NCBI GenBank assembly: GCA_947625215.1
Contig: CANQNL010000005.1
Coordinates: 1 to 37,790, forward strand
Direction of reading: 5' to 3'
Length of the DNA stretch: 37,790 nt
From: an uncultured Bacilli bacterium
GTDB taxonomy: Bacteria > Bacillota_I > Bacilli_A > RF39 > UBA660
Below the pieces are notes generated by a model. The model was not told the origin of the DNA. It saw only the letters and a list, made by a program, of their open reading frames with translations, and ran no database searches. A program made the position numbers and the translations under genes. Of the stretch, positions 1 through 37,790 are shown piece after piece; the first letter of the stretch is position 1; each line of letters begins with the position of its first letter.

Positions 1-2
1 TA

Positions 3-92
3 AGAAAGGTGATACGTTATAGGTCGAAGTATGAGACAATTTCAAGCTCCGTTGCTTGCGGCGGAGAATTTGACAATAATAATTATAAATAA
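3..92 (+). CDS. 3' end of an unidentified gene (partial)
   Basis: An open frame enters from the left edge and stops at TAA 90-92; 29 residues are visible, ending ACGGEFDNNNYK. It has ordinary codon composition and the next gene follows on the same strand, so it may be the tail of an upstream gene in the same cluster. Too little remains to name it. It could also be a chance open frame. Confidence 0.35.
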   Translation, partial: RKVIRYRSKYETISSSVACGGEFDNNNYK

Positions 93-105
93 TATAATTA
101 ATATA

Positions 106-122
106 GGGTATTTGCATTACCC
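106..122 (+). other. small hairpin GGGTA/TACCC
   Basis: GGGTA and TACCC flank a 7-base loop in the gap upstream of the surface-protein gene. There is no U-tract, so it is not a convincing terminator. A second small stem (CTCCG 47-51 with CGGAG 62-66) lies inside the partial gene to its left. Confidence 0.25.
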
Positions 123-147
123 ATATAACTATGAATAAAATTGAAAC

Positions 148-163
148 TATAGTTAACACTATA
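148..163. promoter_or_regulatory. inverted repeat, possible operator
   Basis: TATAGT-TAAC-ACTATA is a perfect 6-base inverted repeat ending about 20 bases before the start of the surface-protein gene. Its position next to the ribosome-binding site would suit a repressor site or a leader hairpin. No cognate regulator is visible nearby. Confidence 0.3.
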
Positions 164-183
164 CTTAGAAAGGAAACTAAAAT

Positions 184-1584
184 ATGCGAAGAAGAAAAAG
201 AAAAAATACTATAATAATTGGAAGTTTGTGCGCTATAATAAGTGTAATGGTAGTAGCATATGGTGTTTATGGGAGTTTTCTAAAAGTTGATGGAACAACA
301 AGTATTTCATCAAATTTTAAAGTGTTAATTACAAATATAGAAAGTAAAGATAAAGTCGGAGAAGCTTCAGATGATGGAGATCCAAAATTTGAAAATTTAA
401 GTGCAACTTTCAAAACAAATTTAGTTTCCCCAGGTGATAGTATGACATACGAAATAACTGTAGCTAATCAGGGAAATGTCAATGCTGCTCTTGATAAAAT
501 AGATATAACTAAAAAAGTAAATAAAGCGATAAATGTAACATATGATGGAATAACTGCAGGGGATAAATTAGATGCTGGTACAGAGAAAAAATTTACGATA
601 AAAGTGGAATTTGATTCTAGTGTAACAACGCAGCCAAAAGATACCAATATAACTTTTGATATGAAATTAGAATATGTAGAGGAAGGACAAGATAATAATA
701 AGAGTACAACTACAACAGATGTATTAGTATTTGGTGGCCAGAGTATTCAATTAGTAACTTCTGGAGAGGGCTTATATGCCGATGAATATGAACCAGGTAG
801 ATATGTATATAAAGGAAAAAATCCTGATAATTACATAACATTTAATGGAGAAAATGCCGGTTGGAGGATAATTGGTATTGAAACTGATGGCACAATTAAG
901 ATAATGAGAGCAAGTACTATTGATAAGCAAATTTTTGATATAGCTGGGGCGAGGAAAACAGGATATTGTTCTAAGCAAGATGAATTATGGATAGGTTGTA
1001 ACGTCTGGGCAATAACACCAGAATATGATAATAATAGTGCATTGTCAAACGGTCTAAAAGGTGCTGTAGAAGCCGATTCTACTTTAAAAACTTATTTAAA
1101 TGGAAGCTACTATGAAGGATTAACATCAAATAAAACGGCAATTCAGAATCATCAATTTTACTATGGTCCGGCAACGTGGAATAATGAAAATTTATCTGAT
1201 CAAATAGCAAGCGAAAAAAAGTATTCAGCAAATTCATATGTGGGTATTATGCAAGCTAGTGATTATATTAGATCAAATGCAGATAGTGCTAGTTGTGGAA
1301 CATTAAAATTAGTAATAACAAATTCTTGTACTAGTACAAGCTATATGTCAGTAAGTGATAGTAGTCAGCAGTATTATACAATTACTCCAACATACAATAG
1401 TAGTGCTAATCCCCGAACTAATTCCAGTCATATGATTACCGTATATAATAGAGGTTTATATGATAATAATGGTTCACTTAATTCTTGTGGAGTTCTTCCT
1501 ACCATATATCTAAAATCAGATACTGAATTATCCGGAAAAGGAACTGGGGAAGACCCATTTACTATAACCAATTATATAGAATAA
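184..1584 (+). CDS. SipW/TasA-like secreted surface protein
   Basis: 466 residues. A basic N-terminus (MRRRKRKN) is followed by a hydrophobic segment at about residues 9-30 ending VVAYGVYGSF, the layout of SipW-dependent or CalY/TasA-type exported proteins. Residues about 45-165 look like an extracellular beta-sandwich domain with the phrase VANQGNVNAALDKI. The C-terminal half (from YEPGRYVYKG, about residue 200) resembles the repeat-rich domain of gut Firmicute surface proteins and ends CGVLPTIYLKSD...GTGEDPFTIT; it contains several Cys. AAAGGA precedes the ATG. A terminator follows, so it is the last gene of its unit. Family placement is by pattern recognition; a role as matrix or surface protein is inferred. 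Confidence 0.6.
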   Translation: MRRRKRKNTIIIGSLCAIISVMVVAYGVYGSFLKVDGTTSISSNFKVLITNIESKDKVGEASDDGDPKFENLSATFKTNLVSPGDSMTYEITVANQGNVNAALDKIDITKKVNKAINVTYDGITAGDKLDAGTEKKFTIKVEFDSSVTTQPKDTNITFDMKLEYVEEGQDNNKSTTTTDVLVFGGQSIQLVTSGEGLYADEYEPGRYVYKGKNPDNYITFNGENAGWRIIGIETDGTIKIMRASTIDKQIFDIAGARKTGYCSKQDELWIGCNVWAITPEYDNNSALSNGLKGAVEADSTLKTYLNGSYYEGLTSNKTAIQNHQFYYGPATWNNENLSDQIASEKKYSANSYVGIMQASDYIRSNADSASCGTLKLVITNSCTSTSYMSVSDSSQQYYTITPTYNSSANPRTNSSHMITVYNRGLYDNNGSLNSCGVLPTIYLKSDTELSGKGTGEDPFTITNYIE

Positions 1585-1595
1585 ATAAACTATGT

Positions 1596-1625
1596 AAAAA
1601 CCGAATTTCAAAATTTGGTTTTTTT
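1596..1625 (+). terminator. terminator of the surface-protein gene
   Basis: AAACCGAATTT and AAATTTGGTTT pair (one G-U) around a short loop and run into a T-tract, 12 bases after the stop codon. Confidence 0.7.
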
Positions 1626-1640
1626 GTAAAAAAATATGCT

Positions 1641-1680
1641 AAAAAAAGGGAAATAGGATATTAACGAAGTATATTAAATA
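1641..1680 (+). promoter_or_regulatory. promoter-like motif shared with the exporter operon
   Basis: An A-tract, GGGAAA, then TTAACGAAGTATATTAAA. The same arrangement (A-tract, GGAAAC, TAAACGAAGTATGATAAT) recurs at 16811-16850, directly before the ribosome-binding site of the C39 exporter gene. Spacing is identical in the two copies. Neither has a good TTGACA-type -35 box. It may be an alternative sigma or activator site; here the original downstream gene seems to be lost. Confidence 0.3.
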
Positions 1681-1765
1681 TGAAGTAGTTAGAAAAGAAA
1701 AAATATAAAATAAAAATGTTTATAAATGGTATATTTAGATAATAAATTAACGGTGTTAAAATACC

Positions 1766-1794
1766 TTGAATTTTACTGTAAGTTATATTATAAT
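1766..1794 (+). promoter_or_regulatory. sigma-A type promoter (or conserved remnant) before Rpn tail 1
   Basis: TTGAAT, a 17-base spacer and a perfect TATAAT. The whole block from -35 to -10 is nearly identical to 7166-7194 in front of the second Rpn tail (two differences), so it is either a carried promoter or a conserved bit of the ancestral gene. Confidence 0.5.
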
Positions 1795-2149
1795 GAACAT
1801 GGAAGAGAAGATGATTACAGCATTAACAGCAAAAAGTTTTAAAGAATTAAACAAAATTTTAAAAGAAATCTTAAATAAAGAAGAATTAGAAAGATTCATA
1901 GGGGAAGTGGTTAAGATGAGTAAAGACACATTTAGTATTCACGAATGGGAAAAAGAGAAAACAGAAGAATTACTAAAATATGAAGAGTATCTTTATGGAA
2001 AAAATGAAGGACTTAAAGAAGGTAAAAATGTTGGAATTAAAGAAAAAAGTATTGAAATAGCTAAAAATATGCTTAATAAAAAAATGGATATTAAAATTAT
2101 TTCAGAAATGACTGGTTTAAGTAAAGAAGAAATAGAAAACTTAAAATAG
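1793..2149 (+). CDS. C-terminal fragment of Rpn/PD-(D/E)XK transposase
   Basis: Open frame of about 118 residues; the usable start may be ATG 1811, after GGAAGAG, because a TATAAT lies at 1789-1794. The sequence ITALTAKSFKELNKILKEIL, a Glu/Lys-rich stretch with GxxxGxxxG spacing (GKNEGLKEGKNVGIKEK), and the tail MLNKKMDIKIISEMTGLSKEEI are the standard C-terminal half of Rpn (YhgA-like) recombination-promoting nucleases, which are normally about 280-300 residues. The nuclease core is missing, so this is a decayed mobile gene and probably inactive. A second, shorter tail lies at 7256-7423. Confidence 0.65.
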   Translation: MNMEEKMITALTAKSFKELNKILKEILNKEELERFIGEVVKMSKDTFSIHEWEKEKTEELLKYEEYLYGKNEGLKEGKNVGIKEKSIEIAKNMLNKKMDIKIISEMTGLSKEEIENLK

Positions 2150-2182
2150 GTTTTCTATTTATTTGCATAAAAATTATAAATA

Positions 2183-2212
2183 AAAATACCCAGTTAAAGC
2201 TGGATATTTTTT
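2183..2212. terminator. bidirectional terminator
   Basis: AAAATA-CCAG and CTGG-TATTTT pair with one internal mismatch, with A- and T-tracts on both sides. It serves the Rpn tail on the plus strand and the U32 gene on the minus strand, overlapping the U32 stop codon. Confidence 0.65.
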
Positions 2213-4344
2213 AATAAGCTAATTATTTGTTCTTTAGTTTCATCAAATAGTTCTAATCTAATACTATTTAAGCCAAGATCTTTTAATTCATTTAAATAAT
2301 GAATCAAGTTAATATTATGGTGATGCATTATATGGGTTTTATTATTTTTAATAATAATTGGAAATAATTCATTTTGTCTATTTTGAAGATAATTGCCATT
2401 ATCTGAAATGATATGATTTATAACCATTAATTCTAACTTGCCATATATAATTAACTCAACATTATTATTAACTTTTAAAATGTCTTTTATTTGGTCAATA
2501 GTAAGTTCTGGTGATAGAGTAATTTGTTTAATATTACAATTTTCTAAAAAATTTACACTATAACTATTTACAACATTTAAGAAATAATCAGAATTACATA
2601 TATTATTTTTAGGATATTTATTAATGCTACCTAGTTCAGTTAATAATAATTTCTCATTTTTGAAATCTTGAAAACCATAGGCTGTTCTATCAGTTTTAAA
2701 ATAGACATTATGAGTTTTATATTTTAAATATAAATTATAATTATCAGTATAAATATTATTTACTTTGCCTAGTACCGTTTTTAACTGCTCCTCATTATTT
2801 ACACTAACATTAATAGATAGTGGCCTACTTATTTTATTTATAGCTGGTTTTATTTTTATTTTATTTAAATTTCTTTTAATACTAGTTTTTTTATTAATAA
2901 GTTTTTCTGTTAAAATTCTTCGAAGTTCATTTAACTCTTTTAGAGAAATAAATACATTATTATCCATATCAATATCTATTTTATTTATTATAAAAGGAGT
3001 ATTACCTAATTTAGATAATTGTTTTATAATATTTTCTTTAGTAATTGGGGAAGTAATAGCGGATTTTACAATACTTCCTTTTACATTAATTTTGTTTTTA
3101 TTATCATATATGGTTATCGATAATGGTTTATTTAAATGCATTGTAACTGAAAAATTAATTGTTAATTTCTTTTTTGGATAGCCTCTTAAAGATTCTAAAA
3201 GCTTATAATCTGTAGTTTTTAAAACTGTTTCATTAGTTTTAATATTTAGTTTATTGTCAATAAAAACAATATCACCTTTTTTAGCTTCATTAATTAATAA
3301 ACCTTTAGAATTATATAACTTATTTACTACTAGTCCCTTATTACTATCTTTAAATCTAATACCATCATTTTGCGCGAGATCATCAGTTAATTTAATCATA
3401 ATTCTTTTATTTGTTTTAATAACTTTTCCAATTTCAACGCCGATATGATTTGGGCTGATAGGATTCATTAAGTCTTCATTTTTCTTTTCAAATAAATGTC
3501 CCTCAGTAAACTGGCGATTAAATAGTTTTTCTAAGTCTCTAGTTTCCATTTTTGTTTGCTTATTATCAATAAGTTCACGGTACATTTTAGTTACAAAATA
3601 AACATATTCAGGGCTTTTCATTCTTCCTTCAATTTTTAGGCTTTGAACATTACTATTTAAAATTTTATTTATTTGTTTAGTTGTATTTAATTCTTTTGGA
3701 CTAAGAAGATAATTGCCTTCAGTTTTTACTGGCTTACCATTTTTAATTAAAGTATATGGTAAGCGGCAAGGTCCTGCACATTTTCCTCTATTGCCACTTC
3801 TACCACCATTTAAACTGCTAAATAAACAACTACCACTATAACAGATACATAAAGCGCCGTGAATAAATATCTCTTTATCGATTTGTGTTTTTAAATTATT
3901 AATTTGTTTTAACGATAATTCTCTAGCTAAGACAACCCTTTTAACGCCTAAATCTTTATATAATTTTAAAACCTCATCATTACAATTATTAGTTTGCGTA
4001 GAAGCGTGAATTTCTAAATCAGGGATAATCTTTCTTATTAAACTAATCATTCCAATATCTTGCATTATAACAGCATCTACACCATTTAAATAAAGAAATT
4101 TAAGATAATCTATGAAATCATCTATTTCACGTTCATAAATAATAGTATTGGCAGTTATATAAACTTTCACATCGTATGTATGAGCATATTTAATAGCTTT
4201 AATTAATTCTTCGTTAGTAAAATTATCCGCAAAATTTCGCGCACCATAATTTTTACCACCGATATATACCGCATCTGCTCCTGCGTGGATAGCGGCTTTT
4301 AAAGCCTCCATATTACCAGCGGGGCTTAATAATTCTGGTTTCAT
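2194..4344 (-). CDS. peptidase U32 family protein, RlhA/YdcP-like
   Basis: 716 residues beginning MKPELLSPAGNMEAL, the classic U32 opening (a TIM-barrel with a conserved ELLAPAG-type strand). The family's cysteine cluster is present: C166, C168, C173, then NRGKCAGPCRLPY with C189 and C193. A long C-terminal part beyond residue 400 matches the collagenase-like DUF3656 architecture of RlhA (YdcP), which in E. coli is needed for hydroxylation of 23S rRNA C2501; relatives TrhP/YrrO act on tRNA U34. The names 'protease' and 'collagenase' are historical. GGTGAT lies just before the start, with a TATAAT-like box at 4360-4365 on this strand. Monocistronic and divergent from the next gene. Target RNA is inferred, not shown. 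Confidence 0.85.
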   Translation of the reverse strand: MKPELLSPAGNMEALKAAIHAGADAVYIGGKNYGARNFADNFTNEELIKAIKYAHTYDVKVYITANTIIYEREIDDFIDYLKFLYLNGVDAVIMQDIGMISLIRKIIPDLEIHASTQTNNCNDEVLKLYKDLGVKRVVLARELSLKQINNLKTQIDKEIFIHGALCICYSGSCLFSSLNGGRSGNRGKCAGPCRLPYTLIKNGKPVKTEGNYLLSPKELNTTKQINKILNSNVQSLKIEGRMKSPEYVYFVTKMYRELIDNKQTKMETRDLEKLFNRQFTEGHLFEKKNEDLMNPISPNHIGVEIGKVIKTNKRIMIKLTDDLAQNDGIRFKDSNKGLVVNKLYNSKGLLINEAKKGDIVFIDNKLNIKTNETVLKTTDYKLLESLRGYPKKKLTINFSVTMHLNKPLSITIYDNKNKINVKGSIVKSAITSPITKENIIKQLSKLGNTPFIINKIDIDMDNNVFISLKELNELRRILTEKLINKKTSIKRNLNKIKIKPAINKISRPLSINVSVNNEEQLKTVLGKVNNIYTDNYNLYLKYKTHNVYFKTDRTAYGFQDFKNEKLLLTELGSINKYPKNNICNSDYFLNVVNSYSVNFLENCNIKQITLSPELTIDQIKDILKVNNNVELIIYGKLELMVINHIISDNGNYLQNRQNELFPIIIKNNKTHIMHHHNINLIHYLNELKDLGLNSIRLELFDETKEQIISLLKNIQL

Positions 4345-4435
4345 AAAATCACCATCATCATTATAGCTTAATTTTAAAAAAATATAAAGTTAAGAAAGTT
4401 AGACTTATTTAATATGATTTAAATTATTTTAACTT

Positions 4436-4463
4436 TTGACAAAAAAAATAAATACAGTATAAT
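4436..4463 (+). promoter_or_regulatory. sigma-A promoter
   Basis: TTGACA, 16-base spacer, TATAAT, then AGGGGATGAT before the ATG of the following gene. Both hexamers are perfect. Confidence 0.75.
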
Positions 4464-4482
4464 AAAATTAATAGGGGATGAT

Positions 4483-5313
4483 ATGATGACTAAAAAAGAA
4501 AAACTGGATGTTAAAGCATTTAGCTTATGGGTTAAACACGGTAAATTTAAGCAGCGAGTAGATATTCCATTAACTAAAAGAGGTTTTAAAGGAAAAATTG
4601 TCGGCGGGAAACAAACTTATTTAATGGCTATTGATGATTTTACAACTAAATTTTCAGGGCCTGATGAGCTTATTAATTATATTCGTGATAATGATTTAGC
4701 TAAAATCAAAACTTGTGATAACAATGAGGTTGAAATCATAATTACTTATGATGGGCCTTATCATTTTGATGGTAATCTATCAGTAATATATAATGATAAT
4801 GAAGAACTTAATAGATTTTTAAGCGCAAATCCAGTAAAAGGCATTTTTGAAAGCCTTAACCCATATGTTTATAATTTTCAAAAGAGTATTATAGAAAATT
4901 GGAAAGTTAGTCCAGAATATAGAATGTTTATGACCGATTCAAAAAATATTTATTATGATAGTGATTTACCACTTACTTTAGACTTTTATAAAGATGAAAT
5001 ATTAACTAATGATAATTTAACAATTGGGCCAACAATGGAATATCATAATATCCGTGGTAACTGCCTTGCTAATAAAAATTTAAAAAGGGAATTACAAAAA
5101 ATAGAATATAATAGATTAGTTCCATTTAATGAAAAAAAAGATTATGAAGAGGATAAAGTAACAAAACCAACAGTCTCTAATATTAGAATAATAAATTTAC
5201 CTAAGAAAAACGCAAAAATAAAAAAAGAGACTACTGAACAAATGGCTCTTTTTAATGCATATGATTATGAAGAAGATTATGGATTTAATAGCGGAAATTT
5301 AAGAAGGGGTTAA
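4483..5313 (+). CDS. hypothetical protein, 276 aa
   Basis: Two consecutive ATGs (4483, 4486) follow AGGGGATG; either can be the start. No signal peptide or membrane segment. The first half alternates beta-like hydrophobics (FKGKIVGGKQTYLMAIDDF; VEIIITYDGPYHFDGNLSVIY); the second half is mixed and becomes charged, with a Lys-rich linker near residue 235 and an acidic Tyr-rich end (NAYDYEEDYGF). I do not recognise the family. It has its own strong promoter and a terminator shared with the convergent Fic-like gene, so it is a single-gene unit. Confidence 0.7.
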   Translation: MMTKKEKLDVKAFSLWVKHGKFKQRVDIPLTKRGFKGKIVGGKQTYLMAIDDFTTKFSGPDELINYIRDNDLAKIKTCDNNEVEIIITYDGPYHFDGNLSVIYNDNEELNRFLSANPVKGIFESLNPYVYNFQKSIIENWKVSPEYRMFMTDSKNIYYDSDLPLTLDFYKDEILTNDNLTIGPTMEYHNIRGNCLANKNLKRELQKIEYNRLVPFNEKKDYEEDKVTKPTVSNIRIINLPKKNAKIKKETTEQMALFNAYDYEEDYGFNSGNLRRG

Positions 5314-5325
5314 AATCCCTTTTTA
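5304..5325. terminator. shared convergent terminator
   Basis: AAGGGGTT and AATCCCTT pair with a G-U, with T's on the plus side, in the 9-base gap between two converging genes. Confidence 0.55.
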
Positions 5326-5883
5326 TTGGGAGTTTTTAAATAGATTAACTAATTTATTTATGTCATAGTAAAAGGCATATATAGTTGCTTCTTTTAATTC
5401 ATTTTCATCGATATTTTTAAATGAAAAATTAAAACCCTTGTCTTTTATAAACGCTTCTAAAAATGTTTTAATGGTTATATCATTGCCATCTCTAAAAGGG
5501 GCAATGATAGATAGCTCACTATAATAATAAGCAAGGAAATTATATAAATCATCTTGATTATTTATTTTGACATCATTTAAAAGTTTAAATAAATCGTGGA
5601 GGCATAAATCAACTACATTTGATCTGCACATCATTATATTATAAGTAACAATATTTTCATCACGTAAATTTCCGGCAAACTCATATAATTCATCAAATAA
5701 ATATTTATGGAGATTTAAAAAATCTTCTTTTTTAAAGCTATTAAGTTTTACATTTTTTAATTTTTTTTCTAAAATTTCCTTCTCTTTGATATCTAGTTTT
5801 TCACTATCCATAATTTCAAATTTATTTTTTAAAGTTCCGTTTGGATATGTCCATAAAGAATCAGCTGTAAAAGGTCTTTCCAT
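5323..5883 (-). CDS. degenerate Fic-domain protein (catalytic His lost)
   Basis: 186 residues with a full-length Fic/Doc layout: an N-terminal YPNGTLKNKFEI (matching the YPGTxVLKNKLGI opening of VbhT-like Fic proteins), the helix FLNLHKYLFDELYEFAGNLRDENI (family: the H-x-LF-x-DVYEWAG-x-LR stretch), and the position of the active loop. That loop should read HPFx(D/E)GNGRxxR but here is APFRDGNDITIKTF (A128 to F141): the catalytic His is Ala, and the NGR anion-binding part is ND-I. It should not transfer AMP. The reading frame is intact and has a promoter, so the protein may have been kept as a non-enzymatic binder or is an early-stage relic. A canonical Fic lies at 31021-31755. Confidence 0.75.
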   Translation of the reverse strand: MERPFTADSLWTYPNGTLKNKFEIMDSEKLDIKEKEILEKKLKNVKLNSFKKEDFLNLHKYLFDELYEFAGNLRDENIVTYNIMMCRSNVVDLCLHDLFKLLNDVKINNQDDLYNFLAYYYSELSIIAPFRDGNDITIKTFLEAFIKDKGFNFSFKNIDENELKEATIYAFYYDINKLVNLFKNSQ

Positions 5884-5900
5884 ACATAATCACCAATTTA

Positions 5901-5929
5901 ATTATATATTAAAAAATATAATTTGTCCT
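5901..5929 (-). promoter_or_regulatory. promoter of the degenerate Fic gene
   Basis: On the minus strand: AGGACA, 17-base spacer, TATAAT, followed by GGTGATTATGT and the start codon. Confidence 0.5.
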
Positions 5930-5979
5930 TAGTTTTTATGAAAAAATAATTACATATAATTATTTTGAGGTGTGATGTA

Positions 5980-6672
5980 ATGAAAGAATTTTTAAAAAAA
6001 CTTTTTAAGGACTTCTATATTTTAACGGCTTCTTATTCAAATAATGTCTTCCCAGATCCTCTTACTAAAGAAGAAGAGGAAGAGTATATAAAAAAAGCTA
6101 ATATGGGTGATAAAGAGGCAAGGAGTAAACTTATTGAACATAACTTAAGATTAGTTGCTCATATTGTTAAAAAATATGATCATAGAAAAGAAGACGTTGA
6201 TGATTTAATAAGTATCGGAACAATAGGTCTTATAAAAGGTGTAGATAGTTATTCATTTAAACATAAAACTAGACTTACTACATACTGCGCTAGATGTATA
6301 GAAAATGAAATCTTAATGCATTTTCGTAGCGATAAAAAAAATAGTAAAAATATAAGTATCGATGAAAGTGTCGGATTCGATAAAGAAGGAAATGTTATAA
6401 CATTTTTAGATATTTTAAAAACTCCAAAGCCTGACTTTGCATTAGATATACATAAACAAGATAATTTAAAACTATTAAAAAAATATTTTGATGTCCTTAC
6501 TGATCGCGAAAAAGAAATAATAATTAAAAGGTATGGATTAAATGGCAATGATGAGGTTACACAAAAAGAAATCGCTAAAGAATTTGGAATATCGCGAAGT
6601 TATGTTTCTAGAATAGAAAAACGCGCATTAACTAAAATATTACGAGAGTTTATAAAACATAATAAGCAATAG
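5980..6672 (+). CDS. sigK: SigK-like sporulation sigma factor
   Basis: 230 residues from ATG 5980; the TTG at 5965 is ignored because the Shine-Dalgarno GAGGTG (5967-5972) lies after it. Region 2 contains LIEHNLRLVAHIVKKYD, DVDDLISIGTIGLIKGVDSY and YCARCIENEILMHFRS, nearly the SigE/SigK signature; region 4 carries LTDREKEIIIKRYGL and the helix-turn-helix TQKEIAKEFGISRSYVSRIEKRAL. The start MKEFLKKLFKDFYILTASYSNNVFPDPL lines up with B. subtilis pro-SigK up to the NNAFPQPL block, so a short membrane-associated pro-peptide may remain. The gene is in one piece (no skin element). SigK directs late mother-cell transcription. SigE or SigG is a less likely assignment, since the NNxFPxPL motif is SigK-like. 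Confidence 0.8.
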   Translation: MKEFLKKLFKDFYILTASYSNNVFPDPLTKEEEEEYIKKANMGDKEARSKLIEHNLRLVAHIVKKYDHRKEDVDDLISIGTIGLIKGVDSYSFKHKTRLTTYCARCIENEILMHFRSDKKNSKNISIDESVGFDKEGNVITFLDILKTPKPDFALDIHKQDNLKLLKKYFDVLTDREKEIIIKRYGLNGNDEVTQKEIAKEFGISRSYVSRIEKRALTKILREFIKHNKQ

Positions 6673-6674
6673 AA

Positions 6675-6699
6675 AAACGAGTTATTTTTAACTCGTTTA
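6675..6699. terminator. convergent terminator after sigK
   Basis: AAACGAGTT and AACTCGTTT pair around a T-rich loop; it overlaps the stop of the convergent minus-strand gene. T-tract after the stem is short. Confidence 0.55.
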
Positions 6700-7035
6700 T
6701 ATATGCATAAGAATATAAGTAATCATTCCAGTACCCATAAAAGCGGTAATAAAAGCAAGAATTGAACAGTGAACAAAAGCATATTCCATATGATGATCAG
6801 TAGCGGTTGTCCAAGGAAGTAATTTCTTCTTTTCTTTTTTAGCTTCTATTTTAGGCTTAGGTTCTAAAAAAACTTTTTCATCATTATCAAGTGGTAAAGT
6901 ATCAAGCTCTAAAGTTTTCTCCATTTCATCAGTGGGAATTTCAGTAATTAATTCATTAAGCAAACTATCTTCATTTGATGTATCGACTTTGCTATAATTA
7001 AACACATCTTCATTGTTATATAAATTTTGCTTCAT
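6697..7035 (-). CDS. tail-anchored membrane protein, 112 aa
   Basis: Residues 1-65 are acidic and polar (Glu/Asp-rich), followed by a basic patch KIEAKKEKKKLL and one hydrophobic segment near the C-terminus (CSILAFITAFMGTGMITYILMHI). The layout suggests a cytoplasmic N-terminus with a single C-terminal anchor. AAAGGTGGTGAG precedes the start and a good promoter lies upstream. No family recognised. Confidence 0.65.
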   Translation of the reverse strand: MKQNLYNNEDVFNYSKVDTSNEDSLLNELITEIPTDEMEKTLELDTLPLDNDEKVFLEPKPKIEAKKEKKKLLPWTTATDHHMEYAFVHCSILAFITAFMGTGMITYILMHI

Positions 7036-7061
7036 AAACTCACCACCTTTTATCTGATTTT

Positions 7062-7090
7062 ATTATACTATATTAAGTAATATTTTTCAA
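7062..7090 (-). promoter_or_regulatory. promoter of the tail-anchored protein gene
   Basis: Minus strand: TTGAAA, 17-base spacer, TATAAT, about 27 bases before the start codon. Confidence 0.65.
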
Positions 7091-7165
7091 TAAGTTTATG
7101 ATAAACAAAATACTACATTTTTTTTAAAATATATTTAATGCTATATACATTAATCCATAAAAATC

Positions 7166-7194
7166 TTGAATTTTACTATCAGTTATATTATAAT
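7166..7194 (+). promoter_or_regulatory. promoter-like block before Rpn tail 2
   Basis: TTGAAT, 17-base spacer, TATAAT; same block as at 1766-1794 with two differences. Read as protein in one frame, both copies give LEFY-x-x-LYYNE, so an origin in coding DNA of the ancestral transposase cannot be excluded. Confidence 0.45.
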
Positions 7195-7255
7195 GAATTA
7201 AGAAAATTTACAAAAATAAAATATCTCTAAATTAAGAATAGGAAAAGTGGTATAA

Positions 7256-7423
7256 ATGAATAAAAGTATAAATGATAGTAAGGTAAAAAAGAAAGAATTA
7301 GACGATATAAAAAAAGAAAATAAAACACAAATAGCTAAGCATATGCTGGATGAAAAAATTGATATTGCGTTAATTGCTAAAATAACAGGTTTATCACACG
7401 AAGAAATAGGAAAATTAAAATAG
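7256..7423 (+). pseudogene. second C-terminal remnant of Rpn/PD-(D/E)XK transposase
   Basis: A 55-residue open frame, Lys/Glu-rich at first, whose end (QIAKHMLDEKIDIALIAKITGL, then SHEEIGKLK) is the same conserved tail as in the fragment at 1793-2149. Everything N-terminal is gone. The upstream 7195-7255 is non-coding and A-rich. Two tails 5.4 kb apart, both on the plus strand, show repeated past insertion of this family here. It is unlikely to encode a functional product. Confidence 0.5.
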
Positions 7424-7455
7424 CTTTTCTTGTTGTAAATAATACTTAAAATAGT

Positions 7456-7483
7456 TTTGATTTGTAAGCGAATGTGTTATAAT
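7456..7483 (+). promoter_or_regulatory. promoter of ftsK/spoIIIE
   Basis: TTTGAT (or TTGATT one base on), 15-16 base spacer and TATAAT, followed after 14 bases by GGAGG at 7497-7501. Confidence 0.55.
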
Positions 7484-7509
7484 AAAAAGAGATAATGGAG
7501 GTAAAAACT

Positions 7510-9711
7510 ATGCCAAAAAATAAAAAAAGAAAAACAACTGAGAAGAAAAACGCCTCATATAGTGTGGAAATAAAAGGAATAATTTTAATATTAATTGCTA
7601 TTATTGGCTGCTGTCCATTTGGAATAGTCGCTGATATTATTAGAGGTTTTGCGGGATTCTTAGTAGGAGTTTGGTATACACCACTATTACTAATAGTAGG
7701 TGGTATTGGAATATATATGATGGTTAAAAGAGAACTCCCTGATTTTTTAACCTCTAAATGGATTGGCTTTTATATTTTAACTTTAGGAATTTTAATTTTA
7801 TCACATACTGGATACATTGCCAGTTTAAGCAAACACGGTATTGAAGGTTTTGATGTTATTTCCGAAACTATTAATAACCTAATGGGCTTTGTTAATAACT
7901 CAGTAGATCTTCAGGGTGGCGGAATTATCGGAGCAATATTTGCCGTAATCTTTGTTCTTGCCCTTACTTTAACAGGTACTAGAGTCGTATGTTTTGCGCT
8001 TATTATTTGCGGAATAATTATGTTTACTGGAGTATCAATATATGATGCTATTAAATGGATTAAAGAAAAAGCAAATATGGCTAAAGAAGCAGGAGCAAAT
8101 TTAAGACATCGAAATGATGAAGAAAATGAGGAAAATGAAGAAGGAACAAGTGAAGAAGAGCCTGAAGATAATAAAATTGTTATTTCTTCAATTGAAGATT
8201 TAACTTCAAATAATCCTTATGTAAAAGAAACTGAAACTGAAGAAATGCCCGTGTCTTCAAAAGGGTATGTTTTACCAACGATAAATTTACTTGCAAGACC
8301 TAAAAAAATAAACAATAAAGCCAATGAAGAGGCTATAAAACAAAATGTTAAAGATATTGAACGAGTTTTAGTAAATTTTGGCATTGAAGGAAAAGTTGTT
8401 GCCGTAAATATCGGGCCTTCAGTAACCCAATATGAACTTGAAATGAAATCTGGAACAAAAGTTAGCAGAATAACTGGAATTCATAGAGAAATGGCCTTAG
8501 AATTAGGCGCTAAAGAAGTCCGTATTCAGGCACCAATTCCAGGTAAGAAAACAGTTGGTATTGAACTACCTAATAAAGTTACTACACCAGTTATGGTAAG
8601 AGAAATCTTAGAAATGATACCAGAAGATAAAAAAGATAATAAATTATTAGTTACTTTAGGTAAAGACATAATGGGTAAACCTAGATTTTGTGAAATTGAT
8701 AAAACGCCACATATGTTAGTAGCCGGAAGCACGGGAAGTGGTAAATCAGTATGTATCAATAGTATGTTAGTTTCAATATTAATGCGTGCTAAACCAGATG
8801 AAGTTAGATTAGTTTTAGTTGACCCTAAAAAAGTTGAACTATCAATGTATAATGGAATTCCGCATTTACTTACGCCAGTTGTAACTGATCCTAAAAAAGC
8901 TAACATTGTCCTTCAAAAAATTGTTCAAATAATGGAAGATAGATATGAGACATTTAGTGAAAGTGGAACTAAAAATATTAAAGGCTATAATAAATATATC
9001 GATAAACAAAATGCTAAAAGAGCTGAAGATGATCAGCTTAAGCATATGGAATATATTGTAGTAGTTATTGATGAGCTTGCCGATTTAATGCTAGTTGCTG
9101 CTAAAGAAGTTGAAGATTCAATTATGCGAATTACCCAAATGGCTAGAGCGGCTGGAATACATTTAATTGTGGCTACACAAAGACCAAGTACTGATGTTAT
9201 TACTGGAGTAGTTAAAGCTAATATTCCAACGAGATTATCATTTGCTGTTTCAAGTAGTATTGATTCAAGAACGATTTTGGATATGAGTGGTGCTGAAAAA
9301 TTACTTGGTAAAGGTGATATGTTATTTTTACCACAAGGTGAAAACACTCCAATTAGAATTCAAGGAACTTTTATCGATGATGATGAAATTAAAAATGTCG
9401 CTGAATATACCATTAAACAGCAAAAAGCTCGTTATGATACTAGTTTAGAAATATCTAATGAGGATAAAGGGGCTACAACTATGACAGAAAATAAGGATGA
9501 TTATGAAGAACCTTTATATAACGAAATTGTTGAATTTATAGTAAATCAAGGTAAAGCCAGCGCATCTTTATTACAAAGAAGATTTAGACTTGGATATAAT
9601 AGGGCTGCAAGATGCATAGACTTATTAGAAGAACGCGGTATAATTGGTCCATCAAACGGATCTAAACCAAGAGAAGTATTAGTAAAATTAAAAGATTCTG
9701 AAGAAGAATAG
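7510..9711 (+). CDS. ftsK: DNA translocase FtsK/SpoIIIE
   Basis: 733 residues from ATG 7510; the ATG at 7495 overlaps the GGAGG ribosome-binding site and is rejected. About four membrane helices lie within residues 20-180, then an acidic linker (EENEENEEGTSEEEPED). The motor has the alpha/beta region VAVNIGPSVTQYELEM, Walker A AGSTGSGKS (about 405-413), LRLVLVDPKKVE, Walker B YIVVVIDELADLM and ATQRPSTDVITGVVKANIP. A C-terminal winged-helix gamma domain (SASLLQRRFRLGYNRAARCIDLLEERGIIG) reads orientation sequences in DNA. It is a septum-located hexameric pump that clears chromosome from division or prespore septa. The next gene starts 9 bases after it, so the two are probably co-transcribed. 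Confidence 0.95.
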   Translation: MPKNKKRKTTEKKNASYSVEIKGIILILIAIIGCCPFGIVADIIRGFAGFLVGVWYTPLLLIVGGIGIYMMVKRELPDFLTSKWIGFYILTLGILILSHTGYIASLSKHGIEGFDVISETINNLMGFVNNSVDLQGGGIIGAIFAVIFVLALTLTGTRVVCFALIICGIIMFTGVSIYDAIKWIKEKANMAKEAGANLRHRNDEENEENEEGTSEEEPEDNKIVISSIEDLTSNNPYVKETETEEMPVSSKGYVLPTINLLARPKKINNKANEEAIKQNVKDIERVLVNFGIEGKVVAVNIGPSVTQYELEMKSGTKVSRITGIHREMALELGAKEVRIQAPIPGKKTVGIELPNKVTTPVMVREILEMIPEDKKDNKLLVTLGKDIMGKPRFCEIDKTPHMLVAGSTGSGKSVCINSMLVSILMRAKPDEVRLVLVDPKKVELSMYNGIPHLLTPVVTDPKKANIVLQKIVQIMEDRYETFSESGTKNIKGYNKYIDKQNAKRAEDDQLKHMEYIVVVIDELADLMLVAAKEVEDSIMRITQMARAAGIHLIVATQRPSTDVITGVVKANIPTRLSFAVSSSIDSRTILDMSGAEKLLGKGDMLFLPQGENTPIRIQGTFIDDDEIKNVAEYTIKQQKARYDTSLEISNEDKGATTMTENKDDYEEPLYNEIVEFIVNQGKASASLLQRRFRLGYNRAARCIDLLEERGIIGPSNGSKPREVLVKLKDSEEE

Positions 9712-9720
9712 AGGCGTATT

Positions 9721-10434
9721 ATGAAAAAAATTTTGACTGGAGAACCAACATCACTTAGTATATTTGTTAATTTTATGTTACTTGTAGTAGCTATATTTGC
9801 TTATGTGTTTGTCGATAAATATTTGACGGCTACGGCTAATGAAAAAATTGATTTAATCGAAGAAAAATCAGAAGGTAATTTATCAGAAAAAGATGCCATA
9901 AATATTGCTACTGAGAAATATTATATTGCCGAAGCTACAATTACTAATACTAAAGCTGATATTGATAAATTATATGATCAACTTAAGGTTAATGATGTTA
10001 CTTTAACTGATGAATCCTTAATTACTGGATTAAATAATTTAGGTGGAAAAACTTTCACCACTGATATGACGGCTCAAGCTATCAATAATTATAGTGAAGC
10101 GATAACTGATAATTTTACTGAAAATTTTATTAATAATCATATAATGTATCCAAACGGTTTTATAGGAAAGCTCAATGAAGATTATTATATAATAAGAGAT
10201 AAAACAGATAATTATCGCTTTAAGGAAGTTGAAATAAAACTAGTTAGTATGGAAGAAAACCTTATGACCTTTACGGCGACTAATACCAATTATGCACCTA
10301 GTTGTTTAAATGCCGATAGTGCTGCTCCAAAGGCCACTTGTACTAGTACTGAACTAGGTGAAGAACGAACATTCAAATTAGTTAAAGAAGATAAAAAATG
10401 GAAAATTTCCGAAATGGCTGTTAAAAGCTCATAA
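9721..10434 (+). CDS. membrane-anchored extracytoplasmic protein, 237 aa
   Basis: GAGGCG precedes the ATG, 9 bases after ftsK. Residues about 12-32 form one uncleaved-looking anchor (LSIFVNFMLLVVAIFAYVFV); the rest is soluble and rich in Asn/Thr/Asp, with a Cys pair near residues 198-209 (SCLNADSAAPKATC) that could form a disulphide outside the cell. The end WKISEMAV resembles the last strand of SnoaL/NTF2-like or DUF4878-type domains, which I note only as a possibility. No family assigned. Its position suggests co-expression with the translocase. Confidence 0.65.
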   Translation: MKKILTGEPTSLSIFVNFMLLVVAIFAYVFVDKYLTATANEKIDLIEEKSEGNLSEKDAINIATEKYYIAEATITNTKADIDKLYDQLKVNDVTLTDESLITGLNNLGGKTFTTDMTAQAINNYSEAITDNFTENFINNHIMYPNGFIGKLNEDYYIIRDKTDNYRFKEVEIKLVSMEENLMTFTATNTNYAPSCLNADSAAPKATCTSTELGEERTFKLVKEDKKWKISEMAVKSS

Positions 10435-10458
10435 ATCACTTTAAATAGTGATTTTTTC
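10433..10458 (+). terminator. terminator of the ftsK unit
   Basis: AAATCACT and AGTGATTT form an 8-bp stem followed by T's; it overlaps the stop codon. Confidence 0.75.
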
Positions 10459-10490
10459 TTTAGATTTTATACGTTTGTTGACAAAATCGT

Positions 10491-10519
10491 TTGCGTATAA
10501 ATGTTTTTTTTGGTAAAAT
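10491..10519 (+). promoter_or_regulatory. promoter of parE-parC
   Basis: TTGCGT, 17-base spacer, TAAAAT, then AAGGTGATT before the parE ATG. A TTGACA at 10478-10483 lies just upstream but has no -10 at proper spacing. Confidence 0.5.
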
Positions 10520-10535
10520 CAAATAAGGTGATTAT

Positions 10536-12446
10536 ATGGTAAAATATGATGAAAGCTCAATTAAAATATTAGAAGGACTAGATGCCGTTAGAAAAAGGCC
10601 TGGAATGTATATTGGATCAACCGATAAAAGGGGCCTTCATCATTTAGTATGGGAAATTGTCGATAATAGTATTGATGAAGTAATTAATGGTTATGGAAAT
10701 AAAATTAAAGTAATAATCCATAGCGATGGTAGTGTTTCCGTAGAAGACTTTGGTAGAGGAGTTCCTGTAGGAACGCATGCTAGCGGTAAATCAACACCAG
10801 AAGTAATTTATACCGTTCTTCACGCTGGAGGTAAATTCGAAACCTCAGGTTATAAAGTATCAGGTGGACTTCACGGAGTTGGTGGTAGTGTAGTTAATGC
10901 TTTATCAAAATGGATGGAAGTAACTATTAAAAGAGATGGCTATGAACATTTTATCAGATTTGAAAATGGTGGACATACAGCTATTCCGCTTAAAAAGATA
11001 GGTACAACTAATAGAACTGGTACTAAAGTTCATTTTATGCCAGATGACACTATTTTTACGACAACAACTTTTTCATTTACAACCATTTGTGAAAGAATGC
11101 AGGAAAGTGCTTTTTTATTAAAAGATTTAACTGTTGAAGTTATTGATGAAGCAGATAATAAAGAAGAACTATATCATTATGAAAAAGGTTTAAACTCTTT
11201 TGTTTCATATTTAAATGAAGATAAAAAAGGTCTTCATAATGTTATCGATTTTGAAGGAATGAAAGAAGGCATTAATGTCGAAGTGGCGTTTCAATATACA
11301 GATACTTATTCTGAAAATATTGTTTCTTTTGTAAATAATGTTAAAACCTCTGATGGTGGAACCCACGAAGTTGGACTTAAAACGGCTTTTACGAGAGTCT
11401 TTAATGATTATGCTAGAACTAATGGCCATTTAAAAGCTAAAGATAAAAATCTCGAAGGCCCTGATACAAGAGAAGGCCTTACGGCGATTATAAGTCTGCA
11501 AATACCCGAAAAACTTTTACAATTTGAAGGTCAAACTAAAGGTAAACTTGGTTCTCCCATTGCTCGTACTGTAGTTGAAAATATTGTTACTGAAAAATTA
11601 CAATTTTTCTTAGAAGAAAACAATGAAGCAGCTACTAAAATAATTGAAAAAATGGTTAAATCCAAACAAGTTAGAGAAGCCGCTAGAAAAGCTAGAGATG
11701 AGGCTAGAAACGGTAAAGGAAAAGGGAAAAAAGAAAAGAGTATTAGTGATAAATTTACTCCTGCCCAAAGTAAAGATAAAGACCGTAATGAACTATTCTT
11801 AGTCGAAGGTGATTCAGCCGGCGGTTCAGCAAAACAAGGTAGAGATCGTAAATTTCAAGCAATACTTCCACTTAGAGGTAAAGTTATCAATACGGAAAAA
11901 GCGTCTCTTACTGATGTCCTTGCTAATAATGAAATTAATACAATGATACAAACGATAGGTGCAGGTATTGGTACTGATTTTGAAATAAAAGACTGTAATT
12001 ATGATAAAGTTATCATTATGACTGATGCTGATGATGATGGAGCCCATATACAAATATTACTTCTTACCTTTTTCTATCGTTATATGAAACCGCTTATTGA
12101 AAATGGCCATTTATTTATTGCTATGCCACCATTATATGCCCTTAAAAATGGCAATAAAATATATGGATATGCTTGGGATGATAAAGAGGCTGATGAGATA
12201 AGAAGCAAAAATAAGGTAAAACTTGAAAAACAAAGATATAAAGGTTTAGGTGAAATGAATGCTGAACAGCTATGGGAAACAACTATGGATCCAAACAAAC
12301 GAAGCTTAATAAAAGTAAATCTAACTGATGCTTCACTAGCTGAAAAACGCGTAAGTGTTTTAATGGGCGATAGTGTAGAACCTCGTAAAGAGTGGATTGA
12401 GGAAAATGTTGAATTTACCCTTGAAGATAATTATGAGAGTTGGTAG
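10536..12446 (+). CDS. parE: DNA topoisomerase IV subunit B
   Basis: 636 residues. The GHKL ATPase domain shows EIVDNSIDEV, the G-rich lid KVSGGLHGVGGSVVNAL and the QTKGKLG switch loop; the TOPRIM domain shows LFLVEGDSAGGSAKQGRD and MTDADDDGAHI, and the tail has RYKGLGEMNAEQLWETTMDP. Choice of ParE over GyrB rests on LPLRGKVINTEKA, the region INTMIQTIGAGIG, IQILLLTFFYRYMKPLIE and the immediate parC partner. It forms the ATP-driven half of ParC2E2, which unlinks replicated chromosomes. parC starts 5 bases after the stop, so the two are co-translated. Quinolones and coumarins target this enzyme family. Confidence 0.93.
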   Translation: MVKYDESSIKILEGLDAVRKRPGMYIGSTDKRGLHHLVWEIVDNSIDEVINGYGNKIKVIIHSDGSVSVEDFGRGVPVGTHASGKSTPEVIYTVLHAGGKFETSGYKVSGGLHGVGGSVVNALSKWMEVTIKRDGYEHFIRFENGGHTAIPLKKIGTTNRTGTKVHFMPDDTIFTTTTFSFTTICERMQESAFLLKDLTVEVIDEADNKEELYHYEKGLNSFVSYLNEDKKGLHNVIDFEGMKEGINVEVAFQYTDTYSENIVSFVNNVKTSDGGTHEVGLKTAFTRVFNDYARTNGHLKAKDKNLEGPDTREGLTAIISLQIPEKLLQFEGQTKGKLGSPIARTVVENIVTEKLQFFLEENNEAATKIIEKMVKSKQVREAARKARDEARNGKGKGKKEKSISDKFTPAQSKDKDRNELFLVEGDSAGGSAKQGRDRKFQAILPLRGKVINTEKASLTDVLANNEINTMIQTIGAGIGTDFEIKDCNYDKVIIMTDADDDGAHIQILLLTFFYRYMKPLIENGHLFIAMPPLYALKNGNKIYGYAWDDKEADEIRSKNKVKLEKQRYKGLGEMNAEQLWETTMDPNKRSLIKVNLTDASLAEKRVSVLMGDSVEPRKEWIEENVEFTLEDNYESW

Positions 12447-12451
12447 ATAAT

Positions 12452-14941
12452 ATGGATAGTATAAGTAAAAAAATATATGATTATTCTTTAGAAGATATTA
12501 TGGGTGATAGTTTTGGAAGATATGCTAAGACTATTATTCAGGATAGAGCTTTACCTGATGTTAGAGATGGTCTAAAGCCCGTTCAAAGAAGAATATTATA
12601 TGCAATGTATAAAGATGGAAATACTCACGATAAACCAACTAAAAAATCAGCTAAAGCTGTTGGTAATATTATGGGTTACTACCATCCACACGGAGATTCT
12701 AGTATTTATGATGCTTTAGTTAGAATGAGCCAGTGGTGGAAAAACAATTTATGTTATGTTGAAATGCAAGGTAATAATGGTTCAATGGACGGCGATGGGG
12801 CAGCAGCAATGCGTTATACTGAAGCTAGACTTTCAAAAGTAGCTTTTGAACTTTTAAAAGATATAAATAAAGAAACCGTACTTATGAGCTGGAACTATGA
12901 TGATACTTTGCTTGAACCAACTGTTCTTCCGGCTAGATTTCCAAACCTTTTAGTTAATGGTGCAACCGGTATTTCGGCTGGTTATGCGACGAATATTCCA
13001 CCACATAATTTAGGTGAAATAATTGATGCTACAATAAAAAGAATTGATAGTCCTAATTGTCATTTAGATACAATTTTAGATATTGTTAAAGGGCCTGATT
13101 TTCCTACTGGTGGAGTAGCAGAAGGGTTAAAAGGTATAAGAGAAGCTTTTACTACTGGTAAGGGGAAAGTAAATATTAGGTGTAAATACGAAATAGTTGG
13201 TCCTAAAAATAAAAGGCAAATAATTATTTCAGAAATACCTTATGAAGTAAATAAAGCTAGTTTAGTTAAAAAAATCGATGATATAAGAATAGATAAAAAA
13301 GTCGAAGGTATTGCCGAAGTAAGGGATGAATCAGATAGAAATGGCTTGCAAATTGCTATTGATTTAAAAAAGAATGCTGATGAAGAACTTATAATTAATT
13401 ACTTACTTAAAAATACTGATATGATGATTTCTTATAATTATAATATGGTAGCTATTGTAAATCGTAGACCAGTAATTTTAGGAATATTAGAAATACTAGA
13501 TGCTTATATTTCCCATCAAAAAGAGGTTATTACTAAAAGAACTGAATTTGATTTAAAAAGAGATAAAGCCAGAATGCATATAATTGAAGGTTTAATCAAA
13601 GCTTTATCAATTTTAGATGAGGTTATTAAAGTAATTAGAGCATCAAAAAATAAGGCGGATGCTATTGAAAACTTGCAAACTGAATTTGAGTTTACAAAAC
13701 TTCAAGCTGATGCCATTGTAACACTTCAGCTTTACAAATTAACAAATACTGATGTGACTGAACTTGAAAATGAATTTGAAGAATTGAGAAAGCAAATTGC
13801 CATATGGGAACAAATTTTAGCTAATGAGGAAGCTTTAAAACACGTTATGAAAACAGAACTTAAATTAGTTAAAAAAGAATATGCAACTCCAAGAAAAACT
13901 GAAATTAAAGATGAAGTTACTGAAATTAAAATTGATAATACAGCTTTAATTCCAAAAGAAGATTGTATGGTTATTGTTACTAAAGATGGATATGTAAAAC
14001 GAGTTTCAACCAGAAGCTATGCGGCTGCTAGTGATGAAGAAACTGGTTTAAAAGAAAAAGATTATGTTTTAAATATTTATGAAGCAAATACAATGGATAC
14101 TTTAATTTTATTTACTTCACTAGGAAATTTCTTATATATTCCAGTACACGAACTACCTGATTTAAAATGGAAAGACTTAGGTAAACACGTTAGTAATATT
14201 ATTAAGATTAGTTCAAATGAAAATATCATAGCTTCTTATTTAACCAATGATTTTAACGATAAAATAAACTTTGTTAGTTTTACTAAAAATGGAATGGTAA
14301 AACAAACAAGTTTAGCCGAATTTAAAATTCAAAGATATTCTAAACCAATATGTTTAATGAAGCTTAAAGATAATGATGAAGTTATCAGTACTGAGGTATC
14401 ATCAAACGAAGTATTTATTACAACTAAAAATGGTTATGGTTTAAGATATATGACAAACGAAATTCCCCTTACGGGTCTAAGAGGTAGCGGGGTTAAAGCC
14501 ATAACGCTAAAAGCCGATGAGGTAATTAGTGGTCATAGTTTTAAAAAGGCCCATTATCTTACTATTATAACTGATAAAAATACAGCTAAAAGAATAAAAT
14601 TAGAAGAATTTGAAATTACTTCTAGAGCTAGAAAAGGAGTTTTAGTTGTTAGAGATGTTAAAACTAATCCTTATCATATAATTAATAGTTTCATTATTAA
14701 AAATAAAGTTGAATTAGGAATTGTTACTGATGAAACGGATTATTTAAAAGTGACTGAACTTCCAATTTGTGACCGCTATCAAACGGGAACTTCAATTAGT
14801 AAAAAACAAATAGAAAAATCATTTGTTAAAGCAAATATTACGGCTGAAGAAGAACCAGAGGAAATCGATGTATCTTTAGATAAAGTAGATGAACAGATGA
14901 TGACTATTGATGATTTTTTAGATGACATAAAGATAGATTAA
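12452..14941 (+). CDS. parC: DNA topoisomerase IV subunit A
   Basis: 829 residues from ATG 12452; an in-frame TTG at 12440 overlaps parE and has no better ribosome site. The breakage-reunion domain has RALPDVRDGLKPVQRRILYAM, HPHGDSSIYDALVRMSQ and the catalytic Tyr122 in MRYTEARLSK. The C-terminal beta-pinwheel blades (VIVTKDGYVKRVS; FVSFTKNGMVKQTS; FITTKNGYGLRY; TIITDKNTAKRI) lack an obvious GyrA-box, as expected for ParC. In the quinolone-determining loop the two Ser (83, 84) are kept, while the usual acidic Glu four residues on is Asp87. A terminator overlaps the stop. Confidence 0.93.
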   Translation: MDSISKKIYDYSLEDIMGDSFGRYAKTIIQDRALPDVRDGLKPVQRRILYAMYKDGNTHDKPTKKSAKAVGNIMGYYHPHGDSSIYDALVRMSQWWKNNLCYVEMQGNNGSMDGDGAAAMRYTEARLSKVAFELLKDINKETVLMSWNYDDTLLEPTVLPARFPNLLVNGATGISAGYATNIPPHNLGEIIDATIKRIDSPNCHLDTILDIVKGPDFPTGGVAEGLKGIREAFTTGKGKVNIRCKYEIVGPKNKRQIIISEIPYEVNKASLVKKIDDIRIDKKVEGIAEVRDESDRNGLQIAIDLKKNADEELIINYLLKNTDMMISYNYNMVAIVNRRPVILGILEILDAYISHQKEVITKRTEFDLKRDKARMHIIEGLIKALSILDEVIKVIRASKNKADAIENLQTEFEFTKLQADAIVTLQLYKLTNTDVTELENEFEELRKQIAIWEQILANEEALKHVMKTELKLVKKEYATPRKTEIKDEVTEIKIDNTALIPKEDCMVIVTKDGYVKRVSTRSYAAASDEETGLKEKDYVLNIYEANTMDTLILFTSLGNFLYIPVHELPDLKWKDLGKHVSNIIKISSNENIIASYLTNDFNDKINFVSFTKNGMVKQTSLAEFKIQRYSKPICLMKLKDNDEVISTEVSSNEVFITTKNGYGLRYMTNEIPLTGLRGSGVKAITLKADEVISGHSFKKAHYLTIITDKNTAKRIKLEEFEITSRARKGVLVVRDVKTNPYHIINSFIIKNKVELGIVTDETDYLKVTELPICDRYQTGTSISKKQIEKSFVKANITAEEEPEEIDVSLDKVDEQMMTIDDFLDDIKID

Positions 14942-14955
14942 TTCTATCTTTTTTC
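14929..14955 (+). terminator. terminator of parE-parC
   Basis: AAGATAGA and TCTATCTT (8 bp) with a T6 run; overlaps the parC stop codon. The stem arms are identical to the terminator at 15580-15603. Confidence 0.75.
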
Positions 14956-14989
14956 TTAAAATAATGATACAATACCATTAGGTGATAGT

Positions 14990-15586
14990 ATGGAAAATTG
15001 TAAAGATGATAAAAATACATTTAATAAAGATCCTAAGAAATGTTTAGATGAAGTAATCAAAAAAATTAATGATCAGACCCAAAAAGAGGAAGAGATCGTT
15101 TCCAATAGTATATATATTAATTGGCTTGAATCTTTTACAGAAAAGTATCCAACATTTATAAGCGATGGCAAGTTTTATAGTGATGAATTTACAAAGGATG
15201 AAGATGTAAATATAGATAATTTAAAATATTTTTTCTACGGAATTGATAATTATGCTAGAAAAAATTATATTTGTCCATTACAATCTAACGATTATAGTTA
15301 TTATTATAATATAAAAGCAAATAATAAAGGCTATGAAATTGGAGTTTTAATTGGGCAGGGCTCAAAATATTACTGTAAGTGCGTTAAAATAGATGAAAAA
15401 CTAAATTTTATTGATTTTAACGATATAATAAATAGTAAGAGAAACTTAGATAGCGAAGATATTGATAAATATTTAGAAGATATTGCTTATAAAGTTCTTG
15501 AATTAAATAAAAAAGGGATACCATTAAAAGATATCTTTGAGAGTACCTATAATATTACTATGCAAACAAAAAAACTTACAAGATAG
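14990..15586 (+). CDS. hypothetical protein, 198 aa
   Basis: AGGTGATAGT precedes the ATG. Soluble, without signal peptide: a Lys/Asp-rich N-terminus (residues 1-40, predicted helical), a central Tyr/Asn-rich beta-like segment (SNDYSYYYNIKANNKGYEIGVLIGQGSKYYCKCVKI) and a helical end (DSEDIDKYLEDIAYKVLELNKK). Four Cys are scattered and do not form an obvious metal motif. Family not recognised. It sits alone between two terminators. Confidence 0.65.
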   Translation: MENCKDDKNTFNKDPKKCLDEVIKKINDQTQKEEEIVSNSIYINWLESFTEKYPTFISDGKFYSDEFTKDEDVNIDNLKYFFYGIDNYARKNYICPLQSNDYSYYYNIKANNKGYEIGVLIGQGSKYYCKCVKIDEKLNFIDFNDIINSKRNLDSEDIDKYLEDIAYKVLELNKKGIPLKDIFESTYNITMQTKKLTR

Positions 15587-15603
15587 ATTATTCTATCTTT
15601 TTT
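15580..15603 (+). terminator. terminator after the 198-aa gene
   Basis: AAGATAGA-TTAT-TCTATCTT followed by T6; overlaps the stop codon. Confidence 0.75.
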
Positions 15604-15649
15604 GTTATCGTTTATTAGGCAAATGAATATACTAAATTAGGTGAAGGTT

Positions 15650-15994
15650 ATGAATACAAAAGATAAATTTAAAGATTTTGTAAGGCAAAATCCTGTTTTG
15701 TTAAAACACGTAAAAGATGGTAATATGACCTGGCAAAAATTTTATGAGATTTATGATATTTATGGTGAAGATGAAAATGCTTGGAAAGAATATTTAACAG
15801 TAGCAGCTCCAGCCGCCGCCGCGACATCATTTGATTTTATGGGATTTATAAAAAGCCTCGATTTAGATAGTATTCAAAATGGTGTTAATAGTGTTCAAAG
15901 AGTACTAGGTTTACTTCAAGATATATCATCAAATAAAAAAGAAAATACTGAAACCAGAAGACCTAGACCACTTTATAAACATTTTGAAGATTAA
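15650..15994 (+). CDS. ylbD: YlbD-like putative spore coat protein
   Basis: 114 residues from ATG 15650; the GTG at 15641 is part of the AGGTGAAGG ribosome site. The N-terminus (FKDFVRQNPVLLKHVKDGNMTWQKFYE, then a GEDENAWKEY stretch) follows the YlbD_coat pattern: F-x-x-F-x-x-K-HP, a stretch of basic residues, TWQ-x-x-Y-E. The middle is Ala-rich and the C-terminus basic. It overlaps ylbE by one base (TAATG), and rsmD follows, reproducing the order of B. subtilis ylbD, ylbE, ylbH with ylbF and ylbG missing. In B. subtilis it is a coat-associated protein of unknown mechanism. Confidence 0.75.
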   Translation: MNTKDKFKDFVRQNPVLLKHVKDGNMTWQKFYEIYDIYGEDENAWKEYLTVAAPAAAATSFDFMGFIKSLDLDSIQNGVNSVQRVLGLLQDISSNKKENTETRRPRPLYKHFED

Positions 15995-16215
15995 TGAGTT
16001 TAGAACTACAATATAAAATAAAAGAAAATGAATACTATTTAAGGCATTTAAGACAAAATTCTAATTGGTATAAATTATTAAATAGAAATCCTAATAATTT
16101 TAAAGCCTTTGAAGATGAGGTTAAAGAAGTTTATAAATTAACTAAAGCTGATAAAATATCCAAAACCCTTACAACTATCGAAATGTTAGAAAAAGTACTA
16201 TCAACTTTAAGATAA
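15994..16215 (+). CDS. ylbE: YlbE-like protein
   Basis: 73 residues. YLRHLRQNSNWYKLLNRNPN is the YlbE-like signature (family: L-x-FLR-x-x-P-x-WYR-x-L-x-R-x-P), followed by a second helix ending ISKTLTTIEMLEKVLSTL. Its ATG shares the final A of the ylbD stop, so translation is coupled. Function unknown in any species; Bacilli-restricted as far as I know. Confidence 0.75.
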   Translation: MSLELQYKIKENEYYLRHLRQNSNWYKLLNRNPNNFKAFEDEVKEVYKLTKADKISKTLTTIEMLEKVLSTLR

Positions 16216-16243
16216 ATATGTTAAAATGTTTTTGGTGATTAAT

Positions 16244-16762
16244 ATGCGGGTTATAAGTGGAAAATATAAGGGAAGAAAACTACAAGGTTTTGATATTGAT
16301 GGAACCAGACCAACAATGGATAGAGTAAAAGAATCACTATTTGGAATGATTCAAAATAATATTCCAGATAGTGTATGTTTAGATTTATTTGCTGGAAGTG
16401 GAGCTTTAGGAATTGAAGCTTTAAGTATGGGCGCAAAAGAATGTTATTTTATTGATAATAATCCTGTGGCTATTAAAACTTTAAAAGAAAATACTTCTAG
16501 TATAAATGGTGCCATTATTATAAATACTGATTATAAAAAGTATTTAAAAGAAACTAAAAATAAATTTGATATTATTTTTTTAGACCCACCTTACCAAAAT
16601 AAACTTTTAAATAAAGCTCTTAAATTTATTGAAGAGTTTGACTTACTAAATGATAGCGGAATAGTAATATGTGAGTATGTTACAGAAAAACCTATAACTA
16701 CATTAACCTTAATTAAAGATAAAAAATATGGTACAAAATATATAAAAGTATATCAAAAGTAG
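16244..16762 (+). CDS. rsmD: 16S rRNA (guanine(966)-N(2))-methyltransferase
   Basis: 172 residues from ATG 16244, preceded by TTGGTGATT; the ATG at 16226 lies before that site and is rejected. Starts MRVISGKYKGRKL, has TRPTMDRVKESLF, the SAM-binding loop CLDLFAGSGALGIEALSMGA and the catalytic motif FLDPPY, all diagnostic of RsmD (YlbH). It methylates G966 of the small-subunit rRNA. In many Bacilli coaD follows, but here a terminator and the exporter cassette follow instead. Confidence 0.92.
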   Translation: MRVISGKYKGRKLQGFDIDGTRPTMDRVKESLFGMIQNNIPDSVCLDLFAGSGALGIEALSMGAKECYFIDNNPVAIKTLKENTSSINGAIIINTDYKKYLKETKNKFDIIFLDPPYQNKLLNKALKFIEEFDLLNDSGIVICEYVTEKPITTLTLIKDKKYGTKYIKVYQK

Positions 16763-16784
16763 CTCTAAATGAGCTATTTTTTTT
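16760..16784 (+). terminator. terminator of ylbD-ylbE-rsmD
   Basis: TAGCTC-TAAAT-GAGCTA followed by eight T's, overlapping the rsmD stop. Confidence 0.75.
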
Positions 16785-16810
16785 AGAAAAAATATTAAAA
16801 AAAATAAATA

Positions 16811-16850
16811 AAAAAAAGGAAACCCAGGTATAAACGAAGTATGATAATAA
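16811..16850 (+). promoter_or_regulatory. unusual promoter-like motif of the exporter/peptide operon
   Basis: A-tract, GGAAAC, then TAAACGAAGTATGATAAT, ending just before ATAGGGAGG. It matches 1641-1680 in about 29 of 40 positions with no gaps. GATAAT could serve as a -10 but no -35 lies at 16-18 bases, so an activator or alternative sigma factor may be needed. Confidence 0.4.
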
Positions 16851-16863
16851 TAGGGAGGTAAAA

Positions 16864-18912
16864 ATGATGTTTAAAAAATATCCATTTGTTAAACAAAATG
16901 GTATTAAAGAATGTGCTGTAGCAGCTGTTTTAATGATTGTTAAATACTATAATGGTAATATTAGTATGACTAAGTTAAGTGAAATGCTTAAAGTTACCCG
17001 CAAAGGTGTAACAGCATATCATATCGTTCAAACTTTAAAAGCGTTGGGATTTAATGCTTATGGTATTAAAGAAAAACAGTTAAAGCAGACTAAAGTTCCT
17101 TTTATTGCAAATGTAATATTAAATGATTCCTACAAGCATTATATTGTTGTATATGAGGTAACTGATAATAAAGTCTTAATAGCTGATCCCGCTGATAAGT
17201 TAAAACAAATAAGTATTTATAATTTTTATAAAATATGGACAGGCATAAATATTATGATGTATCCTGAAAGACCAATTTTACGAATTAAAAACAATAACTA
17301 TCTAAAAATATTTAAAAATTTATTTACCCCTAATTTAAAAAAGATTATCGTTATTGCTGTTTTGTCATTAGTTATGACCATATCAGGAATTATTGGTTCA
17401 TTCTTTTTTCAGATTCTAATTGACAACATAAATAGTAGAGTCAATATAAAGCTATTATGTTTTGTTTTCTTCGCGTTATTAATAATTAAAGTTATGTCTA
17501 GTTATTTTAGAAATAAAATGCTTATAAAATTTAATACAATTACCGATAGTTATTTAACTAATATGACATTCAAACAAATTATTTTACTTCCTTATCTTTA
17601 CTATCATAATCATACAACTGGCGAAGTAATTAGTAAAACTAATGATTTATCACATCTTAGAGATACTTTAAGTAAAATCTTACTGACCATTTTTATCGAT
17701 TTACCACTTACTATTTTTTCTGGTATTTTACTTTTTAATATAAATAAATTATTATTTATGTTAATTATTGGAATGCTACTGGGCTATATTTTAATTATTT
17801 TAATCTTTAGGAAAAAAATAAATAATTATATCGATAAGACACTTAAAGAAAAAGCCTTAGTCCATTCCTATATGACTGAAACTATAGGTAGTTTTGAAAC
17901 AATTAAAGGTATAAGTATCGAAAAACAAACAAATCAGCGATTTAAAGAAAAGTATGATAACTTAATTAAAGCAAAATTAAAACTTGATAATCTAGCTAAT
18001 TTACAGTTATTTATTAAAGATTCTGTAAACAATATTGGACAAGCATTAATTTTAATAGTAGGCATTTGGTTAATCAAAGAAAAAGTAATGTCGTTAAGTT
18101 TGTTTATCACCTATAATATCCTTATGAGTTTATTTCTAGAGCCGATGCGTAATATAATTGATTTGGATTTTGATATTAAAAAAACTTTTCAGGTAATAAA
18201 TAGGGTCTTTGATTTATATGAGATAAGTGAAAAAAAGACTTTTGAAAAAATCAAAACGATAAAATTGGAAAATTTAAATTTTAGTTTTGATGATATTAAA
18301 TATACTCTGAAAAATATAAATTTAATTATTAATAAAGGTGATAAAATTTTAATAAGTGGTGAAAGTGGTAGTGGTAAGAGTACTTTAGTTAAACTAATTA
18401 AAGGCTATTATCAAAAGTATGAAGGGAAATTACTCGTTAATGGAAAACCCGTAAATAAAATTAATTCAAAAATAAATTACGTCTCTCAAAAAGAAAATAT
18501 TTTTACAGGTACAATTAATGATAATTTAAAACTTAAAAATAGTAGAGATTTAAATAGAATAAAAAGGATGTGCTACATAAACGAAATAGCTTTAAGAGAG
18601 GACTTAGGTTATAATACACTATTAGAAGAAGATGGTTTTAATATTTCAGGTGGGCAAAAGCAAAGAATTGCTTTAGCCAGAGCCCTTCAAGATTTTGATT
18701 TATTAATTATTGATGAGGGTTTTAATGCCTTAAATACTAATTTAGAAAGAAAAATAATTAAAAACTTATTTAAGTATTATAAAGATAAGACGATAATTGT
18801 TATTTCTCATAGATTAGATAATTTAGATTTATTTAATAGATTTATAAAGCTTGAAAATGGAATTATAACCTTGGACACTAAAGCTGAGAAGGGAGAAACG
18901 CTATGCATATGA
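16864..18912 (+). CDS. C39-peptidase ABC exporter for double-glycine peptides
   Basis: 682 residues; GGGAGG precedes ATGATG. Residues 1-135 are a C39 Cys protease: Q11 (oxyanion), C17 in KQNGIKECAVAA, H92 in KHYIVV and D108 in LIADPA, all present. Then come about six membrane helices (residues 155-430) and a nucleotide-binding domain with Walker A GESGSGKST (499-507), signature SGGQKQR (from 595), Walker B LLIIDEG and the switch ISHR. Such PCAT proteins cut leaders after Gly-Gly and export the core. Two matching substrates follow at once: the first overlaps its 3' end and both carry TGG leaders. Length is typical (about 700). The fusion makes a separate accessory protein unnecessary. Confidence 0.92.
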   Translation: MMFKKYPFVKQNGIKECAVAAVLMIVKYYNGNISMTKLSEMLKVTRKGVTAYHIVQTLKALGFNAYGIKEKQLKQTKVPFIANVILNDSYKHYIVVYEVTDNKVLIADPADKLKQISIYNFYKIWTGINIMMYPERPILRIKNNNYLKIFKNLFTPNLKKIIVIAVLSLVMTISGIIGSFFFQILIDNINSRVNIKLLCFVFFALLIIKVMSSYFRNKMLIKFNTITDSYLTNMTFKQIILLPYLYYHNHTTGEVISKTNDLSHLRDTLSKILLTIFIDLPLTIFSGILLFNINKLLFMLIIGMLLGYILIILIFRKKINNYIDKTLKEKALVHSYMTETIGSFETIKGISIEKQTNQRFKEKYDNLIKAKLKLDNLANLQLFIKDSVNNIGQALILIVGIWLIKEKVMSLSLFITYNILMSLFLEPMRNIIDLDFDIKKTFQVINRVFDLYEISEKKTFEKIKTIKLENLNFSFDDIKYTLKNINLIINKGDKILISGESGSGKSTLVKLIKGYYQKYEGKLLVNGKPVNKINSKINYVSQKENIFTGTINDNLKLKNSRDLNRIKRMCYINEIALREDLGYNTLLEEDGFNISGGQKQRIALARALQDFDLLIIDEGFNALNTNLERKIIKNLFKYYKDKTIIVISHRLDNLDLFNRFIKLENGIITLDTKAEKGETLCI

Positions 18913-19043
18913 CAAAAGAAGAACTACTAACTGTAACTGGAGGAGGTGTAAGTGTTGGTTTAATTGCAGGCATAGGCGCTGCTATAACATTTATTATTGG
19001 GATTTTAGATGGTTATCTTCGCCCACAGAGGTGTAATGAATGA
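18903..19043 (+). CDS. double-glycine leader peptide 1 (bacteriocin-like precursor)
   Basis: 46 residues, start ATG 18903 seven bases after AAGGGAG and inside the last codons of the exporter; ATG 18909 is an alternative. The leader MHMTKEELLTVTGG (14 residues) has the acidic KEEL helix and a Gly-Gly end. The predicted 32-residue core is hydrophobic and Gly-rich (Gly at core 1, 5, 9, 11, 19) with two overlapping GxxxG motifs, then a polar tail DGYLRPQRCNE with one Cys. This is the look of a membrane-active class II bacteriocin or one half of a two-peptide class IIb pair. No modification enzyme is near. Activity is inferred. Confidence 0.8.
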   Translation: MHMTKEELLTVTGGGVSVGLIAGIGAAITFIIGILDGYLRPQRCNE

Positions 19044-19210
19044 TATTAAGTAAAGAAGAACTTTTAAATGTTACTGGCGGGGACTTTACGATTACGGCTA
19101 CATTTTTAAATGCCTTATCAAGAGGCGTTTCAACAATTGCTGATTTAGGTAGAAGCCTGGGCAGTGCTATTAGAAGAATAGTTAGTGGTTCAATATGCCC
19201 AATTTCATAA
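19040..19210 (+). CDS. double-glycine leader peptide 2 (bacteriocin-like precursor)
   Basis: 56 residues. ATG 19040 overlaps the stop of peptide 1 (ATGA), with AGAGGTG upstream, so translation is coupled and probably equimolar. Leader MILSKEELLNVTGG is 14 residues and almost the same as in peptide 1. The 42-residue core starts DFTITATFLN and contains an amphipathic, cationic stretch with GxxxG (GRSLG) and two Arg pairs or singles (GRSL, IRRIV), ending SGSICPIS with its only Cys near the C-terminus. Different cores behind matched leaders fit a two-component peptide. No immunity gene follows; a terminator does. Confidence 0.8.
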   Translation: MILSKEELLNVTGGDFTITATFLNALSRGVSTIADLGRSLGSAIRRIVSGSICPIS

Positions 19211-19233
19211 AACAGGAATTATTCCTGTTTTTC
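19209..19233 (+). terminator. terminator of the exporter/peptide operon
   Basis: AACAGGAA-TTA-TTCCTGTT followed by a T-run, overlapping the stop of peptide 2. Confidence 0.75.
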
Positions 19234-19235
19234 TG

Positions 19236-19264
19236 TTGAAAAATAGGGAAATCGGTGTTATAAT
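19236..19264 (+). promoter_or_regulatory. rpsU promoter
   Basis: TTGAAA, 17-base spacer, perfect TATAAT; 31 bases before the start codon. Confidence 0.75.
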
Positions 19265-19295
19265 TGTATTTAGTTAGATGAAGGGAGGGATTTTT

Positions 19296-19496
19296 ATGAC
19301 AAAAGTAATAGTTCGTAATGGAAATATCGAAGGTGCTTTAAGAAACTTAAAAGTAGATAAAGATGGCTCCCGTGCAAGACTAAAAGAAAGAGAACAAGGT
19401 TATTTAAAGCCTGGCGTTAAAAGAAGAAATGCTAAAAAAGAAGGCATTAAAAACACTCGTAAAAGAGAAAGATTATCAAGAAAAAATGAAAGATAA
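19296..19496 (+). CDS. rpsU: 30S ribosomal protein bS21
   Basis: 66 residues from ATG 19296, after AAGGGAGGG; the ATG at 19278 lies before that site. TKVIVRNGNIEGALRNLKVD is the S21 N-terminal strand and helix; the rest is the usual Arg/Lys-rich helix that contacts 16S rRNA near the anti-Shine-Dalgarno region. yqeY follows after a terminator-like hairpin, the usual Bacilli order. Confidence 0.93.
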   Translation: MTKVIVRNGNIEGALRNLKVDKDGSRARLKEREQGYLKPGVKRRNAKKEGIKNTRKRERLSRKNER

Positions 19497-19515
19497 GCAT
19501 TTGCTTATCTTTTAA
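19490..19515 (+). terminator. hairpin after rpsU
   Basis: AAAGATAAG and CTTATCTTT pair, followed by T's. It overlaps the rpsU end and probably only attenuates, since yqeY follows with no clear promoter of its own. Confidence 0.65.
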
Positions 19516-19532
19516 AAAAAGGAGATATATAA

Positions 19533-19976
19533 ATGAGAAATCAAATATTAGAAGATTTAAAAACCGCAATGAAAAATCAAGATAAGGAAACTTTAGCTGT
19601 TATTAGAATGGTTAAAGGTGCAATGCAAATGGAAGAATTAAATTTAAAACGTGAACTTAATGATGATGAAGTAATTAGTGTCATTGCTAAACAAATTAAA
19701 ACAAGAAAAGAGTCTATTACCGAATTTGAAAAAGGTGGTAGAAATGATTTAATTGCAAAAACTCAAAATGAAATTGCTATTTTAGAAAAATATTTACCAG
19801 AACAATTATCAAAAGAAGAAGTAGTTAAAATTATCGAAGAAGTATTTGATGAGATTAAACCAGAAGGTATGAAAGATATGGGAAAACTAATGGGAATGAT
19901 TACTCCTAAAGTTAAAGGTAGATATGATATGAGTGAAATAAGTAAAATGATTAAAGAAAAATTAAGTGGAAATTAG
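19533..19976 (+). CDS. yqeY: GatB/YqeY domain-containing protein
   Basis: 147 residues, AAGGAGATATATAA before ATG. Opening RNQILEDLKTAMKNQDKETLAVIRMVKGA, the middle KQIKTRKESITEFEKGGR and the second domain YLPEQLSKEEVVKIIEEV with GMKDMGKLMGMITPKVKGRYDMSEISKMI are the standard YqeY sequence. It resembles the tRNA-binding tail of GatB amidotransferase; its own role is unknown. Located after rpsU as in many Firmicutes. Confidence 0.92.
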   Translation: MRNQILEDLKTAMKNQDKETLAVIRMVKGAMQMEELNLKRELNDDEVISVIAKQIKTRKESITEFEKGGRNDLIAKTQNEIAILEKYLPEQLSKEEVVKIIEEVFDEIKPEGMKDMGKLMGMITPKVKGRYDMSEISKMIKEKLSGN

Positions 19977-20040
19977 ATTTCTGCTTTTTATATTAAAAAA
20001 TAAAATTTTATTACTAGTAAATTATAATTTTATCATAATA

Positions 20041-20069
20041 TTGACTTGATTTAATCCATATTATATAAT
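20041..20069 (+). promoter_or_regulatory. promoter of the membrane protein gene
   Basis: TTGACT, 17-base spacer, TATAAT, then TGGTGATTTG before ATG 20091. Confidence 0.7.
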
Positions 20070-20090
20070 CAAAAGTAAGATGGTGATTTG

Positions 20091-21701
20091 ATGAAAACAA
20101 TAATAAAAAATAATTGGAAAGCGGCGGTATTTTCGCTAATATTTGCTTTATGTTTATGCCTTCAAAAGTCAATAATCGATTATAATAGTGAACTAGGTTT
20201 TTTAACTCATATTAATATTTTAAAAACTATTATGACCTTTATTATTTTGTTTATTTTGATTTTTATTGGATCTAGTTTAATAATAAAATATATTTGTAAA
20301 TTAAAATTTGCCGAAATAGAATATTCTAAAAAAGATATAAAAAAAATATTTATTATTTCCTTTATATCAATGCTTATTATATGGAGTATTTGTTTTATAA
20401 CATTTTTTCCTGGAGCCAGTTTATCAGATACATATTTTCAATTTAGCCAGCCTGTTAAATCAGCGGCACAACATCCAATAGGATATAATCTTTTACTTCA
20501 CTTTTTTATAGTTACTATTGGGTTTAATTTATTGCATAATGTGGTTATTGGATGGGCTTTATTAAGCGTTTTTCAGATGCTTTTTATTGCAGCGAGTATT
20601 TCCTTTGCCTTATGTTTTTTGGCTAAAAGGAAAATATCAAAGGTAGTAATAGCGATTTTAATACTTATTTATTCATTAATGCCAATATATGCTATTTATT
20701 CAATATATGCGATCAAAGATGTTCTATATTCCGTGCTATTATTATATTTAGTTTTATTAATTATTAAGCTCGTAGAATCAAATGGTGAGATGCTTAGAGA
20801 TAAATTTTTTATTACCTTTTATATAATTATTTTTATTTTAATGTTTATAACTAGAAATAATACTATTGTAATATATTTGATAACTACTATAGCAATTACA
20901 ATTAAATATTATAAAAAATGGAATATTTTAATAACTTTATTATTGATTCCGTTAGTATTTAACTGTTTATTAAATACGTTTTTAGATAAAAAATATGGTG
21001 TTGAACATTATTTTCAAGAAAGCGTCAGTATTCCACTTCAACAAATATCATCGACAGTTCATATCGATGGTAATTTAAATAAAAATGAGAAGGAATATAT
21101 TAATTCATTGTTAGAATTAGATATAATGAGAGAAAATTATCATCCAGGGTTGATTGATACAATTAAATGGAATACCAATTTTAACCGTGATTATTTACAG
21201 AAAACTAAAATGAAATTTTTAAGGACTTGGGGTTCTATAATGATAAAAAATTTCGATACTTATATTGAAAGTCATATGTTACAAACATATTGCTTTTGGA
21301 CACTAAATAGTAAAGCTTATGTTCCAAATATGTATCATAAAAGTTCTCGTAATGATTATAAAATGCCATATATAAATCAAATAAAGGAATATTATAATTT
21401 TTCATATATAAATTTATTACCACAAAAAATTCAAAAACCTTTAGAAAAATTCTATCAAAAATATGTCAGCTTAATTTCTGAAGGCCTATGTTTTTGGTTA
21501 TTTATATTTTCGATGTTAGTGCTAAGCTATAAACGTCGTAATGTTTTATTAATTGGAATTCCATTATTTTCTTTGTGGTTAAGTATTATGTTAGCGACAC
21601 CTATTAGTGGTTCTCTTAGATATGTATTTCCATTTTTCATTGTTTTACCAATATTAATAGGGTATATTTTAAATGTTAAAATTGATGATAGTAGGAGATA
21701 G
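20091..21701 (+). CDS. polytopic membrane protein, GT-C-like (DUF6020 type)
   Basis: 536 residues from ATG 20091 (the preceding TTG is part of the ribosome-site region). About eleven hydrophobic helices. The extracytoplasmic loop after the third or fourth helix contains FFPGASLSDTYFQFSQPVKSAAQHPIG; an acidic residue in this first large loop is typical of GT-C glycosyltransferases, and the wording P-G-x-x-x-x-D with the later HP-x-x-Y is shared with DUF6020-type membrane proteins. A large soluble insert (about 290-440) precedes the last helices. It may transfer a sugar or lipid-linked donor in the envelope. Both the family and function are tentative. It is followed after 65 bases by the flavodoxin gene. 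Confidence 0.65.
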   Translation: MKTIIKNNWKAAVFSLIFALCLCLQKSIIDYNSELGFLTHINILKTIMTFIILFILIFIGSSLIIKYICKLKFAEIEYSKKDIKKIFIISFISMLIIWSICFITFFPGASLSDTYFQFSQPVKSAAQHPIGYNLLLHFFIVTIGFNLLHNVVIGWALLSVFQMLFIAASISFALCFLAKRKISKVVIAILILIYSLMPIYAIYSIYAIKDVLYSVLLLYLVLLIIKLVESNGEMLRDKFFITFYIIIFILMFITRNNTIVIYLITTIAITIKYYKKWNILITLLLIPLVFNCLLNTFLDKKYGVEHYFQESVSIPLQQISSTVHIDGNLNKNEKEYINSLLELDIMRENYHPGLIDTIKWNTNFNRDYLQKTKMKFLRTWGSIMIKNFDTYIESHMLQTYCFWTLNSKAYVPNMYHKSSRNDYKMPYINQIKEYYNFSYINLLPQKIQKPLEKFYQKYVSLISEGLCFWLFIFSMLVLSYKRRNVLLIGIPLFSLWLSIMLATPISGSLRYVFPFFIVLPILIGYILNVKIDDSRR

Positions 21702-21766
21702 CATACAGACAAAAGTGAAGTTACAAATTTGGTTAATAGATTAAATTATTAAGGAGGAATAAATTT

Positions 21767-22237
21767 ATGAGTAAAATTTTAGTGAGTTTCTTTTCAGCTA
21801 GTGGTGTAACAAAAAGTGTAGCAAATAAAATTGCTACTACAGTTAATGGTGATTTATTTGAAATTGAGCCAGTAAATAAATATACAAATGAAGATTTAGA
21901 TTGGACTAATAGTAGCAGCAGATCATCAGCCGAAATGAATGATTCATCATCAAGACCAGAAGTAAAAAATAAGATTTCTAATTTAAGTGATTATGATACT
22001 GTTTTAATTGGATTTCCTGTATGGTGGGATTTAGCGCCTAGAATCATTAATACCTTTATTGAAGAAAATAATTTAGAAAATAAGAAAATCTTTTGTTTTG
22101 CAACGTCAGGTGGATCTAGTGTAAATAATAGTTTTAATACACTAAAAAACACTTATAGTAATTTAAATTTTATAAGTGCTAAAAGATTTTCAAACAATGT
22201 ATCAGATAATGATATAACAAATTGGCTTTTAATGTAG
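21767..22237 (+). CDS. flavodoxin family protein
   Basis: 156 residues after AAGGAGG. ILVSFFSASGVTKSVANKIA is the FMN phosphate loop of the Flavodoxin_4 type (S-x-S-G-x-T), and LIGFPVWWDLAPRIINTFIE is the second flavin-contact loop, with the double Trp of this family; FCFATSGGSSVNNS is the third. Likely a small FMN electron carrier or quinone reductase. It opens a cluster with a monooxygenase remnant, a CMD-like protein and a cupin, all on one strand with tight spacing, a combination often seen as a redox- or quinone-responsive operon. Confidence 0.85.
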   Translation: MSKILVSFFSASGVTKSVANKIATTVNGDLFEIEPVNKYTNEDLDWTNSSSRSSAEMNDSSSRPEVKNKISNLSDYDTVLIGFPVWWDLAPRIINTFIEENNLENKKIFCFATSGGSSVNNSFNTLKNTYSNLNFISAKRFSNNVSDNDITNWLLM

Positions 22238-22244
22238 GGGTGCT

Positions 22245-22414
22245 ATGAGTATAACTATAAATATTTATTACAAAGGTGAAAATGGAAAAGCAAATAAGCA
22301 TTAGACATTCATCACAAATCAGAGATGATGAAAGAAATAGATGATTTAAGAAGTAAATATCATTTAAGTATGAAAGTAGATAAATTTATTGAATTAGATA
22401 AGGAGGAAAATTAA
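22245..22414 (+). pseudogene. antibiotic-biosynthesis-monooxygenase-type protein, internally deleted
   Basis: The frame from ATG 22245 encodes MSITINIYYKGENGKANKH and stops. Right after it, another frame encodes LDIHHKSEMMKEIDDLRSKY and then HLSMKVDKFIELDKEEN, ending at 22412-22414. The two pieces match the first and last parts of a putative quinol monooxygenase (intact relatives, about 110 residues, open MSITVNIYYTGENG and later have a DIHH-x-x-x-MM stretch). Roughly 40-50 codons are gone and the frame is shifted. It sits where an intact copy would be expected, between flavodoxin and the CMD gene, whose start codon touches its stop. Confidence 0.65.
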
Positions 22415-22759
22415 ATGAAGAAACAAACAGCAGGTAGAGAAAAGTTAGGTAATATTGCCCCTGAATTTGCAAGATTAAATGATGATGTATTATTTGGAGA
22501 GGTATGGTCTAGAGAAGATAAATTATCAGCTCGTGATCGAAGCTTAATAACAATATCAGCATTATTTGCTATGGGACTTTATCCACAATTAAAGGCTCAT
22601 CTAGAAATGGGAAAAGAACACGGCCTTAAAAAAGAAGAAGTCGTGGAAGCAATTACTCAACTAGCTTTTTATTCAGGATGGCCTAAAGCTTGGAGTACTT
22701 TTCCTTTAATTGAGGAAGTATATGGAAAGGATGATAAAAATGAAAAAACAAGAATTTGA
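22415..22759 (+). CDS. carboxymuconolactone decarboxylase family protein
   Basis: 114 residues after AAGGAGG. Motifs VWSREDKLSARDRSLITISALFAMG and HLEMGKEHGLKKEEVVEAITQLAFYSGWPKAWST define the CMD/AhpD-like fold. The CxxC of alkylhydroperoxidases is absent, as in the decarboxylase-like branch, so peroxide reduction is unlikely. The 3' end overlaps the cupin start by 20 bases, so the two are translationally coupled. Confidence 0.85.
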   Translation: MKKQTAGREKLGNIAPEFARLNDDVLFGEVWSREDKLSARDRSLITISALFAMGLYPQLKAHLEMGKEHGLKKEEVVEAITQLAFYSGWPKAWSTFPLIEEVYGKDDKNEKTRI

Positions 22760-23168
22760 TAAATTAAATGTATTTGGATTAGGTAATCCAAATGATGCTT
22801 TTGCTAAATATTTTAGTGGACAAAGTTATTTAAAACCATTAGCTAAAACTGATAATGGAATAAGTTTTGCGAACGTAACGTTTGAACCAGGATGTCGTAA
22901 TAACTGGCATATTCACAAAGCTAAATCCGGTGGTGGGCAAGTTTTAATTTGCATAGCTGGATATGGATATTATCAAGAAAAAGGGAGCGAAGCACAAAAA
23001 TTATCTCCTGGAGATATTGTTGTAATACCAGCAAATGTTGAGCATTGGCACGGAGCAAGAAAAGATTCTTGGTTTAGTCATATAGCCGTAGAAGTACCTG
23101 GTGAAGAAACTGAGAATGTTTGGTTAGAACCAGTTACTGATGAAGAATATAGTAAATTGAGTAATTAA
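22740..23168 (+). CDS. cupin domain-containing protein
   Basis: 142 residues from ATG 22740 (after AAAGGATG); ATG 22731 is a possible alternative. One cupin barrel: motif 1 PGCRNNWHIHKAKSGGGQVL (metal ligands HIH and Gln in place of Glu), motif 2 LSPGDIVVIPANVEHWHGA (third His). This type usually pairs with CMD proteins; the substrate is unknown. Last gene of the flavodoxin cluster, with no clear terminator. Confidence 0.88.
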   Translation: MKKQEFDKLNVFGLGNPNDAFAKYFSGQSYLKPLAKTDNGISFANVTFEPGCRNNWHIHKAKSGGGQVLICIAGYGYYQEKGSEAQKLSPGDIVVIPANVEHWHGARKDSWFSHIAVEVPGEETENVWLEPVTDEEYSKLSN

Positions 23169-23229
23169 ATTACAATTTGTATGAATAATTTACTGGCCCT
23201 TGATATGTTTCCTGTTAAAAATAACTTTT

Positions 23230-23249
23230 GCATTATAAAATGTTAATGC
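23230..23249. promoter_or_regulatory. inverted repeat before the XRE regulator, possible operator
   Basis: GCATTA-8-TAATGC, with a TATAA inside the spacer, ends just before AGAGGAGTG. It could be an autoregulatory site for the regulator gene that follows. Confidence 0.35.
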
Positions 23250-23267
23250 GAGAGGAGTGAAAAGAAT

Positions 23268-23978
23268 ATGAATCAAGAAAAAATAGGCAGATTTATTGCT
23301 GAATGCAGAAAAAACAAAAAAATTACCCAACAAGAATTAGCTGAAAGATTAGGAGTATCAGATCGTACTATTGGAAATTGGGAAAATGGTAGAAATATGC
23401 CTGACTTATCATTATTTAAACCTTTATGTAGTGAACTTGATATTACATTAAATGACCTAATGAGTGGTGAAAAAGTTAAAGAAAAAGAATATCAAGAAAA
23501 ATTTGAGGAAAATATTGTAAATACTATTGATTATTCTACTAAAAGAATAACTAAATATAGCCAAGTTATTTCCTTAATTTTAATTATATTTGGATTATTT
23601 GTTTCTATGTCAGCAATAATGATTTTTCCAAGTGAAAGTAGTTGGGGATCTATTTATTCTGTATTTGGTATCATAATATTTATGATAGGTATTGCAAGAA
23701 TGCTAAATACGATTAAATGGTATAAAAGATTGTTACTTACGATAGGAATTTTTATTTTCGCAGTGGGAACATTATTATTTACTGATTATTTAAATGTTAA
23801 ATTGAATAAGGAAGCACCAATGTTTAGAATAGTTACAACAACTACGGGCAAAGTTATTTATTATAATACACCTTTTTATGATGTATATAGATGCAACTTT
23901 GATGAAGATAATGAGTATTGGACTATTGAAAAAAATAGTAAAAAAACAATTAACGATTTAATAAACTATTGTAAATAA
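23268..23978 (+). CDS. membrane-bound XRE-family regulator
   Basis: 236 residues. Residues 5-60 are an HTH_3 domain (KIGRFIAECRKNKKITQQEL, AERLGVSDRTIGNWENGRNMPDLS). After a charged linker come three membrane helices (about residues 100-175) and an extracytoplasmic tail of about 60 residues. This type often senses an envelope or small-molecule signal and represses its neighbours; the flavodoxin-cupin cluster upstream is a candidate target. Ribosome site AGAGGAG. A strong terminator follows. Confidence 0.85.
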   Translation: MNQEKIGRFIAECRKNKKITQQELAERLGVSDRTIGNWENGRNMPDLSLFKPLCSELDITLNDLMSGEKVKEKEYQEKFEENIVNTIDYSTKRITKYSQVISLILIIFGLFVSMSAIMIFPSESSWGSIYSVFGIIIFMIGIARMLNTIKWYKRLLLTIGIFIFAVGTLLFTDYLNVKLNKEAPMFRIVTTTTGKVIYYNTPFYDVYRCNFDEDNEYWTIEKNSKKTINDLINYCK

Positions 23979-23981
23979 ATT

Positions 23982-24019
23982 AAAAAAGTCTATAGTTCTT
24001 TATATTATAGACTTTTTTT
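23982..24019 (+). terminator. terminator of the XRE gene
   Basis: AAAAAAGTCTATA and TATAGACTTTTTTT form a 13-bp stem with a T7 run. Confidence 0.8.
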
Positions 24020-24099
24020 AAATAATATTGATTTTTAATTTTAATTTAATATTTATGTATTATATTATAATTGTGGAGGTGATAGATGAATAATTATTT

Positions 24100-24126
24100 A
24101 TGATAATTAAATACGATAATTAAATA
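24100..24126 (+). repeat. tandem 13-base direct repeat
   Basis: GATAATTAAATA occurs twice with one base between (TGATAATTAAATA then CGATAATTAAATA). It follows GGAGGTGATAG ATG and a five-codon frame (MNNYL) and lies before the next gene's ribosome site. Probably a local duplication; the mini-frame could be a leader but nothing supports this. Confidence 0.45.
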
Positions 24127-24151
24127 GAAAAAAAGAAAGGACTAATGATAT

Positions 24152-24394
24152 ATGGAAATTAAAATTTTGGGTAAAAATTCAAGTAATCGAATAAAAATTT
24201 TAAAACATTTGGAAAGAAGCCTAAAAAATATAGGCATAAATTCTATAGATATAACTATGGTCGAAGACGACTCAGAAATAAAAAAATACCACGTTTCAAA
24301 TACTCCTTCTATTGTTATAAATGAAAAAGTAGTTAGTGAAGGTAAAATCCTAACTGAAAGAGAACTTAAAAATTATATAAAAATACTAACATAA
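24152..24394 (+). CDS. thioredoxin-fold protein lacking both active cysteines
   Basis: 80 residues, AAAGGACTAATGATAT before ATG. The opening IKILG and the cis-Pro region VSNTPSIVINEKVVSEGKIL, ending ERELKNYI, match the small 'redox-active disulphide protein 2' thioredoxin family, whose opening is KILGxGCxxC. Here the CxxC is S10-S-N-R13, and the protein has no Cys at all. Redox chemistry is therefore excluded; a binding role or a recent loss of function is possible. The frame is clean and a terminator follows. Confidence 0.75.
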   Translation: MEIKILGKNSSNRIKILKHLERSLKNIGINSIDITMVEDDSEIKKYHVSNTPSIVINEKVVSEGKILTERELKNYIKILT

Positions 24395-24422
24395 CATTCT
24401 AATCCATAATGTGTTTATGTTT

Positions 24423-24453
24423 AAAAGGTCAATTTAAAAAAAGTTGACCTTTT
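24423..24453 (+). terminator. terminator of the thioredoxin-fold gene
   Basis: AAAAGGTCAA and TTGACCTTTT form a 10-bp stem around an A-rich loop. Confidence 0.75.
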
Positions 24454-24543
24454 CTAATTGACATATAATGTTACTATTTTATTGCTTAGATAAATATAGT
24501 AGAGTAAAGCTAGCTTTAAGGTGTTATAGTTATTTTTAATTCA
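24454..24543 (+). other. intergenic stretch between two terminators, possible small RNA
   Basis: Ninety bases without an open frame. TTGACA and TATAAT are adjacent (24459-24470), without promoter spacing. The perfect palindrome AAAGCTAGCTTT is at 24506-24517. A second strong terminator closes the stretch. Either a short RNA starts here or the second hairpin ends read-through. Confidence 0.25.
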
Positions 24544-24579
24544 AAAAGAACATTAAACAGATAATTTTAATGTTCTTTT
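24544..24579 (+). terminator. second strong hairpin before the sulfotransferase gene
   Basis: AAAAGAACATTAAA and TTTAATGTTCTTTT, a 14-bp perfect stem with an 8-base loop. No gene lies between it and the previous terminator. Confidence 0.65.
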
Positions 24580-24621
24580 AATATTACCTATATAAAATTA
24601 AGTTGTTTATAAGGAGGTTAT

Positions 24622-26301
24622 ATGAAATATATAAAAAATGGACTAACGGTTATTAAGAATAATTATAAAAAAATTTTATTAGGATTTTTAATTATAATCA
24701 TTGCTTTTGTTTTAGTTGAAACTTTAGACATTTTAAATAAGCAAAAGTTAAAAGCAAATTTAAAAAATGAGTCTTGGCTTCGTAATAATGTTGCTATTAC
24801 CAAAGATGAATCATTAGGTGATAACATCTATAAAGTAATAAAAAATGAAAATATAACTATTTATAATGTTAAATTTCAAAAAATAGTTGATGAAAAAATT
24901 GACTTATTTACTAGAGATAATGATGATATTATTGTGATTTATAATCCTTATGGTACTAATAATTTAAGTGTTAATGTTTATTTTAAAGATGAAGATATAA
25001 AAGAAGTTAAATATAAAATAAAAACAGATAAACAAAATATCAAAGATTTTGAAAGAACTTTAGTAAATAACGATAATTCATCTTATGAATTAATTGGACT
25101 ATTCCCTGGATATAATAATGAAGTCATCGTTACTAAAACTTTAAATGATGGTAGTAGGAAAGATTATACATTTAATGTTGATTTAAGTAATATTAAAACA
25201 TATGCCGAGACTAAACTTAAAACCGAAAATGGCACAAGTAAAGAAAGTTTAACCGATGGGTTATATTCAATGCTTGGTAATGATTCCGATGATAAAGATT
25301 ATCTAGCTTTATATGATAATGATGGCGTTATCAGAAGTGAAATTCCAATTATCGGTTACAGGGCTCACGCCATATTATTTAATGAAGATAAGATGTATTT
25401 TAGTATTTCACAAACTAAAATAGCCGAAATGAATAATTTAGGTAGGATTACAAAAATTTATAAAACAGGAGATTATCAGTTACATCACGATTATACTTTT
25501 GATAAAGATGGAAATTTATTAGTCTTAGCCAACAACACCAAAAAAGAAACTGAAGAAGATACGATTATAAAAATCGATAAAAAAACTGGTAAAGTGACTG
25601 AACTTTTAGATTTTGAAGATATATTTAAAGATTATGTAGATACATGCACGTTAGATACTAAATCGGCAAGAGATGAAGGCGAAGATGGTTTAGACTGGCT
25701 TCACTTAAATTCGATTGAATATGTTGATGGTGATGTTATTGTTAGTAGTAGGGAAACATCTTCAATTATAAAAATTTCAAATATTGAAGATAAACCAAAG
25801 CTAGAATATATTTTAAGTAATGATAAATTTTGGCAAGAAACTGATTTTGAAGATTATGTATATCAAAAGAAAGGTGATTTCCTTATTCACGCAGGACAAC
25901 ATTCAGTTAGATATAGTAAGATTAATGAAGATGAATACTATTTAACTTTCTTCAATAATAATTACGGAGTATCTAATAGTCAGCCAGACTTTGATTATAG
26001 TACTTTAGGTATTAAGAATAATAATCCATTTAAAGGAGACAAATCTTATTACTATGTATATAAAGTAAGTGAAAAAGACAAAACCTTTGAATTAGTTTCT
26101 AGTTTTGATTTAGAATATTCAGGGATTGTCAGCAGCGTTCAAAATATCGGTGATAATATTGTTACTGATTCTGGTACGGCTGGAGTATTCGCCGAATATG
26201 ATAAAGACTATAATTTAATTAGAAAATATAAAGCTAAAATGAATAAATATATGGTATATAGAGTACTTAAATATGATTTTAATAATTTTTGGTTTAAATA
26301 A
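24622..26301 (+). CDS. membrane-anchored arylsulfate sulfotransferase
   Basis: 559 residues after AAGGAGG. N-terminal anchor at about residues 18-38, then a beta-sandwich domain (about 60-200) and a propeller of repeated strands. Arylsulfotransferase (AssT, PF05935) landmarks: YRAHAILFNEDKMYFS, YQLHHDYTFDKDGNLL, LDWLHLNSIEYVDGDVIVSSRETSSII (the His and Arg of the sulfate pocket) and FLIHAGQHSVRY with H423/H427, one of which should be the sulfated His. The enzyme moves sulfate between phenols without PAPS, outside the membrane. It stands alone; no DsbA/DsbB-like partner is visible. Substrate unknown. Confidence 0.85.
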   Translation: MKYIKNGLTVIKNNYKKILLGFLIIIIAFVLVETLDILNKQKLKANLKNESWLRNNVAITKDESLGDNIYKVIKNENITIYNVKFQKIVDEKIDLFTRDNDDIIVIYNPYGTNNLSVNVYFKDEDIKEVKYKIKTDKQNIKDFERTLVNNDNSSYELIGLFPGYNNEVIVTKTLNDGSRKDYTFNVDLSNIKTYAETKLKTENGTSKESLTDGLYSMLGNDSDDKDYLALYDNDGVIRSEIPIIGYRAHAILFNEDKMYFSISQTKIAEMNNLGRITKIYKTGDYQLHHDYTFDKDGNLLVLANNTKKETEEDTIIKIDKKTGKVTELLDFEDIFKDYVDTCTLDTKSARDEGEDGLDWLHLNSIEYVDGDVIVSSRETSSIIKISNIEDKPKLEYILSNDKFWQETDFEDYVYQKKGDFLIHAGQHSVRYSKINEDEYYLTFFNNNYGVSNSQPDFDYSTLGIKNNNPFKGDKSYYYVYKVSEKDKTFELVSSFDLEYSGIVSSVQNIGDNIVTDSGTAGVFAEYDKDYNLIRKYKAKMNKYMVYRVLKYDFNNFWFK

Positions 26302-26318
26302 AAGAAAGAGTAAATAAA

Positions 26319-26429
26319 ATGCAAAAAATATGTGAAAAATGTAGTAAAGAGATAGTAGAAGATTCTAAATATTGTCGTTATTGTTAATTTAAAAACAAAG
26401 ATACTAAAGTAGAAGAAAATAAAAATTGA
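26319..26429 (+). pseudogene. zinc-ribbon stump interrupted by a stop
   Basis: ATG 26319 opens MQKICEKCSKEIVEDSKYCRYC and stops at TAA 26385-26387, exactly where a zinc ribbon (CxxCxxxIxxxxxYCxxCG) would continue with Gly. The same frame then reads FKNKDTKVEENKN to a second stop at 26427-26429, as in zinc-ribbon-linker proteins. Both CxxC pairs are intact, so the 22-residue form could still bind zinc. Weak ribosome site (AAAGAAAGAG). Confidence 0.5.
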
Positions 26430-26462
26430 TAAAAGTACAAATAAATAACCAAAGGAGGAAAA

Positions 26463-27935
26463 ATGTATATATTAAAAAATGCTTTAATTTCTATTACAAG
26501 AAATAAAGGTAGGAATTTACTTATTGGAATAATTATAGTTGTAATCGCTTTAGCTTCAGCCGTTACACTAGCCATCCGCAATTCAGCTAGTTCGCTTATT
26601 AACTCGTATGAAAACAAATACGATGTTAAAGCTACTATCGGGGTCAACAGGGAAAATATGCGTGGTGGTATAAGGACTGAAGAAGGTATGAGTGATGAAG
26701 ATAGAGATGAAAAAAGAGAAGAGATGCAGGAAGTTTTTGCAAAGGCCAGTAATATTACCGAAGATGAAATTAACAAATATGGTGATAGTAAATATGTCAA
26801 AGAATACTATTATCAAGTATCAGTAGGAGTTAATGCTGATGATTTAGAAAAAGCTAGTATGGAAAATAGTGAAAATAACGATAAAGTAGGTGGTCCTGAA
26901 AATGGTGGAAGAGAAAAATTTAATGGGATGAATGATTCTGATTTTACCTTAACAGGCTATTCAACTTTATCAGCAATGGAAGATTTTATAAATGGTAGAT
27001 ATAAAATTACCGAAGGTAAAATTAGTACTGATATGAAAGATAACTCGTGTGTAATCAGTGAAGAATTAGCCACTTTAAATGATATTAAACTAAATGATGA
27101 AATTTCCTTTACCGACCCTAATAATGAAGACAATAAAATAACTTTAAAAGTTGCCGGTATTTATGATGAAGAAAGTGATACTGAAGGTATGATGGGTATG
27201 TTTGCTGAATCAGCTAACAACATCATTACTAATGCTAATGTGGTAAATAATTTTACCCAAAATGATGAAGATATTCATAAGACTATAACACCAACTTTTA
27301 TTTTAACTAGTAAAAAAGATGCTCAAAAGTTTGAAAAAGAGCTTACTAGTAAAGGCTTAAGTGAATACTTAACCGTTCAAACCAATTTAGATGAAGTAGA
27401 AAATTCAACTAAAACCATATCAAATGTTAAAACATTTGCCACGACTTTTCTAATTATTACTTTAATTATTGGTGGAGCTATTTTATTTGTTATCAGTATG
27501 ATAAATATTCGTGAGCGAAAATATGAAATAGGTGTTTTACGAACGATTGGAATGAAGAAAAGCCATTTAACTATGCAATTTGTTTGTGAACTTTTAATTG
27601 TATCATTTGTAAGTTTACTTATTGGTACCGGTCTTGGAGCTATGTGCAGTGTACCTGTTTCTAATCATTTATTAGAAAGTGAAATATCAAATAGTGAGGC
27701 CCAAAAACAAAATGTTGAAAATAACTTTGGTGGTCACGGTGATAAACCGATGTTTGATAAAATAAATGGAACCGTAGAAGTAGAGGCTTTTGATTCGATT
27801 GATGCGGCGGTTGATCTAAAAGTATTATTAGAGTTACTAGGCATTGGAGTCGCTTTAACATTAGTAAGTGCGTTAGCTTCAATGATTAGTATTCAAAAAT
27901 TTTCGCCACTTACGATTTTAAAGGAGAGAAGCTAA
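26463..27935 (+). CDS. MacB-type ABC transporter permease
   Basis: 490 residues after AAAGGAGG. One N-terminal helix (about 18-38), a large extracytoplasmic domain (about 40-320) rich in Asp, Glu and Asn, and three C-terminal helices (about 320-345, 370-395, 455-478) with NIRERKYEIGVLRTIGMKK, the cytoplasmic coupling motif of MacB/FtsX permeases. Such exporters work by mechanotransmission rather than by carrying substrate through the membrane. TAATG overlap with the ATPase gene. An odd feature is the Met/Gly/Arg/Glu-rich insert near residue 65-85. Confidence 0.9.
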   Translation: MYILKNALISITRNKGRNLLIGIIIVVIALASAVTLAIRNSASSLINSYENKYDVKATIGVNRENMRGGIRTEEGMSDEDRDEKREEMQEVFAKASNITEDEINKYGDSKYVKEYYYQVSVGVNADDLEKASMENSENNDKVGGPENGGREKFNGMNDSDFTLTGYSTLSAMEDFINGRYKITEGKISTDMKDNSCVISEELATLNDIKLNDEISFTDPNNEDNKITLKVAGIYDEESDTEGMMGMFAESANNIITNANVVNNFTQNDEDIHKTITPTFILTSKKDAQKFEKELTSKGLSEYLTVQTNLDEVENSTKTISNVKTFATTFLIITLIIGGAILFVISMINIRERKYEIGVLRTIGMKKSHLTMQFVCELLIVSFVSLLIGTGLGAMCSVPVSNHLLESEISNSEAQKQNVENNFGGHGDKPMFDKINGTVEVEAFDSIDAAVDLKVLLELLGIGVALTLVSALASMISIQKFSPLTILKERS

Positions 27936-28597
27936 TGAAAGAAATATTAAAATTAGATAATGTTAGTTACAGGTATGCTGATGCGGAAAAAGATGACTAT
28001 GTTCTTAAAAATATAAATTATAAATTTGAATTAGGTAAAGTGTATGCGATTAAAGGAAGAAGTGGTAGTGGTAAGACAACATTACTTTCCCTTATAAGTG
28101 GTCTTGAAACTAATTATGATGGTAAAATCACTTATGATAATCAAGATCTAAAAAACATCAATTTAGACACTTATCGTAATACTTATGTGGGAATTATCTT
28201 TCAAAGTTACAATTTACTTCCACACCTAACAGCTAGTGAAAATATAATTTTATCAATGGATATTAGTAAGACTAAAGAAAAAGATAAAAAAGGTAAAGCC
28301 ATTAAACTTATGGAAAGTGTTGGCTTAAATAAAAATTTCGCTAGTAGAAGAGTATTAAAACTTTCAGGTGGTGAGCAACAGAGAATTGCTATTGCTAGAA
28401 GTTTATCTTATAATCCTAAAGTTATTTTAGCTGATGAGCCTACAGGAAACTTAGATAAAGAAACTGAAGATGAAATTCTTAACATATTTAAGTCACTCGC
28501 GCATAAAGAAAATAAATGTGTAATAATAGTTACTCATTCTAAAAATGTTTGTGATGAAGCGGACAAAGTATATGAATTAAAAAAGCATAAAAGTTGA
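27935..28597 (+). CDS. MacB/LolD-type ABC transporter ATP-binding protein
   Basis: 220 residues. Walker A GRSGSGKTT (41-49), Q-loop IFQSYNLLPHLTASENI, signature LSGGEQQRIAIARSL, Walker B VILADEPTGNLD and the H-loop VTHS. Shares its first base with the stop of the permease gene, so the two make one transporter. A terminator follows, separating it from the beta-helix protein. Confidence 0.93.
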   Translation: MKEILKLDNVSYRYADAEKDDYVLKNINYKFELGKVYAIKGRSGSGKTTLLSLISGLETNYDGKITYDNQDLKNINLDTYRNTYVGIIFQSYNLLPHLTASENIILSMDISKTKEKDKKGKAIKLMESVGLNKNFASRRVLKLSGGEQQRIAIARSLSYNPKVILADEPTGNLDKETEDEILNIFKSLAHKENKCVIIVTHSKNVCDEADKVYELKKHKS

Positions 28598-28627
28598 AAA
28601 CTGTTAAAAATGTTTTAAAATATTGGC

Positions 28628-28663
28628 AAAGTAGTATATTCAAAATGAATATGCTGCTTTTTA
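28628..28663 (+). terminator. terminator of the ABC pair
   Basis: AAAGTAGTATATTCA and TGAATATGCTGCTTT pair with two G-U, followed by T's. Confidence 0.7.
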
Positions 28664-28812
28664 TGTAAAAAAAGTATAATTTTATAAACAGTAAAAGAAA
28701 TTTTGCTTTGGTATGGTATAATGATTTTGAAAGTTGGATGTCAATATCTTTTTAATGTTTTTTTAACATTTATAATGTATATTCTAGTTATTAAAAGAAG
28801 GGGAGAAAAGTT

Positions 28813-30606
28813 ATGCAAAGAAAAACAAAAAATATTATATCTATTGTTATTATATTATTATTGTGTGGAAGCATTGTTTTTACTGGATATTTAAATACAA
28901 AATCAAACAATAATAGCAGTATGCCTAATGTGGGTCAAAGTAGTAATCAAACATTAGAAAATTCAAATGAAAATAATCAAGATGAACCGCCTGCAAAACC
29001 AGAAGGCGAAATGAATAATGAGCAAGGTAATGGCAATTCAAATATGGAAGAGCCACCAGCAAAACCTGATGGAGATAATAATGATGGGATACCACCAGAG
29101 ATGCCAAATGATAACGGTAGTATGGAGCAAATAGGAGGTCAGCCAGAAAATAATAATTATATTTATTTGATTATTTTGGGGTTAGAAAGTTTAGTATTAT
29201 CTATTATGATACTTTATTTATTGATGTCAGGATTCAATAAAAAAACTTTAAAAGCAACTTTTATAAATACTGATAAAATAATAATCTATATTTTAGGAGT
29301 TATCATTTTGACAAGTGGACTTACTTTTACTGAAAATCTAATTACTAATAAATATAAAAATAATGTAACTATTAATAATCCTAGCCAAAGTATGGGAGCA
29401 GGGCAAAATACAAATATTTCTTATTCGGCTGTAAAAGAGATTACCAAATCATTAGCAGAAACAAGTGGTGAATATGAAAGTTCAAAAAATGACGAAAATG
29501 CTATTTTAGTTAGTGGAGATATTGATGTAACTCTATCAGATATTAAAGTAGATAAAAGTGGCGATTCAGATGGTGGTGATAATACCAGTTTTTATGGTAC
29601 TAATTCGGCAATTTTATCTAAAGATGGAGCTAATTTGATTCTTAAAAATATGACAATAAATACAAATGCTACGGGTGCTAATGGTGTATTTAGTTATGGA
29701 GGCAGCGCAACTACTAATAATACAAATAGTGATGGCACACAAGTAACAATAAGTGATTCTAAAATAACGACAACAAAAGATAACTCAGGTGGAATTATGA
29801 CAACTGGTGGCGGAACTATGGATGCCAAAAATCTTACCATCAATACTAAAGGCGTATCAAGTGCTGCCATTAGATCAGATCGTGGTGGCGGAAAAGTAAA
29901 TGTTGATGGTGGAACATATACGACAACTGGTGCAGGTTCCCCTAGCATTTATTCAACTGCTGATATAACAGTAAAAAATGCCTCTTTAATTTCTACGGCA
30001 TCAGAAGGTGTGGTAATTGAGGGAAAGAATAAAATAACTCTTGAAAATGTAACTTTAACTGATACTAATAATAAATTAAATGGACAATCTACAACTTATA
30101 AAAATATTTTTCTATATCAATCTATGAGTGGAGATGCCAGTGCGGGTGTGTCAGAGTTTAGTGCTACTGATTCTACAATAACTACAAATAAAGGTGATAC
30201 TTTCTATATTACTAATACAAGTTCTAAAATAATTTTAAATAATAATAAGTTTACAAATAATGATTCTACTGGCAACTTTTTAAGAGCCAAAAAAGATTCT
30301 TGGGGAAGTAATGGTTCAAATGGTGGCATTGTAGAATTAGTAATGGAAGATCAAAAAGCCAAAGGTAATATTGCAATAGATTCACTTTCAACTCTTGATA
30401 TGGCTATGAAAACAAACTCTTCTTATGAGGGAACAATTAATGGCGAAAATGATGCTAAAAAGATAAAATTAACATTAGATAAAACATCAAAAATAAAATT
30501 AACAGGTAATAGTTATATAACATCTCTTGATAATTCTGATAGTAGTAATAGTAATATTGATTTTAATGGTTATAAATTATATGTAAATGGTAAAGCGATA
30601 AATTAA
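28813..30606 (+). CDS. membrane-anchored proline-rich beta-helix protein
   Basis: 597 residues; AAGGGGAG before ATG. Helix 1 at about 8-25, an extracellular-looking Pro/Asn/Glu linker (residues 30-112) with repeated EPPAKPEG/EPPAKPDG, a helical pair at about 116-140 and 153-171, then about 400 residues of Thr/Ser/Asn/Gly-rich right-handed beta-helix (repeats such as TTGGGTMDAKNLTINTKG; DRGGGKVNVDGGTYTTTG). This is the adhesin-like type of gut Firmicutes. An extended -10 (TGGTATAAT, about 28710-28718) lies upstream. The preceding MacB-like pair may export or maintain it, but a terminator lies between. Binding partner unknown. Confidence 0.75.
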   Translation: MQRKTKNIISIVIILLLCGSIVFTGYLNTKSNNNSSMPNVGQSSNQTLENSNENNQDEPPAKPEGEMNNEQGNGNSNMEEPPAKPDGDNNDGIPPEMPNDNGSMEQIGGQPENNNYIYLIILGLESLVLSIMILYLLMSGFNKKTLKATFINTDKIIIYILGVIILTSGLTFTENLITNKYKNNVTINNPSQSMGAGQNTNISYSAVKEITKSLAETSGEYESSKNDENAILVSGDIDVTLSDIKVDKSGDSDGGDNTSFYGTNSAILSKDGANLILKNMTINTNATGANGVFSYGGSATTNNTNSDGTQVTISDSKITTTKDNSGGIMTTGGGTMDAKNLTINTKGVSSAAIRSDRGGGKVNVDGGTYTTTGAGSPSIYSTADITVKNASLISTASEGVVIEGKNKITLENVTLTDTNNKLNGQSTTYKNIFLYQSMSGDASAGVSEFSATDSTITTNKGDTFYITNTSSKIILNNNKFTNNDSTGNFLRAKKDSWGSNGSNGGIVELVMEDQKAKGNIAIDSLSTLDMAMKTNSSYEGTINGENDAKKIKLTLDKTSKIKLTGNSYITSLDNSDSSNSNIDFNGYKLYVNGKAIN

Positions 30607-30623
30607 GATATTTATATAGCAAA

Positions 30624-30653
30624 CTATAATTAAAAAAGTGAGCGATTTTTCTG
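30624..30653 (+). repeat. leader repeat, copy 1 (degenerate)
   Basis: ATAATTAAAAAAGTGAGCGA and then TTTTTCTG: the 3' part of the leader found at 30978-31023 and 34404-34449, with two changes, one of which turns the start codon ATG into CTG. Confidence 0.6.
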
Positions 30654-30834
30654 GTAAGTAAAAAATTAACTGAAGCAGAAATATAAGAAAAAATCAGAAA
30701 AGTTGATGATTCTATGGCCAAAGAGGGTATGCCACTTACAAAAGAAATTAAACAAAAGCTTTATAATTGTATTACTGGCAAATCTACTTATGAAAAAGAA
30801 AAAAATAATAGAAAAATATAGGAAAATTTATAGA
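30651..30834 (+). pseudogene. dead VbhA-like Fic antitoxin
   Basis: Clear copy of the intact antitoxin at 34447-34638, with three lesions: ATG changed to CTG, a CAA codon changed to TAA at codon 12, and a 5-base deletion near the end. The inhibitory motif is preserved as SMAKEG, which fits the Fic antitoxin consensus (S/T)xxxE(G/N) better than the intact copy (AMAQEG). The rest, MPLTKEIKQKLYNCITGKST, is nearly identical in both. The Fic N-terminal fragment follows directly, as in a normal antitoxin-toxin pair. Confidence 0.8.
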
Positions 30835-30943
30835 TAACAATAAGTATTCTTATGATTCAACTTCTGATTATTGTTATGAAGAAACCGATATTTTAATTAA
30901 TTTATTTAATATTACCAATAATTATGATTTATATAATAGATGA
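30830..30943 (+). pseudogene. N-terminal fragment of a VbhT-like Fic toxin
   Basis: The frame from the altered start (ATA for ATG at 30830) encodes DNNKYSYDSTSDYCYEET and then DILINLFNI to a stop at 30941-30943. This matches the opening of stand-alone Fic toxins (D-K-Y-x-Y, YCYP-x-T-D-x-LINKLxI). The catalytic domain is missing. In the antitoxin copy at 34631 the homologous start is MDNKY. Confidence 0.6.
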
Positions 30944-30977
30944 TTAATATAACTAATGATATTTTAGGGGAAATATG

Positions 30978-31023
30978 GTATAATATTTACATAAAATAAT
31001 TAGAAAAGTGAGTGATTTTTATG
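30978..31023 (+). promoter_or_regulatory. leader repeat, copy 2: promoter -10 and ribosome site of the Fic gene
   Basis: TATAAT at 30979-30984, TTTACATAAAATAATTA and then GAAAAGTGAGTGATTTTT to the ATG. It differs at a single position from 34404-34449. No good -35 is found. Confidence 0.65.
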
Positions 31024-31755
31024 AATGCAAAACAAATAAAAACAGCTTTAATAGAACAAAAAAATATTGAATTAAAGGGAAATTTATACCATAAAACACA
31101 AATTGATTTTGCCTATAATACAAATCATTTAGAAGGATCAACAATAACACCTGATGAGACTGCTAGTATATATGACACTGGAACAATTTTAACTAGTGGT
31201 GATAAAGTAATTGTGTTAAAAGATATGACGGAAACTAAAAATCATTTTACTTTATTCAAATATATGCTTGATACAATAGATGAGCCTTTAACAGAGGATA
31301 TAATAAAAAAATATCACTTTATATTAAAAGATGGCACCTTAACCGATACCGAAAAGCAATGGTTTAATGTTGGTGATTATAAAACAAAAAAGAATTTTGT
31401 TGGCGAAATTACAACCTCACTTCCTAAAAATGTAGCCAAGGATATGAAATCATTGTTAGAGTGGTATCATAACATAAAAAACAAATCTATAGAGGATATT
31501 ATAGAATTTCATGTTCGTTTTGAAAAAATTCATCCATTTCAAGATGGCAATGGAAGAGTAGGACGTATTATTATGTTTAGAGAATGTTTAGCAAACGATA
31601 TTATACCTTTTTATATTGAGGATAGAAATAAGGAATTTTATATAAGAGGGATAAGAGAATACCAATTACATAACGACAAAACTTATTTAATAGATACATG
31701 TTTAAATAGTCAAGACAATTATGAAAAAATGGCAAAATATTTTTTAGAAGATTGA
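31021..31755 (+). CDS. Fic family protein (class II, self-inhibited)
   Basis: 244 residues from ATG 31021; the GTG at 31012 lies in the ribosome site. The active loop is canonical, HPFQDGNGRVGR (H171). An N-terminal inhibitory motif T34-NHL-E38-G39 fits (S/T)xxxE(G/N), which makes it a class II Fic that blocks its own ATP site; TITPDET follows. Fic enzymes AMPylate protein Tyr/Ser/Thr. The gene lies directly behind a dead antitoxin/toxin pair and shares the leader of the intact antitoxin. Target unknown. Terminator follows. Confidence 0.92.
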   Translation: MNAKQIKTALIEQKNIELKGNLYHKTQIDFAYNTNHLEGSTITPDETASIYDTGTILTSGDKVIVLKDMTETKNHFTLFKYMLDTIDEPLTEDIIKKYHFILKDGTLTDTEKQWFNVGDYKTKKNFVGEITTSLPKNVAKDMKSLLEWYHNIKNKSIEDIIEFHVRFEKIHPFQDGNGRVGRIIMFRECLANDIIPFYIEDRNKEFYIRGIREYQLHNDKTYLIDTCLNSQDNYEKMAKYFLED

Positions 31756-31777
31756 TATTTAATATCAATGTTTTTTT
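31751..31777 (+). terminator. terminator of the Fic gene
   Basis: ATTGAT and ATCAAT pair around a short AT-rich loop, followed by T7; overlaps the stop codon. Confidence 0.6.
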
Positions 31778-31851
31778 AAAACAAAAACGTCGCAAAATAT
31801 GTTTTGTTATTTGTGTAGAATTAGTTATTAGATAAATGTGGTGAGATTTAT

Positions 31852-32328
31852 ATGATAGATGTAAAAGATATCGAAGAAAAGAAAATTGATGAAAATTATA
31901 AATTTAGAAGGTATTTAAAAGTATATGCTGACGAGAAAACTTTAGATAAGCAATTTAAAAATCTTCATAATAAATATTTTAAAGACTTTGATTGTGCAAA
32001 ATGTCGAAACTGTTGTAAAGAGCTTGGAATATCAATGACAGAATATGAATTAAAAAAAATATGTAAGGAATATAACTATGATATAGATGAACTCAAAAAT
32101 AAAGCTTTAACTGAAAATTATGGAGAATACATTGCTAGACCGTGTCCATTTTTAAAAGGAAGTAAGTGTAATCTTGATAAATTTAAGCCACAATCATGTA
32201 TTGATTATCCATATACTGATAAGCCAGAAAGATTATTCAGTTTACTTACGGTAGTTAATAATAGTAAGATTTGCCCGGTAGTGTATCAAATTTTAGAAGA
32301 TTTAAAAAAAGAATATAATTTTAAATAA
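31852..32328 (+). CDS. YkgJ-family cysteine cluster protein
   Basis: 158 residues. CAKCRNCC (C48, C51, C54, C55) and PCPFLKGSKCNLDKFKPQSC (C98, C106, C116) make the CxxCxxCC...C...C...C cluster of this family (PF03692), thought to bind iron or zinc; one more Cys is at 141. Function unknown, with possible links to rRNA or protein modification in relatives. GTGGTGAG before ATG. It starts a run of three genes with short gaps (29 and 12 bases). Confidence 0.85.
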   Translation: MIDVKDIEEKKIDENYKFRRYLKVYADEKTLDKQFKNLHNKYFKDFDCAKCRNCCKELGISMTEYELKKICKEYNYDIDELKNKALTENYGEYIARPCPFLKGSKCNLDKFKPQSCIDYPYTDKPERLFSLLTVVNNSKICPVVYQILEDLKKEYNFK

Positions 32329-32357
32329 AATTTAATTTATAAATGGAGTAATGATTT

Positions 32358-33914
32358 ATGAAAAAAATATTAAATGATAATAGTTTTGAAGGCTATTTTG
32401 AACCTAGTATTTTGTCCAGAGGGGAAAGGTATTATAGAGAAAATAGAATTATGGATATTTGGTGTCAAGGTGATACCGTAACGGCCTATATCGATGGTAG
32501 CGAAATATACAAAGTAGAACTTACAATGGAAGATAATGAAATTTTATATGGATATTGTACATGTCCATATTCTGCGGATGGTGAATTTATGTGCAAACAT
32601 ATGGCAGCTACATTATACTATTTAAATGAAAATGAAGTTCCAGAACTAGAAACTATGAAACCAAAAATCAAAGAATCATTTAAAACTGAAGCTGAGCTTT
32701 CTAAAATCTATGATATGATGAAACATGAACTTAGACAAATAAGTGATGGATATGGATTTGTGAATTATTATAATGGCAGGAAGTTTGTTCGCCTAATTGA
32801 TAGAGTAGCAAATTACATTGATAATTTTATCGACACGAAAAATTATGATGATGCTTTTGAACTTATAAAATACTCTTATTTTTTTATAAGCAAGGTTTTT
32901 ATGGATGGCTCGAATGGTGAATACCAAGAAACGTTATATACAATTAGTGACGTTGCAAGTAAGCTTTTATATAATGAGGATTTTTTTGAAATTTTTTCAA
33001 AATGGGCATGTGAAATTTATAATGCCAAATCATTAGAAGATTTTTCAGATGCACCACTATATTCACTAATTCTTTTTGCAAGTGATAAAATAACGGCTAC
33101 TAAAGTTATAAATATTTTAGATAAGTTAGAATTTGATTATGGTATTTTTGTAAGTGTCTTAGTCGATAAAATTGAACTAACGTATAATTTCATTGATAAA
33201 AAGACTGCGATAAAAATGTGTTATGACAATATTGATAACTATCATATTAAAGAATTACTATTAAAATATTTAAAGAAAGAGAAAAATATACCTGAAGTTA
33301 TAAAAATACTAAAAGATAACATTGAAAATAACATTGGAAAATATAATGCTTATAATGAATTATTAAAAGTTTATGAGGAAAATAATATGCTTAATGAAAG
33401 AAAAGAACTTTTGATAGAGGTAATTATTGAAACATCAGATTTAAATAGATTTAAAGAATTGAAAAAAATGTGTTCTAAAAAGGAATGGCACCAAGTAAAA
33501 GAAGAAATAATCACAAACATTGAACCAAATAATAACCTATTAAAAGATATCTATATGGAAGAAAAGGAAACCGATAAATTGTTTGATTTATTAAAACAAA
33601 CATCAGAACTTTTCACCCTTTCAAAATATCAAGAAGGAGTAAAAGATAAATATTCCAAAGAGTTATTAAAATTATATAAACCTTTAATAATAGAAAATAG
33701 TAAATACGTATCAGATAGAAATAGTTATTATGGATTATGTAGATATATTAAAAAAATGGGAGAACTAAATAATTCTGAAGATTTTATTTTTGATGTATTA
33801 GATGAAATGTATCCTAATTATCAAAATAGGCCAGCATTTAAAGAAGAGATTATGGAAGTTTTAGAAAACAAAGATAAATTCAAAAAATTATTAGAAAGTA
33901 AAAAAGCAAAATAG
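32358..33914 (+). CDS. SWIM zinc finger protein
   Basis: 518 residues. SWIM motif C67-T-C69 ... C79-K-H81 (YCTCPYSADGEFMCKHMAA), preceded by the usual SRGERYYRENRI opening. Residues about 110-515 are an all-helical, TPR-like solenoid. SWIM domains bind DNA or proteins; in bacteria such proteins often neighbour Swi2/Snf2 ATPases, but no ATPase is present here. The following small integrase-N-like gene is in the same run. Confidence 0.85.
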   Translation: MKKILNDNSFEGYFEPSILSRGERYYRENRIMDIWCQGDTVTAYIDGSEIYKVELTMEDNEILYGYCTCPYSADGEFMCKHMAATLYYLNENEVPELETMKPKIKESFKTEAELSKIYDMMKHELRQISDGYGFVNYYNGRKFVRLIDRVANYIDNFIDTKNYDDAFELIKYSYFFISKVFMDGSNGEYQETLYTISDVASKLLYNEDFFEIFSKWACEIYNAKSLEDFSDAPLYSLILFASDKITATKVINILDKLEFDYGIFVSVLVDKIELTYNFIDKKTAIKMCYDNIDNYHIKELLLKYLKKEKNIPEVIKILKDNIENNIGKYNAYNELLKVYEENNMLNERKELLIEVIIETSDLNRFKELKKMCSKKEWHQVKEEIITNIEPNNNLLKDIYMEEKETDKLFDLLKQTSELFTLSKYQEGVKDKYSKELLKLYKPLIIENSKYVSDRNSYYGLCRYIKKMGELNNSEDFIFDVLDEMYPNYQNRPAFKEEIMEVLENKDKFKKLLESKKAK

Positions 33915-33926
33915 GAGTTGTATGTA

Positions 33927-34358
33927 ATGGATTATAAGATTTGGGAGAAAAAATCTGCAGAAAATCGTAAAAGAAATGAAAAATTTATTAAAGATTTTCA
34001 AAAGTGGTTAGTTCAAAAAAAATTAGCTACCAAAACAATTAGAAAGCATGTAAATAATGCCTCTTTATATATTAATGATTATCTAAATTATTATGATGTA
34101 AGGACAATGGAAGAGGGTGTACATTCTATCTATGGCTTTTTAGACGGGTGGTTTATAGAAAAATGCTTATGGTCTTCAAAAAACTCATTAAAACAAACTG
34201 CTGCTAGTATTAAAAAATTTTATGAATGCATGAGTGAAAAAGGATATGTAAAAAAAGAAGATTATAAATTTTTATGTCACGAAATAAAGGATAATATGGA
34301 TGCATTTCTAGAAGAAATGGAGGCATTTGATAATGGAACATATTATGATTTGTTTTAA
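33927..34358 (+). CDS. integrase core-binding-domain-like protein (no catalytic domain)
   Basis: 143 residues from ATG 33927; the TTG at 33918 is in the ribosome site AGGAG. The sequence FIKDFQKWLVQKKLATKTIRKHVNNASLYINDYL resembles the SAM-like N-terminal domain of tyrosine recombinases, followed by helices with SSKNSLKQTAASIKKFYECMSEKG. The catalytic half (R..HxxR..Y) is absent. Such short proteins are frequent beside SWIM proteins, so it may be a DNA- or protein-binding partner and not a broken integrase. Ends acidic (FLEEMEAFDNGTYYDLF). Confidence 0.7.
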   Translation: MDYKIWEKKSAENRKRNEKFIKDFQKWLVQKKLATKTIRKHVNNASLYINDYLNYYDVRTMEEGVHSIYGFLDGWFIEKCLWSSKNSLKQTAASIKKFYECMSEKGYVKKEDYKFLCHEIKDNMDAFLEEMEAFDNGTYYDLF

Positions 34359-34403
34359 ACTATTTACATAAAAATTATAGTGATTTAATAAAGAATTAAT
34401 ATT

Positions 34404-34449
34404 GTATAATATTTACATAAAATAATTAAAAAAGTGAGTGATTTTTATG
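34404..34449 (+). promoter_or_regulatory. leader repeat, copy 3: promoter -10 and ribosome site of the antitoxin gene
   Basis: TATAAT at 34405-34410, then the 3' part AATTAAAAAAGTGAGTGA; 45 of 46 bases match 30978-31023. Confidence 0.65.
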
Positions 34450-34638
34450 GCAAGTAAAAAATTAACTGAAGCAGAGATACAAGAAAAAATTAGAAAAGTT
34501 TATGGTGCTATGGCTCAAGAAGGCATGCCTTTAACAAAGGAGATTAAACAAAAACTTTATAATTGTATAACCGGCAAGTCTACTTACGAAAAAGAAAGAA
34601 AAAAAATCATCGAAAAATATAGGAGAATCTATGGATAA
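34447..34638 (+). CDS. orphan VbhA-like Fic antitoxin
   Basis: 63 residues from ATG 34447. Helical throughout: LTEAEIQEKIRKVYGAMAQEG, MPLTKEIKQKLYNCITGKST, a Lys-rich end. The motif position reads A21-MAQ-E25-G26: Glu and Gly of (S/T)xxxE(G/N) are kept, but the Ser/Thr is Ala. In VbhA-type proteins this Glu enters the Fic ATP site and blocks it. The expected toxin gene begins at ATG 34631, overlapping the last codons, but only MDNKY of it survives before unrelated sequence. It could act in trans on the Fic at 31021. Confidence 0.75.
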   Translation: MASKKLTEAEIQEKIRKVYGAMAQEGMPLTKEIKQKLYNCITGKSTYEKERKKIIEKYRRIYG

Positions 34639-34690
34639 CAAGTATAAAAAAACATTTAAGTATGAAATGAAATATTTAAATGTTTTTTAA
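34631..34690 (+). pseudogene. start-only remnant of a Fic toxin gene
   Basis: ATG GAT AAC AAG TAT overlaps the antitoxin stop, the normal coupled start of the toxin. It then runs into KKTFKYEMKYLNVF and a stop, in the sequence of a hairpin. Compare the longer fragment at 30830-30943, which has DNNKYSYD at this place. Confidence 0.5.
34646..34688 (+). terminator. terminator after the orphan antitoxin
   Basis: AAAACATTTAA and TTTAAATGTTTT pair around a 15-base loop, followed by T's; it lies inside the toxin remnant. Confidence 0.65.
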
Positions 34691-34745
34691 TTAAGCTTTA
34701 ACCCAAATAAATAAATTACATATATTAATTTAGGAGGGTGAAAAG

Positions 34746-35552
34746 ATGAATAATTTACAAGTGGTTGTTGATGCTGGACACGGTGGTTCTGATCCAGGCG
34801 CTGTTAGTAGTAGTGGTGTTCAGGAAAAAGATTTAACTTTAAAAATTGCCCAGTATATGTATCAGCAGTTTCAAAATAAAGGAGTACCAGTTACGTTAGT
34901 AAGAAGTACTGATGAAACAGTATCACCAACGGAAAGAGTAAGGCGAATACTCGCAGCTTATGGTGACAATCCTAATGTTATAGTTATATCAAATCATATA
35001 AATGCAGCTGGCTCTGGCTATAAAGGTGCCGAAGGTGCTGAGGTGATATATGCTTTAAGAAATAATAGTAATTTAGCTAATAATATTTTAAATGCATTAG
35101 GAGATGCTGGCCAAAAGGTAAGAGATGTATATCAACGAAGATTGCCAAGGGATACATCAAAAGATTATTATTTTATTCATAGAAATACGGGAAAAACACA
35201 ACCAGTAATTGTCGAATACGGTTTTATAGATAGTCCTGAGGATTTATCTAGAATTCAGAATAATTATAAAAAGTATGTCGATGCTGTTGTTGATGCAGTT
35301 ATACAAACAGCTAAAGGCGGAACAATAGCGGCTATTCCATCAGGAAATACATATTTAGTAAAATCAGGTGATAGTTTATGGAATATTGCTAATAAATATG
35401 GAACAACAGTTAATACTTTAAAAACACTAAATGGACTTACTAGTAATACCTTACAAATAGGTCAGATTCTAAAAGTTCCCACTAATGTAAATGGAGGTAA
35501 TCAATATACTGTAAAATCAGGGGATAGAATTTTTATGGGGAATAATGAGTAA
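34746..35552 (+). CDS. N-acetylmuramoyl-L-alanine amidase with LysM, truncated
   Basis: 268 residues after GGAGGGTG. Amidase_3 catalytic zinc residues are present: H12 (DAGHGG), E27 (QEKD), H84 (SNHINAA), and E157 (VEYGF). One full LysM lies at about 203-246 (YLVKSGDSLWNIANKYGTTVNTLKTLNGL). A second begins QYTVKSGD and breaks after eight residues into RIFMGNNE and a stop. No signal peptide, like mother-cell lysis enzymes (CwlC type) that cleave peptidoglycan from inside after sporulation or use holin-like export. The break suggests that a recombination event replaced the 3' end. Confidence 0.88.
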   Translation: MNNLQVVVDAGHGGSDPGAVSSSGVQEKDLTLKIAQYMYQQFQNKGVPVTLVRSTDETVSPTERVRRILAAYGDNPNVIVISNHINAAGSGYKGAEGAEVIYALRNNSNLANNILNALGDAGQKVRDVYQRRLPRDTSKDYYFIHRNTGKTQPVIVEYGFIDSPEDLSRIQNNYKKYVDAVVDAVIQTAKGGTIAAIPSGNTYLVKSGDSLWNIANKYGTTVNTLKTLNGLTSNTLQIGQILKVPTNVNGGNQYTVKSGDRIFMGNNE

Positions 35553-35578
35553 TAATATAAAAATGCTGTTGAAATTTG

Positions 35579-35605
35579 AGACATTTTGGAGAAAAATGTC
35601 TTTTT
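35579..35605 (+). terminator. terminator downstream of the amidase
   Basis: GACATTTT-GGAGA-AAAATGTC followed by T5. Confidence 0.7.
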
Positions 35606-35617
35606 GTATGGTATAAT
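35605..35617 (+). promoter_or_regulatory. extended -10 promoter
   Basis: TGTATGGTATAAT: TATAAT at 35612-35617 with TG upstream (TGG-TATAAT). No proper -35. It fixes the start of the next gene downstream of about 35623. Confidence 0.5.
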
Positions 35618-35657
35618 ATTAATTGTTATTAAGAGTGTATCAGGGAGGTTTGATGTT

Positions 35658-35951
35658 GTGTATCAAATATTAAGTGAATTAAGTTTATTATTAAGAATGT
35701 ATTTTTGTTACTTAACGATAGATAATATTCCAATACTAAAAAATGAACTATGGAATTACATTTTGCTGGAAGTTATATCTCTTTATACAATATTAAGAAT
35801 AATTACTTATTTTGAAGTAGGAAAACTTTACGAGAAAGGTGATAATTCGGAATTTGGGGTAATAGCATATTTCATTATTTATTTAATTAATTTAGGTGTA
35901 ATGTATGGAGTATTGTTATTATTAACAAAAATTGGTGTATTGCCAATATAG
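35658..35951 (+). CDS. small membrane protein, 97 aa
   Basis: The start is taken as GTG 35658, ten bases after GGGAGG and downstream of the promoter; an upstream TTG (35586) would lie before the transcript. Three hydrophobic segments: about LSELSLLLRMYFCYLTI, IPILKNELWNYILLEVISLYTILRII and FGVIAYFIIYLINLGVMYGVLLLLT. The family is not recognised. It is followed after nine bases by the next gene, so it belongs to the same operon as the methylase and may be part of the restriction-modification island. Confidence 0.55.
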   Translation: MYQILSELSLLLRMYFCYLTIDNIPILKNELWNYILLEVISLYTILRIITYFEVGKLYEKGDNSEFGVIAYFIIYLINLGVMYGVLLLLTKIGVLPI

Positions 35952-35960
35952 GAGGTAAAA

Positions 35961-36836
35961 ATGGCTATAAAAGAATCTATAAGTTATGATGATATAATAT
36001 TTAAAACTAAAAGTGGAAATAACTTAGGTTTAAAAAATGATTTTTTTGACGAAAATTTAATGTTATATCCACTGTATAAAAAAATTAAAATGAATGGTGA
36101 CAATAACACTTGTGATGTATTTCCATACAATGATTTTAGGTTAGAATTATTTTGCCCAATTTGCAAAAAAAGAAGAATATTTTGCTTTCAAAATTCTTCT
36201 TTTGTAAAAGTATTTTTGGTTCAATATGGAAATCAACAATGTGAAAAGGTAAAAGATTTTTTATTTAAAACAGATTACTTTTCTGTAAGGGCTCAAGCAG
36301 ATTGTAAGCATAACTTGTTGGTAATTTTTAAAAAAATTGATGATTCAACAATTATGAAAATTGGACAATATCCATCTATATATGAACTTAATGAAGAAAT
36401 AAATAATAAGGAATTTATAAAAATGCTTGGTGATGAATATGCTGGTTATTATAGAAATGCTTGCTCTTTATATAGTTTTAATACTTGTATAGGTGCAATG
36501 ATATACTTAAGAAGAATCTTTGAAAAAATATTGCTAGATACATATGAAGAACAAAAAGAAAATATAGATATTAAACTGGTAGATTTCAAGAAATTACGAA
36601 TGGAAGATAAATTAAAACAATTAAAGGAATATTTACCTGATATATTGTTTGAACAAGGATTTAATGTCATTTATAGAAAAATAAGTGATGGAGTACATAA
36701 TTTGACTGAAAATGAGTGCCAAGAAATATTTCCTATATTAAAAACTGCAATAGAAGAAATTTTAATTGAAAAGTTGGAAATTCAAGAAAAACAAAAACGA
36801 AGAACTGAAATTTCAAATAAAATTGGCAATTTATAG
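35961..36836 (+). CDS. DUF4145-like protein with Zn-ribbon-like CxxC, R-M-associated
   Basis: 291 residues after AGGAGG. Residues 65-75 hold FCPICKKRR with later Cys and His (QCEKVKD, DCKH), likely a zinc site. The C-terminal half (ACSLYSFNTCIGAMIYLRRIFEKILLDTYEE and later MEDKLKQLKEYLPDILFEQGFNVIYRKISDGVHN) has the helix pattern and R-R-x-x-E of DUF4145 proteins, common in restriction, toxin and defence neighbourhoods. The methylase gene follows after 18 bases. Role unknown; could regulate or modify the R-M system. Confidence 0.6.
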   Translation: MAIKESISYDDIIFKTKSGNNLGLKNDFFDENLMLYPLYKKIKMNGDNNTCDVFPYNDFRLELFCPICKKRRIFCFQNSSFVKVFLVQYGNQQCEKVKDFLFKTDYFSVRAQADCKHNLLVIFKKIDDSTIMKIGQYPSIYELNEEINNKEFIKMLGDEYAGYYRNACSLYSFNTCIGAMIYLRRIFEKILLDTYEEQKENIDIKLVDFKKLRMEDKLKQLKEYLPDILFEQGFNVIYRKISDGVHNLTENECQEIFPILKTAIEEILIEKLEIQEKQKRRTEISNKIGNL

Positions 36837-36854
36837 GTTGTGAGGTAGTGAAAT

Positions 36855-37709
36855 ATGATTAAAGGAAAACCATTTGTAAAATGGGCTGGTGGAAAAAGAC
36901 AAATAATAGATAAGTTGAAACAATATATTCCAGATGAATTTAATACTTATTATGAACCATTTGTGGGTGGAGGTGCATTATTGTTTGAGTTATCACCAAA
37001 AAAAGCAGTTATTAATGATTCTAATAAAGAACTTATGAATGTATATGAATGTATTAAAGATGAAAAAAAGTTTGATGCAATGTGTAGAGAATTAAATCAT
37101 CATGAAACAGAACATTCTGAAGAATATTATTATAAAATTAGAAATTTGGATAGAGATAAAAAGAAATTTAATAAACTCGTGGATTATAAAAGAGCATCTC
37201 GTACTATTTATCTAAATAAAGCTTGTTTTAATGGTTTATATAGAGTTAATAGTAAAAATGAATTTAATGTACCATTTGGGAAAAAAATTAAAGTTAATAC
37301 TTATGAAGGACAAAATTTAGGTATCATCTGTGGATATTTGAATTATAATGATGTGAAATTACTTTCAGTCGATTTTGAAGAAGCAGTTAAGGATGCGAAA
37401 AAAGGAGATTTCGTTTATTTTGATCCACCTTATGATTCTGATACATCTACATTTAATAGTTATACTGAAGATGGTTTTGGCAAAAAAGAACAAAAAAGAC
37501 TTGCTAAAGTATTTAAAGAATTATCTGATAGAGGTTGTTATGTAATGTTATCAAATCATAATACTACTTTAGTAAATGAATTATATAAGGATTTTAATAT
37601 TCATGTAATTGAAGCAAAAAGAAATATTAATTCCAACGGAGAGAAAAGAGGTAAAGTAGAAGAAGTTATTATCACAAACTTTGAAAATAAAAAAGGATTT
37701 GAAGAATAA
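36855..37709 (+). CDS. dpnM: D12-class adenine-specific DNA methyltransferase (Dam/DpnM-like)
   Basis: 284 residues. KPFVKWAGGKRQIIDKLKQYIP is the SAM-binding motif of D12 (alpha-class) enzymes, YYEPFVGGGALLFEL motif I, FVYFDPPYDSD (D190) the catalytic DPPY, and SNHNTTLVNELY motif VII. N6-adenine methylation; GATC is the usual target of Dam/DpnM relatives but the target is inferred here. It is the first methylase of a probable DpnII-type system; the second opens at 37743. Confidence 0.9.
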   Translation: MIKGKPFVKWAGGKRQIIDKLKQYIPDEFNTYYEPFVGGGALLFELSPKKAVINDSNKELMNVYECIKDEKKFDAMCRELNHHETEHSEEYYYKIRNLDRDKKKFNKLVDYKRASRTIYLNKACFNGLYRVNSKNEFNVPFGKKIKVNTYEGQNLGIICGYLNYNDVKLLSVDFEEAVKDAKKGDFVYFDPPYDSDTSTFNSYTEDGFGKKEQKRLAKVFKELSDRGCYVMLSNHNTTLVNELYKDFNIHVIEAKRNINSNGEKRGKVEEVIITNFENKKGFEE

Positions 37710-37742
37710 ATAGAGTATAATATATATGAGGAGGTAATTTGT

Positions 37743-37790
37743 ATGGTTAAGAAGTATTATTATGAAGATAATGACTTTAAACTAATACAA
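37743..37790 (+). CDS. start of a second methyltransferase, DpnA-like (partial)
   Basis: ATG after AGGAGG; sixteen codons (MVKKYYYEDNDFKLIQ) to the window edge. The beginning K-x-YY-x-x-x-D-x-x-L-x matches the start of beta-class DNA methyltransferases such as M.DpnIIB (DpnA), where a GD-x-x-x-x-L stretch would come next. TATAAT lies about 20 bases upstream. Assignment rests on these few residues plus the neighbouring methylase. Confidence 0.5.
   Translation, partial: MVKKYYYEDNDFKLIQ

Follow-up and report, generated by a model that had tools for sequence, protein, structure and literature searches.

A core exporter locus with two double-glycine peptides and a sigma-H-like promoter in a family of uncultured Bacilli

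The two-peptide bacteriocin CibAB of S. pneumoniae is induced in competence, is accompanied by the immunity protein CibC and belongs to the ComX late genes (PMC5295010). A locus of similar design was analysed in a genome of an uncultured Bacilli bacterium (RF39; UBA660), on a stretch of 37,790 nucleotides that is referred to as the window. It encodes an exporter and the paired peptides A and B. In relatives, a small third gene, pepC, is an immunity candidate, control of the competence type (ComX/sigma-H family) is suggested and secretion through a C39 exporter is expected, all of which likens the locus to CibAB and CibC. Unlike CibAB, the exporter is encoded in the same operon, both peptides carry a C-terminal cysteine and the system belongs to the core genes of an entire family. 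pepC differs from CibC in that it resembles a membrane-anchored copy of the C-terminal half of B, and the window's genus does not have it.

Class IIb bacteriocins such as lactococcin G and lactobin A/cerein 7B share with the window cassette the GG leaders, helical cores of 30-45 aa with GxxxG motifs, the adjacent genes and the dedicated C39 ABC exporter. Cores without a match to any library family, a single conserved cysteine at each C-terminus, near-universal and vertical occurrence and the lack of an adjacent immunity gene in the window's genus set the cassette apart from them. Transporters of the PCAT1/ComA type have the domain order and catalytic residues of the exporter found here, which differs from them in forming a separate clade that is confined to the family and in having two fixed cargo peptides. 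The passages covered from the literature on RF39/Tenericutes genomes and on bacteriocin mining contained no mention of the system.

Exporter and peptide genes

The exporter comprised 682 aa, in which the domain search placed C39, ABC-TMD and ABC-ATPase domains (Table 1). Its best PDB matches were PCAT1 (4ry2) and ComA (8hf4), both aligned end to end. Cys17, His and Asp of the protease triad were in register with PCAT1 in the alignment, which bears out the full catalytic triad proposed in the earlier note, and the ATPase motifs were Walker A GESGSGKST, the signature ISGGQKQ and IIDE. With the C39 triad, TMD and NBD in a single chain, the protein has the make-up of the PCAT class. The score against TIGR01193 was 378.8 bits, under the cut-off of 523.85. 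Plasmid-borne bacteriocin exporters showed at most 33% identity to the window exporter among the matches listed. The same ceiling held for the listed matches from the plasmid and phage collections together, so that no close mobile source was apparent. An anti-phage function of the cassette was considered and rejected, as anti-phage libraries gave generic ATPase matches to the exporter only.

Table 1. Features of the cassette and its borders, in window positions
Feature	Position	Strand	Basis
Inverted repeat with T-run after rsmD, terminator-like	16760..16784	+	sequence; stem also in minus-strand scan
Sigma-H-like promoter AGGAAA-N16-GTATGATA, directly 5' of exporter SD	16817..16846	+	
C39-peptidase ABC exporter, predicted leader cleavage and export	16864..18912	+	PF03412, PF00664, PF00005
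pepA, peptide A precursor, 46 aa; leader MHMTKEELLTVTGG, core GVSVGLIAGIGAAITFIIGILDGYLRPQRCNE	18903..19043	+	
pepB, peptide B precursor, 56 aa; leader MILSKEELLNVTGG, core DFTITATFLNALSRGVSTIADLGRSLGSAIRRIVSGSICPIS	19040..19210	+	
Palindrome AACAGGAATTATTCCTGTT, then T-rich tract, terminator-like cassette end	19211..19234	+	sequence; too A/T-rich for scan
Sigma-A type promoter TTGAAA-17-TATAAT of rpsU	19236..19264	+	11/12 matches, extended -10

The three reading frames and their overlaps were recovered exactly as first described. The last 10 nt of the exporter gene are shared with the start of pepA, the junction of pepA and pepB is an ATGA overlap and an SD-like sequence precedes each peptide gene. 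Both adjacent genes encode GG-leader peptides with short cores, and no modification enzyme adjoins them, as the earlier note had also stated. Its description of the leaders as near-identical was too strong: they are similar, with 10/14 identical positions, and both end in TGG as claimed. They share the motif EELLxVTGG and resemble the leader of the PCAT1 substrate CtA, ELTDEELMEMTGG. Predicted mature A, of 32 aa, forms a single hydrophobic helix, contains small-xxx-small motifs and ends in DGYLRPxxC, and predicted mature B, of 42 aa, is a cationic amphipathic helix. GxxxG was present in each core as proposed, at G15-G19, G19-G23 and G33-G37 of A and at G37-G41 of B. Across loci, it was found in 83/83 B cores and 73/83 A cores, and small-xxx-G in 82/83 of the latter. 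G(R/K)xxG, RR and the C-terminal cysteine of the B core were invariant across 23 aligned sequences. At 81/82 loci, both peptides had a cysteine within the last eight residues. Most mature peptides have one cysteine each, which makes an A-B disulfide an obvious possibility, and the two single C-terminal cysteines are possibly joined in this way.

Peptide A matched TIGR03949, the NCBIfam class IIb model of lactobin A/cerein 7B, with 23.3 bits (cut-off 21.5). The cores of A and B alone matched no bacteriocin family of Pfam or NCBIfam, and the match of A is therefore leader-driven. Leader-aware family scans likewise matched known families with the leader half of both peptides only, and profile searches of the PDB with both peptides gave chance matches except for the A leader against the PCAT1 substrate. 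The idea of a class IIb candidate thus stands as far as the paired GG leaders, the GxxxG motifs and the score of A are concerned and does not extend to the cores, which match no class IIb family. Additional A- or B-like peptide genes were present inside the cassette at three loci (L137, L148 and L150), representing local duplications. In one genus (L095/L012), a gene for a SAM-methyltransferase-like protein of 227 aa was inserted between pepA and pepB.

Distribution and inheritance in the family

A profile of peptide B had matches in 222/243 genomes and 141/148 genera of the window's family. In a sample of 395 genomes of the class, it matched 51/54 family members; the 341 genomes outside the family gave no full-length match and six weak matches of leader length. 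Of the 44 genomes of the genus, nearly all had the exporter, as did many other genera of the family. Both peptide ORFs adjoined it in nearly all of 30 genus and family loci, and the content and order of the cassette were fixed in 58 further loci. Its usual site is between ylbD-ylbE-rsmD and rpsU-yqeY. Twenty family genomes were without B, five of them with an exporter-like match. Three of these matches were at contig ends or partial, one was a generic ABC transporter and, in the fifth genome, a full exporter was accompanied by divergent ORFs that resemble A and B. Exporter and peptides are thus gained and lost jointly. The co-conservation called for in the earlier note was found: relatives that keep the exporter keep A and B, and where the peptides are absent, so is the exporter, or else the contig is broken.

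Inheritance was followed with an exporter tree of 27 loci, compared with concatenated RsmD, YqeY, YlbD and YlbE. Exporter and housekeeping neighbours were correlated (Mantel r 0.77; 0/2000 permutations as high), and 10/13 well-supported splits were common to both trees. The three conflicting splits mean that some exchange of the exporter is possible; its inheritance is mostly vertical. Within the genus, pS of A and B was saturated at 0.67-0.68 and pN was 0.32-0.33, giving a pN/pS of about 0.47-0.48. The constraint on the peptides equals that on the exporter, and within the genus the cores are no less constrained than the leaders. Saturated synonymous and limited nonsynonymous change reflects purifying selection and not the random substitutions that would have spoken against the peptide frames; together with the recurrence beside the exporter, it makes the A and B ORFs real far beyond chance. 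Bacteriocins are usually patchy accessory genes. Exporter, A and B form a near-universal core locus of the family and not a sporadic bacteriocin.

A single-TM accessory protein of 114-172 aa was encoded between exporter and A in 39/60 family loci. Its model had a pLDDT of 90, and a fold search with it gave no significant PDB match; adaptor domains of MacA/MexA were among the weakly similar entries. pepC overlapped the end of pepB in 31/60 family loci (L094, L096, L108, L109, L130 and others). Its product has no GG leader; a lysine-rich start is followed by a TM helix and GxxxGTxIR...C. It had no Pfam match and aligned with the C-terminal half of B (profile alignment, hhalign 90.6%). As a mimic of this half of B, pepC may be a decoy-type immunity protein that protects the producer. 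It tended to co-occur with the accessory protein (Fisher p 3e-5 over 60 family loci, kinship ignored). Neither of them, nor any adjacent immunity gene, was found in the window and its genus. The accessory protein is ancestral, and accessory protein and pepC were lost in the window's genus. If pepC confers immunity, its absence there means that another protection is needed or that the target is absent from producers.

The combination of C39 exporter and small peptides could also serve signalling. A and B would then be a secreted signal of the CSP or Blp kind, released by the exporter to trigger competence or another state. Exporters of the ComA/BlpA type process pheromones and the window exporter is close to ComA, conserved cores would suit a shared code and a LytTR regulator was present in 62/78 family genomes. 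This explanation is nevertheless very unlikely. Peptide signals normally diverge between species, and pheromones have 10-25 residues; the two cores are long and one is a membrane-spanning helix, which makes a plain pheromone unlikely. At least 10 genomes of 90% or more completeness carried the cassette and lacked the LytTR regulator. Pheromone sensing through LytTR was rejected for the same reason and because the LytTR gene of the window genome lies in a separate locus beside AgrB-like and histidine kinase genes. That locus (L163, contig C17 of genome G000, positions 1301-4116), with an AgrB-like gene, an AgrC-like kinase and a LytTR regulator nearby, is probably a separate agr quorum-sensing locus.

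Several other genes of the window were recorded. At 15641-16215 (+), ylbD-ylbE (YlbD coat-protein family and YlbE-like) are directly 5' of rsmD, and the pair is conserved with the cassette across genera. A gene at 5965-6672 (+) encodes a sigma factor of the SigK/SigE type, which scored 302 bits against the SigK subfamily NF004471, above the cut-off, so that sporulation sigma factors are present in the window genome. A DUF6020 membrane protein is encoded after yqeY at 20088-21701 (+), where it was not seen in the relatives examined. An arylsulfotransferase (PF05935) at 24622-26301 (+) is uncommon in so reduced a genome.

Promoter motif and competence genes

The terminator-like repeat after rsmD would isolate the cassette from that gene, and the sigma-A promoter of rpsU contrasts with the promoter in front of the exporter. 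In relatives, the element AGGAAW-N16-GTATRWTA was conserved upstream of the exporter SD. Its form AGGAA...G[TA]AT agrees with the sigma-H consensus. The similarity of the -10 element to TATGAT of sigma-A counts against this assignment. One fixed motif expression was used for all upstream counts, with shuffled sequences as control. The motif was present upstream of 18/26 exporters of the genus (shuffled mean 0.48), 16/57 exporters of other genera (1.05) and 9/15 comEA genes (0.26). Upstream of the control genes rsmD, ylbD, rpsU and yqeY, it was found in 0/102 cases. Genomes of the genus held between 0 and 22 exact copies, with controls near zero.

The motif preceded comEA-comEC in many relatives and dnaG (dnaG-rpoD) in four genomes. 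The sigma-H targets of Listeria include dnaG-rpoD, comEABC and comG (PMC4754846), and comE and comG of S. aureus are driven by SigH (PMC3486894). By motif resemblance, the cassette thus shares a promoter with dnaG-rpoD and the comE operon, as a sigma-H regulon member would. A gene for a SigH-like factor was present in 41/44 genomes. Further genes behind the motif were M23 peptidases and members of the DUF1016, ORF6N and PD-(D/E)XK families; like comEA and dnaG behind the exact sites, these were named from their translated starts. That many unrelated genes follow the motif in some genomes counts against a specific link to competence. The genome with 22 exact sites (G022, L223-L242) had the motif before many genes of the DUF1016, ORF6N, PD-(D/E)XK and MutH/MvaI-like kinds, so that the regulon in this genus is larger than expected and rich in nucleases. 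In the window genome, which is 92% complete, neither sigH nor comEC was detected and the promoter motif was intact. The coupling to competence may have been lost in this organism, or sigH and comEC may be located in the missing 8%. A 0.6-Mb genome (G141) kept sigH, comEC and the cassette, and no other sigma-70 region-2 gene was detected in it.

comEC was missing from 7/16 cassette-negative genomes and from 7/76 other genomes (Fisher p 0.002, kinship ignored). At a completeness of at least 89%, the values were 5/9 and 6/71 (p 0.002, kinship ignored). The link between cassette and comEC is statistical, since 7/16 cassette-negative genomes had an apparently whole comEC. These results bear on two further explanations. 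One is a constitutive or starvation-induced class IIb-like bacteriocin that acts on other species and is unlinked to DNA uptake. The paired GG peptides, the GxxxG motifs and the class IIb HMM match agree with it, sigma-H also governs general transition-state genes, and the motif stands before non-competence genes as well. It is unlikely in view of the promoter common to comEA-comEC, the partial co-loss with comEC, the absence of a classical adjacent immunity gene from the window's genus and the near-universal, mostly vertical occurrence at one chromosomal site, in which the system differs from most bacteriocins.

In the other explanation, A and B are structural parts of the cell's own envelope or DNA-uptake apparatus, for instance an A-B channel joined by a disulfide or a pilus-gate element, and would not be a weapon. 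The core distribution, strong conservation and near-invariant cysteines of both peptides would fit such a role, as would the promoter type in common with comEA-comEC, the partial co-loss with comEC and the position of comEC directly 5' of the exporter gene in a single genome (L003/L268). No DNA-uptake machine is known to use C39-exported peptides. The seven cassette-negative genomes with comEC retained and a design that agrees with class IIb bacteriocins make the structural role quite unlikely.

Proposed role of the cassette

With a probability of roughly one half, the cassette is a core class IIb-like two-peptide system that is coupled to sigma-H and competence and works like CibAB fratricide. 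The sigma-H or competence state would switch on exporter, A and B from the promoter type common to comEA-comEC. The exporter would cut the leaders off the two GG precursors at the predicted site and export mature A and B. Both peptides would pair helix to helix as one unit in the target membrane and permeabilise it. Targets would be neighbours or siblings outside the sigma-H/competence state, from which DNA and nutrients would be released. In genera that have it, membrane-anchored pepC would protect the producers. Control and architecture are suggestive of fratricide of the CibABC type, and we infer the killing of non-competent kin by analogy. The near-universal conservation of the peptides counts against their use as a weapon, as weapons tend to be patchy. 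A competence-linked pair of exported membrane peptides, inherited as core equipment by the whole family and possibly disulfide-linked, that serves either kin killing for DNA uptake or as a part of uptake apparatus or envelope, with pepC as a decoy, is a possible but rather unlikely account.

The earlier note had proposed a two-peptide bacteriocin or signal and had not seen the family-wide, vertically inherited core locus, the accessory protein and third gene, the cysteines or the sigma-H-like promoter. A two-peptide system that is near-universal and mostly vertical in about 140 sampled genera, with the promoter type of DNA-uptake genes, would join competence to killing by peptides, or to uptake that peptides assist, throughout a very large group of uncultured bacteria that presumably live in the gut. 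The two short peptides and the candidate immunity protein would be ready reagents for work on interactions and DNA exchange of bacteria with reduced genomes.
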